Under the pieces are notes generated by a model that was given only the letters and a program-made list of their open reading frames with translations, was not told the origin of the DNA and made no database searches. Source: Rhodocytophaga rosea (GTDB lineage Bacteria; Bacteroidota; Bacteroidia; Cytophagales; 172606-1). From it: a stretch of DNA of 64,000 bases. The position numbers were made by a program, and so were the translations under genes. Position 1 is the first letter of the stretch, and each line of letters opens with the position of its first letter. This document shows, piece after piece, positions 1 through 64,000 of the stretch. The stretch is from NCBI RefSeq assembly GCF_010119975.1, contig NZ_CP048222.1, forward strand, positions 2,191,501-2,255,500. The letters run 5' to 3'.

Positions 1-25
1 GCATATAAATAATGAACGAAGAAAA

Positions 26-67
26 CAGTCAACAGTGATCAAGCTTATTTTGAATCCCTGTTGACTG
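26..67. repeat. Inverted repeat, 10-bp arms
   Basis: CAGTCAACAG at 26-35 is the exact reverse complement of CTGTTGACTG at 58-67, with 22 bases between. It lies just past the stop codon of the D-Ala-D-Ala ligase gene, so it could be a weak transcription stop. It has no T-run on the minus strand side. The surrounding GTTGACTG/TAATGACTG wording resembles short intergenic repeats of this group of bacteria, which is only an impression. Confidence 0.4.
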
Positions 68-78
68 ACGATAATGAT

Positions 79-2751
79 CTAATGACTGATTGCCTTTCTC
101 TTCATTCCAAAGTCCAGGATGGCATCAATAAAATGATAGGGCTTGTATCCATTGATGGCCGTCTGGTGGAAGATACAGGTAGCTGGTGTCATGCCGGGCA
201 GTGAATTTACTTCAATAATAATGGTTTCTGCCTGATTATTCTCATATACCCGCACAAATGCATCAATCCGGGCATAGCCTTCAATCTGTAAAATTTTGGC
301 TGTCTTTTCCAGTACTGCCCGAACCTGCGCAGAAATAGTTTTGTTGGCCTGTGGGTCACGGGAGAAACGGGCAGGTGTGATGTTTTGTCCTTCTCCGGCC
401 AGGAATTTCTCTTCGAGTGAAAGTACTTCGCCTACGGCCAGTGTTTCGGAAGGCTCAAATACTTCATATACCAGGTTTCCAGACTCATCGAGCTTAGTTA
501 ATAATCCGCCGGTAACTTCCAGAAAGTGTCTGGCTCCATTGGCTGTAATTAAATCCTCAATCAGGAAATAATCTTTCTGAGGAAATTCTTCATTGCGCTT
601 CAGGGAAAGTACCTGGATAGGACCAGATAAAAATTCTGGTAACTCCCGGAACATCATCTGGGCAAAAGCTTCCAGTTCCTGGCGGTTCTTTATCTTTTTA
701 ACAGCTGAGCTGCAACCATCGTCGGCAGGTTTGGCAATAATGGGATACCTGAACACTTTTTCAATATCGGCTATAGCCTGTGCGGGGTTTTGTACCCAGT
801 CATTTTTATACACCAGGGCATGGTTGGCTACACTGATGCCATGATTGCGCAGAATCCGGTTCGTTTCGTACTTATTAATCGTAATGCGTGAGCTCTCTAC
901 ACCAGATCCATTATAAGGCAATCCTACTTTTTCAAGCTCTGTCTGTACAGCGCCATCTTCACCCGGGCGTCCATGCAAGGCAATGAACACTTCATCTACC
1001 AGTTCTGCGAGTTCTGCATAGCTAATGGCATAGGGATATTCAAGCGCACTGCCTACATACTTGCTGGTGATATTTCCCGCCTCGGCTACAATCTTTTTGA
1101 TTACCGGGTGCTTTTCTTTCTGGGCGTGTACTTTTTCTTTAATATCATCGGCATTGTCTTTCAGCATGATGTTAATCGGCATCACATATAGCTCATGGTT
1201 TCCTTCGCTGCCAGTGAGGAATACCGGAACAGGCTGGTATTTTACCGACGAACTGAGCTTCTCATAAATATTGCGGCCACTTTCCACCGAGATATGACGC
1301 TCCGAAGAAAATCCGCCCATAATCACTGCTACCTTGATCTTATCTACTGCGGCACTTTGCAGACGGATAATGTCCGCATCGAGTGTATTTAATTGATTTT
1401 GCAGATACAGGTTATTCTTGCCCGACTTAATTCTTTCATACAGGGAAGTCCGGATGATATAGGTCAGGAACTGGGATGGATTCAGGCCGATCTCTGCTGC
1501 CTGGTGGAAGAAGAAGGAAGAAGGCAGCATACCCGAGGTAGTATTGGGATCGTTCAGAAAAACTTCTCCTACGCTGTTAATAAACCCATCTATCCTAGCA
1601 TATACATTAAACTGCAACTGTTCAAACAGGCGGCTGCATTCGCTGCGAATTTTCTCGATATGGGCTTCTGGTACATGTATGGGTGTAACCTTGCGGCTCA
1701 TACCTGGCAAGTACTTGGAACGGTAATCAAATAATTCAGTGACTTTTACAATCTCCGTAGGTGGCAAAGCAATCGGTTTGCCTTGTTCGTCCTGCACCAC
1801 AATACATGAAAATTCTTTCCCGGGAATAAAGGACTCTATCAGTATAGATTCTTCTCCATTTACATTCATTAAGGTTACTTGCTCCTCACGCGAATTATTG
1901 AGATAATTTAGCAAGGCTTCCGGATGATGGAGCAAAGTACCGTTGGCATACACAGGCAAGCCAATTCCTTCCCGTATATCGGCAAGTGAAGTAATAAAGC
2001 GTATTTTCTGTTCTTCTGAATAGGTTTTCCAGGTAGCGGTGTACACTTCCTGAATGAACAAGCTGCGGTTAACACCAGCTACGAACCTGGCATTGTCTTT
2101 CTCATTGAGTACAGATACCCCGATGGAAGAACCCTGGTTAGGCGCTTTTATCACAAAGGGCAATCCGATCTGGTGAATAAGCTTCTCCAGCAAGTCACCC
2201 TTGTACTCAGTGTTGAGCCATTCGGTGCGGGTAAAAGTTGTTGTACGGGGAGAAGCAAAACCAGCATTACGCATCAGGTCTTTTTGCACCTTCTTGTTGA
2301 TTCCGATCGCAGAAGATAAAATACCGGAACCGGAATAGGGAATATTATACCACTCCAGCAAGCCCTGGATATTGCCATCTTCCCCAAACGGACCATGTAA
2401 TGTAAGAAAAGCAAAATCAAAGTATTGCCTGAACTCTTCCGGACGTATACGTTTGCCTACCTTGTTGATAATGGCATCCTGTTCTGAAATGCTTAAATCT
2501 CCTAAGGATTCAATATAGATCTGAAAATTATAGGAAGAAGCCGGCAGGGCACTTACCGGAGGGTAAAAATCCCGGATGGTTCCTTTATAGATATATTCCC
2601 AGTTGAGTAAAATGAAATTGCCTAAGCTATCTACAAACACAGGTACAGCTTCAAACAAGCTTTTATTCAGATTGTCATAGACGGTTCTGCCACCGGCGAA
2701 GGAGATCTCCCGCTCACGCGACTGACCCCCGAAAAATATTCCTATTCTCAT
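79..2751 (-). CDS. ddl: Tandem (two-copy) D-alanine--D-alanine ligase
   Basis: An ATP-grasp enzyme that joins two D-alanines for peptidoglycan, acting in the cytoplasm. The usual Ddl is about 300-370 residues; this one is 890 because two complete ligase copies are fused. Copy 1 starts at residue 1 (FFGGQSRERE) and copy 2 at about 472 (VAVIMGGFSSERH). Each has the LHG..GEDG motif (about 118-126 and 592-600) and the PY(S/N)GSG motif (about 138 and 612). Copy 1 has the ATP-binding loop APNQGSSIGV (203-212) but a changed metal motif, NDPNTTSGM (400-408) in place of the usual EVNTxPGM. Copy 2 keeps EVNSLPGM (847-854) but its loop reads KPADDGCSSAV. Copy 1 also has an insert around 240-300. Whether both halves are active, or make a dipeptide other than D-Ala-D-Ala, cannot be told from the sequence. 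Confidence 0.88.
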   Translation of the reverse strand: MRIGIFFGGQSREREISFAGGRTVYDNLNKSLFEAVPVFVDSLGNFILLNWEYIYKGTIRDFYPPVSALPASSYNFQIYIESLGDLSISEQDAIINKVGKRIRPEEFRQYFDFAFLTLHGPFGEDGNIQGLLEWYNIPYSGSGILSSAIGINKKVQKDLMRNAGFASPRTTTFTRTEWLNTEYKGDLLEKLIHQIGLPFVIKAPNQGSSIGVSVLNEKDNARFVAGVNRSLFIQEVYTATWKTYSEEQKIRFITSLADIREGIGLPVYANGTLLHHPEALLNYLNNSREEQVTLMNVNGEESILIESFIPGKEFSCIVVQDEQGKPIALPPTEIVKVTELFDYRSKYLPGMSRKVTPIHVPEAHIEKIRSECSRLFEQLQFNVYARIDGFINSVGEVFLNDPNTTSGMLPSSFFFHQAAEIGLNPSQFLTYIIRTSLYERIKSGKNNLYLQNQLNTLDADIIRLQSAAVDKIKVAVIMGGFSSERHISVESGRNIYEKLSSSVKYQPVPVFLTGSEGNHELYVMPINIMLKDNADDIKEKVHAQKEKHPVIKKIVAEAGNITSKYVGSALEYPYAISYAELAELVDEVFIALHGRPGEDGAVQTELEKVGLPYNGSGVESSRITINKYETNRILRNHGISVANHALVYKNDWVQNPAQAIADIEKVFRYPIIAKPADDGCSSAVKKIKNRQELEAFAQMMFRELPEFLSGPIQVLSLKRNEEFPQKDYFLIEDLITANGARHFLEVTGGLLTKLDESGNLVYEVFEPSETLAVGEVLSLEEKFLAGEGQNITPARFSRDPQANKTISAQVRAVLEKTAKILQIEGYARIDAFVRVYENNQAETIIIEVNSLPGMTPATCIFHQTAINGYKPYHFIDAILDFGMKRKAISH

Positions 2752-2947
2752 TAATGCAAATGTACAAACTATTTAAAAGAAAAATATGAGTAACAAAAGG
2801 ATTGTATCTCTACACGTAAAAAGTGTGCTGTTATACATGTAAGGTAACAAAGTATATGCTGGTTAAATTCTTCCCGCTGATCTGACAGGATAGATCTTAG
2901 CTAAATTATCAAATCATTGATAAAGGTTACGGAAGATGAGTTCTGCC

Positions 2948-3631
2948 TTAGGCGGCCAGAGGTTTCTCTTCTTTACGGACTTTCCTGAGAAAAGAGATAT
3001 CGAAATAATCTTTTACCTGGCCAGTCTGTTCGGCATTTTCCAGCAGAATATATAAGAGGTTCTTATATAATTGAATCGCCAGTGCTTTGCGCTTGGATTT
3101 ACTCTCGCTTGAAATTCCTTTCAGACTCCCAATCGCCTGTAACTGTTCGGTCCGGCAGTTTACATATGCATCCATCAGGCTTTGCGCTTCTTTGGCAATA
3201 TCTTTCCCGATCACAGCCGAGTGAGTCTGTGCAGCCTTCACAAAACGTTCTGCCACTACCTGTAAATTCTTTTTGGATGCATTCCGGTATTCACTTAAGC
3301 CCTGTGGGAAAAACTCCTGGTAAACCGGAGAATTTCTGGGAAACTTATCTGCAATCACTCCCTCTTTGCGTCCGATATAAGCCTTCAGGGCATTCAGGGT
3401 TTCGTTGGTGCGCATGGTTTTGCTCTCCTTGGTAGAACTGCTGCCGCTGCCTGTAAACAATGTACCTACAAAAGCCTGATATAAAGGTTCCGTTAATGTA
3501 ATCAGGGCATCATACCGGTTACTGCTATTACCAGCTTTTAAACGCTCAATGTGCGTACTGGCCAGCTTACCGAAATTTGTATCGCTGATCTCAGCATTGA
3601 GGAAAGGATTTCTTAAATGATTGAGAAACAT
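2948..3631 (-). CDS. Uncharacterised protein, 227 aa
   Basis: I do not recognise this family. The protein is soluble-looking, with no signal peptide or membrane segment, and mostly helical by composition. A Ser/Gly-rich loop (GSGSSSTKES) falls at about 62-71. The C-terminal half is rich in Lys, Glu and Gln and ends in a basic stretch (FLRKVRKEEKPLAA). It is transcribed away from the DUF2911 gene, and the region between them is filled by a 42-bp-period tandem array. The good open frame, a typical ATG start and codon use like its neighbours support a real gene. Confidence 0.7.
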   Translation of the reverse strand: MFLNHLRNPFLNAEISDTNFGKLASTHIERLKAGNSSNRYDALITLTEPLYQAFVGTLFTGSGSSSTKESKTMRTNETLNALKAYIGRKEGVIADKFPRNSPVYQEFFPQGLSEYRNASKKNLQVVAERFVKAAQTHSAVIGKDIAKEAQSLMDAYVNCRTEQLQAIGSLKGISSESKSKRKALAIQLYKNLLYILLENAEQTGQVKDYFDISFLRKVRKEEKPLAA

Positions 3632-3674
3632 ATGGATTGGGCTTATAAAATACGTATGAATCTATATAAGCTTA

Positions 3675-4056
3675 CCGACCTGCACAACAGGAAGGAATAA
3701 AACCTGTAAAATCAGGGCAACCGGACAAGTCAGGATATAGCAAAAACAAAAAATTATACCCTCCGGCATTATCAGACCCTACTAAAAACTTACATTTATT
3801 CCATCCGGTGTAAAACGGACACCTTAAATCGTTGCAGGTATGGCATCCGAACAAGTACGGATATAGCAAATTCATAAATATGAAGCATCCGTTTTTGTCC
3901 GGATATAACAAATTCTTTTCATTGCAATGCCCGCAACAACCCGGATACCACTAATACAAAAATGTATACTACCCGGAACAATACGGATGCTATACATTAA
4001 AATATTCTAAAAAGCCGGTATCTGACAACAGGCTACAACAAATTTTTATATGAGTA
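3675..4056. repeat. Degenerate tandem array, 42-bp period, about 8-9 units
   Basis: CCG triplets occur exactly 42 bp apart at 3721, 3763, 3805, 3847, 3889, 3931, 3973 and 4015. A likely ninth unit at 3675 is 46 bp long. Most units read CCG-N8-CGG (or a near form) followed by ATATAGCAAATT-like sequence; the best are at 3847, 3889 and 3973. At 3845-3862 and 3887-3904 the arms extend to ATCCG-N8-CGGAT, an 18-bp dyad. The rest of each unit is A/T-rich and poorly kept. Because 42 is a multiple of three, the minus strand is open from 3911 to 3672 and would encode a 14-residue repeat (LLYPDLSGC-like). I treat that frame as a by-product. The array sits between two divergent genes (starts at 3631 and 4223). 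Confidence 0.75.
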
Positions 4057-4222
4057 CAGCTCTGGTACACTGCCTCGCTATGTATGAATGCAGGCTTGCC
4101 TGGCAGGATAGTTCTTTTATATTACATCTTACATGTATCTCCCTATATGAAAAAATGAAACATTCTTCTTTAATTTGCTGCCTGATTCATTTACACCTAC
4201 ACTAATTATTAAGTATAACCCT

Positions 4223-5071
4223 ATGAAAAAAGTATTGCATACTTTAGTTTTTGTTTTAATAGCTTGTTGTTGTATCACCGAAGGAGTACAGGCACAAATT
4301 AATATGCCGGCAGCTAGTCCATCGGCTACACTCACACAGCAAGTAGGACTTGGAGAAGTAAAGATCTCTTATTCCCGCCCCAGCATGAAGGGCCGGAAGA
4401 TATTTGGCGGCTTAAAACCGTATGGTGAAGTATGGCGAACTGGTGCTAATGCAGCTACTACCATCACCTTCAGTGAAGAAGTTATGCTGGAGGGCAAAAA
4501 AGTTCCGGCTGGCACCTATGCTATTATGTCGATTCCCGGAGAAACAGAATGGGTAGTGATCTTAAGTAAAAACCTTAAGGTATCTGAAGGCGATTATAAA
4601 CAATCGGATGACCAGGCCCGCTTTACGGTGAAGCCTGCTAAAACAGGGAGCCCCTACGAAACCCTTACTATTGATATTTCTGACCTTACGAACAGCACCG
4701 CACTAATCAATATTAAGTGGGAAAACACGAAGGTAAGCCTCAAGCTGGAAACCGAAGTAGATGCGAAGGTAATGGCCCAGATCAAGGATAGAATGGAACC
4801 TAATGCGAATGTATATTACCAGGCCGCTGTATATTATATGGAATCAGGCAAAGACCTGAAACAGGCCATGGAATGGATGAACAAAGCAACAGTGAAAGAT
4901 GCACAGTTCTGGCAATTACACCAGAAAGCAAAGCTACAGGCGAAACTCAACGATAACAAAGGTGCTATTGAATCAGCCAAGAAGTCGATTGAGCTGGCTA
5001 AAATTGCCAAGAATAGTGATTATGTGCGTATGAACGAAAGCCTGATCGCTGAATTGCAGAAAGCAAAGTAA
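4223..5071 (+). CDS. DUF2911 domain-containing secreted protein
   Basis: Starts MKKVLHTLVFVLIACCC with a signal peptide ending near VQAQ, so it is probably periplasmic or exported. A longer frame begins at 4175 but would put 16 non-signal residues before MKK, so 4223 is chosen. The DUF2911 hallmark is clear at about residues 35-80: YSRPSMKGRKIFG, then PYGEVWRTGAN and AGTYA. The last 90 residues (MEPNANVYYQAAVYYMESGKDLKQAMEWMNKA and onwards) are helical and resemble TPR repeats. The biochemical function of DUF2911 is unknown. It is a single-gene unit closed by a strong hairpin at 5115-5147. Confidence 0.85.
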   Translation: MKKVLHTLVFVLIACCCITEGVQAQINMPAASPSATLTQQVGLGEVKISYSRPSMKGRKIFGGLKPYGEVWRTGANAATTITFSEEVMLEGKKVPAGTYAIMSIPGETEWVVILSKNLKVSEGDYKQSDDQARFTVKPAKTGSPYETLTIDISDLTNSTALINIKWENTKVSLKLETEVDAKVMAQIKDRMEPNANVYYQAAVYYMESGKDLKQAMEWMNKATVKDAQFWQLHQKAKLQAKLNDNKGAIESAKKSIELAKIAKNSDYVRMNESLIAELQKAK

Positions 5072-5114
5072 GCCCCCGGATGTATTTATTTGAATAATTT
5101 GCACTCATATATAC

Positions 5115-5147
5115 AAAAAACCTTCCCCAATAAGAGGAAGGTTTTTT
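5115..5147. terminator. Bidirectional intrinsic terminator
   Basis: AAAAAACCTTCC (5115-5126) pairs with GGAAGGTTTTTT (5136-5147) around a 9-base loop. A-run and T-run flank the stem, so it can stop both the DUF2911 gene (+) and the DUF1206 gene (-). Confidence 0.85.
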
Positions 5148-5207
5148 AGTCGTATTTAATCTATCCTTATTCAATTTTTACATAAGTACATCCGCAATTC
5201 AACGGAT

Positions 5208-6041
5208 TTAATGCAGATTAATCTGGTAATACCTAGCTTTTACAAACTGGAATACGCCATACGCCGTTACACCAATCGCAACAACCAGGAGTATCCAGTG
5301 TCCATACGACATTTGCTGCAAAAAACTAAAAGCTCCCTGAGAACCTTGTACTTCACTGGCATCCGACTGCATACCTGCCCGGATAATAAAATATCCCACG
5401 ATCAGCCATACAATGCCCCTGGCTGTGAAACCAATTTTCCCGATCCGGGTAATCCATTTCCGTGTTTCTGTTTGTACACCCTCCAGCCGGAGATGTTTTT
5501 TAAACTTGGCTTTGTAGGCTTTAATGAACTGTGCAATACCGGAAGCCACTATAATCAAACCTATGACGATCAGGATAAATGGTCCTGCCTCCATTTCCAG
5601 TAATTTGGCTGTCCAGGTTTGCTGGGAATTAGAGCTTCCACCACCGCTGCCAATTAGTTGTTTAATGATAGATACAGCAAATCCAGTATATAATAGTCCG
5701 CTAATAAAGTATCCGATTCTTTTCACCATGCCTTTACTATCCGAACCTGATCCCTGTGGATCCATAATGGCTTCTACAAAGCGCCAGATCACATACCCCG
5801 CAAGGCCAATTACCAGCAGAATAGCCAGAACACGTCCGAAGGGCTGTTCAAAAATAAGCTGAGCTACCCCATTTTTACTGGCCTCCTGCGTACTTCCCTG
5901 TCCTATGGCCGCCATTACGGCCATGATGCCTAACAATACATAAATAATCCCCTTGGCTACAAAGCCAAAACGTGCCAGTTTTTTTATCCATTCCTGGGAT
6001 TCATGTCCTATATGAGAAGTTGAAAGTGAGTAGTTTGCCAT
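5208..6041 (-). CDS. DUF1206 domain-containing membrane protein
   Basis: A 277-residue integral inner-membrane protein built from repeated units. Each unit begins with a short amphipathic stretch and a glycine-containing helix: LARFGFVAKGIIYVLLG (about 22-38), IGYFISGLLYTGFAV (about 107-121) and IGKIGFTARGIVWLIVG (about 200-216), each followed by a second hydrophobic helix. Three such pairs give about six membrane segments, which matches the DUF1206 pattern. The function of the family is unknown. The gene stands alone; upstream is about 720 bp with no convincing gene. Confidence 0.85.
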   Translation of the reverse strand: MANYSLSTSHIGHESQEWIKKLARFGFVAKGIIYVLLGIMAVMAAIGQGSTQEASKNGVAQLIFEQPFGRVLAILLVIGLAGYVIWRFVEAIMDPQGSGSDSKGMVKRIGYFISGLLYTGFAVSIIKQLIGSGGGSSNSQQTWTAKLLEMEAGPFILIVIGLIIVASGIAQFIKAYKAKFKKHLRLEGVQTETRKWITRIGKIGFTARGIVWLIVGYFIIRAGMQSDASEVQGSQGAFSFLQQMSYGHWILLVVAIGVTAYGVFQFVKARYYQINLH

Positions 6042-6760
6042 AGTGTATGTATATAAAGTGTTTTGTGTTTTATACTATAAAGCCATGCACAGGGTTATGA
6101 TTTTCTTGCAATGCCGATGACACATCAATCATGAAACTATAATTTATCTCTGTCGGCTGTTTCCGGCAGATTCTCAGGCAGCAGATTCATAACAATAAAG
6201 GGGTTGCTGTACTCATTTATTATAAAAGCCATTGATATACATTTCCCTTTTCTGATAAACTTTTCTATTGTATCAGCTCTGGAGCACCCGGCAAATTTTA
6301 TATAGAATAATTGTATTTATTACAGATGTTTCTTTACTGTTTTACAGGGTTAAGTAATAATTGCTTCTAGCATCGGGTCTGGCCGGGTAATTAGCCATTA
6401 ATAAGCTGTATTACAGGAATTAATGCGTATCTTATTACTTATCATATTTATTGCGCTCTGGCTTTTCCGGCCCTATTCTCCTGTAAAATCTACTAACCCA
6501 TTCTTTTATTGATGTAATTCTAAGTTTCACTATTCCCTCTTCATTTAGCTGAATAAGCATAACATTTCGGCATTCTTACGTATACTACTTTCAGGCAGGT
6601 CGTGTCTTAGCGGAGGTGTGCATCTAGTATACCTAACTTGTAGACGATGGCAAGCAGCAGATAGCTGTCGGCTTTTTATAAGGTTAGCACAGCAGAATTA
6701 TTAACAGCCCCCATTGCCGTTGCCAGCTTGCTGCCGGAATATTGAACAAACATTTTTTGC
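6042..6760. other. Long intergenic region between divergent genes
   Basis: About 720 bp without a convincing gene. One tiny open frame at 6423-6512 (+) begins MRILLLIIFIALWLFRPYSP and would give a 29-residue peptide with one membrane helix. It could be a microprotein or a decayed membrane-protein start. I see no tRNA, hairpin terminator or tandem repeat here. The region must hold the promoters for the DUF1206 gene and the glycosidase-like fusion. Confidence 0.4.
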
Positions 6761-9103
6761 ATGGATATAATAGATTTACCAAAAGACCAGCCGAAGAGAA
6801 CAGATGTAGCATTATGGGGAGGAATAGAATGTACCTTCAACCGGGTACAAAATAGGTATTTCAATCAACTGGTCTTTAGCGGGCATGCCAGCCGCATCGA
6901 AGATCTTGATCAAATAGCCAGCCTGGGTATCCGCACACTGCGTTATCCAGTTTTATGGGAACAAGTAGCGCCTCAGAATATACACACCCCAGATTGGGCA
7001 TGGACCGACGAAAGGCTAAACCGGCTGCAACAGCTGGGCATTGATCCCATTGCAGGCTTGTTGCATCATGGTAGTGGTCCTGCCTACACCCATCTGGCGC
7101 ATCCTAATTTTGTAACCTTATTTACAAAGTATGCCCGTATGGTAAGCGAGCGTTATCCCTGGATTAGTCATTATACGCCAGTGAATGAGCCACTAACAAC
7201 GGCACGGTTTAGTGGCCTGTATGGATTCTGGTATCCCCATAAAAAAGAGGGACTTGTGTTTGCCAAAGCCTTACTGAATCAATGCAAAGCTACGATACTG
7301 GCCATGCAGGCTATCCGGGAAGTAAATCCGCAGGCGAAACTGGTGCAGACTGAAGACCTGGGTAAAACGTATTCAACACCTTTACTGGCTTACCAGGCAG
7401 ACCTTGAAAACGAACGCCGGTGGCTTTCGTTTGATCTGCTTTGCGGCAAATTGACACCGGATAAACCTATGTGGCATTTTCTGATCTCTGTTGGCATACG
7501 TGCGGAAGAACTGGAATGGTTCGTAGATCATCCTTGTCCGCCGGATATAATGGGCATTAATCACTATGTAACCAGTGAGCGTTTTCTGGATGAGAAGATC
7601 ATGTACTATCCTTCCTGGACACATGGCGGAAATGAATACCATACCTATGCAGATATTGAAGCCGTACGGGTATTATCGGAAGGACTGGCAGGTCCGGGAC
7701 GGTTGATGGAGGAAGCCTGGCAGCGGTATCACTTACCTCTGGCCATTACAGAAGCACATTTAAGTTGTACCCGTGAAGAGCAAATGCGCTGGCTAAACGA
7801 CATGTGGCAAAGTGCTGTGCATTTACGGGAAAAAGGAGTAGATGTTCGGGCAGTTACCGCCTGGGCTTTACTAGGCTGTTACGACTGGCACAACCTGGTT
7901 ACTGCGCCGGAAGGAAGATATGAATCTGGGGTATTCGATTTGAGAGCACCTCAACCCAGGCCAACAGCACTGGCTGACATGATCAGGACGTATACCAAGG
8001 GAAATTCGTATATGCATCCGCTACTGGAAGTGGCAGGATGGTGGCAGCGCCCCATACGGTTCTTATATCCTGAATCCGGGGAAGATACACATCCTGCCGG
8101 CAGCCGGGAAGCCTGTCCTTCACATTCTGCTGCGGAGATGGAAAATCTTTTCGAAACCCAGATGACTACCACCCATGTAGTGATATCCGGAAAAAATTCG
8201 CCCTTGACAATGATCATGGATAAGCACCTTAGCCAACAGACAGCTCCCTTGCTTATTGCCGATGGCACCTCCGATCCATTAGGTAATGCGTTTGCTAAAG
8301 CTTGTGAACTAAGGGGTATTCCTTACCGCTTGCTGAGTTTAGAAGTAACCGATGGCACGGATATAGATACACTGCTTTCCCTGTTGAAAACTATTAAGCC
8401 ATGGGCTATTGTTAATACAGCCAGTTATGAACAAATCGATCAGGCCGAATTTGATCCAGATGCTTGTTTTGAACTGAACACCCAGTGGCCTGCCAGACTG
8501 GCGGCTGTTTGCGAGGCTTGCCATTTGCCTTTGCTTACGTTTTCTTCGCATCTGGTTTTTGATGGAAGGTCTAACCGGCCCTATACAGAAAGCAGTGAGG
8601 CCAGTCCGCTCAGTGTATATGGATCAAGTAAAGCAGAGGCGGAAAAGAAAATATTACAAGCAAACGCTCAATCACTCATCATTCGTATCGGTGAACTATT
8701 TGATCCCTGGGAAGATTCGGGTGCGTTTACAATGGCTTTGCAAACTATTGCGGAAGGAAAAACTTTTGTTAGCAGCCATCATCAGGTATTTTCAGTTTCT
8801 TATATTCCCGACCTCGTTCATGCCAGTTTAGATTTGTTGATAGATGGTTCAACAGGTATCTGGCACCTGACGAATGAAGGAGCTACTACTCAGGCGGCAT
8901 GGCTTATACAGGCAGCTGAAATGCTTGGCTTAAATACAGACCTGATTAAAATCAGCCCGGCACACAACCTGATTAACCATGTAGTTTCCAGGCCAAAGTA
9001 TAGTATTCTGAGCAGTGAACGGGGATATATAATGCCTTCTTTCGAACATGCACTCACCCGGTATAAGGATGAATTTATGGCCAGAATCAGGCAAGAAAAA
9101 TAA
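6761..9103 (+). CDS. GH1-like glycosidase fused to RmlD-like sugar-nucleotide reductase domain
   Basis: A 780-residue two-domain protein. Residues about 15-430 are a family-1 glycosidase-like barrel: WGGIECTFNRV, TLRYPVLWEQV, then TPVNEP with the acid/base Glu143. A second glutamate, Glu331, lies in LAITEAH where GH1 enzymes have ITENG. Residues about 470-780 are an extended SDR of the dTDP-4-dehydrorhamnose reductase type: VNTASYEQIDQAE, then TFSSHLVFDG and YGSSK (Tyr620, Lys624). The nucleotide loop is atypical, GTSDPLGN rather than GxxGxxG. There is no signal peptide, so the protein is cytoplasmic. It may take part in sugar or glycoside metabolism, but the substrate is unknown. It is a single-gene unit with a strong terminator at 9128. 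Confidence 0.85.
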   Translation: MDIIDLPKDQPKRTDVALWGGIECTFNRVQNRYFNQLVFSGHASRIEDLDQIASLGIRTLRYPVLWEQVAPQNIHTPDWAWTDERLNRLQQLGIDPIAGLLHHGSGPAYTHLAHPNFVTLFTKYARMVSERYPWISHYTPVNEPLTTARFSGLYGFWYPHKKEGLVFAKALLNQCKATILAMQAIREVNPQAKLVQTEDLGKTYSTPLLAYQADLENERRWLSFDLLCGKLTPDKPMWHFLISVGIRAEELEWFVDHPCPPDIMGINHYVTSERFLDEKIMYYPSWTHGGNEYHTYADIEAVRVLSEGLAGPGRLMEEAWQRYHLPLAITEAHLSCTREEQMRWLNDMWQSAVHLREKGVDVRAVTAWALLGCYDWHNLVTAPEGRYESGVFDLRAPQPRPTALADMIRTYTKGNSYMHPLLEVAGWWQRPIRFLYPESGEDTHPAGSREACPSHSAAEMENLFETQMTTTHVVISGKNSPLTMIMDKHLSQQTAPLLIADGTSDPLGNAFAKACELRGIPYRLLSLEVTDGTDIDTLLSLLKTIKPWAIVNTASYEQIDQAEFDPDACFELNTQWPARLAAVCEACHLPLLTFSSHLVFDGRSNRPYTESSEASPLSVYGSSKAEAEKKILQANAQSLIIRIGELFDPWEDSGAFTMALQTIAEGKTFVSSHHQVFSVSYIPDLVHASLDLLIDGSTGIWHLTNEGATTQAAWLIQAAEMLGLNTDLIKISPAHNLINHVVSRPKYSILSSERGYIMPSFEHALTRYKDEFMARIRQEK

Positions 9104-9127
9104 CATGAATAGAATCAATATACATAA

Positions 9128-9167
9128 AACACAAAACCCGGATCATGAATAATCCGGGTTTTGTGTT
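9128..9167. terminator. Bidirectional intrinsic terminator
   Basis: A perfect 16-bp stem: AACACAAAACCCGGAT (9128-9143) with ATCCGGGTTTTGTGTT (9152-9167) and an 8-base loop. It lies between the convergent glycosidase fusion (+) and DUF4199 (-) genes. Confidence 0.88.
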
Positions 9168-9199
9168 AAATAAGGTTCATGAGTGCATACGATGAATTT

Positions 9200-9736
9200 C
9201 TATACAAACTCGTTCCGCTCATTTTTCATTACAGCAGAGATAATCAGAGAAAGAATAAATCCGATAAATAACATAGTCAATATACTGATTACCAGTATCG
9301 TTCCCGGCCCTGAAAATTGCTCGGCAATCGCCATAGCCTGGTCAATCTGAGCATCATCCATTCCTTTTTCTTCCATTTGTTGCCGTTGCATATCCATTGC
9401 CTGCTTCATGGCAGAATTGTCGATAAAACTAACATAGATAGAAGAAAAGATACCGCTAATTAACCCAGATACAGCAGATGCCAAGGCTCCTAAGCCCAAT
9501 CCCTGTCCATACGACATAAAGCCATCATTCTGGCTTTTAAAATCTTTAATGGCATATACAATTCCTACAACAAGAATCCCTGCAGAAATTACCATACCAA
9601 TCATACCGGCCGTAGGATTATTGGCAAGTCCGGCGAGTTGGGAGATTAAGTAATAAATAATAAGTCCAAGTCCGATAAATAAACCGTATTTTAAAGCGAT
9701 ACGGGCAGTAGAAGGCGTAGCAGTGGTAGGCTCCAT
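9200..9736 (-). CDS. DUF4199 domain-containing membrane protein
   Basis: 178 residues with four predicted membrane helices: about 14-32, 41-62, 78-103 and 147-169. The pattern ALKYGLFIGLGLIIYYLI, then VYAIKDFKSQNDGFMSYGQGLGLG, then a Gln/Met-rich amphipathic loop (MDMQRQQMEEKG) is characteristic of DUF4199, a Bacteroidota family of unknown function. A second, more divergent member is the next gene upstream on the same strand (ends at 9878), so the two probably arose by duplication. Confidence 0.82.
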   Translation of the reverse strand: MEPTTATPSTARIALKYGLFIGLGLIIYYLISQLAGLANNPTAGMIGMVISAGILVVGIVYAIKDFKSQNDGFMSYGQGLGLGALASAVSGLISGIFSSIYVSFIDNSAMKQAMDMQRQQMEEKGMDDAQIDQAMAIAEQFSGPGTILVISILTMLFIGFILSLIISAVMKNERNEFV

Positions 9737-9850
9737 AAGGGTACGGTTTTAAAGTGAAAGGGTATGAATATTACAAATGATCGTTTGTAGAGATTTATTA
9801 AAAAATGACGACTGGCAAACTTTACTATATAAAGATAAAATTATACGAAC

Positions 9851-9868
9851 GCTTGTATAAATACAAGC
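9851..9868 (-). terminator. Small hairpin, possible weak terminator
   Basis: GCTTGTA (9851-9857) pairs with TACAAGC (9862-9868). It lies just past the second DUF4199-like gene on the minus strand but has no continuous T-run, so termination is uncertain. Confidence 0.3.
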
Positions 9869-9877
9869 AGGCAGGGT

Positions 9878-10417
9878 TTAATTTTTGCGCAAAATGGCAG
9901 CAAGAAAGCCTGTACCCAGCAGGCAGACGAGAAATTTCTTTATGAATACATCTACGGCTACATGAACAGCCGTTGTACCGGAAATTCTGTCTAACGTATT
10001 TGTATAGGCTTCTTTGCCAAATCCTTCTTCTACCTGCTGTCTGGTCTGGATCATTAAATTTTTCAAATCTGCGATATGGCCAGTGAGTACTTCAGGTTCA
10101 ATAAAAGCGATAAAAACGTAGATAATAAGGGTAGAAAGCAGCGTTGCCATCAGGTTGGTATACAATCCAATCAAAATTCCTTCCCAGAAATGCATTTTGC
10201 CGGCTTTCCATTTGTCGCGGTAATAGCCCATAGCAATGGCCATACAAATACATACAATAGCCATATCATACGAACTCATTCGCAGTAACGGACTTTTCCC
10301 CAGCCAGTAAAATACAAAGAAATACAGCGATACCAGCAACGCAGCTATCACTCCGGCAATAAGAGATATTTTTGTATAATCTTTGATAAGCATAGATAGC
10401 AAGGTTAATCTCTCCAT
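9878..10417 (-). CDS. DUF4199-like membrane protein, divergent copy
   Basis: About 179 residues from MERLTLL at 10417. A frame-extended start at 10465 and a later one at 10393 (MLIKDYTK) are possible; the later one begins closest to the family start. Four hydrophobic helices are visible: ISLIAGVIAALLVSLYFFVFYWLG, MAIVCICMAIAMGYY, an ATLLSTLIIYVFIAFI helix and FLVCLLGTGFLAAIL. The loop KNLMIQTRQQVEEGFGKEAY matches the amphipathic loop of the neighbouring DUF4199 protein. Function is unknown. Confidence 0.72.
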   Translation of the reverse strand: MERLTLLSMLIKDYTKISLIAGVIAALLVSLYFFVFYWLGKSPLLRMSSYDMAIVCICMAIAMGYYRDKWKAGKMHFWEGILIGLYTNLMATLLSTLIIYVFIAFIEPEVLTGHIADLKNLMIQTRQQVEEGFGKEAYTNTLDRISGTTAVHVAVDVFIKKFLVCLLGTGFLAAILRKN

Positions 10418-10755
10418 GGTTGGAAAGCAGGCAAGTATAAAAGCATAATCTTTTATTCCCAACAAAGTTTACTAATTTGTAAAAATTCAATAGGAGTCTG
10501 GTAATTTAAATCAGAAGCAAATACGCTGAATATCCAGTATGCCAGGAAGGCGGCGAAGATTTATGGCCATCTATTCATACTGTCTTGCACAATTCTTTAG
10601 CTCAGCGAAACGTTTTTGAAACAGGCAAAGTTAATTAATCAGGTATCTGCTGATTGCCACGATATAACAGTTCTGCACGCCTTCTGTCTTCAGTGAATGA
10701 CTTATTGCTGTAATAGATTGTGTAGCTGCATTAATTTAATTATTTTTGATAGTAC
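10418..10755. other. Intergenic region with promoter
   Basis: About 340 bp between divergent genes. No gene or strong hairpin is seen. The right end carries the promoter-like pair annotated at 10718-10748. Confidence 0.4.
10718..10748 (+). promoter_or_regulatory. Bacteroidota-type promoter for the BatA-domain gene
   Basis: TTG at 10718-10720, a 20-base spacer, then TATTTTTG at 10741-10748, an exact match to the TAnnTTTG -7 box. The ATG is at 10756, only eight bases past the box, so the leader would be very short. Confidence 0.5.
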
Positions 10756-12849
10756 ATGAATTTCCTGTATCCTTCGTTTTTATTTGGTTTACTGGCAGTT
10801 GCCATTCCCATTGCCATACATCTGTTCAACTTCCGGCGGACCAGAAAGGTATATTTTACCAATGTGGCCTTCCTGAAGAATGTAGATACCTCAACTAGCT
10901 CTTTCCGAAGGCTCAAGCATGTACTTATTCTGGCTGCCCGTACTTTATTTGTAATTTTCCTGGTGCTTGCCTTTGCCCAGCCCTATATTCCCAGCCAGAA
11001 TAACCGGGCAATTAATACAAGTAGCGGTGTTACCAGCCTGTATCTGGATAATTCACTCAGTATGCAGAATGAATCCGGTAAGAACCGTAACCTGGACGTA
11101 GCTACCGAGCAGATTGATCAGATTTTAAATGTACTGCCTAATACACCTTCCTTTCAGCTACTTACCAATGATTTTGAAAGCCGCGACCAGTTTGTAGCAG
11201 GGCGGGATAAACTTAAAGACCGGTTAACAGAAATTAATCTTTCCAATACTTCCCGTTCGCTGGAAGCCGTGCAAAGAAGGCAACTCAGTTTGCTCGAAAA
11301 ATATTCTTCTTCTCCGCAAAATCAGGTATTCTGGTTTTCAGATTTTCAGAAAAGTACGGCTGGCGAACTAGGAAAGATAGCGTTAGATTCACTCAACCAG
11401 TATTTTCTGGTACCGGTGCAAGCTGAAGAATCTGGCAATATATTTATAGACTCTTTGTGGCTGGCTACTCCGTTTGTAAAAGAAATGGAAACCAATGAAC
11501 TCAATGTACGCCTGGTGAATACAGGCAGCGAAGAAATTGAAAATTTACCAGTTAAACTTTTTATAGATAACAAACAGGTTTCTTCTTCTACCATTACCCT
11601 GGAAGGAAATGCTGCGGGGCAACTGGTATTCAATTTTACGGTACAGGAAAAAGGATTTCAGCGGGGACGCATTTCTTTTGAAGATTATCCGGTCACCTTC
11701 GATAACGAATACTATTTTGTAATTAATGCAGCGCCAGTTATTAATATATTGCACCTGTATGCCGGACAGCCTGCACCATATGTTCCTGGGGTATTTGGGA
11801 ACGAATCTGTATTTTCGATTAAAAGTTATAACATTGCTAATGCTGACCTGGCACAGATTAAAACCTCCGATCTGGTAGTCATAGAAAATTTACCTGCGCT
11901 GGATGCTACCTTACGTAACCAGGTAGAAAGTTTTGTAAAAGACGGTGGCAGCGTACTGATATTTCCAGGTGCACAGGCAGATATTAGTTCTTACAGCCAG
12001 ATGCTGGGTAATTTAGGTATACGTGGGGTTCAACGGTCAAGCTATCTGCCAGTAACGGCCGTAGCCAATACGAATACCTATGATACTTCGCCTGCCAATG
12101 TGCTGGCTCCCCCAGACATGCGGAATCCCTTCTTTGAATCTATTTTTGAAAATTCAGTGCAGAAAGGAACAATCAATATGCCATTTGCCAATCCGGTGAT
12201 TGAGTGGAGCAATGGCGGTACTGCATTATTAAAATTCAGAAATAACCAGCCTTTCCTTAGCCAGTTTACTGCTCTGAAAGGGAAAGTATATCTGGCTGCC
12301 AGTCCGGTGGATATGGCCTATAGCAATTTTCCTAAACATGCGCTTTTTGTACCAGTGTTGTATAAAGTTGCTTCGCTAAGCAAATCGCAGGAACGTTTAT
12401 CCTATTCTTTTCAGGAGCCCAGTATTGCCATCAAGGTAAATAATACTGGAACCGACCAGGTGTATAAATTAAAGAAAGATAAATTTGAGATTATTCCTCC
12501 GCAGCGGAAAGTGAGCAACCAGCTTATTTTTGAACTGCCACAGGTGAGCCAGGCGGCCAGTGAAATGCCCGAATCCGGTTATTATGAATTAGCCCTGAAC
12601 GATACCACCGAATATATTCTGGCTTTCAATTACGATAAGCGTGAATCTCAGATGGATAGCTACAATGCTGATGAACTGAAAAAAATATTTGCCGGAAAAA
12701 AGAATGTACAGGTGTATGATTCGGTAAAAGAAGGTAATTTCGCCGACGATTTCAAAGCCCGCAACATTGGCCGTAATCTGTGGAAGTATTGCCTGATTGC
12801 TGCCTTGTTCTTTTTACTGACAGAAATCGCCTTGATCCGTCTGTTGTAA
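10756..12849 (+). CDS. BatA domain-containing membrane protein with vWA-like region
   Basis: A 697-residue inner-membrane protein. The N-terminus (MNFLYPSFLFGLLAVAIPIAIHLFNFRRTRKVYFTNVAFL) is the classic BatA/aerotolerance-type start, with helices at about 5-22 and 56-76. The central periplasmic part resembles a von Willebrand A fold (SLYLDNSLSMQNES at about 95-108, a degraded DxSxS motif) followed by a gatase-like segment. A C-terminal helix at about 674-696 (WKYCLIAALFFLLTEIALIRLL) anchors it again. Related proteins are membrane scaffolds of unclear role. It precedes the dihydroorotase homologue by about 70 bp and may be cotranscribed with it. Confidence 0.82.
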   Translation: MNFLYPSFLFGLLAVAIPIAIHLFNFRRTRKVYFTNVAFLKNVDTSTSSFRRLKHVLILAARTLFVIFLVLAFAQPYIPSQNNRAINTSSGVTSLYLDNSLSMQNESGKNRNLDVATEQIDQILNVLPNTPSFQLLTNDFESRDQFVAGRDKLKDRLTEINLSNTSRSLEAVQRRQLSLLEKYSSSPQNQVFWFSDFQKSTAGELGKIALDSLNQYFLVPVQAEESGNIFIDSLWLATPFVKEMETNELNVRLVNTGSEEIENLPVKLFIDNKQVSSSTITLEGNAAGQLVFNFTVQEKGFQRGRISFEDYPVTFDNEYYFVINAAPVINILHLYAGQPAPYVPGVFGNESVFSIKSYNIANADLAQIKTSDLVVIENLPALDATLRNQVESFVKDGGSVLIFPGAQADISSYSQMLGNLGIRGVQRSSYLPVTAVANTNTYDTSPANVLAPPDMRNPFFESIFENSVQKGTINMPFANPVIEWSNGGTALLKFRNNQPFLSQFTALKGKVYLAASPVDMAYSNFPKHALFVPVLYKVASLSKSQERLSYSFQEPSIAIKVNNTGTDQVYKLKKDKFEIIPPQRKVSNQLIFELPQVSQAASEMPESGYYELALNDTTEYILAFNYDKRESQMDSYNADELKKIFAGKKNVQVYDSVKEGNFADDFKARNIGRNLWKYCLIAALFFLLTEIALIRLL

Positions 12850-12918
12850 ACTGGCTCTGAAATCGCTCAGAATATAGCCTAAACATACTGCTCCAGGTTT
12901 GGTAGCGGATTTTTACTT

Positions 12919-14214
12919 ATGAAGATACATATCCCCTCTGCCCAGATTATTGACCCCAAATCTCCCTTTAACGGACAGCAAAAACAACTCTGGATTGAAA
13001 ATGGCCTGATCGCCAGCATCACTGATGCAGCGGAAAAAGCTGGTAAAGAAGCAGACTATGTAGTAGATATTGCTGGGCTGAAAGTTTCTCCGGGCTGGGT
13101 AGATATGCGAGTGGCGGCCAAAGATCCGGGCTACGAACACCAGGAAGATTTATTTTCGGTACGGGAGGCTGCGGCAGCCGGTGGGTTCACTGAAATTGCT
13201 TTACTGCCCAATACCCATCCGGTGGTACAAACCAAAGAGGCTGTTACGTATGTGCAAACCAAGGGAAATACACATGCAGTAAAAGTGTATCCCATGGCGG
13301 CTGTTTCCATAGATATTAAAGGCAAAGAGCTCACAGAAATGATCGACCTTCACATGGCTGGAGCCATTGCATTTACTGATGGACTCAAACCGGTATGGCA
13401 TTCCGATATTCTGGTAAAAACACTTCAATACCTTCAAACATTTGGTGGCCTGCTTATTAACCGTCCGGAAGATGTGCTGTTGACACAATTCGGGCAAATG
13501 CATGAAGGCGTTACCAGTACAATGCTTGGATTAAAAGGAATACCAGCTTTGGCCGAAGAAATGATGATTGCCAGAGATTTACGTTTTCTGCAATATGCCG
13601 GAGGAAAAATTCATTTTTCAGCCATATCCACGGCTACTTCTATAGAACTCATCCGGCAGGCTAAACGCCAGGGCTTACAGGTAACTTGTGACATGACTGC
13701 CCATCAGATCGCTTTTGACGATACGGCTTTATTGAATTTTGATACTAATTTGAAGGTAAATCCACCATTCCGCAGCCAGGCAGATATTGAAGCCCTCTGG
13801 CAAGGTTTAGCCGATGGAACTATAGATGCGATTGTATCTGATCATAATCCGCTTGATGAAGAGAGCAAAAAGCTGGAGTTTGATCTGGCTGAGTTCGGCA
13901 TTATTGGCTTACAAACGGCTTTTGCTGTAATACATACCCATAATCAGCTTTTATCGCTGGAACAACTTATTGAGAAATTCACCATCCGTCCAAGAGAGAT
14001 TCTGCAATTGCCGGCTGTACATATGGCAGAAGGTCAGCCTGCCAATCTTACGCTATTTACTACAGAGCAGGAATGGACGTTTACCGAAAAACAAATCCGT
14101 TCTAAATCCCGGAATACGCCTTTTATTGGACATACTTTTACAGGAAAGCCTGTAGGAATTATCAATAATGGGAAAGTTGTGTTGAGTGATGCGAGACCTG
14201 CGTACAGAAGATAA
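12919..14214 (+). CDS. pyrC: Dihydroorotase homologue lacking the HxH metal motif
   Basis: A 431-residue amidohydrolase-fold protein of the multifunctional-complex dihydroorotase type. Dihydroorotase cyclises carbamoyl-aspartate in pyrimidine synthesis. The family frame is clear: VSPGWVDMRV (56-65), EAAAAGGFTEIALLPNTHP (about 83-101), CDMTAHQIAFDD, AIVSDHNPLDEE and a C-terminal PANLTLF. However, the normal HxH ligands of strand 1 are replaced (Arg64, Ala66) and the substrate-binding Arg is Lys68. This suggests an inactive partner of aspartate transcarbamoylase, as known for some PyrC-like pseudoenzymes, or altered chemistry. I use the symbol only to mark homology. It follows the BatA-domain gene closely. 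Confidence 0.8.
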   Translation: MKIHIPSAQIIDPKSPFNGQQKQLWIENGLIASITDAAEKAGKEADYVVDIAGLKVSPGWVDMRVAAKDPGYEHQEDLFSVREAAAAGGFTEIALLPNTHPVVQTKEAVTYVQTKGNTHAVKVYPMAAVSIDIKGKELTEMIDLHMAGAIAFTDGLKPVWHSDILVKTLQYLQTFGGLLINRPEDVLLTQFGQMHEGVTSTMLGLKGIPALAEEMMIARDLRFLQYAGGKIHFSAISTATSIELIRQAKRQGLQVTCDMTAHQIAFDDTALLNFDTNLKVNPPFRSQADIEALWQGLADGTIDAIVSDHNPLDEESKKLEFDLAEFGIIGLQTAFAVIHTHNQLLSLEQLIEKFTIRPREILQLPAVHMAEGQPANLTLFTTEQEWTFTEKQIRSKSRNTPFIGHTFTGKPVGIINNGKVVLSDARPAYRR

Positions 14215-14251
14215 GTCAAGGTTTTAGTAAGGATTCTAAATACAAGAAAAG

Positions 14252-14455
14252 CTATTTTCCTCTTTCCATACACAAATTAGCTGCAATCCGGATCAGGGAT
14301 GATTTATGATTATCACTCGCTATCGGACTGGTAGCCATCCATTTTTTGTAGGTTTCCCACACAATATATTCGGCATCTTCCACAGAACCATAAAAATTAT
14401 AGGCAAGGTTAAAAACCAGTTTCTGATACAAAGTTGTAAAATTGTGCGCTCCCAT
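14252..14455 (-). CDS. Stand-alone sigma-70 region 2 (ECF-like fragment)
   Basis: 67 residues that look like region 2 of an ECF sigma factor and nothing more. LVFNLAYNFYGSVEDAEYIV matches the consensus LxFxLAYRMLGSxxDAEDIV, followed by WETYKKW and LIRIAANLCMERGK, where ECF factors have YLIRIATNLCLDRLR. The protein stops there; region 4, which reads the -35 element, is missing, and no continuation is visible downstream. Residues usually D and Q in DAEDIVQE are Y and W here. It could be a decayed sigma gene or a small interacting protein. It lies divergently from the CHASE2/FecR-like pair. Confidence 0.62.
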   Translation of the reverse strand: MGAHNFTTLYQKLVFNLAYNFYGSVEDAEYIVWETYKKWMATSPIASDNHKSSLIRIAANLCMERGK

Positions 14456-14667
14456 AATCCTGTATTTTTAAACGGCCTGTAATTAGTAAAAATAATGATT
14501 CAAATATGTTTTTTGTGCTTTTGAATATAAGACAACCGAACTGACTTGTACCCCTATGTTATCCCAATAAAATATCATATTTTTAATGACGGATTACCTG
14601 TGATAATATTTTACATAAAAACATTATTGTAGGTAAGGATACATGGGTATAGTAAGCACTTAATAAA

Positions 14668-15891
14668 ATGAAAAGCCTGATAAATAAGCATCACTTTCTG
14701 AGTACGCTTTTCATATTTACAATAATGTGGCTGGTATCAAAGATTCCACTACAATCTGAAATTTTAAATCCCGCCAAAGCCGCCTTTGCAGATTTTGAAC
14801 TCACTGATATAGTCTTTTCAAAGCTACGGTCCGACAAGCCGAATGCGGATACTAATATTGTAATTGTGAATATTGGTAAATTAGACCGGGCAGGTATTGC
14901 AGCACAAATTACTACCCTCAATAAATTTAAACCGAAAATAATCGGGATTGATGCAGCCTTTCGCCGGCCAAAAGATCCGGAGGGAGACAGCGCTTTAGCA
15001 AAAGCATTTTCTGAAGTGGATAACCTGGTTTTGGTAAGTGGATTTGGTTCTCATCTACCCGATAAACAAACTAAGCAATTTGATACACTGGAAACATCCC
15101 ATGCCATGTTCAACCAGCATGCGGTAACCGGATTTGCCAATATTATTATAGCTGAAAATGATGTATATAAGCCTGTCCGGAGTTTTAGCCCGAAGGAAAT
15201 AGTGTACAACCGGACGGAATTCGCCTTTCCTGTTAAAATGGCTCAAATCTATAATCCGGAAGTAACTGAGCGTTTTTTGAAACGCAATAATGAGGTTGAG
15301 TTTATTAATTATAAGGGAAACATAACCAATGGCGCTTTTTATGCTTTGGATGTAGAAGATCTTTTTGACCCTGATATTGATCTGAGTTTTGTTAGTGGAA
15401 AAATTGTATTGATGGGCTTTATGGGGGAAAGTTTCTCCTCCCGTACGCTGGAAGACAAACTATATACCCCTCTGAACGAAATTTACATTGGCAAGGCTCA
15501 TCCGGATATGTATGGCGTAGTTGTCCATGCCAATAGTATATCTATGATTTTGCGGGAAGAATACGTTGATGTAGCACCCGGACTTGTTGAGATCAGTGTT
15601 GCTGTGATTCTTTGTTTTTTGAATGTAGTACTATTTAGCTATCTCATGAAAATATCTGGTGATTGGTACGACAGCCTCACCATTTTGATTCAGCTGATTG
15701 AAACCTGCCTAATCATGTTTATTGTAGGTTTCCTATTTGATGTATTCACGGTAAAAATTAATTTAGGAGTGGCTTTGGCAGCAGTTTTGCTTTCCAGTAA
15801 TGGACTGGAATTGTATCAGAATATTGTATTAAAAATTTACCAGAAGAGAAAAACGCTTAGAATTATTAAACTTAAAAAACAGGCTACATGA
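14668..15891 (+). CDS. CHASE2 domain membrane sensor without output domain
   Basis: 407 residues. One N-terminal membrane helix (about 11-25) is followed by an extracytoplasmic CHASE2 domain (about 40-290). Its marks include IVIVNIGKLDRAGIAAQI, KPKIIGIDAAFRRP, the INYKG strand, FVSGKIVLMGFMGE and a PDMYGVVVHANSISMIL segment. Three membrane helices follow (about 308-395) and then a short basic tail. No kinase, cyclase or EAL/GGDEF domain is attached. It overlaps the next gene by four bases (ATGA), so the two are translated together. CHASE2 proteins are often paired with FecR-like proteins, as here. Confidence 0.85.
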   Translation: MKSLINKHHFLSTLFIFTIMWLVSKIPLQSEILNPAKAAFADFELTDIVFSKLRSDKPNADTNIVIVNIGKLDRAGIAAQITTLNKFKPKIIGIDAAFRRPKDPEGDSALAKAFSEVDNLVLVSGFGSHLPDKQTKQFDTLETSHAMFNQHAVTGFANIIIAENDVYKPVRSFSPKEIVYNRTEFAFPVKMAQIYNPEVTERFLKRNNEVEFINYKGNITNGAFYALDVEDLFDPDIDLSFVSGKIVLMGFMGESFSSRTLEDKLYTPLNEIYIGKAHPDMYGVVVHANSISMILREEYVDVAPGLVEISVAVILCFLNVVLFSYLMKISGDWYDSLTILIQLIETCLIMFIVGFLFDVFTVKINLGVALAAVLLSSNGLELYQNIVLKIYQKRKTLRIIKLKKQAT

Positions 15892-16811
15892 GAAAATTTA
15901 TATTTATTTTTTTGCTTGCTATATTCGGTAACTATATAGTTCAGGCACAAACCACCCAGGAATATGTATTTAAAGTTCTGGCTAGTAGCGGGAATAATAC
16001 CATAGGAAAAGAATCAGCTGCTGCAAAACCGCTAAAGACCGGCCAGAAAATTACGAAAGATGATAAAATCACCCTGGCTCCCAATAGTTTTCTGGGATTG
16101 GTACATAAAAGCGGAAGAACACTGGAACTGAAAACACCCGGTACCTATGCAGCGAATGATTTATCTGCCAAAATGGGGGCTTCCCAGGCAAGTTTTAATC
16201 AGAAATATGTAGATTTTGTGATTGGTGAAATGACTAAAGTTGAAAAAGAAGATGCCAACAAAAACCGCCACCAGAACATGGGCGTAGAGGGAAAAGTAGA
16301 AAGAGGAGAATACGATATTACCTTGTTTGTTGATAAAACTACCGATGCTCTGGTGATGGATACACAGCCACTTATTAAATGGCATGCACTTCCTGATACG
16401 AAACAGTATAAAGTGGTAATGGTAGATATGTTTGATGAGGTATTATTTTCAGCTACTACTGCCGATACATCCATAATAGTAGATTTAAATCAGGCCAATC
16501 TGAAAAACCAAACAGCTTATTTGCTGATAGTAAGTTCCGTAGAAAAGCCCAAATCAAGCTCTGATAAATACAGCCTTAAAAAACTGGATGCCAAAAGTGC
16601 TACCACGGTACACAAAAAACTGGCTGATATTACCAGCGGAACGGAAGAAACTTCTTTAAGTAAAATTATTCAGGCTTCACTATTGGAAGAAAACAAATTA
16701 TACCTGGATGCCCTGAAAGCATATGAGCAAGCCATTGCTTTACAGCCTCAGGTGAAAGATTACCAGGTGGCCTATCAGCATTTTTTACAACGGCATAATT
16801 TAGGTAAATAA
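15888..16811 (+). CDS. FecR-like periplasmic protein paired with CHASE2
   Basis: 307 residues with a signal peptide (MRKFIFIFLLAIFGNYIVQAQ). Residues about 25-100 resemble a FecR beta-domain: LKTGQKITKDDKITLAPNSFLGLVHKSGRTLELKTPGTY reads like the GDxLxxGDxLxTxxxSxxxLxxxDGSxxxLxPxT pattern. Residues about 160-225 look like an Ig/FN3-type segment (PLIKWHALPDTKQYKVVMVD). The C-terminus (EENKLYLDALKAYEQAIALQP) is a TPR-like unit. It is translationally coupled to the CHASE2 gene, which suggests both act on one surface signal. A strong terminator follows at 16826. Confidence 0.72.
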   Translation: MRKFIFIFLLAIFGNYIVQAQTTQEYVFKVLASSGNNTIGKESAAAKPLKTGQKITKDDKITLAPNSFLGLVHKSGRTLELKTPGTYAANDLSAKMGASQASFNQKYVDFVIGEMTKVEKEDANKNRHQNMGVEGKVERGEYDITLFVDKTTDALVMDTQPLIKWHALPDTKQYKVVMVDMFDEVLFSATTADTSIIVDLNQANLKNQTAYLLIVSSVEKPKSSSDKYSLKKLDAKSATTVHKKLADITSGTEETSLSKIIQASLLEENKLYLDALKAYEQAIALQPQVKDYQVAYQHFLQRHNLGK

Positions 16812-16825
16812 TCATTTCCCCTTCT

Positions 16826-16870
16826 AAACAAAAGGCCTGTGTAGAGATACACAGGCCTTTTGTTTTTTTT
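16826..16870. terminator. Bidirectional intrinsic terminator with GAGA loop
   Basis: An 18-bp stem, AAACAAAAGGCCTGTGTA (16826-16843) with TACACAGGCCTTTTGTTT (16848-16865), around a GAGA tetraloop. A T-run continues to 16870. It serves the FecR-like gene (+) and the bTHX gene (-). Confidence 0.9.
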
Positions 16871-16883
16871 ATACCAGACTATT

Positions 16884-17021
16884 TTATTTTTTTGCAGGCT
16901 TGGCAGCAGGTTTTTCAGCTTTTGTGGCTTCTGCTTTACTGTCTGACTTACGTTTACGGCTGTTTCCAAAAGAACCATTGGAAAGTTTGCCTTTTTTTGA
17001 TTTAATATCTCCCTTGCCCAT
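16884..17021 (-). CDS. 30S ribosomal protein bTHX
   Basis: A 45-residue basic protein, MGKGDIKSKKGKLSNGSFGN followed by SRKRKSDSKAEATKAEK and ending KPAAKPAKK. The start MGKGDxKSKKGKxxxGxxGxxRxRK is the bTHX family signature of Bacteroidota, a small subunit protein that sits in the head of the 30S ribosome. The family body is only about 25 residues; the Lys/Ala-rich tail here is an extension. It is a single-gene unit with its own promoter (17044-17074) and a shared terminator downstream. The assignment is by motif memory. Confidence 0.82.
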   Translation of the reverse strand: MGKGDIKSKKGKLSNGSFGNSRKRKSDSKAEATKAEKPAAKPAKK

Positions 17022-17043
17022 AGATTTTAGTTAAAAATGTGTG

Positions 17044-17074
17044 CTAAAGTAATGGCTTAATCATGAATTGTCAA
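17044..17074 (-). promoter_or_regulatory. Promoter for the bTHX gene
   Basis: On the minus strand TTG (17074-17072), a 20-base spacer, then TACTTTAG (17051-17044), seven of eight bases of TAnnTTTG. The leader to the ATG is about 20 bases. Confidence 0.5.
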
Positions 17075-17100
17075 GTATTAACGCATAGATTTTGGTTTAT

Positions 17101-18834
17101 TTATTCTGCATTAACCTTATTCAACCGGCTATTGCGGTAACTATAGGTAAAATAAATGACAAGCCCTATACCAAGGCAGGTCAGAAACCAGAGCCAGTTA
17201 CTAATGCCTAACTCCGTCATCAGGTATAAATTAACAAGCAGTCCAAGCACCGGTATCAACGATAAGTTTCTTGTAAAGGAAAGATACGTCATCACCAGGC
17301 AAACAATTATAAAACCGATGAGCAGAATTTTGTGCTCCAGTGCCGTCCAGAAACCCTGGCTGGTATCAAGTGTAAAGAAATTAGAAACTGATTGAGGGTC
17401 GTTTGCGAGCAGCAGCCCCAAAATACCTATCAGTAAAACAGGCAGAATCCATTTGGCATTGTAATAAGGCACCCGGAACCTCCCCCGTGGCGTATTATTA
17501 GCATCCATCACCAGTACGCCTCCGCTTACAATTACAAATGCAAACAAAGTACCTATACTGGTCAGGTCGGTAACCACTGTTAAATTCATGAACAGGGCCG
17601 GAATGGCTACCACCAGGCCCGTAATAATGGTTGCAAAGGAAGGTGTTTTGAAGCGGGGGTGTATTCTGGAAAAAGCGGCAGGTAATAGGCCATCCCGGCT
17701 CATGCTCATCCAGATCCGGGGCTGCCCCAGTTGAAATACCAGCAATACACTCGATAAAGCGACTACTGCACTCACTGATATAATACCAGCCATGATATTC
17801 AAATCGAGTTTGTCGAAAACATATGCCAATGGGTCGCCAACTGCCAGTTCAGTATATGATACCATTCCTGTTAACACGAGGGTAATCAGAATATATAAAA
17901 CCGTACATATCAGCAAAGTATACAGCATGGCCTTCGGCAAATCCCGTTGTGGGTTTTTACACTCCTCTGCCGTTGTAGAGATGGCATCAAAACCAATATA
18001 AGCAAAGAATACCGCTGAAACGCCCTTCAATACCCCAGAAACGCCATTAGGAGCAAACGGGCTCCAGTTATCCGGATTCACATAAAAAGCCCCTACGATG
18101 ATTACCATAATAATCACCAGCACCTTTAATAGCACCAGAATATTACTCGCCGTTTTAGATTCCTGGATGCCTATGTATACAAGGGTTGTAATAATGGCAG
18201 TGATGCCCAAAGCTGGCAGATCTGCTACTAACTTCAATCCACCTCCTATGCTTGGTGCTTGGGTCCAGGCTTCATAGGCAAGTTGCTGGGCAGGCGTAGC
18301 CTGCTCTAATTGTCCGCCTGCACTCAAAAGTTCCATTACTGTATCATAGCCCTTGGAAGCTGTCAGAAAGTCCATCGTTAGGTAAGAGGGTATATTTAAG
18401 CCGATACCAGCCATCATACCTGTAAAATAATCCGACCAGGAGATAGCTACAGCAATGTTGCCTATGGCATATTCCATCAGCAGCACACAACCCATGATCC
18501 AGGCAACAATTTCCCCAAATGAAGCATAGGCATAGGTATAGGCGCTTCCGCTGATGGGAATAGTAGAGGCAAATTCTGCATAACACATGGCTGAAAACAC
18601 GCAGGCAATAGCTGTAAAAATAAAAAGCAACGATACAGCAGGACCACCGGCAGCACTCGCATTACCGATTGTGCTAAAAATACCCGCACCAATAATCGCC
18701 GCAATCCCCATAGAGGTAAGGTCACGTAAGTTCAGGTTTCTGACCAGTTCACCGGAGGAATTCTCTTCCTGGTGTTTTACTTCTGCCAGAATTTGTGGGA
18801 CAGACTTTGTCCTGAAAAGGGTGGAAAATTTCAC
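17101..18834 (-). CDS. APC-family amino acid permease
   Basis: A 577-residue inner-membrane transporter with about 12-14 helices. The first helix carries the APC signature MGIAAIIGAGIFSTIG (about 42-57), the glycine-rich unwound part that binds substrate. Further marks are the GSAYTYAYASFGEIVAWIMG helix (about 96-115), the AFFAYIGFDAISTTAEE-like segment (about 272-287) and ECKNPQRDLPKAM. The last two helices near 505-570 extend it to the cationic-amino-acid-transporter type. Likely proton-coupled uptake of an amino acid; substrate not predictable. It is a single-gene unit, divergent from the small basic secreted protein. Confidence 0.88.
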   Translation of the reverse strand: MKFSTLFRTKSVPQILAEVKHQEENSSGELVRNLNLRDLTSMGIAAIIGAGIFSTIGNASAAGGPAVSLLFIFTAIACVFSAMCYAEFASTIPISGSAYTYAYASFGEIVAWIMGCVLLMEYAIGNIAVAISWSDYFTGMMAGIGLNIPSYLTMDFLTASKGYDTVMELLSAGGQLEQATPAQQLAYEAWTQAPSIGGGLKLVADLPALGITAIITTLVYIGIQESKTASNILVLLKVLVIIMVIIVGAFYVNPDNWSPFAPNGVSGVLKGVSAVFFAYIGFDAISTTAEECKNPQRDLPKAMLYTLLICTVLYILITLVLTGMVSYTELAVGDPLAYVFDKLDLNIMAGIISVSAVVALSSVLLVFQLGQPRIWMSMSRDGLLPAAFSRIHPRFKTPSFATIITGLVVAIPALFMNLTVVTDLTSIGTLFAFVIVSGGVLVMDANNTPRGRFRVPYYNAKWILPVLLIGILGLLLANDPQSVSNFFTLDTSQGFWTALEHKILLIGFIIVCLVMTYLSFTRNLSLIPVLGLLVNLYLMTELGISNWLWFLTCLGIGLVIYFTYSYRNSRLNKVNAE

Positions 18835-18977
18835 GTAGCCGGTTTTTAGAACAGTAAAAATAAAGATTCTTCCTTAACTTCAAAGAGCCTGGTACTTTTC
18901 TGGGCATAAAATTACAGGGCGTTGTGGAACTATTCTTTTTTGGTTACCTTTAAACCTGCTAGTAACAGATCTGTATC

Positions 18978-18985
18978 TATTTTTG
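18978..18985 (+). promoter_or_regulatory. -7 promoter box (TAnnTTTG)
   Basis: TATTTTTG at 18978-18985, an exact TAnnTTTG match. It overlaps a possible TTG start at 18983 and so supports the ATG at 18995 as the true start. I see no clear -33 element at the right distance. Confidence 0.4.
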
Positions 18986-18994
18986 TTAATTCTT

Positions 18995-19264
18995 ATGAAA
19001 TATTTCCTTTTTATCCTTGTAGCTGCTTTCCTGTTTTCTGCTGATATTTCCTTAGCCCAAAGCAGCCAGGCTTATTCTGGTAGCAGCGCTTCTGCTTTTG
19101 CTCCCAAAGAAGGTAAATCCACCAAGAAAAGCCGGGTAAAACGCAGTAAAAAAACATACAAAGCTGCAGCTGGTCGGAATAAAGCCGGATTATTCGCTAA
19201 GAAGAAAAAATCTGATTGCGATTGCCCTGGCAGTCCTAAAGCGAAAAGAAAAAAGAGAAGATAA
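18995..19264 (+). CDS. Small secreted Lys-rich basic protein
   Basis: 89 residues: a signal peptide (MKYFLFILVAAFLFSADISLAQ), a Ser/Ala-rich linker, then a very basic region of Lys/Arg clusters (KSTKKSRVKRSKK, KKKKSDCDCPGSPKAKRKKRR) with a CDC pair near the end. I do not recognise a family. The composition suggests a periplasmic or surface protein that binds an acidic polymer, but this is a guess. The longer TTG frame at 18983 lies inside a promoter-like box, so 18995 is used. Its stop is ten bases from the convergent HHH gene. Confidence 0.65.
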   Translation: MKYFLFILVAAFLFSADISLAQSSQAYSGSSASAFAPKEGKSTKKSRVKRSKKTYKAAAGRNKAGLFAKKKKSDCDCPGSPKAKRKKRR

Positions 19265-19274
19265 ACTAGGTCTC

Positions 19275-21395
19275 TCAGAATTTATACCTGACTTGCACTT
19301 TAACTTCAGATTTGTGGGGCTGATTGATTTCCTCCAGGCCAGAGCTAATGGTTTTTTCATCTCGCAATGATGTACGGGCATACCGCAGCCAAAGGTCAAG
19401 TTTTTTATTTACCTGATATTGCAACAATACATAATTACGGGTACCTCTGTCGAAATAAGCCGGAATCGAAAACGCATATAAGACATCCTTCTCGTAGACA
19501 TATTGCCGGTTATCGTAATTATCAGTCTCAAACAAAGCAAAACGGGTGCTTACCTTCAATTTACCTACATCCACAGTTATGTCCTGAATAATAGCATATC
19601 CGAATGTTGGGGCATTGCTTTGCCTGTAACTGCTGCCTTGTACCCTCGATTTTAAGGAAATAAACTTCGCTGCCGGATAATCTATATTAAACACATAATT
19701 ACGTTTGATAGCTGGAACTGGAAAATCAATGGGTGTGGTATTATCGGCTTGGTTAAGTTCTTTCATTTCTTCCCGGTACTGGGCATACAACAAAATGGTT
19801 TTAGTGGGCTTATATGTGATACGGCCCATATATTCATATCCCTGAGAAGGGGCATCTACCCGGAATTTGAGCCAGGGAAAACTAAACCGGTCGTAATAGG
19901 CGCTTAGCAGTAGTTTTTTATGCGGTATGTATTTGATGCCCCAATACATACCTTTCTCATTGATATTTCGTGTATTCTCCCCAAAAGCATTGCCATACAA
20001 TGAGTGAAAATTCCTGGCATAATTGCGATACACCATAGCCAGTTCTACTTTGGTGGTTAAACTTCCAATCAGCCCGGAAATAAACCCTATCCCTCCACTT
20101 TGAGAACGGGCCGCTTCGCCAAATAAATTAAAATTCTGCCACAGATAGCTATAGTGAATGCCAATATTTAAATTATTTCTGCCATTGAATTCAAACTGAT
20201 TATAGGAAGTAGGTTTCCTCAAAAGCGGAACGCTGTACTGGGTAACTACCATAGTGCCTCCAACCTGCAGATTCTTCTCGGCAAGGTTATATACCACATT
20301 TCCTCCCAATACCTGTTCACCCAGATTTCCTTTGGCGCTTATTTCTTTGGGTGTTCTATGAAAACCACTCACCTGCAGGGATTGGGTATATTCGTCTGAC
20401 TCAATAAGTGTATCACTACCGGTTATTACGTTTCCATCCCGGCTGGTACGTGAATAAAAGCCGGTTATATCGAATTTACCAGCTGAATAGGTTGCCGCAG
20501 CACCCCTGAAAAACCCAGATTCCAGTACAGAAGTATAAGGCCGTATACCCAGCTGATTGCGGCGCACAGTAGTTATCGTTTCAGCACCTTTCCCTACAGC
20601 AAATCCGGCAGATAGTAATAATCCCTGCCCTACCCCAATCTGATAATCGCCCAGCAGAATATTTTTCCACCGGCCTTTGTTTTGCAATTGAGCGTGAATG
20701 GAATAAAAATCCATGCCGTACCGCTTAGTTGATGGTTGCCAGATGAGTTGTTCACCAGCATCTTTTTCTACTGTAAAGCCAAAACTAAAATCCTGAATAT
20801 GGCTCACCCGGTAGCGGACATATACTTGTTGTGGCGGTCCTGCATAACGCTGGCTTATCTCCCCGCTCGAACTGGTATCAGCAGGTGAATAGCCTTTTTT
20901 CTGTTCTAATACCTGGCTGTATCTAAGCAACAGATAATGGTTTGGTTCGGAAGCGATCCGTTTCCATAGGGAACGGCTGTCTGAATTTAACCCCAAATCA
21001 TTTACATCTACAAAAGGCAATAGTTTATAAATAGTGGGTAGATCAAAGCCAGGAATTGCCTGCAACTCGTAAATGGATAATAATTTACCTGCTGTTTTCC
21101 GATAAGCAAAAAAATGATTGAGCTGCTCTTCAGATAAAACATAGGTGGCTGCCAGCTCATCCCTGGTTGCCGTATTCAGATTCAGCGGATGAGTATACAG
21201 TTGAAACAGTGATTCATATACATCTTCGTAATTAATATCTTCATCTTGCTGCCCGAAAATATCCTGGATGAAGTTCTCAATATCAATTTCTTTCCTCGGA
21301 TAATCCTGACCCACTGCCTGTAGTGAAACAATCACAAATAGGCATACAAATATGCCTTTCAACCAGGGAGAATATGTAAAACAGAAATTATACAC
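19275..21395 (-). CDS. Outer-membrane beta-barrel protein with helix-hairpin-helix domain
   Basis: 706 residues. A signal peptide (about 10-30, LKGIFVCLFVIVSLQAVGQ) precedes a ComEA-type helix-hairpin-helix region at about 50-135: HPLNLNTATRDELAATYVLSEEQL, then IYELQAIPGFDLPTIYKLLPFV. The remaining 550 residues alternate polar and aromatic residues in short strands and end in VKVQVRYKF with a terminal Phe, as expected for an outer-membrane barrel. The family is widespread in Bacteroidota; its role is unknown. Its start overlaps the end of the PorQ-like gene by eight bases, so the two are an operon. Confidence 0.8.
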   Translation of the reverse strand: MYNFCFTYSPWLKGIFVCLFVIVSLQAVGQDYPRKEIDIENFIQDIFGQQDEDINYEDVYESLFQLYTHPLNLNTATRDELAATYVLSEEQLNHFFAYRKTAGKLLSIYELQAIPGFDLPTIYKLLPFVDVNDLGLNSDSRSLWKRIASEPNHYLLLRYSQVLEQKKGYSPADTSSSGEISQRYAGPPQQVYVRYRVSHIQDFSFGFTVEKDAGEQLIWQPSTKRYGMDFYSIHAQLQNKGRWKNILLGDYQIGVGQGLLLSAGFAVGKGAETITTVRRNQLGIRPYTSVLESGFFRGAAATYSAGKFDITGFYSRTSRDGNVITGSDTLIESDEYTQSLQVSGFHRTPKEISAKGNLGEQVLGGNVVYNLAEKNLQVGGTMVVTQYSVPLLRKPTSYNQFEFNGRNNLNIGIHYSYLWQNFNLFGEAARSQSGGIGFISGLIGSLTTKVELAMVYRNYARNFHSLYGNAFGENTRNINEKGMYWGIKYIPHKKLLLSAYYDRFSFPWLKFRVDAPSQGYEYMGRITYKPTKTILLYAQYREEMKELNQADNTTPIDFPVPAIKRNYVFNIDYPAAKFISLKSRVQGSSYRQSNAPTFGYAIIQDITVDVGKLKVSTRFALFETDNYDNRQYVYEKDVLYAFSIPAYFDRGTRNYVLLQYQVNKKLDLWLRYARTSLRDEKTISSGLEEINQPHKSEVKVQVRYKF

Positions 21396-22209
21396 GTTTT
21401 TTCTCGAACCGGAAACCTATGGAGAGGTGGTGGGACATTCCTAAGACCGGATGGCTGCGTACAGAATAATCGAATTGAAGGCGCTTGGGGCTAAAACCAA
21501 TTCCAAAATAGTTAATGAAAGGCTTGCTGCTCATACCAGTCCGCAGATACAAATTTTTAACAATCTGATATTCAATACCTGCTTTTACTACAGCCGGAAA
21601 ATCTACGTCTTTCTCTGTTTCTACACTCAGTAATAGCTTATCAAAAGCTTTGTAGGAAATACCAGCTTTCATTACCGTAGGAATACGTTCATCCTGGTAA
21701 TCAGCAAGTTTGGCCTGATTGAAATTATAGACATGTGCGCCAAAAAATAATTGAGAGGTAATTTCTGCAATGCCGCCAAATTCCAGAGCAACAGCGCCTT
21801 TAGATCCCAGATTATCTACGTGCACTTGTACATAATTTAACTTTGCGCCCAGCATCACCCGGCTCACCTTATGACTATAGGCTACTCCAACCAGATGCTC
21901 ACTATATAAGTCATCGCCAAATCGGTGGATGCTCAATCCAACATTCCCATAACTGGAAGGATATACGACTCCGGTTGCCATACTCTGCATTCCTGGTAAA
22001 CCATACCGGTTATCATACGATGCCAGCAAATGCACTTGAGTGACGCCGCTGATACCTGCCGGATTATTAAATAATGACCAGCTATCTGACAGGGTTACAC
22101 TTGCATTTCCCAGTCCCCAGGCTCTGGCACCTGCCGGATTAGGATCGCCACTGGCAAACACAGCATGTACAGCCAACAGAAACCAAAGAGGCAAGCACCA
22201 TTTTTTCAT
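21388..22209 (-). CDS. PorQ/PorV-like outer-membrane protein
   Basis: 273 residues with a signal peptide (MKKWCLPLWFLLAVHAVFAS). The segment GARAWGLGNASVTLSDSWSLFNNPAGISGV (about 26-55) is the typical N-terminus of PorV/PorQ/UPF0164-type barrels. The rest consists of alternating strands ending HLSIGFRFEKKRV. PorV and PorQ are shuttle or anchor components of type IX secretion, but many relatives have no known link to it, and no other T9SS gene is seen here. It is cotranscribed with the HHH barrel gene (8-base overlap). Confidence 0.72.
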   Translation of the reverse strand: MKKWCLPLWFLLAVHAVFASGDPNPAGARAWGLGNASVTLSDSWSLFNNPAGISGVTQVHLLASYDNRYGLPGMQSMATGVVYPSSYGNVGLSIHRFGDDLYSEHLVGVAYSHKVSRVMLGAKLNYVQVHVDNLGSKGAVALEFGGIAEITSQLFFGAHVYNFNQAKLADYQDERIPTVMKAGISYKAFDKLLLSVETEKDVDFPAVVKAGIEYQIVKNLYLRTGMSSKPFINYFGIGFSPKRLQFDYSVRSHPVLGMSHHLSIGFRFEKKRV

Positions 22210-22424
22210 AGCTAAAATTAGCCAGCAACCGGCATTGGCTTTCAGCTAAATCAAGGCAAAACCACTTGTGTAATAAACTGTTATAATTTGACAGGGGATA
22301 TGGCGTTTGAGGCAATCAGGTGAATGATTTGTTAGAAATTTTGGAAAGATAAAATATGGAAACATGAAGTGTAAACCCCCAAGTGGCTTATCCGTAAACA
22401 CCTATATATAAAACTCTTAAAATC

Positions 22425-22574
22425 ATGACTATCCTAAAAGTAATGTTTGCTGTAGCTATTGGCACTTATGTGGCTTATGAATTAACCATCCGAAACAGAA
22501 AAACTTTGTCTTCAGGCCATACGAAAAATAACCTGTCTTCAACCTATCAAAGAACGCCCTTAAACCTTGAATAG
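22425..22574 (+). CDS. Candidate small membrane protein, 49 aa
   Basis: ATG at 22425, stop TAG at 22572-22574. The peptide starts MTILKVMFAVAIGTYVAYEL, one membrane helix, and continues with a basic, polar tail (TIRNRKTLSSGHTKNN). The layout, an N-terminal helix then a short charged tail, is common for small membrane proteins of this group. No family is recognised and no promoter is obvious. Confidence 0.45.
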   Translation: MTILKVMFAVAIGTYVAYELTIRNRKTLSSGHTKNNLSSTYQRTPLNLE

Positions 22575-22682
22575 CCAGGTAGCATATTTTTAGTAACAAG
22601 CTTTTCAAATTTTTATTTTTCCTGAGAAAAGTACAGGCAGAAATGGTATATTTAAGCAAGCTCAAACCATTTCTGTAAACCT

Positions 22683-24410
22683 GTGCATAACATCTACCCT
22701 CTGCAGCTCAACGGGGCATTTATTTCTCTATTTCTTTTCCTTAGTATATTTTTGTCGGCCTGCCAGACATCTGTAAAAGAAAACTCCAGGAATACTTCTA
22801 TCACCCTGGCGGTGGTAAATGCCCGGATATGGACCGGAAATCCATCAAAGCCCTGGGCAGAATCTATTGCCGTGAGTGCAGATAGTATTATAATGGTGGG
22901 AAGTGATGCAGAAGTAAAACCTATGCTCAGCACAACTACTCAGGTGATTGATGCAAAAGGACAGATGCTCACCCCTGGCTTTATCGATTCGCATGTGCAT
23001 TTTGTAGAGGGCGGCTTCAACCTGGCTTCGGTACAATTGCGGGATGCCAGAACACCGCAGGAATTTATTACCCGTATTGCCGACTTTGCGAAAACAGCCG
23101 AACCGGGCACCTGGATCACCGGCGGCGACTGGGATCATACCTACTGGGGTGGAATCTTACCGGAAGCTGCCTGGATAGATTCCATTTCGAATGGTCATCC
23201 GATATGGTTACAACGGCTGGATGGACACATGGCACTGGCCAATACAGCAGCTATGCAGGCAGCAAAAATTTCTGCGGCTACCAAAGATATAGCTGGCGGC
23301 AATATGGTGCGAAAGAACGGCAAGCCTACCGGTATTTTTAAAGACAATGCTATGTCCTTGTTTGATGGAGTGGTGGCTGAGCCTTCCGTTTCTTTTAAAG
23401 ACAAAGCCTTAGAAGCAGCTATGGAATATGTAGCTGCCAGAGGAGTAACCGCTGTACACCATATGGGAAGCTGGGATAACATAGCTACCTTCAAACGCGC
23501 ACATCAGGCTGGCAAGCTCAATACTAGAATTTATGCAGCCGTACCGTTATCTTCCTGGCAACAATTGCGTGATACAGTACTTAAACAGGGCCGGGGAGAT
23601 GAATGGCTGAAGATCGGAGGATTAAAAGGTTTTGCCGACGGTTCTCTGGGTTCACATACGGCCGCTCTGCTTGAGCCTTTCACCGACCTTCCTTCAGATA
23701 CCGGCCTTCTGGTAACACCACCAAATGAGTTGTATCAATGGGTATCCGGTGCAGACAAGGCTGGTTTACATATAATGGTACATGCCATTGGTGACAGGGC
23801 GATCCGGCAGCAGCTGGATATCTTTGAAAAAGTAACGAAAGAAAATGGTGACCGTGACAGACGATTCCGTATAGAGCATTCCCAGCATATTGCCCCGGCA
23901 GATATTAAACGTTATGGCCAGTTACAGGTAATTGCCAGTATGCAACCCTATCATACCATAGATGATGGGCGCTGGGCAGAAAAACTGATTGGCCCTGAAC
24001 GGATTAGAACTACCTATCCTTTCCGGGATTTACTCGATACCAAAGCCAGAATTGCTTTTGGAAGCGACTGGTTTGTTGCCCCTCCTACCCCACTGGAAGG
24101 AATATATGCTGCAGTAACCCGCCGCACTTTAGACGATAAGAATCCTGCCGGATGGGTGCCTGAACAAAAAATAAGTGTGGAAGAAGCCTTGCATGCCTAT
24201 ACTACCAGTGCTGCATTTGCAGGTTATGCAGAAAAACAAACCGGAAACCTGGAAGCTGGCAAACTGGCTGACTTTGTCCTTATCGACCGTGATCTAACCC
24301 GAATTCCTCCGGAACAGATACGGGAAGCTAAAATAATGCTGACAGTAGTGGGAGGAAAAGTGGTGTTTGATGCAGGAAAAATCACAACGCCTGCAGATGC
24401 TAATGAATAA
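22683..24410 (+). CDS. Amidohydrolase family 3 (YtcJ-like) lipoprotein
   Basis: 575 residues from a GTG start at 22683; no in-frame ATG lies near the signal sequence, so GTG is the best choice. The lipobox FLSAC (about residues 23-27) marks an outer-membrane or periplasmic lipoprotein. The YtcJ-type metal-dependent hydrolase marks are present: TPGFIDSHVHF (about 97-107), the GGDWDHTYW segment, ADGSLGSHTAALLEPF, HAIGDRAIRQQLD, RIEHSQHI and AFGSDWFVAPPTPLEGIYAAV. Such enzymes hydrolyse amide or related bonds; the substrate here is unknown. The gene stands alone. Confidence 0.87.
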   Translation: MHNIYPLQLNGAFISLFLFLSIFLSACQTSVKENSRNTSITLAVVNARIWTGNPSKPWAESIAVSADSIIMVGSDAEVKPMLSTTTQVIDAKGQMLTPGFIDSHVHFVEGGFNLASVQLRDARTPQEFITRIADFAKTAEPGTWITGGDWDHTYWGGILPEAAWIDSISNGHPIWLQRLDGHMALANTAAMQAAKISAATKDIAGGNMVRKNGKPTGIFKDNAMSLFDGVVAEPSVSFKDKALEAAMEYVAARGVTAVHHMGSWDNIATFKRAHQAGKLNTRIYAAVPLSSWQQLRDTVLKQGRGDEWLKIGGLKGFADGSLGSHTAALLEPFTDLPSDTGLLVTPPNELYQWVSGADKAGLHIMVHAIGDRAIRQQLDIFEKVTKENGDRDRRFRIEHSQHIAPADIKRYGQLQVIASMQPYHTIDDGRWAEKLIGPERIRTTYPFRDLLDTKARIAFGSDWFVAPPTPLEGIYAAVTRRTLDDKNPAGWVPEQKISVEEALHAYTTSAAFAGYAEKQTGNLEAGKLADFVLIDRDLTRIPPEQIREAKIMLTVVGGKVVFDAGKITTPADANE

Positions 24411-24548
24411 AAGCTCAAATACTATCAGTAAACGGTCTCATTTCCGGATTCTTCCTTTGCATTATGACCGAAAATCCTAAATTTGAATCGAAACATAATC
24501 TGGCTTGATTTGTTTTGTTGCTGACCATCTACATAATTCTCCTAGCTC

Positions 24549-25856
24549 ATGGATAAAATACTGCTGATTATACAACGTGAATACCTGGTACGTGTCAAGA
24601 AAAAGTCCTTTATCATTATGACTTTTCTGGGGCCTTTGCTCATAGGAGGGATATGGGGGGTATCGATCTGGCTATCGGTAAAGGATGATGAAAACAGAGT
24701 GATTGAGGTAATAGATGAAAGTGGCTTATTTTCTAATGCCTACGACAGCAAAGGGAACCTGACTTTTATTCCGGCAGGCACATCCCTTGAGCAAGCCAAA
24801 CAGGATGTACGGGATGAAAGATATTATGCCTTGTTGTATATTCCTAAAATTGACATTGAAAACCCGGAAGGAATAAAATTGTACTCTAAAAAAGGCCTTA
24901 GTATAAGTGTAGAAGGAGCTGTAGAAAATAAGCTTAAAAAAGAGATTGAAGACAAAAAGCTGATACGAGCCGGAATTGATAAACAGATACTTGAAAAAAT
25001 AGATACTGATGTATCCGTAAGTACGCTCAACCTGAGTGAAGGCGAAGGAGAAGAAGGCAGTAGTGCCGGAGTATCGTATATTGTTGGATTTGCCAGTGCG
25101 TTCATTATTTATTTATCTATTTTTATTTATGGCGTACAGGTAATGAGAGGAGTGATTGAGGAAAAAACCAACCGGATTATCGAGGTGATCATCTCTTCTG
25201 TCAAACCTTTTCAATTGATGCTGGGAAAAATCATTGGTATTGCTTTCGTGGGGCTCACCCAATTTCTGCTATGGATTATATTTGGGTTTATTGTCAGTTC
25301 GCTGGTCTTTTCAATTTCTGGCGCAGATAAACTCGCCGAACAGCAGGCTCAAACTCAGCTGGAACAACAGATTCCCAATACCATGAATAAAGCTAAACTG
25401 AACAGTGAAATTCAGGCAGCCCTGTCTACCATCAACTTTCCGCTCATTTTCGCTACTTTTTTGTTCTATTTTCTGGGAGGATATCTAATATATAGTGCCT
25501 TATTTGCTGCCGTTGGTGCAGCCTCAGATAGTGACACGGACGCTCAGCAATTTATGATGCCCATAACAATCCCACTGATTTTATCTTTTGTGCTGGCACA
25601 GGGTATCATCCGCGACCCGGATGGCTCACTGGCTTTCTGGCTTTCCATGATTCCGCTTACCTCCCCTATTATTATGATGGTACGGATTCCTTTCCATCCG
25701 CCTGTGTGGCAGATATTGCTTTCTATGAGCTTGCTTCTGCTTGGCTTTCTGGGGATTGTATGGATAGCAGCCCGTATTTACCGGGTAGGTATCCTGATGT
25801 ATGGCAAAAAGGTAACCTATAAAGAATTAGGCAGGTGGCTATTCTACAAGTCATAA
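24549..25856 (+). CDS. ABC-2 type transporter permease (NatB-like)
   Basis: A 435-residue inner-membrane permease. Its start (MDKILLIIQREYLVRVKKKSFIIMTFLGPLL) matches ABC-2 permeases of the NatB kind. A large extracytoplasmic domain (about 45-170) follows helix 1. Then come five or more helices (about 180-205, 230-255, 300-325, 335-355, 395-415), with GVIEEKTNRIIEVIISSVKPFQLMLGKIIG (about 202-231) as the conserved ABC-2 coupling segment. The ATP-binding partner is not adjacent; it must be elsewhere. A strong terminator starts at the stop codon. Confidence 0.85.
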   Translation: MDKILLIIQREYLVRVKKKSFIIMTFLGPLLIGGIWGVSIWLSVKDDENRVIEVIDESGLFSNAYDSKGNLTFIPAGTSLEQAKQDVRDERYYALLYIPKIDIENPEGIKLYSKKGLSISVEGAVENKLKKEIEDKKLIRAGIDKQILEKIDTDVSVSTLNLSEGEGEEGSSAGVSYIVGFASAFIIYLSIFIYGVQVMRGVIEEKTNRIIEVIISSVKPFQLMLGKIIGIAFVGLTQFLLWIIFGFIVSSLVFSISGADKLAEQQAQTQLEQQIPNTMNKAKLNSEIQAALSTINFPLIFATFLFYFLGGYLIYSALFAAVGAASDSDTDAQQFMMPITIPLILSFVLAQGIIRDPDGSLAFWLSMIPLTSPIIMMVRIPFHPPVWQILLSMSLLLLGFLGIVWIAARIYRVGILMYGKKVTYKELGRWLFYKS

Positions 25857-25896
25857 AAGCAAAAGGAAGGTTGTAAGAAGCCTTCCTTTTGCTTTT
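25855..25896. terminator. Bidirectional intrinsic terminator
   Basis: A 16-bp stem AAAAGCAAAAGGAAGG (25855-25870) with CCTTCCTTTTGCTTTT (25881-25896) and a 10-base loop. It overlaps the stop codon of the permease gene and lies between convergent genes. Confidence 0.87.
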
Positions 25897-25930
25897 ATAA
25901 AATAAACATGAGCTGCATTTCCTTGCAGAG

Positions 25931-26554
25931 CTATATATCTGCTACAGAATTCTGATTTACTTTCTCTTCTTCCGATTCTTTTTCAGCAAAAAACCTCCGT
26001 TGCATAATCAGAATAACCGCTACTCCTACAAAAATAGAAGCATCTGCCACATTGAAAATAGGCCATAAAGAATAGAACTCTCCCCCTATTACCGGAATCC
26101 ATTCTGGCAGAATTCCTTCCCACACATCCAGGTAGAACATATCTATTACCTGTCCATGAAACCAGGGAGTTGGTGAATCTGCCGGCGCATTATGCAGAAA
26201 TACCCCATAAAACGTACTGTCTATTACATTGCCGATAGCACCTCCGAGTATTAATGCTGTACACCACAACAAACCTTCATGAACGCCTTTTTTAACCAGT
26301 ATGCGCAGATATAAGGCAATTCCCACCATAGCTGCCAGGCGGAATAAACTTAATACCAGCTTTCCGTATTCAGAACCAATTTGCAGGCCGAATGCCATTC
26401 CTGGATTAAGTGTATAATGGAGTTTAAACCAATCACCGAAAATAGGTATCTGGCCAATAGAACCAAGTTCCATATTAAAATGAACCAGCATTTTTACTGT
26501 CTGGTCCAGCAAAATCACTCCTAAGCTTAGCAGATAATATTTATAATACTTCAT
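25931..26554 (-). CDS. lspA: Signal peptidase II (lipoprotein signal peptidase)
   Basis: An inner-membrane aspartyl protease that cuts the signal peptide of diacylated lipoproteins. Four helices are seen. The conserved blocks are YTLNPGMAFG (47-56), LGGAIGNVIDS with Asp112, QVIDMFYLDVW with Asp138, and FNVADASIFVG with Asp171; Asp138 and Asp171 correspond to the catalytic pair. At 207 residues it is longer than the usual 160-170 because of two insertions, about 114-133 and 144-163, and a charged C-terminal tail (EKESEEEKVNQ). It has clear clients nearby, such as the lipobox proteins at 22683 and 39746. Confidence 0.92.
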   Translation of the reverse strand: MKYYKYYLLSLGVILLDQTVKMLVHFNMELGSIGQIPIFGDWFKLHYTLNPGMAFGLQIGSEYGKLVLSLFRLAAMVGIALYLRILVKKGVHEGLLWCTALILGGAIGNVIDSTFYGVFLHNAPADSPTPWFHGQVIDMFYLDVWEGILPEWIPVIGGEFYSLWPIFNVADASIFVGVAVILIMQRRFFAEKESEEEKVNQNSVADI

Positions 26555-26742
26555 TTATTAATATCAAATAGACCTCACTTTTCAAAAATAAGGATTAAAT
26601 CTGTAGTATAAAAAAAACTTAATGTCAATACAAAATTATCTTTCCCTTAGCAAATGGCCGGACATTCTGGTAGAATACATAGTTTTCCGCAAAGCATAGA
26701 AACTTAACCTAGGTTTTTAAAGTTCTAAAATAGAGAATTATG

Positions 26743-26750
26743 TATATTTG
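26743..26750 (+). promoter_or_regulatory. -7 promoter box (TAnnTTTG)
   Basis: TATATTTG, an exact TAnnTTTG match, 20 bases before the ATG at 26771. A clear TTG at the -33 position is not visible, only a T-run. Confidence 0.42.
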
Positions 26751-26770
26751 TAACGTATTTAAGAATTTTT

Positions 26771-26980
26771 ATGGCAACTATATTATTAACAATCGGTATT
26801 CTGGCCTTGTTTTTTATTGGCTTATCGGTAAGACTGATATTTTTAAAGGATGGCGAATTTAAAGGTACCTGTGCCTCACAGAGCCCTGAGCTTCTGGCAA
26901 AAGGGGTTGACTGTGCCTGTGGAAAAAAGGTTGGTGAATGCCAGACTATACCTGTAAAGCAGGTTGGGGTTCATTCCTAA
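26771..26980 (+). CDS. Small Cys-rich membrane protein
   Basis: 69 residues: one membrane helix (about 4-24, ILLTIGILALFFIGLSVRLIF) then a short tail with four cysteines: FKGTCASQSPELLAKGVDCACGKKVGEC. The pattern GEFKGTCASQ after one helix matches a small Bacteroidota family usually named 'membrane or secreted protein'; its role is unknown. The cysteines could bind a metal or form disulfides. It has its own promoter box and precedes glmM by about 70 bp. Confidence 0.72.
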   Translation: MATILLTIGILALFFIGLSVRLIFLKDGEFKGTCASQSPELLAKGVDCACGKKVGECQTIPVKQVGVHS

Positions 26981-27051
26981 TACAGCTACAAGAGATGTAT
27001 GCACAACAACTTTTGCATTTTTACACATTTTGCTCAAATAAATAATCACGA

Positions 27052-28464
27052 GTGTCATTAATTAAATCAATTTCTGGAATTAGGGGAACCATTGGAGGTA
27101 AGCCAGGCGAATCGCTCACACCTTTGGATATTGTAAAGTTTACGGCTGCTTATGGAGCCTGGATTAAAGCGCATACAATTATTCAGACAACGGAAGCTCC
27201 CAAAGTTATTATAGGCCGTGATGCCAGAATTTCGGGTAGTATGGTAACCAGGCTGGTGGCTGCTACACTCCAGAGCGTTGGCATTGATGTAGTGGATATT
27301 GGCTTGTCTACTACGCCTACTGTAGAACTTGCCGTAACTGCCGAGAAAGCTTCAGGTGGTATCATTATTACAGCCAGCCATAACCCGGTTCAGTGGAATG
27401 CACTTAAACTTTTAAATGGGGATGGAGAATTTATTTCGGCGGCAGATGGAGAAGAAATCCTTAGCATTGCTGAAAATGAGACCTTTGAATTTGTAGAGGT
27501 AAAAAAGCTGGGGAAATATTTTACCGACGACACGTACCTGCAAAAACACATAGATGCCATCTTGCAACTTCCGCTGGTAAACCGGGAAGCCATTGCTGCT
27601 AAACAGTTTTATATTATGGTAGATGCCATTAATTCTACCGGTGGTGTGGTGGTGCCTATGTTATTGAAAGCATTAGGGGTAAAAAAAATTACTTTACTAA
27701 ATGGAGAGCCTACCGGAAACTTTGCGCATAACCCAGAACCGTTGCCAGAAAACTTGCTTCAAATATCCGGAGAAATTCAGAGAAGCCGCTTTGACCTCGG
27801 AATTGTAGTAGACCCGGATGTAGACCGGCTGGCTTTTGTGTGTGAAGATGGTAGTATGTTTGGTGAAGAATATACCCTGGTTGCCGTAGCAGATTATATA
27901 TTGAAACATAAAACCGGTAATACGGTATCCAATCTATCTTCGACCAGAGCTTTACGGGATGTAACTGAAAAAGCAGGAGGCACTTATTTTGCTTCTGCTG
28001 TGGGTGAGGTGAACGTAGTAACAGCGATGAAAGAAAATAAGGCTGTAATAGGTGGAGAAGGGAATGGAGGAATTATTTATCCTGATTTACATTTTGGCCG
28101 GGATGCCCTGGTAGGTATTGCTTTATTTTTGAGCCATCTGGCTGTTTCGGGTCATTCTATTTCCAGACTTCGTTCTGTGTATCCCAATTATTATATCTCT
28201 AAAAATAAAATTGAACTTACGCCCGAAATAGATGTAAATGAAGTATTAGAAACTATTCAGAAGAAATACGAGAAAAATCCTATTAACACAGTAGATGGCG
28301 TGAAAATAGAGTTCGAGAAAGAATGGGTACACCTTCGTAAATCCAACACGGAGCCCATTATCCGGATATACTCAGAATCTGCGACCCAGGCTACAGCTGA
28401 GTATTTAGCCAATAAAATTATTACCGATATAAAAGAGATTGTTTCTCAGAAAATCCGGGCTTAG
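27052..28464 (+). CDS. glmM: Phosphoglucosamine mutase
   Basis: Converts glucosamine-6-phosphate to glucosamine-1-phosphate for UDP-GlcNAc and thus peptidoglycan. The start is GTG at 27052, giving MSLIKSISGIRGTIGG, the expected family N-terminus. The phosphoserine loop GGIIITASHNPVQWN has Ser109. The metal loop is DPDVDRLAF (about 258-266). The sugar loop is GEGNGGIIYPD and the phosphate site is RKSNTEPIIRIYSE near the C-terminus. Length (470) is usual for the Bacteroidota form. It follows the small Cys-rich gene in the same direction. Confidence 0.92.
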   Translation: MSLIKSISGIRGTIGGKPGESLTPLDIVKFTAAYGAWIKAHTIIQTTEAPKVIIGRDARISGSMVTRLVAATLQSVGIDVVDIGLSTTPTVELAVTAEKASGGIIITASHNPVQWNALKLLNGDGEFISAADGEEILSIAENETFEFVEVKKLGKYFTDDTYLQKHIDAILQLPLVNREAIAAKQFYIMVDAINSTGGVVVPMLLKALGVKKITLLNGEPTGNFAHNPEPLPENLLQISGEIQRSRFDLGIVVDPDVDRLAFVCEDGSMFGEEYTLVAVADYILKHKTGNTVSNLSSTRALRDVTEKAGGTYFASAVGEVNVVTAMKENKAVIGGEGNGGIIYPDLHFGRDALVGIALFLSHLAVSGHSISRLRSVYPNYYISKNKIELTPEIDVNEVLETIQKKYEKNPINTVDGVKIEFEKEWVHLRKSNTEPIIRIYSESATQATAEYLANKIITDIKEIVSQKIRA

Positions 28465-28636
28465 TTTCCTTTTCAAATTAGTAAACTTACATTATATTAA
28501 GATTGCACTATATCAGTTAGCTGTATAAGCTGGCTGATTTTTGGGCCGTTTTTCAGCAGGGCAGAAATATATTTAAATTGTTATTTACCAGTGCATAGTC
28601 TTCCTATTTTTACACCTCTAATCTGTAATTCTACCT

Positions 28637-29788
28637 ATGCGAATCTATTTAGATAATGCGGCTACTACCCCTCTGGATAAAGAAGTATTTGACACTATGG
28701 CTCCCCTGATGCTGGAAAACTTTGGCAACCCTTCTTCCATTCATTCGCATGGCCGGGAAGCTAGAACAGCCATTGAAAAAGCCAGGAAAACCATTGCCGC
28801 TTTACTAAATACTTCCCCTTCAGAACTATTTTTTACGTCAGGTGGTACAGAAGCCGATAATACGGCCATCCGCTGCTCAGTTGAAGCTTACAATATAAAA
28901 CATGCCATTACCTCTCCTATTGAGCACCATGCGGTATTGCATACGCTGGAAGAACTGGAGAAAAAAGGACTAATAGAAGTCCACTTTGTCCGGCTGGATG
29001 AAAAAGGACATCTGGATTTGAATCATCTGTCGGAATTACTGGCCAATTATCCTGGCTCATTGGTGTCGCTCATGCATGCCAACAATGAAATAGGAAACCT
29101 GGCAAACATTCAAACTATTGGACAATTATGTAAGGAACACAGTGCCATCTTTCATTCAGATACCGTACAAACGGTGGGGCATTATAAGCACAACTTACAG
29201 GAGCTGAAACTTAATTTTATGGTGGGTGCCGCTCATAAATTTCATGGACCCAAAGGCGTTGGCTTTTTATATATAAATAATGCCTCAAAAATACATCCTT
29301 TTATTACCGGAGGCGCACAGGAAAGAAATATGCGGGGAGGTACTGAAAATGTGTATGGCATTGTGGGTTTAGCCAAAGCGTTAGAAATTGCCTATAGAGA
29401 TATGGCCGAACATCAGGCGTATATCCAAAGTCTGAAATCCAGAATGATTGAAAAGCTAAAAACGGCGATAGAAGATGTTGCTTTTAATGGCGATTGCGAA
29501 AACCCGGAACGTAGTTTATATACTGTACTAAACGTTAGCCTGCCACCATCCGACCTGAGCGATATGCTGCTTTTCAACCTGGATATTCATAAAATATCTG
29601 CTTCCGGAGGTAGTGCCTGTTCCAGTGGTTCAAATATAGGTTCGCATGTATTACAAGCGTTAAACGTCAACCCTGATCGTCCATCAGTGCGGTTTTCATT
29701 CAGCAAGTACAATACTCCTCAGGAAATAGACCATACAGTAGATATACTGGCAGAAATGTATAAAAAAACGTTGGTCCCCAACCGGTAG
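28637..29788 (+). CDS. Cysteine desulfurase
   Basis: A PLP enzyme that takes sulfur from cysteine for Fe-S clusters or tRNA thiolation. Conserved parts are YLDNAATTP (4-12), GNPSSIHSHGREAR (30-43), FTSGGTEADN (66-75), IEHHAV (95-100), the PLP lysine Lys201 in GAAHKFHGPKG and the catalytic Cys328 in SGGSACSSGS. At 383 residues it is full length. It belongs to the NifS/IscS class rather than the SufS class, judged by the SACSSGS loop. No isc, suf or mnmA gene is adjacent, so its acceptor cannot be named. Confidence 0.9.
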   Translation: MRIYLDNAATTPLDKEVFDTMAPLMLENFGNPSSIHSHGREARTAIEKARKTIAALLNTSPSELFFTSGGTEADNTAIRCSVEAYNIKHAITSPIEHHAVLHTLEELEKKGLIEVHFVRLDEKGHLDLNHLSELLANYPGSLVSLMHANNEIGNLANIQTIGQLCKEHSAIFHSDTVQTVGHYKHNLQELKLNFMVGAAHKFHGPKGVGFLYINNASKIHPFITGGAQERNMRGGTENVYGIVGLAKALEIAYRDMAEHQAYIQSLKSRMIEKLKTAIEDVAFNGDCENPERSLYTVLNVSLPPSDLSDMLLFNLDIHKISASGGSACSSGSNIGSHVLQALNVNPDRPSVRFSFSKYNTPQEIDHTVDILAEMYKKTLVPNR

Positions 29789-29816
29789 TTTTCTAAAACT
29801 GCCTGCTGGAGACCAA
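29771..29816 (-). terminator. Imperfect hairpin terminator overlapping a convergent gene
   Basis: TTGGTCCCCA (29771-29780) pairs with TGGAGACCAA (29807-29816) with one mismatch, and an inner stem AGTTTT/AAAACT (29787-29800) continues it. On the minus strand it is followed by a T-run (CGTTTTTTT) that lies within the last codons of the cysteine desulfurase gene. It probably stops the oxoamine-synthase gene. Confidence 0.5.
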
Positions 29817-29832
29817 TCATTATCTGTTAAAA

Positions 29833-32262
29833 TTATTTTTTATTCTCTACATTCATCATACCTATCACTTCCATATTGAAATTATCTTTCGTTTGAATAT
29901 AGGCCACTTTAGGAATTACTGTCGCACCGAATTTCCTTTTCTCTATCGAAGCAGATAAGCCTAAATACACTTTTTTCACATCTAACTGACGGGCCCGCAA
30001 TACGACCTGAAATAGTACCTGACGATATACATTATGCGATTCCAGGTATGCATAATCCATTCCAAGCAGTACAGGGCAATAATTATTACCATACCCCTTA
30101 TAGGAAAAAATTACGGCCACAGGCGGTGTACTCTTGCCTTCGGCTGATTTTATTTTCAGAATAATAAACTCCCATTTAGGATTACTGGCCATCTGGGCAA
30201 ATAAATTTTGGGGATATTCAAATACATTTAAATCAAAATTCCGGGCTTTTACCTGCTGGTATAATGTATAAAAATGAGCAATTTCTTCTTGGGTAACCGT
30301 TTCTTTTACTTCAACTTCAAATAACGACTCATATTTCAGGGCTTCTTTCCTAACATTAGCCCGGGCATTGGCAGAAAGTGTTTGCAGAAATTCCTCTGTA
30401 TTGTTCCATGCCAGGTTCTCTATAATACATGTATCAGGCACATCAATCTTAAAATAGCCCTGGTCTATCAGAAAATCCTTCAGGTCTGTATCTGTTGCTT
30501 CAAAATCTCTCAGCACAATCATCGAAGCATTAGTCCTTTCCTGCTCAACACTTACAGCATCCAATACCTGAAGCATCGCTTTTTTCCACTGTGGATTGCT
30601 TTTATCTATAAATAAATGCTCTCCTTCCGTAAGTAATGAACCCATATTTACTACTGGCGAGGTAAGATGATAGGGATTCGTTTTCCTCTTTTCTTCCAGT
30701 TGCTGGGAAACAGAAGCCGGCGCCAGCATATCTTCTTTCCAGAGATTAATAGTGAAGAAAGTAGCCATTACTGGCTTTTGGTTACAATCTCTAACAATAT
30801 AATAATGAAATTCCCAGTTATCCTCCGGCTTCTCCTGATTAGAAAAAACCTTTTCCATAAATTGTAATCCCTGCCAGTCAAAAGAGCCATTTCTGCCAAA
30901 CAAGGAATCCCATTCTTTCTGGTCAACTGCTTCAATGCTAGTCAGGTGTTGAAGGGTAAGTGTAGTATCAACAGCAGTAGTAAGCAGTTTCTCCTGGATC
31001 AAGGGCAAGTTAAATGCCTTCCTTACCTGATTCTGGGTACGGTTTTCTTCGGCCAGAGCCTTGGGGTAGTGATATTTGATGGCATCTACCAGTTTTTCAA
31101 TATCTTCTATTCTGTTGTGCCTGGAAATCGTAAAGCGCACCCCGGTATTTTTAACCGGAACTGCCGGAAAAACGCCCAGATTTACATAAAACCCTTCATT
31201 CATCAGACGACTTACAAAATTATAGCCGGTTGCCGGAAGTCCGGTGCCGATAAAAAATACCGGGCATTTATTTTCTTCTACCAGCGGCACATCGGTTTGC
31301 CGGAGTAATAAGTTACAATAATTAATTTTGGTAGCCAGTTCCTGCTGCATCGAATAAATCTCATCAGATAAATGGATTTTAGCAGATGCTAAAGCGGCAG
31401 CGACCATGGGTGGCTCAAGCTGGGCAGAAAAAGTTTGGGGTCCACCAAACGTTTTTACTTTCCGGTACAATTCCTCATCCGGAAAAACAATAATTCCCCC
31501 GCTTGCTCCAAACGATTTACTGAGGGTAGCCACCAGCACCATTTTGGGATGCAATTTTTTCACCTGACCCATTACATAGCCGGTGCCATGTTTGCCAGCC
31601 CAGCTCATGCCATGCACATCATCTACATACAAATGGAATTTGGGATATTTCTCTAATAATTGGATTAATTCTGGAATGGGTGCACAATCGCCATACATCG
31701 AATACACGCCATCCACCATATACCATATTTTATTATATTTATTACTAAATTCCTTAATTTTGTCTTCCAGCATTTGTAAATTACTGTGCCGGATCATATC
31801 TACATGAATGCCACGGGGTTTAAGTAATTGACAGGCATTCTGGGCGCTGGCATGTACCTGATGGTCTAAAATTACCGCATCTTCGTCACGGACGATGCTG
31901 GGAATAACTCCGATATGTGCAAGGGTGCTATTTTTTGAAACCAGTACTGGATGGCCATACATTTTAAACAGGCATTCTTCCAGTTCTTTATAAATGCCAA
32001 AAGATAAGTACGTTTTGGATAAAGGAAATTGAGTGCCATATTTGATAATAGCATCTATTGCCGCCTCTTTCAGTCGGATATCCTGTTCTAAGCCTAAATA
32101 ACCGGTAGTACCAAAATGGTAGAGATCACGGCCATTTATTTGTACTTTCCGGCCTGTAAATGATTCATCTTCAGTATATAGATGAACAATGCCTTTGTTT
32201 TTAGCATCAGTGATGATTTCATCAATGGTGTCTAATAAATTGTTATGTCTGGTTTTGGCCAT
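29833..32262 (-). CDS. Alpha-oxoamine synthase-like PLP enzyme fused to a GNAT/FemAB-like acyltransferase domain
   Basis: 809 residues in two parts. Residues about 20-420 are a type-I fold PLP enzyme of the oxoamine-synthase family, which joins an acyl thioester to an amino acid (relatives are KBL, BioF, serine palmitoyltransferase and CqsA). Seen are FGTTGYLGL (50-58), DHQVHASA (133-140), DDVHGMSWAGKHGTG (about 214-228), the PLP lysine Lys249 in ATLSKSFGASGG and FGGPQTFSAQLEPP. Residues about 430-809 resemble an acetyltransferase-like fold, with LIDQGYFKIDVPDTCIIENL, then SANARANVRKEALKYE and a late segment on VLLGMDYAYLESHNVYRQ. The product is unknown: it may be a lipid or acyl amino-ketone, finished by the second domain. 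No signal peptide; it is the only gene of its unit. Confidence 0.82.
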   Translation of the reverse strand: MAKTRHNNLLDTIDEIITDAKNKGIVHLYTEDESFTGRKVQINGRDLYHFGTTGYLGLEQDIRLKEAAIDAIIKYGTQFPLSKTYLSFGIYKELEECLFKMYGHPVLVSKNSTLAHIGVIPSIVRDEDAVILDHQVHASAQNACQLLKPRGIHVDMIRHSNLQMLEDKIKEFSNKYNKIWYMVDGVYSMYGDCAPIPELIQLLEKYPKFHLYVDDVHGMSWAGKHGTGYVMGQVKKLHPKMVLVATLSKSFGASGGIIVFPDEELYRKVKTFGGPQTFSAQLEPPMVAAALASAKIHLSDEIYSMQQELATKINYCNLLLRQTDVPLVEENKCPVFFIGTGLPATGYNFVSRLMNEGFYVNLGVFPAVPVKNTGVRFTISRHNRIEDIEKLVDAIKYHYPKALAEENRTQNQVRKAFNLPLIQEKLLTTAVDTTLTLQHLTSIEAVDQKEWDSLFGRNGSFDWQGLQFMEKVFSNQEKPEDNWEFHYYIVRDCNQKPVMATFFTINLWKEDMLAPASVSQQLEEKRKTNPYHLTSPVVNMGSLLTEGEHLFIDKSNPQWKKAMLQVLDAVSVEQERTNASMIVLRDFEATDTDLKDFLIDQGYFKIDVPDTCIIENLAWNNTEEFLQTLSANARANVRKEALKYESLFEVEVKETVTQEEIAHFYTLYQQVKARNFDLNVFEYPQNLFAQMASNPKWEFIILKIKSAEGKSTPPVAVIFSYKGYGNNYCPVLLGMDYAYLESHNVYRQVLFQVVLRARQLDVKKVYLGLSASIEKRKFGATVIPKVAYIQTKDNFNMEVIGMMNVENKK

Positions 32263-32412
32263 GAATTGTATAAAACTTATTTATGTTTAAAAAAAGGAAA
32301 TTAGCACCAGACCAAAAAACAGAGCAGTAATTATTTATGTAATTAATGCGTATTTATATGATACATGGGTTGATAAAAGTAGGACAAATACTTTAACTGG
32401 TAAATAAAACGT

Positions 32413-32790
32413 ATGAAAGAGAATTATTACAATGGAAATATACTTGAGCTTTGGTTAGAAGAGGGGATTTTACATGGTATCTACAAAGTAGATAAGGTAG
32501 ATTTACAAACAGCTAAAATGGCTACTCAGGAGAGACTTTCGTTTACGCTTGAAAAAAGCTATCCTGTGCTTACAGACTATTCTAAAGTAAAGGATACGAC
32601 AAAAGAAGCACGGGATTACTTATCGACGGAGGAGCCTTCGAAAGGCATTAAGGCCATTGCACTTATTATAGATTCTTCAGTAGGGAAAGTGATTTATAAC
32701 TTTTTTATTGCTTTAAATAAACCTGACTATCCAATGCAGGTATTTAATGATCCACTTCAGGCCAAAGAATGGTTAAAAAAATATAGGTAA
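32413..32790 (+). CDS. STAS/SEC14-like (SpoIIAA-like) small protein
   Basis: 125 residues with the fold pattern of SpoIIAA-like/STAS-SEC14 proteins: strand ILELWLEEGILHGIYK, then VDLQTAKMATQERLSF, PVLTDYSKVKD, KAIALIIDSSVGKVIYNFFIAL and a C-terminal DPLQAKEWLKKYR, in which the helix carries the usual D..A..WL motif. Such proteins are often adaptors. It lies about 190 bp before a hybrid histidine kinase on the same strand, suggesting a shared pathway. The function itself is not known. Confidence 0.68.
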   Translation: MKENYYNGNILELWLEEGILHGIYKVDKVDLQTAKMATQERLSFTLEKSYPVLTDYSKVKDTTKEARDYLSTEEPSKGIKAIALIIDSSVGKVIYNFFIALNKPDYPMQVFNDPLQAKEWLKKYR

Positions 32791-32983
32791 CCGCTTATGT
32801 AATATTTTAATATATATTCAAAGAAACATTCCTTAATAAGATTTAAAAATTTTTACCTATTACGTCCTCGAATTTTGATCTATCGCAATTATTTATGGAT
32901 TGATGTTGTTTGTGTAATGAATAGAACAAAAACACTAGTAAGGCTGTAATAGTTTTTGATAATATTACAGCAGAAAGCGATTC

Positions 32984-35092
32984 ATGAGCATGAACAAAGA
33001 AAACCGGACAGAAGAAATAACAAAACTCATTATTGAGCTTGCTTCCGGTAATTTTGGATATAGGCTGCAAATTTCGGATAGCGATGATGAAATGGATGCC
33101 ATTATCGCTGGTATTAATATGCTGGGAGAAGAATTACAAGCTTCCACCGTTTCCAGGGATTACCTGACCAGTATTTTTGAAGGAGTAGCTGATATATTAG
33201 TTGTACTCAATCCGGATGGCAGTATTCAGAACATAAATACAACCGCTGAAAAATTACTGGCTTATCATAAACGCGATTTACTCGGAAAACCATTTTCTTT
33301 ACTTTTCGCAGACATTACTTCGCAGACGCTTGATGAATTAATTGGGCAAATACACCGGGAAGGGCACTGCTACAATATTGAAGCAAGCTTTTTGTCGTTA
33401 CACAAAAAAATTATTCCTGTTTCCTGTTCTTTTTCCTTACTATATAACCAGCAGAAAAATATAAGCGGGATTTTATGTATTGCCAAAGATATTACCCAGC
33501 AGAAAGCAGCAGCCGAAGAACTTAAAAGAAGTAAAGAACTTTTTGAACTGGCTTTACAGGCAAGTAATGATGGCATCTGGGACTGGGACTTAACCACTAA
33601 TCATATTTATTTTTCGCCCAGGTGGAAACATATGCTCGGGTATGCCGACCATGAGCTACCTAATTCTTTAGCCAGCTGGGAAAGAGTAATCTACCGGGAA
33701 GATTATAAGCTTGCACTCAGCCTGATCGAAGCTTATAACAAAGGCTTAATTCCTGAATTCAGAGTAATTCAGCGGTATCATCATAAAAGTGGTTCTCCGG
33801 TATATTTACTTTCCAGGGCTATTCACCACAAAAATGAGAGAGGTGAAGTAGTACGAATGATTTGGGCACATACGGACATTACAGCTCAGAAGCTTTCTGA
33901 GATAGAGTTGCAGAATGCCAAGGAGCAAGCGGAAACGGCAAACAGGTCAAAGAGCCGGTTTTTGTCGAACATGAGCCATGAAATCCGTACACCTTTGAAT
34001 GGAATTTTAGGTTTTACTGAATTTCTGCTTCAAACTCCCTTGAATGCCGAGCAGACAGAATACCTTCAGCTGGTAAAAACCTCCGGGCAAAATCTATCAA
34101 AACTACTGAGTGATATTTTAGACCTTAATAAAATTGAAGAAGGCAAACTTAGCCTCGAAAACATAGATTTTAATTTCAGGGATGTTATCTCGGCCAATAT
34201 TAAGCCCTACCGTTATATGGCAGAAGAGAAAAAGCTTGGTTTTTCTCTCACATTTGATCCCTTACTACCCTATTACGCTGTGAAAGGAGATCCCACAAGA
34301 ATCAATCAGATTCTGGTAAACCTGCTGGGAAATGCCCTTAAGTTTACTCAGGAAGGTGGAATTGCTATTCATTTTGAATTGGTGCCGCAAAGCAATCAGC
34401 CAGGCGAAATCTATATCAAAGGAAGCGTAATAGATACAGGACCAGGCGTACCGGATGAAAAGCAGAAGGCTATTTTTGAAAGTTTTACCCAGGCCGACAA
34501 TTCCATCACCCGGAAGTTTGGTGGTTCAGGCTTAGGTTTAACCATTGTAAAGCAATTAACAACACTAATGGGAGGACAAGCCGGTGTGGTAAGCCCAGTA
34601 GTAAATAAACCTTTTCATTCAACCTATCCAGGTTCAGCTTTCTGGTTTATATGCAAATTAAGTATAAGTACTACTCAACCAGTACCCACTGGTTCAACAA
34701 GTGAAAGTAAAAAGCTTTATTTCGAGGAGCCCTATGAAGTACTGATCGTAGAGGATAACCAGGTGAATCAGCTTATCGCTGCTAAAGTATTAAAAGACCT
34801 GGGTGCTCAGGTGAGCATTGTTGAAAACGGACAGGAAGCAGTTGAAAAAGCGGCTCAGGAAAATTTTGATATTATATTTATGGACATCCAGATGCCAGTA
34901 ATGGATGGCTACACAGCCTCACGTACCCTTCGGGCTAAAGGATATCAGAAACCTATTATCGGCTTATCTGCCAATGTATATAAAGAAGATATAGATAAAT
35001 GCCTGGAAGCTGGCATGAATGCACATATTGCCAAGCCTTTTACCAAACAGGAGATTTACACGATCGTAACTACTTTTGTGCCGTCAAAATAA
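32984..35092 (+). CDS. Hybrid sensor histidine kinase (PAS-PAS-HisKA-HATPase-REC)
   Basis: A 702-residue cytoplasmic-looking kinase without membrane helices. An N-terminal HAMP-like segment (about 10-55) precedes two PAS domains (about 60-172 and 185-303). The HisKA box is NMSHEIRTPLNG with His332. The ATP-binding region carries the N box NQILVNLLGNALKFT (441-455), G1 DTGPGVP (484-490) and GGSGLGLTIV (513-522). A receiver domain (about 585-700) ends it, with acidic Glu590/Asp591, phospho-acceptor Asp634 in FMDIQMPVMDG and Lys684 in AKPF. The signal is unknown. It shares direction with the STAS/SEC14-like gene. No response regulator gene follows, so the attached receiver may be the output. Confidence 0.9.
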   Translation: MSMNKENRTEEITKLIIELASGNFGYRLQISDSDDEMDAIIAGINMLGEELQASTVSRDYLTSIFEGVADILVVLNPDGSIQNINTTAEKLLAYHKRDLLGKPFSLLFADITSQTLDELIGQIHREGHCYNIEASFLSLHKKIIPVSCSFSLLYNQQKNISGILCIAKDITQQKAAAEELKRSKELFELALQASNDGIWDWDLTTNHIYFSPRWKHMLGYADHELPNSLASWERVIYREDYKLALSLIEAYNKGLIPEFRVIQRYHHKSGSPVYLLSRAIHHKNERGEVVRMIWAHTDITAQKLSEIELQNAKEQAETANRSKSRFLSNMSHEIRTPLNGILGFTEFLLQTPLNAEQTEYLQLVKTSGQNLSKLLSDILDLNKIEEGKLSLENIDFNFRDVISANIKPYRYMAEEKKLGFSLTFDPLLPYYAVKGDPTRINQILVNLLGNALKFTQEGGIAIHFELVPQSNQPGEIYIKGSVIDTGPGVPDEKQKAIFESFTQADNSITRKFGGSGLGLTIVKQLTTLMGGQAGVVSPVVNKPFHSTYPGSAFWFICKLSISTTQPVPTGSTSESKKLYFEEPYEVLIVEDNQVNQLIAAKVLKDLGAQVSIVENGQEAVEKAAQENFDIIFMDIQMPVMDGYTASRTLRAKGYQKPIIGLSANVYKEDIDKCLEAGMNAHIAKPFTKQEIYTIVTTFVPSK

Positions 35093-35111
35093 CTAATGAG
35101 CCTGCATTCCA

Positions 35112-35711
35112 TTATAGAAATGAAATCTGCCGGCTTAACGCTTTCTTAAGTAAATCCATATATTCAGCCTGGGGAATTTCGATGGCTCCGTACCGTTGCA
35201 CATTGTCATTAATAAACTGGGTGTCTAATAATTCAAATCCTTGTTTTTTAAGCTGTTCAATCAGATAATAGAAAGCAACCTTGGAAGCATTATTTTTGAG
35301 ATGGAACATAGATTCACCAAAAAAAGCAGCGCCTAACGCTACTCCATATAACCCTCCGGCCAGTTCATTGCCGACAAATGCCTCTACACTATGGGCATAT
35401 CCCAACTGGTGTAACTCTGTATAGGCCCGGACAATCTCTTCAGAAATCCAGGTATTATCGTCATTTTGCCGGGGTGCCGCACAGTACCGGATCACCTGTT
35501 CAAAACATGTATCAAACCGGATGTTAAAAATGCCCTGGTTGATTACCGGACGCAAGGAACGAGAAGGCTTATAGGAATAGATAGGAATAATAGCCCTAGG
35601 GTCAGAAGCATACCAATAGATCTTTCCATGCTTACCTTCGGCCATGGGAAATATTCCATTCACATAGCCATATAGTAACTGGTCGGCTGTAAGTATATGC
35701 TTATAAGACAT
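35112..35711 (-). CDS. aat: Leucyl/phenylalanyl-tRNA--protein transferase
   Basis: An N-end-rule enzyme that adds Leu or Phe from tRNA to proteins starting with Arg or Lys, marking them for ClpAP. The family pattern is intact: LLYGYVNGIFPMAE (13-26), YWYASDPRAIIPI (32-44), FNIRFDTCFEQVIRYCA, the NDDNTWISEEIVRAYTELHQLGYAHSVEA block, GGLYGVALGAAFFGESMFH (118-136) and LLDTQFINDNVQRYGAIEI. Length (199) is normal. It stands in a minus-strand run with gpsA upstream. Confidence 0.93.
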   Translation of the reverse strand: MSYKHILTADQLLYGYVNGIFPMAEGKHGKIYWYASDPRAIIPIYSYKPSRSLRPVINQGIFNIRFDTCFEQVIRYCAAPRQNDDNTWISEEIVRAYTELHQLGYAHSVEAFVGNELAGGLYGVALGAAFFGESMFHLKNNASKVAFYYLIEQLKKQGFELLDTQFINDNVQRYGAIEIPQAEYMDLLKKALSRQISFL

Positions 35712-35767
35712 AGGTTAATAGTCGTTAGTCTATAGTCATTCGTAATTGGTAATTCGTAATTAAACCT
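35712..35767. repeat. Short intergenic repeat wording (TCGTAATT-type)
   Basis: The gap between aat and gpsA contains TAATAGTCGTTAGTCTATAG, then CATTCGTAATTGG and TAATTCGTAATTAA, that is, the words GTAATT and TCGTAATT repeated within 56 bp. A related string, TCATTTGTAATTAAC, occurs at 56290-56305. This looks like a short intergenic repeat family of the genome. Confidence 0.4.
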
Positions 35768-36784
35768 TCACCTCAGTACTTCTTTTAAATGATGTATTGC
35801 TGTGCCTGGCGGAATTTTTTCGTATAAGATCTGAAATACTGCTTCGGTAATAGGCATAGATACGCCTTGTTTTGCATTCATTTCGTGGATACTTTTTACA
35901 GCATAATACCCTTCAGCAATCATATTCATTTCCACTTGTGCCGATTTTACGCTATATCCCCGACCGATCATATTTCCGAAGGTACGGTTGCGGCTAAACT
36001 GAGAATAAGCGGTTACCAGTAAATCGCCCAGGTAAGCCGAACCACTCAAATCCCGGTGCTTAGGATAAATATGATCCAGGAAACGCTTAATTTCCTGCAT
36101 CGCATTGGATACCAGCACAGCCTGAAAATTATCTCCATAATTCAATCCATGTGTGATACCACAAGCAAGGGCAATGATATTTTTCATCACCGCACAATAT
36201 TCTACGCCATATACATCGTCAATAGCCGAAGCCTGTACAAACCGGCATGTCATTAGCCTGGCAAAAGCAGCAGCCTGTACTTCATCTTTTGAAGCAATGG
36301 TGAGATAGGATTGTTTTTCGAGCGCTACTTCTTCGGCATGGCAAGGGCCTGCAATTACACAGATATGATCAGGTGATACGCCATATTGCTGCTCTATCCA
36401 ATCGGTTACGAGCAGGTTTTGTTCAGGAATCATTCCTTTAATAGCAGATACGACAACCTTTTGCTCCAGATGCATGGCAGATACTGGCTGCAAGGCTTGC
36501 TGAATGAATGCCGCTGGAACGGCCAGAATGATATAGGTAGCCTTACTGATTGTTTTTACAATATCGTTATATACTTTTACTTTCCGCAGGTTTATCTGTA
36601 CATCACTCAGGTAATGCGAATTATGGCCATATGTTTGAATATAAGCAACATCATCGGCATTTCGTAGCCACCACCGGATTTTGACATCCGTTTCCGACAG
36701 GATTTTTACAATTGCCGTTGCCCAGCTTCCTCCTCCAATCACTGCTACTACCGGTAAGGATTCCGGGTTTATTTTTGTCTTCAA
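35768..36784 (-). CDS. gpsA: NAD(P)-dependent glycerol-3-phosphate dehydrogenase
   Basis: Makes sn-glycerol-3-phosphate from dihydroxyacetone phosphate for phospholipids; cytoplasmic. The Rossmann start is VIGGGSWATAIVKIL (about 15-29). Also seen are ILAVPAAFIQQAL, VVSAIKGM, VIAGPCHAEEVAL (about 140-152), the catalytic-lysine region VEYCAVMKNIIALACGI (about 190-206) and the sequence GSAYLGDLLVTAYSQFSRNRTFG (about 250-272). Length (338) is usual. It precedes aat on the same strand with a 56-bp gap. Confidence 0.93.
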   Translation of the reverse strand: MKTKINPESLPVVAVIGGGSWATAIVKILSETDVKIRWWLRNADDVAYIQTYGHNSHYLSDVQINLRKVKVYNDIVKTISKATYIILAVPAAFIQQALQPVSAMHLEQKVVVSAIKGMIPEQNLLVTDWIEQQYGVSPDHICVIAGPCHAEEVALEKQSYLTIASKDEVQAAAFARLMTCRFVQASAIDDVYGVEYCAVMKNIIALACGITHGLNYGDNFQAVLVSNAMQEIKRFLDHIYPKHRDLSGSAYLGDLLVTAYSQFSRNRTFGNMIGRGYSVKSAQVEMNMIAEGYYAVKSIHEMNAKQGVSMPITEAVFQILYEKIPPGTAIHHLKEVLR

Positions 36785-36835
36785 TTGAAAGTGATTTTAC
36801 ATGGTTATACTACAAATATAGCAGGACGCATATAA

Positions 36836-36865
36836 AACCCGCAAGATTTTGAAAACTTGCGGGTT
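36836..36865 (-). terminator. Intrinsic terminator
   Basis: AACCCGCAAG (36836-36845) pairs with CTTGCGGGTT (36856-36865). On the minus strand the stem is followed by TTTATATG. It closes the outer-membrane barrel gene before gpsA begins. Confidence 0.7.
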
Positions 36866-36920
36866 ATTGTGTAAAATAAGATTATCGTTTATACCCTCAT
36901 ATATCGGCACCAGCCATTAA

Positions 36921-37493
36921 CTACTCTTTGTTGCGGGAGAAATAGATCTGGAAGCCTATTCTTAAGTTCAACGCCCGGTTGGTATAAGAATTCTGGCGGT
37001 ATAGATCGTAGGAAAGAAGAGATTCCAGCCCAATGGTAGGTGTAAGAAAGTATGCCAGCCCAAGGCCCAGACCACCATAGCCGGAATTTTGTCTATCCTT
37101 TCTCGTAGTTCCGTTTGGTTCTTTGTATTTACTCTGGTAATGATTCCATCCTCCTCTTGCTTCCAGAAAGGGAATAGCTTTACCAGCACCTAGATAATAA
37201 CGGACAAATGGCCCAATACCAATGCTTCCACTTCTGAAAGAATTGACATCATAACTTGAATACCCCAAAGACACATTTGCTCCCAAAGCAAATTTATTAG
37301 CTACAAAAAATCCTACCTGCGGGTATATGGACACACCGAAAGATTTATTACTCATCTGAGAATTAAAGCTCATACTGGCATTGCCACCCAGCAGCAGCGT
37401 ACCTTTTTCAGTTTGTGCATAGGCTGTTGGAAGAAAGAATAAGAGACAAAACAGGGAGCAAATAAGGGGTAATAGCATTCTGGTTGTTTTCAT
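36921..37493 (-). CDS. Outer-membrane beta-barrel protein
   Basis: 190 residues from the ATG at 37493 (MKTTRMLLPLICSLFCLLFFLPTAYAQ, a signal peptide). The longer frame from 37523 would add ten residues before the signal. The mature part is a small barrel: GTLLLGGNASMSFNS, VGFFVANKFALGANVSLGYSSY and IGIGPFVRYYLGAGKAIPFLEARGG, ending LNLRIGFQIYFSRNKE. This is the outer_memb_beta-barrel type common in Bacteroidota; function unknown. A terminator follows at 36836-36865. Confidence 0.83.
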   Translation of the reverse strand: MKTTRMLLPLICSLFCLLFFLPTAYAQTEKGTLLLGGNASMSFNSQMSNKSFGVSIYPQVGFFVANKFALGANVSLGYSSYDVNSFRSGSIGIGPFVRYYLGAGKAIPFLEARGGWNHYQSKYKEPNGTTRKDRQNSGYGGLGLGLAYFLTPTIGLESLLSYDLYRQNSYTNRALNLRIGFQIYFSRNKE

Positions 37494-37643
37494 AGCTTTT
37501 AAAGGATAAGAGGAGAAAATCAAAAAGATATTTAATAACCCAGTGTATGCTAATCAGAGAGTGCAACAACTATTACGCCAGAGAAAATCTTGCTCGTAAT
37601 TATTTAAATTAATCTTTTTCAGTAAGCATATGCTTACTGAAAT

Positions 37644-38756
37644 CTACTCGCTCACTACCATTTTTCCCTCATTATATTTGTTTCTGCTGTCTTCTGCATC
37701 GGCATCGCCAAAGCCATGTGGATAGACAGTAAAGCTATTGGGGTCAGCACCAGTAAGGATAGTAGTTTTGTAAAATACATGCGTATGATCGCTGCCATAT
37801 CCATGGCCTAATACTTTGAAACTATTTACATCCGCTTGCTTTACTTGTTTGTGCTGCCAGTATACCGAAGCTTTATCCCTGGCATAATAAAAATCCTGCG
37901 TGAGGGAATCATTAGCTGCATATAATTCAAAAGAAGTAACATCGACACCTGCTATTTTCTGAGTTTCGAAATAAACAGCGTTCTGGTCTTTGGAATAGCC
38001 GTTTTTCAATACCTGAAAGCTGGCAATATGTACCTGAGGCATCTTTTCATTTTCATAAACTACCTGATTATCATCTTTTGAAAAGGGATAGTCTAATACC
38101 TGAAAGGCAGCAGGGTTGCAAGGCAGGATATAAATATCCTCTTTTACTTCTCCAGGATGCCCATAAAAATATACCTGGGCTTTGTCTTTGGCGTAATGGT
38201 AATCAATCACTTCAAACGTTTTTCCATCGCTGCCTGCAATCGGTTTACGGTTAAAATACGCCTGCATCTGATCTCTGGAAAAATACCTGTCGATGCCTTC
38301 AAAAGTGGCGATGTCTTTTACAGGAAATGCTGTTCCTTCAAAATAAGCAAAGCGGCCATCCTTTGCATAGCCACCTCCCAGGCTTGTAAATGAATCAGCA
38401 ATAGCTTTGTCAACAATAGTGATGGTTTTCCGTTTGGTTAAAAAGTAGTTCTGGCTTTCCCGGTATTCATCGCAATAATATACCCGGTTTTTGTCTTTGG
38501 CGTATTGCTCATCCAGGGCCTGAAAGGTTACTATATCGGCATCTGTAATTACTTGATCTTTGTAATAGATATAGGCCGAATCTTTGGCAAATACATCATT
38601 AAGCACTACAAAATTTTTATCCGTAATTTCCCGGCCGTTGAAGGTAATTTTGCCGTCCTTTTCTTTATAGCCTGAATTGCAGCGGAACACAGATACCAGA
38701 CCAGTGAGAATGAAGATTGATTTAAATATCCATTTTACTAGTTTAACTAACGGCAT
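37644..38756 (-). CDS. DKNYY-repeat protein
   Basis: 370 residues: an N-terminal hydrophobic segment (about 8-26) with a cysteine after it (FRCNSG) that could be a weak lipoprotein site, then nine copies of a repeat with the core [YF]-[AGS]-K-D-x-x-x-[AV]-[YF]-[YFW]. Examples are YAKDKNRVYYCDE, YAKDKAQVYFYG, FSKDDNQVVYENEKM, YSKDQNAVYFET and YARDKASVYWQHK, spaced about 30-40 residues. These are DKNYY repeats, whose function is not known. The protein is probably exported. A palindrome ends the gene upstream (38792-38817). Confidence 0.8.
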   Translation of the reverse strand: MPLVKLVKWIFKSIFILTGLVSVFRCNSGYKEKDGKITFNGREITDKNFVVLNDVFAKDSAYIYYKDQVITDADIVTFQALDEQYAKDKNRVYYCDEYRESQNYFLTKRKTITIVDKAIADSFTSLGGGYAKDGRFAYFEGTAFPVKDIATFEGIDRYFSRDQMQAYFNRKPIAGSDGKTFEVIDYHYAKDKAQVYFYGHPGEVKEDIYILPCNPAAFQVLDYPFSKDDNQVVYENEKMPQVHIASFQVLKNGYSKDQNAVYFETQKIAGVDVTSFELYAANDSLTQDFYYARDKASVYWQHKQVKQADVNSFKVLGHGYGSDHTHVFYKTTILTGADPNSFTVYPHGFGDADAEDSRNKYNEGKMVVSE

Positions 38757-38791
38757 AGATTTGAGAGCAAGAAATCAATATAGAAAAAATT

Positions 38792-38817
38792 ATGGCCTAT
38801 TGAATTCAATAGGCCAT
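38792..38817 (-). terminator. 26-bp perfect palindrome, likely terminator
   Basis: ATGGCCTATTGAA/TTCAATAGGCCAT is perfectly self-complementary over 38792-38817. On the minus strand it is followed by AATTTTTTC. It would stop the SMP-30-like gene. It could also be a dyad binding site. Confidence 0.6.
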
Positions 38818-38843
38818 TGGTAAAAAGCAATTTATGATTCGCT

Positions 38844-39746
38844 TTAGTAAGTCAGTTTATATGCTACTACTTTGTTCTTCAGGAAAGTAGGCACCAGCAC
38901 CAGGTTCTGGTCTTTGATATAATCAATATCAGCTGTATTGGAAGATTCTCCTTTGGTATCCAGCAACAAGTGTTCTTTGCCATCTTTTACTAGGTATATC
39001 TCACCTTGCCAGCGGCTGGCGATATAAGTATTGTCATCAATCACTACCAGGCCATCGCCTCCGGTTACTACTTCATTTACAAAGCTGCTTTTTTTATCCT
39101 GCATGTTATACTGTCCTAATCCTTTGCCATTCAGAAATAACATACCTCCTTTGTCATTAAAAGCAAGCCCGTTGATATTTTCGAGTCCTTCAGCAACAGT
39201 GCCTATCTGGGCATTTTCCAGCACATGTACTTTGCCGGTTTGCATATCCGTAAAATACACTTTGGTTCCGTCGGTGGCAGCATCATTGAGGAATTTAGCA
39301 CCCTTTACCGGATAACGCTTCACAATTTTACCATCGGCTATGTTGATTTCTACCAGTTGGTCAACATCAGTTACATACAACTTATCGTTCAGGATGGCCA
39401 TTCCTTTAGGTGCATTCAATCCGCTCACCCATTTTACCTTTTCAATGGTCCCATCGGGTTTGAGTTTAGAAATGGAGCCTTTCCCATCTTTTTCATTAGG
39501 ACCACCTTCAATATTGCTCGTGTAAATTACACCAGACTTTGCATCATATAAGGTAGATTCCACAGTGGTGAGAACCGTATCAGTTTCCCATACTTTTTGT
39601 AATGAAGGCACAGTACTTTCGGGTTCAGCCGTAGTAGCAGTAGTGGTTGCTGTGGTATCAGCGGCCGTAGTGCTATCTGTTTTTTTTTCATCAGAGCAGG
39701 CACTTACAGCCATAGCAAACAAAGCTAGTATTAGAATCTTTTTCAT
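38844..39746 (-). CDS. SMP-30/gluconolactonase-like beta-propeller lipoprotein
   Basis: 300 residues. The start MKKILILALFAMAVSAC is a lipoprotein signal with lipobox VSAC, followed by a low-complexity Thr/Ala linker (about 24-43). The rest has propeller strands of the SMP-30 or NHL type: DAKSGVIYTSNIEGG, GSISKLKPDGTIEKVKW, APKGMAILNDKLYVTDVDQLVEIN, DGTKVYFTDMQTGKVHV, NGLAFNDKGGMLFLN. It is probably in the periplasm or on the outer membrane. Ligand or enzymatic activity is not predictable. It stands alone. Confidence 0.8.
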   Translation of the reverse strand: MKKILILALFAMAVSACSDEKKTDSTTAADTTATTTATTAEPESTVPSLQKVWETDTVLTTVESTLYDAKSGVIYTSNIEGGPNEKDGKGSISKLKPDGTIEKVKWVSGLNAPKGMAILNDKLYVTDVDQLVEINIADGKIVKRYPVKGAKFLNDAATDGTKVYFTDMQTGKVHVLENAQIGTVAEGLENINGLAFNDKGGMLFLNGKGLGQYNMQDKKSSFVNEVVTGGDGLVVIDDNTYIASRWQGEIYLVKDGKEHLLLDTKGESSNTADIDYIKDQNLVLVPTFLKNKVVAYKLTY

Positions 39747-40023
39747 AGGTTAAGAGGAGTTTGTCTTATAAAAACAGATAAAATTTTGGCACAAATTATA
39801 AAATAATTAACAGGAAGCAATACTGTGTATACTGATCTTATAACTAGATACTTCATATCGTACCAAATCTGCTGCTTTGTGGAAAGAACCTGTTAAGCAT
39901 AGCTCCAGGAATAAATACAAACAAGTACCGATAGCCATATCCCATGACAGGTATATAATTGGGCTGTTAAGGACTGTATGCACTATCTAAATTGCGTATC
40001 TTGCCAGCCGGGATACAAATTGA

Positions 40024-41316
40024 ATGGCTATAGTTTCTTACTTAATTCATGTTCCTATATTGCTGTTGCTTGCTTTCTGGCTGTACCGGAAATCAGCTGG
40101 TATGCCGCTGATCAATATATTCTGGCCAGGGTTTTTATTCAAAATGGCCGCCGGAATTGCCTTAGGATGGGTATATACCTCTTACTATAACTACCAGGCA
40201 GATACTATTCTGTATTTTGAAGATGCCAGTAAGCTAGCAGAATTAGCCTGGACAAAACCCTTGGCTTACTTCCATATTCTTTTTTTTAATCAGCCTGCGC
40301 CGGAAATCACCTTTGGATTATGGGAACAGCCGAGGGCTTTTTTTATGGCCAAACTGGTGAGTTTTTTTAATGTGTTTACCGGCAATACTTACTGGATTAC
40401 CGGCTTGTATCTGTCATTATTGAGCTTTTATGCTTTCTGGCGGCTGGCTAATACATTAGTGATAATTTTTCCTACATCCCGCATCGCAGCAGCTATTGCG
40501 TTTCTGCTCTTTCCTTCTGTGGTTTTCTGGAGCAGCGGCCTGATCAAAGAAACGTTAGCTATGGCTTGTATTACCTGCAGCCTGCACTTGCTACTTTCTT
40601 ATAATTTTGGCGTACAACTTCCTGTTTCTTCTCTAAGAAAAATTGGACACATCTTATTTCTTCTCCTATCGGTTTACCTGGTCTGGAAACTCAAATACTA
40701 CTATCTGGCAGTGCTTCTACCAGTGTATCTGGCTTATTTTGCAGCGTTGTATCTGCATAAAAAGTGGCTTGCTCTTACAAAACCAGTTATCATCATAGCT
40801 CTATATCTGCTTCTGTTTACAGGCATTCTGATGCTTGCTACCATGCTGCATCCAAGTTTACAAATGAACGTTCTGATAGGTACTATCCTGGAAAATCATG
40901 AGGTAACTCTGGCGGCTTCTGCCCCTGAAGATGTGATCCAATTCAGGCAGTTACAACCTACTTTCATTAGTTTATCGAAAAATGCACCTCTGGCTGTAGT
41001 TTCCGGTTTATTCCGGCCGTTTATATGGGAAGCCGGTACATTTTTTCAGTACTTGACCGGCACGGAAAATCTATTCATTTTGCTTACAAGCCTGGCAGTT
41101 CTGTTCCGTTTGAGAAAACTGCCACTAGCTACACATCCCCAGGTATATTTATTATTAACAGCTACCCTTATCTATATACTCCTACTGGCAACTTTACTGG
41201 CATTTTCAGCGCCTAATTTCGGTGCATTAGCCAGATATAAGATAGGTTTTCTTCCCTTTCTACTCTACCTGATTATATGGGCTGTTTCTTTCAAAAAGGC
41301 AAATAGTCAACAATAG
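40024..41316 (+). CDS. Polytopic membrane protein, possible glycosyltransferase of GT-C type
   Basis: 430 residues with about ten hydrophobic helices and few loops. Large loops fall at about 60-120 and 275-315. The loop after the first two helices (YYNYQADTILYFEDASKLAELAW) and the motif LFPSVVFWSSGLIKETLAMACIT (about 158-180) recall proteins often annotated as mannosyltransferase or dolichyl-phosphate-type glycosyltransferases. I cannot identify catalytic residues, so this is a weak call. It is followed by the convergent SDR gene 28 bp away, with no terminator. Confidence 0.55.
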   Translation: MAIVSYLIHVPILLLLAFWLYRKSAGMPLINIFWPGFLFKMAAGIALGWVYTSYYNYQADTILYFEDASKLAELAWTKPLAYFHILFFNQPAPEITFGLWEQPRAFFMAKLVSFFNVFTGNTYWITGLYLSLLSFYAFWRLANTLVIIFPTSRIAAAIAFLLFPSVVFWSSGLIKETLAMACITCSLHLLLSYNFGVQLPVSSLRKIGHILFLLLSVYLVWKLKYYYLAVLLPVYLAYFAALYLHKKWLALTKPVIIIALYLLLFTGILMLATMLHPSLQMNVLIGTILENHEVTLAASAPEDVIQFRQLQPTFISLSKNAPLAVVSGLFRPFIWEAGTFFQYLTGTENLFILLTSLAVLFRLRKLPLATHPQVYLLLTATLIYILLLATLLAFSAPNFGALARYKIGFLPFLLYLIIWAVSFKKANSQQ

Positions 41317-41343
41317 TGTGATACATAACGATTACTTACTATT

Positions 41344-42141
41344 TTACTTCTTCAGCAACTCATTTCCAGGCTTTTGTCCGGCCAACTGGCCGCCGTCGAG
41401 AATGAGAATCTGTCCGGTCATAAAACTACTTTCTTCACTGGCAAGAAACAGAAATGCAGGTGCTACCTCTTCTACACTGCCTGCTCTATTGAGCGGAATG
41501 TATTTATCTACAAATTGCTGGGTGAATTCAGGCGGATCTATCTCCATTGACATGGGCGTTTGTATGTACCCCGGACAAACTGCATTGACCCGGATGCCGA
41601 TATGGGCAAATTCCAGGGCCATGGTTTTGGTGAGCATAATTACACCTCCCTTAGACGCATTATAATGGGCATAGCCATACTCGCCATCCAGGCCGTTTTT
41701 ACTACCCATATTTACTACCACTCCTTTTTTGCGGCTGTACATATAGCGGCAAACGGCCTGCGCTACATAAAACATACCAGTCAGGTTTACATCCAGGATC
41801 TCTTTCCATTCCTTTTCGGTAATTTCCAGAAAAGGAGTTTCTCTGCCAATACCTGCATTATTTATCAGTACATCAATTGGAGCGGTAGCCTCTACTCTTT
41901 CCACCGCTTCCAGCACCTGCTGCCTGTTGGATACATCCACCTGATACGTATACACTTTGATGCCAGTAGCAGCTATTTTTTCAGCAGCAGCTGCAAGATT
42001 TTGCCGGTGGGTATCGAAAAGAGAAATGATGGCTTTTTCTCTGGCAAACTGGCTGGCGATTTCAAGACCAATTCCCCTGGCACCTCCGGTAATAAGTACA
42101 TGTTTGCCGGCAAAGCGTACTCGATGGCTTTCTTCAGACAT
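41344..42141 (-). CDS. SDR family NAD(P)-dependent oxidoreductase
   Basis: A 265-residue classical short-chain dehydrogenase. The nucleotide motif is TGGARGIGLEI (19-29), the NNAG motif is INNAGIGRE (about 92-100), and the catalytic triad is Ser in NMGSKNG (about 147), Tyr and Lys in YNASKGG (about 160-164). PGYIQTPM follows. An adenine-ribose acid at the end of strand 2 (LFDTHRQ) suggests NAD(H). Substrate unknown. It is adjacent to the DUF2905 gene on the same strand. Confidence 0.88.
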   Translation of the reverse strand: MSEESHRVRFAGKHVLITGGARGIGLEIASQFAREKAIISLFDTHRQNLAAAAEKIAATGIKVYTYQVDVSNRQQVLEAVERVEATAPIDVLINNAGIGRETPFLEITEKEWKEILDVNLTGMFYVAQAVCRYMYSRKKGVVVNMGSKNGLDGEYGYAHYNASKGGVIMLTKTMALEFAHIGIRVNAVCPGYIQTPMSMEIDPPEFTQQFVDKYIPLNRAGSVEEVAPAFLFLASEESSFMTGQILILDGGQLAGQKPGNELLKK

Positions 42142-42239
42142 AGGTTATATTTTGCCTGCAAGTATACTATATAAGTGCTATCATTGTATAGCTACAGCCG
42201 GGAAATTAATCTGTAAATTATTGGCCGATTCCTTTGGTA

Positions 42240-42458
42240 TCAGCTGAATTTTCGCACCAGATACAATATCAGGGAAACAAGTATACTGAGCAGAATGCTG
42301 GTAGCAAGCGGAAAATAGAAGGTAAAGTTTTCGCGCTTTACCAGAATGTCACCGGGTAATTTGCCTATGAATGGGATTCTGGAAGAAAAAAGAAAAAATA
42401 AGCCTGCCAGAATCAGTACAACGCCTGCAATAATCAATATCTTTCCAAGGCCCTGCAT
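42240..42458 (-). CDS. DUF2905 small membrane protein
   Basis: 72 residues, two membrane helices (about 6-26 and 48-68) joined by RIPFIGKLPGDILVKRENFTFYFP. The GKLPGDI(L)VKRENF motif is the DUF2905 signature. The function is unknown. It lies about 100 bp upstream of the SDR gene on the same strand and diverges from the methyltransferase gene. Confidence 0.82.
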   Translation of the reverse strand: MQGLGKILIIAGVVLILAGLFFLFSSRIPFIGKLPGDILVKRENFTFYFPLATSILLSILVSLILYLVRKFS

Positions 42459-42573
42459 AGTTAATTGAGTAATGAGTATAAGAAATTAATTTTCTATTCA
42501 ATTCTTGTTAGGTAACGTTTCCGTTTTAATTAAGTTTAAAGCTGAAAACAAACGTGTAAAGCCTGCCATTCCC

Positions 42574-43296
42574 ATGCCTGAAAAAAAAGGAGTGCTATAC
42601 CTGATTCCTACAGTCCTGGCGCCAGCTACTGCAGGCCAGGTATTATCTCCTCAGATCAAAGACGTTATTTCGCATATCAACCATTTTTTTGTAGAAAATG
42701 TGCGTACGGCCCGCCGGTTTATCAGTGAACTTCAGACCGGAAAATCCATAGAAAGCCTGCAATTTTATACCTTAGATAAAGATACACCTTCTGCAGAAGT
42801 GGCGCAATACATAAACGTTCTGCTCAATGGGGAAGATGCCGGTGTAATATCTGAGGCTGGTTGTCCTGGCATTGCAGATCCTGGAGCAATGGCCGTTCAA
42901 CTGGCGCATAAAAAGGAAATCCAGGTAGTTCCACTGGTAGGGCCTTCTTCTATTTTGCTTGCTTTAATGGCTTCCGGATTTAGCGGACAATCATTCATTT
43001 TTCATGGATACCTGCCTATCGACAAAACCGAACGGGCAAAATCCATCCGCCAACTCGAAAAAGACAGCCTGCAGAAAAACCAGACCCAGATATGTATGGA
43101 AACCCCTTTCCGCAACAACCAGTTGCTGGATGATTTTTTGCAGACATGCCAGCCGGATACATTACTTTGTATTGCTACCCAGATTACGGCACCAGATGAA
43201 CTGATCCGAACTTATAAAATTAAGGACTGGGCAAAGCATAAACCCGATCTGCACAAGAAGCCAACCATATTTTTGCTGTATAAATCCACGTTTTGA
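42574..43296 (+). CDS. SAM-dependent methyltransferase, RsmI-like (tetrapyrrole methylase fold)
   Basis: 240 residues from ATG at 42574 (MPEKKGVLYLIPTVLAP). An earlier TTG at 42505 would add 23 unconserved residues. It shows the tetrapyrrole-methylase layout: YLIPTVLA at the start, VENVRTARRFI, GEDAGVISEAGCPGIADPGAMAVQLAH (about 85-111) which holds the glycine-rich SAM loop, VPLVGPSSILLALMASGFSGQSFIFHGYLP (about 120-149) and CMETPFRNNQLLDDFLQ. RsmI methylates the 2'-O of C1402 in 16S rRNA. This is a shorter Bacteroidota paralogue, so the exact substrate is uncertain. Confidence 0.83.
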   Translation: MPEKKGVLYLIPTVLAPATAGQVLSPQIKDVISHINHFFVENVRTARRFISELQTGKSIESLQFYTLDKDTPSAEVAQYINVLLNGEDAGVISEAGCPGIADPGAMAVQLAHKKEIQVVPLVGPSSILLALMASGFSGQSFIFHGYLPIDKTERAKSIRQLEKDSLQKNQTQICMETPFRNNQLLDDFLQTCQPDTLLCIATQITAPDELIRTYKIKDWAKHKPDLHKKPTIFLLYKSTF

Positions 43297-43338
43297 GCTA
43301 TTTCCGATTCCTGCTTTCTAACCTATATCTTCCAATAT

Positions 43339-43977
43339 ATGATCCAGATTCAAACTTTCACTTTTAATCCACTTCAGGAAAATACTTATATATTGTATGA
43401 TGAGACCAGAGCTTGTGTCATTATTGACCCCGGCTGTTATGAGAAGCAAGAAAAGCAAGCCCTGGAAGAATTCATTCAAACCAATAAACTTACCGTATCA
43501 AAGTTACTCAATACCCATGGACATATAGATCATGTGCTGGGCAATGCCTTTGTAAAACAAAAGTTTGGTGTGGAACTATATATTCACCCACTCGATGAAG
43601 CTACCTTACGGGCGGTAGAAACGTATGCTCCTAACTGGGGATTTATGCAATATGAACCGGCACAACCCGATCATTATCTGAATGAGGGCGACACTGTAAC
43701 TTTTGGAAATACCACCCTGGAAGTATTATTTGTACCAGGTCATGCACCCGGACATATTGCTTTTTATAATTCCGCTCAACAACTATGTATTAGTGGCGAT
43801 GTACTGTTTAGGGGCAGTATTGGCCGTACTGACTTGCCTGGCGGTAATTTTAATACGCTCATTGAAAGTATTCAAACCAAGCTTTTTCCGTTGGGAGATG
43901 AAGTTGTGGTATATCCAGGTCATGGGGGCACTACTACTATCGGCTATGAGAAAAAATATAATTCCTTCCTAACCTAA
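43339..43977 (+). CDS. MBL-fold metallo-hydrolase (glyoxalase II-like)
   Basis: 212 residues. Metal-binding sites are THGHIDHVLG with His60, His62, Asp64 and His65, then VLFVPGHAPGHIAFY (His about 134), GDVLFRGSIGRTDLPGG (Asp about 154) and VVYPGHGGTT (His about 194). The layout matches the hydroxyacylglutathione-hydrolase branch with YPGHGGTTTIGYEK. It may hydrolyse a thioester such as lactoyl-thiol, but the length is shorter than GloB. It follows the methyltransferase by about 40 bp. Confidence 0.87.
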   Translation: MIQIQTFTFNPLQENTYILYDETRACVIIDPGCYEKQEKQALEEFIQTNKLTVSKLLNTHGHIDHVLGNAFVKQKFGVELYIHPLDEATLRAVETYAPNWGFMQYEPAQPDHYLNEGDTVTFGNTTLEVLFVPGHAPGHIAFYNSAQQLCISGDVLFRGSIGRTDLPGGNFNTLIESIQTKLFPLGDEVVVYPGHGGTTTIGYEKKYNSFLT

Positions 43978-44120
43978 AGTAAAATCCCTTACTCTTTGGA
44001 TATGGCTAAATACACTGTATTAAGATTAATAAATTGAGAGTAGTATAGCAGATTGAGCGTTAACCAGCTTTGCTTATCTGCGCAATTTTCAGAATTTTGC
44101 TTCCCATCCTTTTCTAATCT

Positions 44121-44840
44121 ATGTTTCATATATATTCTACCTCAGAACAAGCAAGCCAGGCACTGGCTTCTTATTTTGCCGAAGCCGCAAAAGAGGCTGT
44201 ACAAACACAGGGGCGCTTTACGGTTGCCCTTACTGGTGGCTCTTCTCCTAAACAACTATATCAAATTCTGGCAAATTCCCCTTACCGGGATAGTATTCCA
44301 TGGAATAAAACTTTTGTATTTTGGGGTGATGAACGCAGTGTGCCTTTCAATGATTCACGCAATAATGCCAAAATGACTTTTGAAGCGCTATTAAATCATG
44401 TTCCGGTTCCTAAAGACCAGATATATCCCATGTCTGGTGAAATTCCTGCAGATGAATCGGCACGCCAATACGAAGGAATATTACAAAAGCACTTTGCTGG
44501 ACAACCGCCACAATTTGATTTGATACTGCTTGGCTTAGGAGAGAACGGCCATACAGCTTCACTATTTCCCTATACGCCTGTACTGGAGGAAAAAGAGCGA
44601 TGGGTAAAGGAAGTATATCTTACTGATCAGCAGATGTATAGGATTACACTAACTGCTCCCTTTATTAATCAGGCAAAAAAAATTGCATTTATCCTGTTTG
44701 GGAGCAGTAAAGCGCAGGTATTATATGATGTAGTAAAAGGAAAATACCAGCCAGACTTTTTACCTGCACAACTAATTAAGCCATCCTCTGGCAAACTGCA
44801 CTGGTTTATAGATGAAGCGGCTGCACACCTGGTAAAGTAA
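44121..44840 (+). CDS. pgl: 6-phosphogluconolactonase
   Basis: The second step of the oxidative pentose phosphate pathway: hydrolysis of 6-phosphogluconolactone. The conserved blocks are FTVALTGGSSPKQLYQILA (about 35-53), FVFWGDERSVPFNDSRNNAKMTFEALL (about 70-96) and FDLILLGLGENGHTASLFPYTP (about 135-156), with the last carrying the substrate-binding GENGHTASLFP motif. Length (239) is usual. zwf and gnd, which often neighbour pgl, are not here. A terminator follows at 44859. Confidence 0.93.
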   Translation: MFHIYSTSEQASQALASYFAEAAKEAVQTQGRFTVALTGGSSPKQLYQILANSPYRDSIPWNKTFVFWGDERSVPFNDSRNNAKMTFEALLNHVPVPKDQIYPMSGEIPADESARQYEGILQKHFAGQPPQFDLILLGLGENGHTASLFPYTPVLEEKERWVKEVYLTDQQMYRITLTAPFINQAKKIAFILFGSSKAQVLYDVVKGKYQPDFLPAQLIKPSSGKLHWFIDEAAAHLVK

Positions 44841-44858
44841 ATTACCCCTCTTCTTCAG

Positions 44859-44898
44859 AAAACAAAAGCGATGAATTGGTATCCATCGCTTTTGTTTT
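44859..44898. terminator. Bidirectional intrinsic terminator
   Basis: A 15-bp stem AAAACAAAAGCGATG (44859-44873) with CATCGCTTTTGTTTT (44884-44898) and T-run. It lies between convergent pgl (+) and the SNF2 helicase gene (-). Confidence 0.87.
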
Positions 44899-44921
44899 TT
44901 ACAGCAACATACTTATAAATT

Positions 44922-47870
44922 TTAATCCAGCAGCGTGAGAATATCCTCTTTCGACAGGGATTTTACAAAGCTTTCTTCTGTGGTGATCAATTCGTCAGCA
45001 AGGCGTTTTTTATTCCGCTGTAAGGCCAGGATTTTCTCTTCTACCGTATTTTTCGTAATAAACTTATAGGTAAATACTTTCTGCTCTTGCCCTATACGGT
45101 GAGCACGGTCTACTGCCTGCGCTTCAATAGCAGGGTTCCACCAGGGATCGAGAATAAATACATAGTCGGCAGCCGTTAAGTTAAGGCCTAATCCACCTGC
45201 TTTCAGCGAAATAAGAAATACCTGTATATTTTTATCCTGCTGAAACAACTCTACCTGTGACTTCCGGTCTTTAGTACTGCCATCCAGGTAAGTATACGTT
45301 ATGCGGGCTTCATCCAGATATTCTTTGAGTATAGCTAAATGTTTGACGAACTGGCTAAAAATCAAAATTTTATGATGCTCACCCACAGCAGTTTCCAGGC
45401 GATGTAGTACATCTTCCAGCTTTCCGGAACCACCCTTATAATCTGGATTCACCATTCTTGGATGATTGGCGATCTGGCGGAGCTTGGTTAAGCCTTGCAA
45501 TAAAATCAGCTGTGACTTAGGCTTGCCTTTTTCATCCATCTGCTCCAGAATCTTATTCCGGAAGTAGGATTTTGCCTCTTCATATTCTTTCTCCTGCTCC
45601 ACATCCATTTTGCAATACTGGATGTTCTCTACTTTTTCGGGAAGTTCGGTAGCTACCTGCGATTTATGCCGCCTCATAATAAAAGGCTTAATTATGGCAT
45701 ATAACCGCTGCATTTTAAGTTCATCGTTCTTTTTCTCAATGGGCAACAAAAACTCATTCCGGAAGAAACGTTCTGTACCCAGCAAACCAGGATTAATAAA
45801 ACTCATCTGCGACCACAGATCCAGGGTGCTGTTCTCCAGAGGTGTACCCGTCAGGATAAGTCGGTGGCGGGCATTGAGTTGTACTACCGCTTTGGAAATA
45901 TTGGAACCAGGATTTTTAATAGCCTGCGATTCGTCCAGAATAATATAGTTGAAATAAAATTCTTTCAGCATATCAATATCAATCCGGATAATACCATAGG
46001 AAGTGAGAACCAGGTCGTATCCTTCAAACTGAGCCAGATTTTTCTCCCGGTGGGTTCCGGTATATACAAAAATCCGGAGCTGTGGCGTAAATTTCCTGGC
46101 TTCCATTTCCCAGTTATATACCAGCGAAGTGGGCATCACCAGCAAAGAAGTCTGTTTGATTCCGGCTTCTTTCTGAGATTGCAGCAAAGCCAGCGTTTGT
46201 ACAGTTTTCCCTAAGCCCATATCATCGGCCAGGCAACCACCAAATTTATATTTGTTCAAGAATTGCATCCAGTTATAGCCTGCTTTCTGGTACGGGCGTA
46301 AGCGGCCTACAAACTTCTGTGGCAAAACAAAGTCTTCTATTTTATCGAAATCACGTAATTTCTCCAGTTTATTATTGATAGTAACCTGTGCCAGATTCCC
46401 ATTCTGTAAATCCTGTACCAGGGCTACATGGTATTTCTTCAACGTCAGCTCAGTAGAAGCATCTGTCTCCTCAGCAAAAGCAAACAATTCAGAGTATTGT
46501 CTTCGCCAGGCTTCTGGAATAATGGCTATTTCTCCATTGGGTAAGATAAACTCACGCTTATTGTGCAGAATCAGGTTGCGAAGCTGGATAAATGGAATTT
46601 CAAACTCTCCAAACCGGATTTTAGCAAAAATATCGAACCAGTCCCGATTTTCGGTGATCTCTACGTTAATCGAAGATTCGCCAACAAAATATCGTTTATG
46701 GTCAGAAATGTTTTGTTTCAGGATAAAACCTTCCTGTTTTAAAAAATCATTATGTTGATAGATCCAGGAAAACGCTGTTTCTTTATCAAGGCTAACTTTA
46801 CCATTTTTGATTTCCAGACCTATTTTTTGCAAGGCTTGTATTTTGCGCCGTTCCTGGTCGAGCATCCGGCGAACTTTATAGAAAACATAGGAATCATCTG
46901 TCTTCTCTACACTCACACTGGAAGCGGTTGCATGGTCGGGCCGGAAGGAATATTTACCATATTCAAATGAAAGATCAAAAATGATTTTACTTTCTGTCGT
47001 AGGTTCCACCGTAAGCACATCTTCCTGACCGTTGCCGTTACTAAACAGATTTACGGGTACCGGTGACGAATGGGCTTCAGAGAAGGTTAATACGGCCGTC
47101 GGCTGATATGATTCTGAACGGATATCAAAACCTTTTGCATAAACATCAAAAGAAGCGACCAGAGGTGCTACAAATTTCTTATAATAGGTTTCTTCAACGT
47201 TTTTGGGAATTAGGATGAACTTCTTATTCAGGAAAGGCTTCAGTTTATTCCCATCTACATTTTTCTCAAAATTATATAGCTTGTTCTCCAGAATCATCCA
47301 GGCCGGGTCGTTGCAAATGATAATTGCCCCTTTATTCTGGAATTCCAGTTTTTGATGGGCATGCCTTACGGTTGGGAAATAATGCGTATTATCCTCATTG
47401 CGCCTGAAATGAAACAGGACTGTGGCTTTTTCCGGAATCCGGTAGATGCGTTGCCAGGCAGGATTTCCGTCGCTGCCCATGATAAACAGCATTTTTTCTC
47501 CGATCAGGTTCAAAATTTTCGCCTTCACCGATTCCACATATTTTTCAATCACTTCCTGTAGAAGTACGTCTCCCTTTTTGGGGTCATACACTTTGAGAAA
47601 GAAGTCAGCTACACTGATTTTCTTATTGTAGAATTTTTTAAGAATCACGTCCTGCTGAAGGCCATCCATAAGTTTTACCAGCTGGAAATCAGTTTCATCC
47701 AGGCCGGTAGAAAATTCAATAGCATTTTTTGATGAGATGTTCTGGTTTTTTAGCGTGAGTTGTCCCCGCTGGTCGAGTTCTACTACGAATGATTCGAAAA
47801 GATAACCCAGATACTCATGCTCATACAAAGAGTAAACAATTTGAAAAGGGTCTGCTGGTGATACGTTCAT
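44922..47870 (-). CDS. SNF2-family DEAD/DEAH helicase
   Basis: A 982-residue SNF2-type ATPase. The N-terminal half (1-500) is a large unfamiliar region specific to bacterial SNF2 proteins. The core starts near 530 (LRPYQKAGYNWM), with Walker A ADDMGLGKTVQTL (about 546-558), motif II ILDESQAIKNP (about 645) in place of DEAH, GTPLENS (motif III), and the helicase C-terminal domain with KILIFSQFVKHLAIL, YLDGSTKDRK, FLISLKAGGLGLNLTAADYV and DPWWNPAIEAQAVDRAHRIGQ. It translocates along double-stranded DNA; specific role unknown, possibly stalled RNA polymerase recycling by analogy to related bacterial proteins. It stands alone. Confidence 0.9.
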   Translation of the reverse strand: MNVSPADPFQIVYSLYEHEYLGYLFESFVVELDQRGQLTLKNQNISSKNAIEFSTGLDETDFQLVKLMDGLQQDVILKKFYNKKISVADFFLKVYDPKKGDVLLQEVIEKYVESVKAKILNLIGEKMLFIMGSDGNPAWQRIYRIPEKATVLFHFRRNEDNTHYFPTVRHAHQKLEFQNKGAIIICNDPAWMILENKLYNFEKNVDGNKLKPFLNKKFILIPKNVEETYYKKFVAPLVASFDVYAKGFDIRSESYQPTAVLTFSEAHSSPVPVNLFSNGNGQEDVLTVEPTTESKIIFDLSFEYGKYSFRPDHATASSVSVEKTDDSYVFYKVRRMLDQERRKIQALQKIGLEIKNGKVSLDKETAFSWIYQHNDFLKQEGFILKQNISDHKRYFVGESSINVEITENRDWFDIFAKIRFGEFEIPFIQLRNLILHNKREFILPNGEIAIIPEAWRRQYSELFAFAEETDASTELTLKKYHVALVQDLQNGNLAQVTINNKLEKLRDFDKIEDFVLPQKFVGRLRPYQKAGYNWMQFLNKYKFGGCLADDMGLGKTVQTLALLQSQKEAGIKQTSLLVMPTSLVYNWEMEARKFTPQLRIFVYTGTHREKNLAQFEGYDLVLTSYGIIRIDIDMLKEFYFNYIILDESQAIKNPGSNISKAVVQLNARHRLILTGTPLENSTLDLWSQMSFINPGLLGTERFFRNEFLLPIEKKNDELKMQRLYAIIKPFIMRRHKSQVATELPEKVENIQYCKMDVEQEKEYEEAKSYFRNKILEQMDEKGKPKSQLILLQGLTKLRQIANHPRMVNPDYKGGSGKLEDVLHRLETAVGEHHKILIFSQFVKHLAILKEYLDEARITYTYLDGSTKDRKSQVELFQQDKNIQVFLISLKAGGLGLNLTAADYVFILDPWWNPAIEAQAVDRAHRIGQEQKVFTYKFITKNTVEEKILALQRNKKRLADELITTEESFVKSLSKEDILTLLD

Positions 47871-47982
47871 TTTTTTGGGAAATGAGAACTACAAATAAAG
47901 CGATTTACTGAAAAATTTCTCGCATCTTTATTTTAAAAATCTATAATTATAAATTAAAAAATCGTTAATCGCAACCTTTGCT

Positions 47983-48900
47983 ATGTTGATACGTCCATTT
48001 TTTTTACAAGCGGGTGATACAGTAGGTGTAGTGGCTCCAGGAGGAAAAGTTTCATCTCCAGATATAGATAGAGCCATCCAGGTAATTGAAGGGTGGGGGT
48101 TGAAGGTTCAGTTAGGTAAACACGTATTTGCAGAGAACTTCCAGTTTGCTGGTATCGACGAGCAGCGCATTACCGATTTTCAACAAATGCTGGATGATAC
48201 TCATATAAAAGCTATACTGTGTGCCAGAGGTGGATATGGTACTACCCGAATCATAGACCGGATTGATTTTTCTTCTTTTCTTAAACAACCCAAATGGATT
48301 GTCGGCTATAGTGATATTACAGCCCTGCATTGCCACCTGCACAGCAGAGGTGTACAAAGCATCCATGCTATTATGCCGCTTACATTTGGCAAAGAGGAAA
48401 CTGCTGACTCTGTGGAAAGCCTCCGTAAAGTATTGTTTGGAGAAAATGTAGATTATCAGGCTAGGGAATATCCACTCAACCGAACCGGGGAAAGCATTGG
48501 TGAAATTATTGGTGGTAATCTGGCTTTACTGGCTTCGGTTACAGGTACTCCATCAGATATAGATACAACTTCTAAAATTCTATTTATAGAAGATATTAAC
48601 GAATACCTGTACAATATCGACCGGATGATGATACAATTAAAACGTTCGGGTAAACTGGCTCACCTGGCAGGCTTGATTGTAGGGCATTTTTCGGATGTAA
48701 AAGATAACCAGACCCCTTTTGGCAAAACAGCTTATGAGATTGTAGCAGAGGCAGTGCAAGAGTATGATTATCCGGTATGTTATCAGTTTCCCATCGGGCA
48801 CGAGCCTCAAAATATGGCGATTCCTTGTGGTAGCTTAGCCAGACTAATTGTAAGTAATACAGGCAGTTTCCTGACTTTTGATGAAGAAATGAGCGTTTAA
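47983..48900 (+). CDS. LD-carboxypeptidase (muramoyltetrapeptide carboxypeptidase, S66)
   Basis: 305 residues; trims the terminal D-Ala from tetrapeptides in peptidoglycan turnover. The S66 triad is visible: Ser110 in IVGYSDITALH, Glu203 in LFIEDINEYLYNIDRMM and His273 in FPIGHEPQNMAIPCG. The N-terminal RPFFLQAGDTVGVVAPGG (4-21) and CARGGYGTTRI (80-90) fit the family. No signal peptide, so it works in the cytoplasm on recycled muropeptides. It complements Ddl and GlmM in cell-wall metabolism. Confidence 0.9.
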   Translation: MLIRPFFLQAGDTVGVVAPGGKVSSPDIDRAIQVIEGWGLKVQLGKHVFAENFQFAGIDEQRITDFQQMLDDTHIKAILCARGGYGTTRIIDRIDFSSFLKQPKWIVGYSDITALHCHLHSRGVQSIHAIMPLTFGKEETADSVESLRKVLFGENVDYQAREYPLNRTGESIGEIIGGNLALLASVTGTPSDIDTTSKILFIEDINEYLYNIDRMMIQLKRSGKLAHLAGLIVGHFSDVKDNQTPFGKTAYEIVAEAVQEYDYPVCYQFPIGHEPQNMAIPCGSLARLIVSNTGSFLTFDEEMSV

Positions 48901-48910
48901 TGCAAAATAA

Positions 48911-48937
48911 AAGCCTCTGCTATCAACAGAGGCCTTT
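48911..48937 (+). terminator. Weak intrinsic terminator
   Basis: GCCTCTG (48913-48919) pairs with CAGAGGC (48927-48933) around a seven-base loop, followed by CTTTAC. It comes right after the LD-carboxypeptidase stop. The T-run is short, so efficiency is doubtful. Confidence 0.5.
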
Positions 48938-49150
48938 ACGATATACACTTTTTGCATTATGTATCGCCTACATAATTTCTTTATTTACTTACGTAAAATG
49001 AATGTCTTTGGATGAAATTTTATATAAAATCTCAATATAATGCTAGAAACTATTGTTTCCCTTTCCTGAATTGAACGCTGGTTAGTATAAGTTTATTGAA
49101 ATATATTCAATTTATTTTTTTTAAAAATATTATTTTCAGCTGTTTATGAA

Positions 49151-49291
49151 TTAAAAAGTCATAATTACAGGAAGGGAAAGTAGCGTCATAGCTGTAAAAA
49201 GAATGCCATAAAAAATCGCAATTGATTTCCAGCTGTGTTTTTCTTTACGCCCCAATACAGAGCACATAAAATTGTTTAATACGTATGTCAT
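49151..49291 (-). CDS. Candidate small membrane protein, 46 aa
   Basis: ATG at 49291-49289, TAA at 49153-49151. The peptide begins MTYVLNNFMCSVLGRKEKHS and has one membrane helix at about 24-44 (IAIFYGILFTAMTLLSLPVIM). The codon choice is plausible and the region has no other gene, but I do not recognise a family. Supported only by an open frame and a membrane-helix pattern. Confidence 0.35.
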   Translation of the reverse strand: MTYVLNNFMCSVLGRKEKHSWKSIAIFYGILFTAMTLLSLPVIMTF

Positions 49292-49690
49292 GGTTAAATT
49301 ATTTAATGGATTCAGTTACAATTTCTGAAAACATAAACTTGTAAATACATCAAATTACTTGTAGTTCTTACTCAAAAAAGGTTTTAAGTTATGATTGACA
49401 AAAACGCAGCAAAACTTCAATCTTTTTTTAATTTTTTTTTATAAAAGATGGTTTAATTTTGAAATTAAGCCGCATTTTAAGTTTCTATTGGCAATATTTA
49501 CGTGTATTTTACAAATAAGTTTATGTAGTTTATCTCTACAGAATGCGCAAAAGTTATCCGATGTACTCAATTATTGAACAAGTTCTTGTTAAATTGAATA
49601 CAAGATTACGCAGAAAAGTAAATGTTAGCGGGATTTCCAGAGAAAACTAATTGGTAGTTTGACGTTTATAGTAACCAAATTATACTTTTC

Positions 49691-50860
49691 ATGAGGTCGT
49701 TTATATCGGTAGTTATATTAACATTGCTGCTTTCTGCAAATTTACCCAAAGTACCCCAGGTAAGATTGCGGGAAGCTTTTGTTAAACTCACTTTTGAAAT
49801 GCCGGTAGAGTTTATAAGTCCGGCCGATGGAACCAGGCGACTCTTTGTAATTGCCCAGAAAGGAGTGATTCACGTTTTCCCAGACCAGTCAGATGTATCT
49901 CAAACAAAAAAATTCCTGGATATTACCAATAAAGTAATAAGTGGAGGAGAAAGAGGTTTATTAGGACTGGCTTTTCATCCGGATTTTAGACAGAATGGCT
50001 TTTTCTATGTGAACTATACCCGGGGTAGTTCATTAGAAACGGTTGTTTCCAGATTCCAGGTAAGTAAAACAAACCCAGATGTAGCCAATCCGGATAGTGA
50101 AGTAGTACTGTTAACCTATGATCAGCCCTATTCTAACCATAATGGTGGAAAAATCGCTTTTGGTAAAGATGGTTACCTGTATATATCTGCAGGAGACGGC
50201 GGTAGCGGCGGCGATCCGCAGAACCGTTCACAGAATCTTAAAGAACTGCTTGGTAAGATCATGCGGATTGATGTGGACTCTAAATATGGCAATCTTAACT
50301 ATAGTATTCCCAAAGACAATCCCTTTGCCGGAAACAAAGAAGGCTACCGGGAAGAAATTTATGCCTATGGCCTTCGCAATGTATGGAAATTTAGTTTTGA
50401 TAGTCAGACTGGTCAACTGTGGGCTGGTGATGTAGGCCAGAATGCAAGGGAAGAAATCGATATTATCGAAAAAGGAGGGAATTATGGCTGGAAAATTATG
50501 GAAGGAATGGACTGTTATGCCGGATGGAATAGTAATAAAGGCCGGAGTTGTCAAACAGAAGGTTTGGTTAAGCCAGTGTATGAATACCTGCACTCAGCTG
50601 GATTAGGCCAGTCGGTTACAGGTGGTTTTGTATACAGGGGTAAAAATTTACCACAGCTGGTGGGTAAGTATATTTTTGGAGATTATCAGAGTGGTAAGAT
50701 CTGGGCGCTGTCCCAGAAAAAAGATGGCTCCTATGAAAGTGAGTTAGTAACTGAGCTGGATGGACTACTTTCTGCTTTTGGAGAAGATGCCGATCATGAA
50801 TTATATGTTTGCTCACATAACAACGGCAAAATTTTCAAACTGATGGCCCATAAACTGTAA
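49691..50860 (+). CDS. PQQ-dependent sugar dehydrogenase-like six-bladed propeller
   Basis: 389 residues, with a signal peptide (MRSFISVVILTLLLSANLP). The soluble glucose dehydrogenase/HHIP-type pattern is clear: ERGLLGLAFHPDFRQNGFFYVNYTR (about 93-117), then SNHNGGKIAFGKDGYLYISAGDGGSGGDPQNRSQNLKELLGKIMRIDVD (about 147-195), in which SNHNGG and GDGG hold the Ca/PQQ ligands, and YAYGLRNVWKFSFD, WAGDVGQNAREEIDII, NYGW. It is probably periplasmic and oxidises an aldose sugar if supplied with PQQ. No PQQ synthesis genes are nearby. Its stop is 16 bp from the convergent TolB-like gene. Confidence 0.85.
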   Translation: MRSFISVVILTLLLSANLPKVPQVRLREAFVKLTFEMPVEFISPADGTRRLFVIAQKGVIHVFPDQSDVSQTKKFLDITNKVISGGERGLLGLAFHPDFRQNGFFYVNYTRGSSLETVVSRFQVSKTNPDVANPDSEVVLLTYDQPYSNHNGGKIAFGKDGYLYISAGDGGSGGDPQNRSQNLKELLGKIMRIDVDSKYGNLNYSIPKDNPFAGNKEGYREEIYAYGLRNVWKFSFDSQTGQLWAGDVGQNAREEIDIIEKGGNYGWKIMEGMDCYAGWNSNKGRSCQTEGLVKPVYEYLHSAGLGQSVTGGFVYRGKNLPQLVGKYIFGDYQSGKIWALSQKKDGSYESELVTELDGLLSAFGEDADHELYVCSHNNGKIFKLMAHKL

Positions 50861-50875
50861 TAGTAAGGCCAACGA

Positions 50876-51802
50876 TCATTCTTTTAACTCCAACATATCA
50901 ATTCCCGCAAAGGACTCGGCGTTTCTTTCGGCTAGAATCCATTTTCCGTCTGATGATACGGAATGTTGATTGTACGAATATTTTGGATCAGTAAGTATTT
51001 TCAGACCGCTGCCATCAGCATTCACTATATAAAGAGCGCTTCGTGATGGAATTCCGCCACGGTTGGATGCAAAGATAACACGCCCATCAGGCGTCCATGC
51101 TGGCCACCCATCGTAGGCAGGATTAGCAGACAAATTGATTTCACCAGAACCATCCAGATTCATTACAAATACCTCCGAATCTCTCTTAGATATTGACAAA
51201 TCCCAATTGAATCCCGGTGTATTAATTACTCTTCTGAAAAGTAATTTAGTACCGTCCTGCGAAAGAGAACCATAGGTGCAAATGGTTTTGAAATTTGTTA
51301 GTTGCTTTACATCAGTGCCATCAAGCTTCATAGAAAATATTTCAAGCGTTTGCTTGCTCCATTCAACACTAAGGTCGGGTGATGTCCGGGCAGAATTAAA
51401 AATAATCCGTTGTCCATCGGAAGAGAACTTGGGATGACTGTCATCTCCCGGAGTGCTGGTCAATCTTTTTGTATTCTTGCCATCGGCGTCCATAATGTAG
51501 ATGTCTCCCTCTTTATCGTCCCGGACAGACGTAAATGCAATCTTCGTTCCATCCGGCGACCAGACAGGACTATCATCATTGGCAGTATTAAAGGTTAATT
51601 GTTTGAGCTGGGTTCCATCCACATTCATATAATATAACTCAGAGTTACCGCTGCGGTCGGAGTCAAACAAGATTTTCTTTCCATCCGGAGAAAGAACCGG
51701 ATATCCATCTACCGTAACCGTGATTCGCTTAACAGGTAAATAAGATTGCGCATAAACTACGCCGCCACCCAGGAGAGTTACAATAAGAAAAAGTATTTTC
51801 AT
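50876..51802 (-). CDS. TolB-like beta-propeller (PD40 repeats) secreted protein
   Basis: 308 residues with signal peptide (MKILFLIVTLLGGGVVYAQ). It carries several PD40 units of the WD40-like propeller: DGYPVLSPDGKKILFDSDRSGNSELYYMNVDGT, SPVWSPDGTKIAFTSVRDDKEGDIYIMDADGK, SHPKFSSDGQRIIFNSAR, GWPAWTPDGRVIFASNRGG. The role is unknown and need not match TolB. It is divergent from the LytS-type kinase gene about 200 bp away, an arrangement that may link them. Confidence 0.8.
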   Translation of the reverse strand: MKILFLIVTLLGGGVVYAQSYLPVKRITVTVDGYPVLSPDGKKILFDSDRSGNSELYYMNVDGTQLKQLTFNTANDDSPVWSPDGTKIAFTSVRDDKEGDIYIMDADGKNTKRLTSTPGDDSHPKFSSDGQRIIFNSARTSPDLSVEWSKQTLEIFSMKLDGTDVKQLTNFKTICTYGSLSQDGTKLLFRRVINTPGFNWDLSISKRDSEVFVMNLDGSGEINLSANPAYDGWPAWTPDGRVIFASNRGGIPSRSALYIVNADGSGLKILTDPKYSYNQHSVSSDGKWILAERNAESFAGIDMLELKE

Positions 51803-51999
51803 GGATTTTCATTTTATCTTGTTACAAAGATGGATGAAGCGATCTTATGTTCGACCACAATGGCAGCTTATTATTCCAACAACCAGATTAGCATGGCAAA
51901 CGGACACAGTCAATATTCTGCCCTTGTTATTAGCATAGGAAAAACTGCTGTTCGAATAAAATATTGAACGAGTCATTTTTTTTGAATATCTATGAATAA

Positions 52000-53058
52000 A
52001 TGATGGAAATGAAGCGATTAAACGTTACCGGTGTTCATATACTATTATGGGTGGGATATATACTCCTATATGCGACCGTCTGGCGTGCGCCGGAAATTTC
52101 ATTTGGAAATAGCTTGCTACGTGAACTTAGTTTTTTGCCTTTAAAAATCGTTCTGGTCTATACCTGTATTTTTTTCCTTGTTCCCCGGTATTTACAAAGT
52201 AAGCAATATGGCATGTTTATTTTTGCAACCGTGATGATAATCCTGGTTACGACTATACTCTACAATACGTACCTACAGACTGTGGTTCCGGCACTTTTTA
52301 TCGAAATTAAACCTGACAAAGTATTTTTTGACTGGGAAAAGGTCAGCAAGCGAATGACCTTTCTTACTTCGCCCATGTTCTTTGGTCTTACGCTCACTAT
52401 GGTACGTAACTGGTATGATCAAAGAGAACAAAACGCTATGATTATGCAGGAGAACCTGAATGCAAAATTGCATTTACTGAAACAACAGCTTCAACCTCAT
52501 TTCTTTTTTAACACGCTCAACAGCCTTTATAGCCTGGCACTGCAAAAGTCAGATCAGACACCCGTGATGATACTAAAACTCTCTGAACTCATGCGTTATC
52601 TTTCCGACCATCAATCGAGTGACTGGGTAAGATTGAAAGATGAAATCTGCTTCCTTGAGAATTATTTATCCATTGAAGAAATCCGCTACCAGGACAAAGC
52701 AAGCGTAACAATAACTAATGCTATTGCTTCTTCCGAGAACATATACATTCCTCCCCTTGTGCTTTCAACTTTTGTTGAAAATGCTTTTAAACATGGAGTA
52801 AGTCCTAGCTTGAATCCGGCTTTTGTTGCCGTTGAGATCAACGAAGATGCCCAATATATATGTTATAAAGTGAGCAATAGTAAGGCTCCGTTGCCACACA
52901 AGCAAGCCGGAACAGGGCTGGCTAATCTTCATGCCCGTTTGAAGATCATCTACGGCAAAAATTTTAATATGGATATTGTTGAAAATGAGAACTTGTATAG
53001 TGCCGAGCTAAAACTAAAAAAGGAAATTGAAAATGTGTACATGCATAATAGCAGATGA
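52000..53058 (+). CDS. LytS/YehU-type sensor histidine kinase
   Basis: 352 residues. Four membrane helices (about 10-27, 41-60, 70-92, 125-142) precede the His_kinase domain. The phospho-acceptor block is LKQQLQPHFFFNTLNSLYSLAL (about 161-182), where the His of QPHFFFN is the acceptor. The ATPase part shows VENAFKHGVSP, then GTGLANLHARLKIIYG. It senses an unknown stimulus at the inner membrane. The downstream regulator overlaps its end by about 26 bp, so the pair is translated together. Confidence 0.9.
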   Translation: MMEMKRLNVTGVHILLWVGYILLYATVWRAPEISFGNSLLRELSFLPLKIVLVYTCIFFLVPRYLQSKQYGMFIFATVMIILVTTILYNTYLQTVVPALFIEIKPDKVFFDWEKVSKRMTFLTSPMFFGLTLTMVRNWYDQREQNAMIMQENLNAKLHLLKQQLQPHFFFNTLNSLYSLALQKSDQTPVMILKLSELMRYLSDHQSSDWVRLKDEICFLENYLSIEEIRYQDKASVTITNAIASSENIYIPPLVLSTFVENAFKHGVSPSLNPAFVAVEINEDAQYICYKVSNSKAPLPHKQAGTGLANLHARLKIIYGKNFNMDIVENENLYSAELKLKKEIENVYMHNSR

Positions 53059-53692
53059 CGAAAAACTGGCGCGCGATGTCTTAAAGGCCTATATCTCCCG
53101 GATAGATGATCTGGATATAGTTGCTATATGCCGTGATGCATTAGAGGTCAGCCGTTTTCTGGAGCAAACCGGAGCGGATATTTTGTTTCTGGATATTGAA
53201 ATGCCACAGCGGACTGGTCTGGAACTGATCCGGTCATTGAAACAACCGCCCAGAATTATCCTTACTACCGCTTACAAAGAGCATGCACTCGAAGCATTCG
53301 AACTCCACGTTACCGATTACCTGTTGAAGCCGTTCTCATTCGAAAGATTCACTATGGCTGTTGATAAAATACGTTCAATGCCTTCTGCCATAACCAGCCG
53401 CAATGATCAATTTATCGATTTGCGTGTAGAACGGAAGATGGTTAAGATTCCGGTCCATGAAATCCGGTATATTGAAGCTATTGGAAATTATATCAAAATA
53501 TACATGGCAGAGAAAATGATCATCGCCTACAATACAATCCAGAATATGAACCATATTTTACCTGGCCATAAATTCCGGCAGATTCACCGTTCTTATATTG
53601 TTAATCTGGATAAAGTGCAGCAATACACAGCAACGACTATCTGTGTAGGTAAAGTGCAGCTACCTGTGGGAAGGCGATTCAAAAAAATGTAG
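53033..53692 (+). CDS. LytTR-family response regulator
   Basis: 219 residues from ATG at 53033 (MCTCIIADDEKLAR). An in-frame TTG at 53027 is less likely. The receiver domain has DDE at the start, the phospho-acceptor Asp in ILFLDIEMPQRTGLEL (about 51-66) and Lys in YLLKPFSFERF. The DNA-binding LytTR domain (about 120-219) shows FIDLRVERKMVKIPVHEIRYIEAIGNYIKIYMAEKMIIAYNTIQNMNHILP then FRQIHRSYIVNLDKV. It is paired with the kinase upstream; the likely target is unknown. Confidence 0.92.
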   Translation: MCTCIIADDEKLARDVLKAYISRIDDLDIVAICRDALEVSRFLEQTGADILFLDIEMPQRTGLELIRSLKQPPRIILTTAYKEHALEAFELHVTDYLLKPFSFERFTMAVDKIRSMPSAITSRNDQFIDLRVERKMVKIPVHEIRYIEAIGNYIKIYMAEKMIIAYNTIQNMNHILPGHKFRQIHRSYIVNLDKVQQYTATTICVGKVQLPVGRRFKKM

Positions 53693-53785
53693 GCTAAATC
53701 TTTCAACAGCAAAGAAGGGTTTTCTTTTTCTGCTTATTATAACTTAGCTACATTATTAACTTTATGTTACCTCTGTTGATGTTCA

Positions 53786-55084
53786 CTATTTCTTATACAC
53801 CTGCCCGTCTTTCATAACAAATTTTACTTTTTCAAGCAGTGTTACCTGCTCTAACGGATTTCCTTCTACCGCAATAATATCAGCGTATTTTCCGGCAGTA
53901 ATGGAACCTAATCTCTCTTTTTCGCCTAGCAACTCTGCTGCCTGAATGGTAGCTGCTTGTATAGCTTGTATGGGGCTTAGTCCATATTTTACCATGTAAA
54001 AAAATTGTTTAGCATTATCGCCATGCGGATACACACCGGCATCTGTTCCAAATGCGATTTTTACGCCTGCTTTGGCTGCTTTCTGAAAATTTTCCCGTTG
54101 AAGCCGTCCTATCGTCCGCTCTTTTTCTATAATTTTTTCAGGGTATCCTAATCTGGTGAATTCCGACAGAATATAATCGTCGTTATATACATCAGACACC
54201 AGCCAAGTTCCTTTTTCCTTCATCAGCCGGATACCTTCCTCATCTATCAAACTTCCGTGTTCAATGGAATGTACACCTGCCCGGACAGCCATTTTAATAC
54301 CTTCCGCTCCATGCGCATGTGCAGCTACTTTTTTGCCCCACATGGCGGCTTCGTCTACCATTGCTTTCATTTCTTCTGGTGAATATTGAGGCCCTCCTAC
54401 CGATTCCTCTTCGGATAATACCCCGGCAGTAGCAATCATTTTAATCAGATCAGCCCCATATTTTATATTATGACGTACCTGCTTACGAACGGCATCCACC
54501 CCATCAGCTACGCCTGATTGTTGATTGAATTGCAAATAGGGAGAAAACCCTGATAGGTCGCCATGACCACCGGTAGCACCGATAGCCAAGCCTGAAACGA
54601 ACAATCTGGGGCCTGGAATGGCGCCAGAATTAATCGCTCTTTTTAAAGCTACATCTACAAACTCAGGAGCACCTACATCCCGGCAGGCTGTAAAACCAGC
54701 CTCTAAAGTGTGCCTGGCATAAATATGAGCTGTAATGGCATTATCTATTGACGACTTGCGGAAAATATCTTCATAATAATTTTCTGGTTGCCCGGTGATA
54801 TGGGTGTGGCAATCAATCAGGCCTGGCAATACAGTATAATTGCTTAGATCTATCACTTCTGCGCCGGAAGGAATTGTTACGCTGGGTCCTACTTCTTTAA
54901 TCTTGTTTCCTTCAATGAGTATAACCTGATTGGTAAGCAGTTTTCCTGAAACTACATCTATTAACCGGCCAGCTTTTATCACTTTTATGGAAGTATTTTG
55001 TGCTAAAACGCTTATTGGTCCTGGAAAAACAACGCAAAATATCAACACCTGTTTTACCAGAAACCTTAGGAATGACTCAATCAT
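53786..55084 (-). CDS. Secreted amidohydrolase (imidazolonepropionase/prolidase-like)
   Basis: 432 residues with signal peptide (about 12-28, VLIFCVVFPGPISVLAQ). A binuclear-metal amidohydrolase: VLPGLIDCHTHITGQ (HxH at about 94-96), GFTACRDVGAPEFVDVALKRAI, GADLIKMIATAGVLS with the bridging Lys (about 217), AAHAHGAEGIKMAVRAG, SIEHGSLIDEEGIRLM and IAFGTDAGVYPHGDNAKQF (Asp about 348). Related enzymes are Xaa-Pro or other amide hydrolases. Exported, so it may act on peptides. It stands alone and is divergent from the RND adaptor gene. Confidence 0.85.
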   Translation of the reverse strand: MIESFLRFLVKQVLIFCVVFPGPISVLAQNTSIKVIKAGRLIDVVSGKLLTNQVILIEGNKIKEVGPSVTIPSGAEVIDLSNYTVLPGLIDCHTHITGQPENYYEDIFRKSSIDNAITAHIYARHTLEAGFTACRDVGAPEFVDVALKRAINSGAIPGPRLFVSGLAIGATGGHGDLSGFSPYLQFNQQSGVADGVDAVRKQVRHNIKYGADLIKMIATAGVLSEEESVGGPQYSPEEMKAMVDEAAMWGKKVAAHAHGAEGIKMAVRAGVHSIEHGSLIDEEGIRLMKEKGTWLVSDVYNDDYILSEFTRLGYPEKIIEKERTIGRLQRENFQKAAKAGVKIAFGTDAGVYPHGDNAKQFFYMVKYGLSPIQAIQAATIQAAELLGEKERLGSITAGKYADIIAVEGNPLEQVTLLEKVKFVMKDGQVYKK

Positions 55085-55181
55085 ACATATTTGAATTTTA
55101 TAAAGAATGTATAGGCTTTAAAAAGGATAGATAAAAATAGTATTGAAATAGTAATATTTTAAAATTAATTTACTTATTCAA

Positions 55182-56252
55182 ATGAAGCCACTTATTATGC
55201 ATAAATTTTTATATCAGCTGCTGCTTTTTATTGTCCTTACGCAAGTAATGGGTTATTCCTGTACTTCTAAAAAAAAGGATACGAAAGCAAATACCGGTGC
55301 GGCAACCAACAAACCCATTGGAGCTGAAGTCTACATAGTAAAAGATACTACGCTTCAGGAAAAATTGAATGTACTGGGTAGCCTGGTAGCCAACGAACGG
55401 GTACAGATTGTAAGTGAAAGTGCCAGAAGGTTAATCAAAATTAATTTTCAAGAAGGCTCATACGTACAAAAAGGGCAATTACTGTTTAAACTGGATGATG
55501 CCGGCTTGCAGGCGCAACTCAAAAAATTATATGCCCAGCGAAAACTTGTTGCCAATGATGAACAGCGGACAGCGGCTTTGCTGAAACTGGAAGGAGTAAG
55601 TAAACAGGAATATGAAAGAGTAGCCGGTTCTATCGAAAGTATTGACGCTGATATTGAATATGTGAAAGTAGAAATCGCCCAAACAGAGATCAGAGCGCCA
55701 TTCGGTGGAAAAACCGGGATACGCAAAGTAAGTGAAGGGGCTTTTGTAACGCAAAATATGCCCCTGGTAACGCTGGAAGACATTAACCTGATAAAAGTAG
55801 AATTTGCTGTACCAGAAAAATATGCCAATAGTATAGGGATCAATCAGCAGATAAATTTCCGGGTAGAGAACAGCGATAAACTATATCAGGCTACTGTTAA
55901 AGTAATTGAGCCTTATGTAGACCAGAACACCAGAAGTTTGTTTATCCGGGCGATTGCCAATAATGAAGACAAGAAATTGCTTCCCGGTTCTTCGGCAACA
56001 GTTGAAGTATCGTTAAATGAAATACGCAATACAGTGATGATTCCCAGCAAGGCTTTGATTCCGAGTTTGGAAGGCAACAGTGTACTTACGATTGAGAATG
56101 GAAAAGCAGCAAAAACCATTGTTGAAGTTGGCTTACGTACCAGTATGAGCGTTCAGATTACGAAAGGTTTGCAACCAGGCGATTCAGTCATGACTACTAA
56201 TATTCTCCGGGCAAAACCTGGTATTGCTGTTCAGGCTATAGCAAGTAAGTAA
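55182..56252 (+). CDS. RND efflux periplasmic adaptor subunit
   Basis: 356 residues; signal and lipobox-like sequence VMGYSC (about 22-27), so it may be a lipoprotein anchored in the inner membrane. An ATG five codons later (MHKFLYQ) is an alternative start. Adaptor marks are EVYIVKDTTLQEKLNVLGSLVANERVQIVSE, SYVQKGQLLFKLDDAGLQAQLKKLYAQRKL, then EIRAPFGGKTGIRKVSEGAFVTQNMPLVTLEDIN (lipoyl-like, barrel) and PGSSATVEVSLNEIRNTVMIPSKALIPS. It links the pump at 56317 to an outer-membrane channel that is not encoded here. Confidence 0.9.
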   Translation: MKPLIMHKFLYQLLLFIVLTQVMGYSCTSKKKDTKANTGAATNKPIGAEVYIVKDTTLQEKLNVLGSLVANERVQIVSESARRLIKINFQEGSYVQKGQLLFKLDDAGLQAQLKKLYAQRKLVANDEQRTAALLKLEGVSKQEYERVAGSIESIDADIEYVKVEIAQTEIRAPFGGKTGIRKVSEGAFVTQNMPLVTLEDINLIKVEFAVPEKYANSIGINQQINFRVENSDKLYQATVKVIEPYVDQNTRSLFIRAIANNEDKKLLPGSSATVEVSLNEIRNTVMIPSKALIPSLEGNSVLTIENGKAAKTIVEVGLRTSMSVQITKGLQPGDSVMTTNILRAKPGIAVQAIASK

Positions 56253-56253
56253 T

Positions 56254-56311
56254 ATATGGTCAATAGTATTTAGCAGCAATTTGTAATGAGTCATTTGTAA
56301 TTAACAGCTTC
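56254..56311. repeat. Short intergenic repeat wording (TTTGTAAT-type)
   Basis: The gap between adaptor and pump contains CAATTTGTAATGAG and TCATTTGTAATTAAC, two copies of the word TTTGTAAT. The second copy resembles TCATTCGTAATT in the aat-gpsA gap (35712-35767). Confidence 0.35.
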
Positions 56312-56316
56312 CCCCT

Positions 56317-59300
56317 ATGAGCATATCAGAACTAAGCATCCGGAAACCAGTACTAGCGACCGTTATATCTATTCTGCTGGTTATTTTCGGAGCGGTTGGT
56401 TTTAGTTTTTTAGGCACCCGGGAATACCCGGCTGTAGACCCTCCCATTATTACTGTTACTACTTCTTATCCTGGTGCCAATCCGGATGTAATTGAATCAC
56501 AAATAACTGAGCCCCTGGAACAAGCCATCAATGGTATTGCAGGGGTGCGTTTTATTTCTTCTACTTCCAGAGAACAAGTGAGTGTAATTAGTGTAGAATT
56601 TAATATTGATGTAGACCTGGAAGCTGCCGCCAATGATGTACGTAGCAAAGTTTCTCAGGCTATACGGAACCTTCCGCAAGATGCCGATCCGCCAGTTGTG
56701 GAGAAAGCAGATGCTAATTCACAATCAGTCGTATTTTTATCCGTACAAAGTGATACCCGAAGTTTGCTTGAACTAAGTGATTATGCCAATAATGTAATTA
56801 AAGAGCGAATGCAAACTATCCCTGGTGTAAGTGGCGCTTATATCAGGGGCGAACGCCGGTATTCCATGCGTTTGTGGATGGACCCGGTCCGGATGTCGGC
56901 CTACAAAATTATACCTGCTGATATACAAGCTGCTTTGCGCAGAGAGAATATAGATTTGCCTACTGGCCGTCTGGAAGGGAATGAAACAGAGATCACCCTG
57001 CGGACGGATAGTCGGCTGGTAACTCCGGAAGAATATAACCGGATGATCATCAAAACGGAAAACGGACGGATTGTCCGCTTTAGTGATGTAGGGTATGCCG
57101 AACTGGGTATTGAAAATGAGCGAAGCAGCATTCAGCGCAGCACCATTCCTGGTGTGTTGATTTCCATACAACCCCAACCCAATGCCAACGAAATTGCCAT
57201 TGCCGATGAAGTATACAAACGACTGGAAGAACTAAAAGCCGAAGTACCCGAAGACATTAGACTCGAAATTGCCAACGACTATACCAAGCCTGTCCGGCGC
57301 TCTATTAAAGAAGTAGAAGAAACCCTCATTATTGCGTTCTTGCTGGTAGTAATCGTAATCTTCTTGTTCCTGCGCGACTGGCGATCTACGCTGATACCTG
57401 TAATCGCCATTCCTATTTCCATTATAGCTACTTTCTTTATTATGTACATTGCCGGTTTTTCTATCAATGTACTTACTCTGGTAGCCATTGTACTGGCCAT
57501 TGGGCTAGTCTGCGATGATGCAATTGTGGTGCTGGAAAATATTTATGCGAAAGTGGAGAAAGGAATGAGCCCTTTTCAGGCGGCACTAGTGGGTTCTAAA
57601 GAAATCTACTTTGCCGTCATTTCCACTACTGTAACGCTTGCCTCTATATTTATTCCTATCATTTTCCTGCAAGGCTTAACCGGACGCTTATTCCTCGAAT
57701 TTGGTGTAGTAATGGCCGGTTCTGTACTGATTTCTGCTCTGGTTGCCCTCACTCTTTCGCCTATGATGTGTGCTTATCTGCTGAAGCATCAGGATAAACC
57801 GAGTAGATTTTACCGGACAACAGAACAGTTTTATGAGGCGCTTACTAAAGGTTATAATAGGTCGCTCCAGGCATTTATGCGGATCCGCTGGAGTGCTGTT
57901 GTTATTTTGCTACTGATGTTTGTAGTCATTGGGATAATAGGTACAAGAATTCAGTCTGAGCTTGCACCACTAGAGGACAGAGGGATTATCCGGGTGAATG
58001 TAAAAGCACCAGAAGGAGTCTCATACGAGTATATGGAACGCTATATGAAGGAAATTGACCAGTATATCAACGATTCTGTTCCTGAATTATTTACATCTGT
58101 TGCCTTAACGGCAGTTATACCAGGAGGTGGTACATTTAGTCCGGTGAATGCTGGTCTGGAAAATGTATTTCTTGTCGATCCAGATCAACGTGAACGCACC
58201 CAGGATCAGATTTTTCAGCAACTCTCCAAAGGACTTGAGAATTTCACCGGGGTACGTACCTTTCCGGCTCAACCTCCTACAATTGGCTCCCGCTTTGGCG
58301 GACAGCCAGTGCAGTTTGTTATTCAGGCACCCGATTTACAAAGTTTATTAAAATCGTTACCTGTTTTCCTGGAAGAAGCCCAGCAACATCCTACTTTGCG
58401 TTTTGTAGATTCAGACCTGAAAGTAAATAAACCCGAGCTGGTATTAAGAATCAACCGTGAAAAAGCTTCTGAACTCAATGTATCGGTAGAGGAAATTGCC
58501 CGGACCTTACAGCTCTCTTACAGCGGACAACGATATGGCTATTTTTTAATGAATGGTAAACAATACCAGGTAATCGGCCAAATGCAGCGAAACGACCGGA
58601 ATGAGCCTTTAGACCTGAAAAGTATATATATCCGCAATCAGAATGGCGATATGGTATCGCTGGATAACCTGATTACTTACGATGAAACTGTAAGTGCTGC
58701 GGCTATCTATCGCTATAACCGGTATATATCGGCCACTGTATCTGCCGGTTTAGCTGAAGGCAAAACATTGGGAGAAGGCATTGCAGCTATGAATGAAGTG
58801 GCAGCCAAAATATTACCTCCTACTTTCAAAACAGATCTGGCCGGCCAATCTAAAGAATATGCGGATAGTTCTTCCAGCTTGTTCTTTGCCTTTATACTGG
58901 CACTTGTGCTTATTTATCTCATTCTGGCCGCTCAGTTTGAAAGTTTTATTGATCCATTCATTATTCTACTTACTGTACCAACTTCGATTGCCGGTGCCTT
59001 GTTTACTTTGTATCTATTCGGGCAAACACTAAATATTTTCAGCCAGATTGGTATTATTATGCTGATTGGACTAGTAACGAAAAATGGGATTCTGATTGTA
59101 GAGTTTGCAAACCAAAGGAAATTAGCCGGGCTCAGCCGGATCGATGCGGTACTGGAAGCTGCTACCACTCGTTTCCGTCCCATTCTAATGACGAGTTTAG
59201 CTACGATTTTAGGTATTCTGCCCATTGCTTTATCCCTGGGCACTGCTGCCGGAAGCCGCCAGTCGCTGGGAATTGCTGTAGTTGGTGGTATGATCATATC

Positions 59301-59400
59301 CGGCTTTTTGACCTTATATATTGTACCAGCTATGTATTCATACTTATCCAGAAGCCGCAAATCTTTGGGTATTGCTACAGAAAAAGAGCTGGCTGTATAA
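56317..59400 (+). CDS. RND efflux permease (AcrB/MexB-like, HAE1 type)
   Basis: A 1027-residue inner-membrane pump of the resistance-nodulation-division family. The start (MSISELSIRKPVLATVISILLVIFGAVGF) is TM1. Large periplasmic domains follow TM1 and TM7. The TM4 proton relay is GLVCDDAIVVLEN at about 400 with two Asp. The C-terminal helices carry IMLIGLVTKNGILIVEFANQ and IALSLGTAAGSRQSLGIAVVGGMIISGFLTLYIVPAMY. It pairs with the adaptor 65 bp upstream. No TolC-type gene follows. Confidence 0.93.
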   Translation: MSISELSIRKPVLATVISILLVIFGAVGFSFLGTREYPAVDPPIITVTTSYPGANPDVIESQITEPLEQAINGIAGVRFISSTSREQVSVISVEFNIDVDLEAAANDVRSKVSQAIRNLPQDADPPVVEKADANSQSVVFLSVQSDTRSLLELSDYANNVIKERMQTIPGVSGAYIRGERRYSMRLWMDPVRMSAYKIIPADIQAALRRENIDLPTGRLEGNETEITLRTDSRLVTPEEYNRMIIKTENGRIVRFSDVGYAELGIENERSSIQRSTIPGVLISIQPQPNANEIAIADEVYKRLEELKAEVPEDIRLEIANDYTKPVRRSIKEVEETLIIAFLLVVIVIFLFLRDWRSTLIPVIAIPISIIATFFIMYIAGFSINVLTLVAIVLAIGLVCDDAIVVLENIYAKVEKGMSPFQAALVGSKEIYFAVISTTVTLASIFIPIIFLQGLTGRLFLEFGVVMAGSVLISALVALTLSPMMCAYLLKHQDKPSRFYRTTEQFYEALTKGYNRSLQAFMRIRWSAVVILLLMFVVIGIIGTRIQSELAPLEDRGIIRVNVKAPEGVSYEYMERYMKEIDQYINDSVPELFTSVALTAVIPGGGTFSPVNAGLENVFLVDPDQRERTQDQIFQQLSKGLENFTGVRTFPAQPPTIGSRFGGQPVQFVIQAPDLQSLLKSLPVFLEEAQQHPTLRFVDSDLKVNKPELVLRINREKASELNVSVEEIARTLQLSYSGQRYGYFLMNGKQYQVIGQMQRNDRNEPLDLKSIYIRNQNGDMVSLDNLITYDETVSAAAIYRYNRYISATVSAGLAEGKTLGEGIAAMNEVAAKILPPTFKTDLAGQSKEYADSSSSLFFAFILALVLIYLILAAQFESFIDPFIILLTVPTSIAGALFTLYLFGQTLNIFSQIGIIMLIGLVTKNGILIVEFANQRKLAGLSRIDAVLEAATTRFRPILMTSLATILGILPIALSLGTAAGSRQSLGIAVVGGMIISGFLTLYIVPAMYSYLSRSRKSLGIATEKELAV

Positions 59401-59505
59401 ACTAAGCTCACTTATTGAAACTTATCCAGGTTTACTCTCTGTAGTTACTAACAATAGAATTAAGTAATAAATGAAAGCCATTTATAATGGGGATGGTTAC
59501 TTCAT

Positions 59506-60990
59506 ATGTTGTTTAATTCTTTAGATTTCTTATTCTTCTTTCCTACTGTAGTTTTCATTTTTTTCATATTACCTTATCAACATAGGTGGTGGTGGCTATT
59601 AATAGCGAGTTGCTATTTCTATATGGCGCTTATTCCAGTATATATACTGATACTGGGTTTCACAATTGTAATCGATTATTTTACAGGAATCTATATTGAA
59701 AAAGCGAACCAGAAAAGAAGTAAAAAAAGCAGATATTTATTAATTATCAGCTTAGTAGCCAACATTGGTATTCTCGGAATATTTAAATATTATAACTTTT
59801 TTAGCGAGAATATAAACTGGCTTCAGCAGCAATTTAACTTACAAAATACCATTCCTTACCTTTCAATCATATTACCTGTAGGGTTATCTTTTCATACTTT
59901 TCAGGCGATGAGCTATACGATAGAGGTATACCGTGGCAATCAGGCGGCTGAAAAACATTTTGGTAAGTATGCACTGTATGTGATGTTTTTTCCTCAATTA
60001 GTAGCAGGACCAATTGAACGTCCGCAAAACATACTACACCAATTCCACCAAAAACAAGATTTTGACTTTAGAAGGATAACAGCAGGACTACAGCTAATTG
60101 GATGGGGTTTATTTAAAAAAGTAGTAATTGCTGACCGGGTAGCTATTCTTGTGAATGAAGTATATACTCATCCATACAACTATCAAGGGATATCGCTCAT
60201 TGTAGCAACGGTATTTTTCGCCTTCCAGATCTACTGTGACTTCTCGGGATATTCTGACATCGCCTTAGGCAGTGCACAGGTAATGGGATTTAACCTAATG
60301 CAAAATTTCAATCGTCCCTATTTTTCAACTTCTGTAGCTGAGTTCTGGAAAAGATGGCATATCTCGCTCTCTACATGGTTTAAAGATTATGTGTATATCC
60401 CATTGGGAGGAAATAGAAAAGGAAAATGGAAGTGGTATTTTAATCTGTTAATTATTTTCCTGATTAGTGGCTTCTGGCATGGCGCAAGCTGGACATTTAT
60501 TATATGGGGAGCATTACATGGTTTTTATATGATTTCATCTGCAATAACACTGCCTATAAGAGGCAAGTTTGCTCAACTGATACATGTAGATACATATCCA
60601 AAAATTCATAAACTGATTCAAATACTTACAACATTCGCTCTGGTATGCTTTGCCTGGATTTTTTTCAGAGCAAATTCAATAACAGATGCTTATTATATAA
60701 CAACCCACTTATTCACAGGAATTCAAGAAAATATACAAACAATTATTTTTAACGAAGATGGTTTAAGGGAAAAAGTATTATTTCTAGGTGATTCCTATTA
60801 TTTTATATCAGGTGTACTGCTCATTATACTTTTAGTAATGATAGAAAAAATACAAAATAATGGGAGTATTCGCCTGATGCTATCTAATCAACCTCTGTTT
60901 GTGCGATGGAGTGTATACTATCTACTTATTCTTGCCATTATATTTTTAGGTATACATACAAAAGCTGACTTCATTTATTTTCAATTTTAA
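59506..60990 (+). CDS. MBOAT family O-acyltransferase (AlgI-like)
   Basis: A 494-residue multi-helix membrane acyltransferase. It matches AlgI or PatA-type enzymes: FFFPTVVFIFF at the start, then ILPVGLSFHTFQAMSYTIEVYRG (about 124-147), FFPQLVAGPIERPQNIL, FCDFSGYSDIALGSAQVMGFNLMQNFNRPYFSTSVAEFWKRWHISLSTWF (about 246-300), and GFWHGASWTFIIWGALHGFY with the catalytic-type His pair near 325 and 339. It passes acyl groups from a cytoplasmic donor to a periplasmic polysaccharide. The next gene, six bases on, is its likely SGNH partner. The target polymer is unknown. Confidence 0.92.
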   Translation: MLFNSLDFLFFFPTVVFIFFILPYQHRWWWLLIASCYFYMALIPVYILILGFTIVIDYFTGIYIEKANQKRSKKSRYLLIISLVANIGILGIFKYYNFFSENINWLQQQFNLQNTIPYLSIILPVGLSFHTFQAMSYTIEVYRGNQAAEKHFGKYALYVMFFPQLVAGPIERPQNILHQFHQKQDFDFRRITAGLQLIGWGLFKKVVIADRVAILVNEVYTHPYNYQGISLIVATVFFAFQIYCDFSGYSDIALGSAQVMGFNLMQNFNRPYFSTSVAEFWKRWHISLSTWFKDYVYIPLGGNRKGKWKWYFNLLIIFLISGFWHGASWTFIIWGALHGFYMISSAITLPIRGKFAQLIHVDTYPKIHKLIQILTTFALVCFAWIFFRANSITDAYYITTHLFTGIQENIQTIIFNEDGLREKVLFLGDSYYFISGVLLIILLVMIEKIQNNGSIRLMLSNQPLFVRWSVYYLLILAIIFLGIHTKADFIYFQF

Positions 60991-60995
60991 CTACC

Positions 60996-61994
60996 ATGTT
61001 AAATGCTCCTTTTATAAAATCAGTAGCTTTCATTTTTATACTGGTTGTAGTTCTATCTATTATTTCCTTTATTCTAAATTTTGGTGCCAGATATTCAAAT
61101 GAGGGGCAAAGCGGAAAGATTAATCAACTCATGAGACATGAGCTCGACCCTGCAATTATGGTTTTTGGTTCTTCTGTAGCCTATAATCATTTTAATGCAG
61201 AACTTATTGAACAACAAACAGGGCTATCTTGCCTGAATATGGGATTGGATGGAGGTCCCTTTACTCATACAAATGGTTTTATGAGGGACTTTATCTCCTA
61301 TTCGAAAGATTGTCAGTATATAGTAATAACCGAATCTTACTTCAGCTTTGCAAACTATCAGGAATTATATGAGCCATATAAGTATTATCCGCATGTAAGT
61401 AATGAACATGTGTATAATTGCCTGATTAAAATAGAGCCAGATGTGATCTGGAAAACTCGTTATATACCATTTTATAACTTAATACATTTTCAAAGCAAAG
61501 GCTATTTGAAAGAAGTTACAAGAGGCTGGATGAGAGCTATAGGCAAACCTATGTCTGAAAAAGACATAAAAGGATTCCATCCCAAGCATTTAAAATGGAC
61601 CGATGAACAAGATAATTTAAATAAAGCTACAGCACCCTTTAGAGTGGATAATATAGTAAATGAAGAAATTTTCAGAGATTTTTTACATATGATCAATGAG
61701 ATCAATCAGAGTGGCAAGAAAGTAATTTTTGTATTACCTCCTATACAAAAAGATGGACAAGAGAAATTATTGGGGCTAGATGGTTTAAGGAAAAAATACT
61801 TAAGCATTACATCTGAAAATGTGACATTTTTGGATTATACTAAACATCAGATTTGTAATAACAAATCATTATTCTATAATAATACGCATCTAAATGCTAC
61901 AGGAGCTGATGTATTTTCAACTATGTTTGCCAAAGACATTCAAGAGCTTCACACTGGAAAGTCAACTAACTCATTGGCTAATATAGCTTTCTGA
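60996..61994 (+). CDS. SGNH-like membrane-anchored protein, partner of MBOAT
   Basis: 332 residues. One N-terminal membrane helix (about 8-28) precedes an extracytoplasmic domain. The SGNH-type nucleophile block is IMVFGSSVAYNHFNAEL (about 54-70, Ser59/Ser60). Block V is YNNTHLNATGADVFS near the end, with the His but with Asn in the place of the usual Asp (NNTH rather than DxxH). MBOAT plus SGNH-like pairs O-acylate cell-surface sugars, as in AlgI with AlgJ/AlgX. It starts six bases after the MBOAT stop, so the two form one operon. The exact family is not certain. Confidence 0.75.
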   Translation: MLNAPFIKSVAFIFILVVVLSIISFILNFGARYSNEGQSGKINQLMRHELDPAIMVFGSSVAYNHFNAELIEQQTGLSCLNMGLDGGPFTHTNGFMRDFISYSKDCQYIVITESYFSFANYQELYEPYKYYPHVSNEHVYNCLIKIEPDVIWKTRYIPFYNLIHFQSKGYLKEVTRGWMRAIGKPMSEKDIKGFHPKHLKWTDEQDNLNKATAPFRVDNIVNEEIFRDFLHMINEINQSGKKVIFVLPPIQKDGQEKLLGLDGLRKKYLSITSENVTFLDYTKHQICNNKSLFYNNTHLNATGADVFSTMFAKDIQELHTGKSTNSLANIAF

Positions 61995-62038
61995 TTTGAG
62001 GCTAAATAGAAATATTATTCAATAAATATTGCAAATTA

Positions 62039-63262
62039 CTACAGCTTTATGTCTACATCATTAGCCGCTTTCCTGGCCGGGAAATAAGAGGCAAAAAATA
62101 CAATGAGCATAATGGTACAGGCAGTTAAGGCAAAATCGCTGAAGCGCATTCTGACCGGATAGGCATCTACCACAGAAGTTTGCATACCCATAGAAACAAT
62201 ACCAAACGTTTGCTGAAGCCAGCAAATAATAAATCCCAATACAATGCCGGTAATAGCTCCAGTACAGGCAATAATAGCTCCTTCTGTCATAAATAAGCGG
62301 CGGATAAAACCTGAAGTGGCTCCCATGGCATACAATACGGATACATCTTTCTTTTTGTCAATCGCCAGCATAGTAAGCGAAAAGAAGATATTGAATGAAG
62401 CGATCGCCAGAATAAAAGAAAAGGTGATATACACAAAAAGCTTTTCAATCTGAATGGCCCGCAGCAAACTAGCATGTTGCTGGTCCCGGTTTTGTACGAG
62501 GAATTTATTACCTAACAACTTTTGTAAATCTGCCTGTACACGTTTAATACTGGAACCTGGAGTAGTTTTTATTTCAAGAGAAGTACGCTTATTGCCAGTC
62601 TGCATTAATTCCTGGGCAAAGGATAGTGGAACAAAAATATAGTTATTGTCATACTGTTGCTCAATGGCAAATACAGCACTAGGCCGGATATTTTTGCGCA
62701 AATAAGCATTAGGAGAATTGAGGTCTATCGTTTTTTTTGTGTTATTCGGATACCAAACCTGAATGGATTCAAAATTATCAGATAACGGTACCGATAGCAT
62801 ATTTTGTACACCAACGCCCATCACTGCATAATCTACATTTTTATCCTGCAACATGAGTTCCCCGGCAATAATGACTGAATCCAGCCCATTCTGATGCAAA
62901 AAGTTATCGCTTACTCCACGCATCTTTACTATTGTCTGGGCATCCCGGTAGGTAAGAAACGCATTATCTTCAATCACCTGGGCTACCGATTCTATACCGT
63001 CTACTTTCTCTATACCAGCAATTAAGCCAGGTGATAGTTCAAAAAATTTTCCTTCAGTTGCTTTAACCTGGATTTCAGCATTAAACTTTCCATATAAACC
63101 CCGGAACAAATCTTCTAGTCCGTTAAAAACTGAAAGCACAATAACCAGCGCCATTGTGCCTACACCCACCCCTACCATTGAGATGTTGGAAATAATATTT
63201 ATGAAATTTTTCTTCTTCCGGGAAAAGAAGTAACGCCTGGCGATAAAAATCGATAAATTCAA
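62039..63262 (-). CDS. FtsX-like ABC permease (LolC/LolE type)
   Basis: A 407-residue permease of the lipoprotein-releasing type. The start (MNLSIFIARRYFFSRKKKNFINIISNISMVGVGVGTMALVIVLSVFNGLE) is the LolC/E hallmark. A large periplasmic domain (about 52-270) follows. Three helices come next (about 275-300, 320-345, 375-395), with LYAMGATSGFIRRLFMTEGAIIACTGAITGIVLGFI as the coupling/FtsX signature. LolC/E work with LolD to release lipoproteins from the inner membrane; LolD is not adjacent. The link to LspA and to several lipoproteins here is only thematic. Confidence 0.9.
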   Translation of the reverse strand: MNLSIFIARRYFFSRKKKNFINIISNISMVGVGVGTMALVIVLSVFNGLEDLFRGLYGKFNAEIQVKATEGKFFELSPGLIAGIEKVDGIESVAQVIEDNAFLTYRDAQTIVKMRGVSDNFLHQNGLDSVIIAGELMLQDKNVDYAVMGVGVQNMLSVPLSDNFESIQVWYPNNTKKTIDLNSPNAYLRKNIRPSAVFAIEQQYDNNYIFVPLSFAQELMQTGNKRTSLEIKTTPGSSIKRVQADLQKLLGNKFLVQNRDQQHASLLRAIQIEKLFVYITFSFILAIASFNIFFSLTMLAIDKKKDVSVLYAMGATSGFIRRLFMTEGAIIACTGAITGIVLGFIICWLQQTFGIVSMGMQTSVVDAYPVRMRFSDFALTACTIMLIVFFASYFPARKAANDVDIKL

Positions 63263-63320
63263 TTCAAAGACGTTTATGGATGAGTAAATGCTGCTTGTAC
63301 ACTATAAACGTAAAGAAAAT

Positions 63321-63506
63321 TTATTTGATACTCAGCATTTTTTTCCAGAAAGGCCGGCTCCTTTTTTTGGCCATTAATTGAAACTGTTGCATAGCTTCCA
63401 TATGTGCTATTCTTTGCTCCACTCTTGCCCCTTGTGCAGGTGTATTTATTACTTGTTTGCCTATTGGTTTAGTTTTATTTTCTTCTAGGTTGGCTTGCTC
63501 TTTCAT
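63321..63506 (-). CDS. Small uncharacterised protein, 61 aa
   Basis: 61 residues starting MKEQANLEENKTKPIGKQVI, then an Ala/Gln/Met-rich helix (RIAHMEAMQQFQLMAKKR) and a basic end (SRPFWKKMLSIK). No membrane helix or signal peptide. I do not recognise the family. It lies about 60 bp upstream of the LolC/E-type gene on the same strand, so it may be cotranscribed with it. Confidence 0.5.
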   Translation of the reverse strand: MKEQANLEENKTKPIGKQVINTPAQGARVEQRIAHMEAMQQFQLMAKKRSRPFWKKMLSIK

Positions 63507-63726
63507 ATTTCTTCTTTGCTTAGTTATATTATTGTACGACAGCTTATTAACTTGACCTATAAAAATATCAAGTTCATTTTATTTATACAATTAAAACGGA
63601 AAATTAATATTCTGAGCTATAACATAACAAACAATTACTCTCTTCCTTCTAAAAACAGATTTCAAGTTTTCAGAAGTATCAAAGTCTATGATTCCGGAAG
63701 GGAATATTGTAGAGAGGATGATAATT

Positions 63727-64000
63727 CTATTTCCAGGCTTTTACCAGAATGCTGGTCCCGGTTTTATGCTGCCGGGTGACATCCAGGTAATTCAGCAGGA
63801 AGCATAAAGGAAATATCAGGAGATAATAAAAAGGCAACACGGTGTACATATACTTGGAAGTACCCAGCATCAGCATCGGATATTTAAGCGAAAGTAACCA
63901 GGAGCGGCTTCCCGGACGTCCATAGGTATATTTAATGTCTATTTTCTTAAAGCCAACCTTTTTGAGTTTCCGCTTCATTTCTTCAATACTATACCCGGTG
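63727..64000 (-). CDS. SAM-dependent methyltransferase, 3' end only (partial)
   Basis: Only the last 90 or so codons lie inside the window; the gene continues past 64000. The visible frame reads through the window end (TGYSIEEMKRKLKKVGFKKI), then DIKYTYGRPGSRSWLLSLKYPMLML and a hydrophobic segment (YTVLPFYYLLIFPLCFLLNYLDV), ending TGTSILVKAWK. GYSIEEMKRKLKKVGF followed by a YTYG strand and SxSW is the usual end of class I methyltransferases of this group with a C-terminal membrane helix. The ATG at 63978 is an internal methionine, not the start. The substrate cannot be predicted from this end. Confidence 0.65.
   Translation of the reverse strand, partial: TGYSIEEMKRKLKKVGFKKIDIKYTYGRPGSRSWLLSLKYPMLMLGTSKYMYTVLPFYYLLIFPLCFLLNYLDVTRQHKTGTSILVKAWK

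Follow-up and report, generated by a model that had tools for sequence, protein, structure and literature searches.

The window analysed here, a 64-kb stretch of an 8.98-Mb genome, contains a 592-bp gap (positions 3632-4223) between a minus-strand gene for a 227-aa orphan protein, the founding member of what we call family 1, and a plus-strand DUF2911 gene. The gap holds nine units of 42 bp at 3679-4056. The features of the locus are as follows.

79-2751, minus strand: gene encoding two D-Ala-D-Ala-ligase modules; it lies downstream of the 227-aa gene both in the window and in G001
2948-3631, minus strand: 227-aa orphan gene (family 1), putative owner of the array; all-helical model, pI 9.6
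3679-4056, no strand: array of nine 42-bp units, eight of which have an in-phase CCG; lag-42 identity 0.51, 0 of 1000 shuffles
3721-3734, no strand: dyad A, CCG-N8-AGG; 5 of 7 pairs
3763-3776, no strand: degraded dyad A, CCG-N8-AGA; 2 of 7 pairs
3805-3818, no strand: dyad A, CCG-N8-CGG; 5 of 7 pairs
3847-3860, no strand: dyad A, CCG-N8-CGG; the best unit, with 5 of 7 pairs (7 of 10 when the flanks are counted)
3868-3881, no strand: weak midway box B, a tentative example from the unit consensus; complementarity 0.50
3889-3902, no strand: dyad A, CCG-N8-CGG; 3 of 7 pairs
3931-3944, no strand: dyad A, CCG-N8-CGG; 3 of 7 pairs
3973-3986, no strand: dyad A, CCG-N8-CGG; 4 of 7 pairs
4015-4028, no strand: degraded dyad A, CCG-N8-CAA; 2 of 7 pairs
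4223-5071, plus strand: divergent neighbour, a DUF2911 gene; no strong 42-bp array at its orthologue loci

The 42-bp array described in an earlier note on this DNA is real. Among lags of 15-100, lag 42 is the top lag in the window, with an identity of 0.51, and its harmonics at 84, 126, 168, 210 and 252 are likewise elevated. Within the gap the identity of 0.512 was matched by none of 1000 dinucleotide-preserving shuffles at any lag from 15 to 109 (shuffle mean 0.352, maximum 0.399). The CCG trinucleotides fall exactly where the note had placed them, at 3721, 3763, 3805, 3847, 3889, 3931, 3973 and 4015; these are eight of the 11 CCGs of the gap, and none of 2000 shuffles reached this in-phase count. 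The accompanying statement that CCG is followed eight bases later by CGG or a close form holds strictly, with CGG, in five of the eight units (3805, 3847, 3889, 3931 and 3973); the corresponding triplet is AGG at 3721, AGA at 3763 and CAA at 4015. A looser unit supposed to start at 3675 did not stand: the CCG there is 4 bp off phase, and the in-phase start at 3679 carries no dyad (1 of 7 pairs). The note had proposed Tandem Repeats Finder or an autocorrelation as checks; Tandem Repeats Finder does not report the 42-bp array in the window, whereas the lag analysis detects it at lag 42. Whole units drift together, and no cas gene was found among the tested neighbours of the array (D-Ala ligase, DUF2911, DUF1206 and others), in agreement with the note's view that the array is not CRISPR-like.

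In the window array alone, the CCG dyad has an arm complementarity of 0.61 (z 3.2 among 84 phases), against 0.64 for a competing phase. It stands moderately over the other phases, and its main support comes from relatives. The unit consensus also contains a midway AT-rich box, box B (AAAT-N6-ATTT), whose centre is 21.0 bp away from that of the CCG dyad. Since the arm complementarity of box B is 0.50 (centre 27.5) against 0.61 for the CCG dyad, and another phase reaches 0.64, the second box is only suggestive in this array taken by itself. A coding origin of the repeat was also considered, 42 bp being 14 codons and a 79-aa minus-strand ORF (3672-3911) spanning part of the array; it was rejected because the frame of the ORF has stops in other units, there is no Pfam hit, and some relatives use 41 bp. 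Elsewhere in the window, a degenerate 87-bp (29-codon) period at 37880-38490 is probably a coding repeat.

The array had been attributed to the region shared by both divergent genes. At eight DUF2911 orthologue loci we found no strong 42-bp lag in the best five windows per locus, the nearest approach being a weak lag-42 score (z 4.0) at L050, and DUF2911 was rejected as the owner of the array. In G001, a genome of the same genus, the 227-aa and D-Ala-ligase genes are adjacent as in the window and the divergent neighbour differs. The intergenic DNA upstream of the homologues closest to the 227-aa gene, those of G001 and of G006 (same family as the window genome), does not align with the window. 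Both upstream regions nevertheless keep a lag of 41-43 bp (G001: z 4.4, reached by 2 of 500 shuffles; G006: z 5.3, reached by none of 500). On these comparisons the array goes with the 227-aa gene rather than with both divergent genes. They also bear out the note's claim that the spacing matters, for which it had named absence from relatives as the adverse outcome: the spacing persists upstream of both homologues, where the intergenic DNA has ceased to align, and it is present at most family-1 loci.

Querying 61 genomes of the genus to which G035 belongs with a paralogue produced 27 matches, which come from 10 genomes. We take this genus to be Hymenobacter because the protein at L172 (G055) is identical to the one from Hymenobacter persicinus. 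An unbiased scan of lags 12-109 returned a best lag of 41 or 42 in 23 of the 27 loci and of 84 in one; the remaining three (L179, L185, L190) are partial matches. An order-wide profile search that scored no more than nine candidates in each genome recovered family 1 in 15 of 291 genomes, spread over 5 of 115 genera; single genomes hold up to nine copies among the candidates scored, and loci were fetched for 30 of the 54 matches. With lags 40-43 scanned at distinct loci (those fetched twice being left out), an array of z at least 6 was present at 37 of 43 family-1 loci, or at 37 of 47 if we count four fragment loci without a 41-43-bp array that stood outside the scan (L179, L185, L190 and L213). 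The six loci under the threshold are L003, L194, L199, L203, L206 and L209, among which L203 has an array at lag 84. Of 42 array-bearing loci tested (the 43 minus L003, L199, L203, L206 and L209, plus L219-L222), 37 had a best lag of 41 or 42 and the other five one of 82-85.

Genes being called by a simple longest-ORF rule, 22 of the 37 family-1 arrays lie upstream and 15 downstream of the gene; at L198 some 0.7 kb separate the array from the ORF downstream of it. All five named Hymenobacter loci have the array upstream: persicinus (L172, with L218 dropped as identical to it), H. lucidus, H. jeollabukensis, H. edaphi and H. nitidus. Outside the family of Hymenobacter, L217 (G113) carries a very regular 42-bp array with a lag identity of 0.84 and a weak dyad, and two other loci of the same genome (L199 and L209) have no clear array. 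The background in 800 kb of G035, a rate that includes the family genes, is 10 upstream and 15 downstream gene-array adjacencies per 588 predicted genes. The array is linked to the family-1 gene.

The relatives also define the geometry of the dyads. In 26 even-centred arrays, among the 33 of 43 that passed selection, the arms are complementary in 0.67-0.82 of units at pairs 3-7 from the centre and in 0.56 at pair 8. The two innermost pairs, which were not used in the selection, are complementary in 0.46-0.49 of units, where chance gives about a quarter. When the mean dyad score is plotted against the offset from the best dyad centre, 29 lag-42 arrays give one sharp peak, at 21.0 bp, and lag-41 arrays (n=11) give the same peak at 20.5 bp; a single array may count in both sets. 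Many arrays therefore alternate two dyads that are two helix turns apart. Period, dyads and midway dyad are all features of family 1, whose arrays are for the most part rows of dyads. A midway dyad at 21.0 bp is compatible with sites that share one helix face, and the part of the note's proposal that spoke of such a row agrees with this result. In arrays of the group-2 family, the B box nearest the gene, which is the last one, looks inverted (an A-run becoming a T-run) and cap-like (L220 3898-3934, L221 3920-3936, L218 3921-3934).

While the geometry is constant, the letters are not. Dyad letters differ between paralogues and between orthologues, and dyads may be unrelated even between family-1 homologues sharing 60% identity or more. 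Dyad similarity is 0.395 for proteins at least 60% identical versus 0.314-0.319 for distant ones. The protein-dyad correlation is weak (Mantel 74/2000, 32 loci), and coevolution of protein and dyad finds weak support in it. Eight dyad patterns from seven G035 arrays were searched in 800 kb: six are confined to their own array, and one stray match each was obtained with the remaining pair, a 15-mer containing a 3-base gap and a 10-mer searched on a single strand. Spacing is retained while sequence turns over, and in the sampled DNA the dyads are nearly private to their own array. Arrays upstream of the D-Ala-ligase gene were seen in G035 (L102 18421-18650, TTTGAGGNNNCCTCAAA, lag 41) and in G082 (L279, about 836-966 on the reverse strand, GGTTGGGTAGCTACCCAACC, lag 42); the ligase segments are 94% identical, yet the dyads of the two arrays are unrelated. 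Five other genomes have no 42-bp array upstream of this gene, and the D-Ala-ligase locus, with an array in one of six genomes besides G035, was rejected as a conserved array site.

The other part of the note's proposal, operator sites, is not supported if these are read as ordinary operators of one regulator. The genome search that the note suggested for the dyad pattern gave no excess: outside the array, 864 kb of the window genome show no enrichment of TCCG-N8-CGGA, with 8 sites (2 intergenic) where gaps of 2-14 give 4-17 (0-3 intergenic). A regulon of dyad sites is not supported by this count. A longer motif searched with two mismatches in the whole genome occurs 447/437 times against 270/260 for its control, which is not palindromic. 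That excess, together with the position of the dyads in a divergent promoter region, is what speaks for a row of ordinary operators through which one transcription factor with a regulon governs both divergent genes. The near-privacy of the G035 dyads, the flat 864-kb count, the DUF2911 orthologue loci without a strong array and the persistence of the lag in G001 beside a different divergent neighbour all weigh against it, and we consider it extremely unlikely.

Arrays of the same phase accompany two further gene families. The family-2 probe, a 160-aa gene adjoining a 21-bp array in G035, matched 81 times, in 39 of the 101 genomes searched from the same genus; 30 of these loci were fetched, the probe's own included. 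An array lies directly 3' of the gene in 28 of them, with a best lag of 21, 42, 63, 84 or 105, and is absent at L267 and L271. Family-2 dyads are mostly odd-centred (17 of the 20 that passed selection, out of 28). The family-3 probe, a 218-aa gene found beside a 42-bp array in G050, gave 33 matches in 18 of 61 genomes. Among six fetched family-3 loci, five have a 21/42 array upstream (at L275 as the second-ranked hit) and one, L277, has none; no clear dyad was found in the family-3 arrays. No homology among the three families is detectable (hhalign E 0.14, 0.021 and 0.51, probabilities <3%), and none of the three has a Pfam match above cut-off.

Some arrays lie beside other genes. In 800 kb of G035, 18 hits with z>7 occur at lags near 21, 42 or 63, of which four adjoin a family-1 or family-2 gene and 14 do not; several of the 14 are low-complexity or non-palindromic. 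A 400-kb sample of three more genomes of that genus (G050, G058 and G070) gave three hits near lag 21 or 42, and none of the z>7 hits there is a clearly palindromic array. G050, although a control genome, carries families 2 and 3, and the 42-bp array seen there belongs to family 3.

These observations bear on a neutral origin, in which slippage, favouring multiples of the helical turn, yields tandem copies that then decay. Such minisatellites would explain why the units of one array are homologous and have been homogenised, why some arrays, such as that of G001, have decayed, and why arrays also adjoin ordinary genes. Family-wide linkage, dyad symmetry and an exact midway dyad are unexpected of neutral repeats, and the 400 kb of the three other genomes yielded no clearly palindromic 42-bp array among the z>7 hits. 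The simple decaying minisatellite that the note had offered as its alternative fails to account for one spacing across unrelated sequences and three protein families, and we regard the neutral reading as distinctly unlikely. Spread on plasmids or viruses was likewise rejected: one query each of families 1 and 2 gave no plasmid match in PLSDB (tblastn), and alignments A3 and A6 found no confirmed relative in viral_contigs.

Substitution patterns within the dyads are informative about the level at which symmetry is maintained. Double changes keep complementarity in 24 of 54 cases in family 1 and in 25 of 46 (lag 42) and 46 of 86 (lag 21) in family 2, where one third is expected. Single mismatches of the G.T and A.C types stand at 36:32 in family 1, 26:23 in family 2 at lag 42 and 47:25 in family 2 at lag 21. 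Because double changes keep complementarity and G.T and A.C are balanced in two of the three sets, the comparison tends to favour symmetry at the DNA level rather than RNA hairpins. The innermost pairs, complementary more often than chance would give, speak for DNA in the same way.

An RNA reading would make the locus similar to a type III toxin-antitoxin system, a transcribed repeat RNA binding or neutralising the protein of the adjacent solo gene. A solo gene of ~230 aa preceded directly by a repeat array of its own is indeed similar to the toxIN layout; the repeats differ between paralogues, and the family-2 excess of G.T at lag 21 (47:25) points the same way. This excess does not recur in family 1 or in family 2 at lag 42, and at many loci the array is 3' of the gene, which fits poorly. 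A fixed 21/42 spacing has no known RNA reason. A scan of the window and L220 found nothing terminator-like between the array and the gene in the window, and one such site at the last array unit in L220 (shuffle mean 1.0). Rfam gave no hits at gathering score in six loci (31.7 kb), and the all-helical protein has no Pfam or PADLOC toxin match. We consider the RNA reading very unlikely.

The main rival to our preferred reading is a sequence-agnostic symmetric element, in which symmetry and the 21-bp phase would be inherited instead of sequence, a shared factor reads the shape of the palindrome (or extruded hairpins) and the orphan proteins are cargo or partners; it would be the more novel case, and we judge it unlikely. 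It would account for close homologues with unrelated dyads at a constant period, for the different dyads upstream of the D-Ala-ligase gene in G035 and G082, for a spacing common to three families without detectable homology, and for arrays beside ordinary genes. Retention of complementarity above one third in double changes is what it predicts, but the excess of 24/54 is small and the 21-bp figure (46/86) is inflated by the alternating boxes. The innermost pairs are under less constraint than the arms, like hairpin loops; against this, they are symmetric above chance. Cruciforms with 5-7-bp arms are energetically unlikely, which counts against hairpin extrusion.

The protein itself was modelled with AlphaFold2 from six sequences. 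The 227-aa protein is predicted to be all-helical, with two helices of ~56 residues (mean pLDDT 80, pTM 0.57); a Hymenobacter member gave a poorer model (pLDDT 67, pTM 0.44). Foldseek found no match to the family-1 model in the PDB at E<=0.001 (best 0.19), and no recognised DNA-binding domain was found in the 227-aa protein. Its Pfam and PADLOC toxin searches gave no match above cut-off, the best sub-threshold E values being 0.026 and 0.038, respectively, to other families (for PADLOC, a 2TM effector). The window protein has a pI of 9.6, and the family-1 median is 8.9 (range 5.7-9.9), so that binding of the array by the neighbour's product is plausible for part of family 1. The medians of families 2 and 3 are 5.9 and 4.9; direct DNA binding by their own products is doubtful because those proteins are acidic.

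Our best reading, to which we give slightly less than an even chance, is that the array acts in cis as a DNA element tied to the 227-aa gene, with sites on one face of the helix and a docked protein that switches or organises transcription of the gene. The element would be a row of two-fold symmetric sites with centres 21 bp, or two helix turns, apart, in which a strong dyad alternates with a weaker one, giving a sequence repeat every 42 bp. Steps of 21 bp would put every site on one side of the helix, and an oligomeric protein could dock along the row and thereby switch or organise the neighbour's transcription. For family 1, the gene's own product would be the most plausible docker, giving autoregulation with private specificity. 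We infer that a protein binds the row, that the binder is the neighbour's product, and that the outcome is regulation of that gene. Several observations count against this reading: 15 of the 37 family-1 arrays are downstream and that of L198 is some way from its ORF, 10 of the 47 loci are without a clear array, and the window has only five strict units. The failure to recognise a DNA-binding domain or a PDB fold, the acidity of families 2 and 3, the unrelated dyads of close homologues, the 14 of 18 G035 hits that adjoin other genes, and the want of a clear dyad in family 3 and at L217 weigh on the same side.

A broader claim, which is possible but doubtful, is that such arrays form a new class of element in Cytophagales-type bacteria, with inherited symmetry and a 21-bp step, letters that turn over in concert, private to the locus and coupled to at least three orphan families. 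With similar reserve we suggest that a DNA platform addressed by phase and symmetry would differ from an operator, CRISPR, REP or antitoxin array. ParR-parC systems and iterons are operator or centromere rows of autoregulating plasmid proteins, with private sites beside the gene of the binder. The arrays resemble them in placing a private row of sites beside the gene of the presumed binder. They differ in lying on chromosome-sized contigs with no match in the plasmid collection (one query each for families 1 and 2), in lacking a known DNA-binding domain, and in reaching nine copies per genome among the best nine candidates scored. Minisatellites (VNTR) consist of tandem, homogenised units, some of them decayed, as do these arrays; the constant unit length across unrelated sequences, the internal and midway dyads and the linkage to gene families set the arrays apart. 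CRISPR loci combine conserved repeats with unrelated spacers and cas genes; here whole units drift together, and the neighbouring genes that were tested include no cas.

Type III toxin-antitoxin loci (toxIN, cptIN, tenpIN; reviewed in PMC5086642) combine a solo small-protein gene with its own adjoining tandem array, and to that extent the loci described here are alike. The present loci differ in the palindromic 21/42-bp phase of the DNA, in arrays that are sometimes 3' of the gene, in little G-U signal, in the all-helical family-1 model and in the absence of a ToxN match in Pfam and PADLOC. REP/BIME elements (e.g. PMC3733652) are intergenic palindromes, as are the dyads here; unlike them, our dyads are not dispersed, being almost limited to one array in the sampled DNA, and keep a fixed 21/42-bp phase. 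Searches confined to an open-access full-text library turned up no description of such arrays, and the novelty of the arrays is therefore provisional. Conserved geometry without conserved sequence is rare, and it is testable. If phase and symmetry turn out to be functional, the arrays would be a kind of cis-element that Tandem Repeats Finder missed here, and would offer a first handle on orphan families with up to nine copies per genome (best nine candidates scored).

Other phased repeats were seen in passing. The genome of the window has a second phased array (L110 about 10343-10593, about 2285.84-2286.09 Mb) with lags 21, 42, 63, 84, 105, 126 and 147 all elevated and an unrelated sequence; it is flanked by a 280-aa gene and by what we take to be a DJ-1/PfpI-like gene. 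A weak array at L120 (about 13361-13560; lags 21, 41-42, 62 and 83) adjoins a gene pair that is presumably an IS630-like transposase. In G003, from another genus of the window's family, a period-28 array with AACTGGA..TCCAGTT dyads lies at L137 (about 4711-5010). Finally, an inverted pair, GTAGAGACGCA...TGCGTCTCTAC, lies beside the array at L092 (about 3654-3735; G035 C1 near 1863.65 kb), and motifs resembling this pair also occur near L005 and L166.
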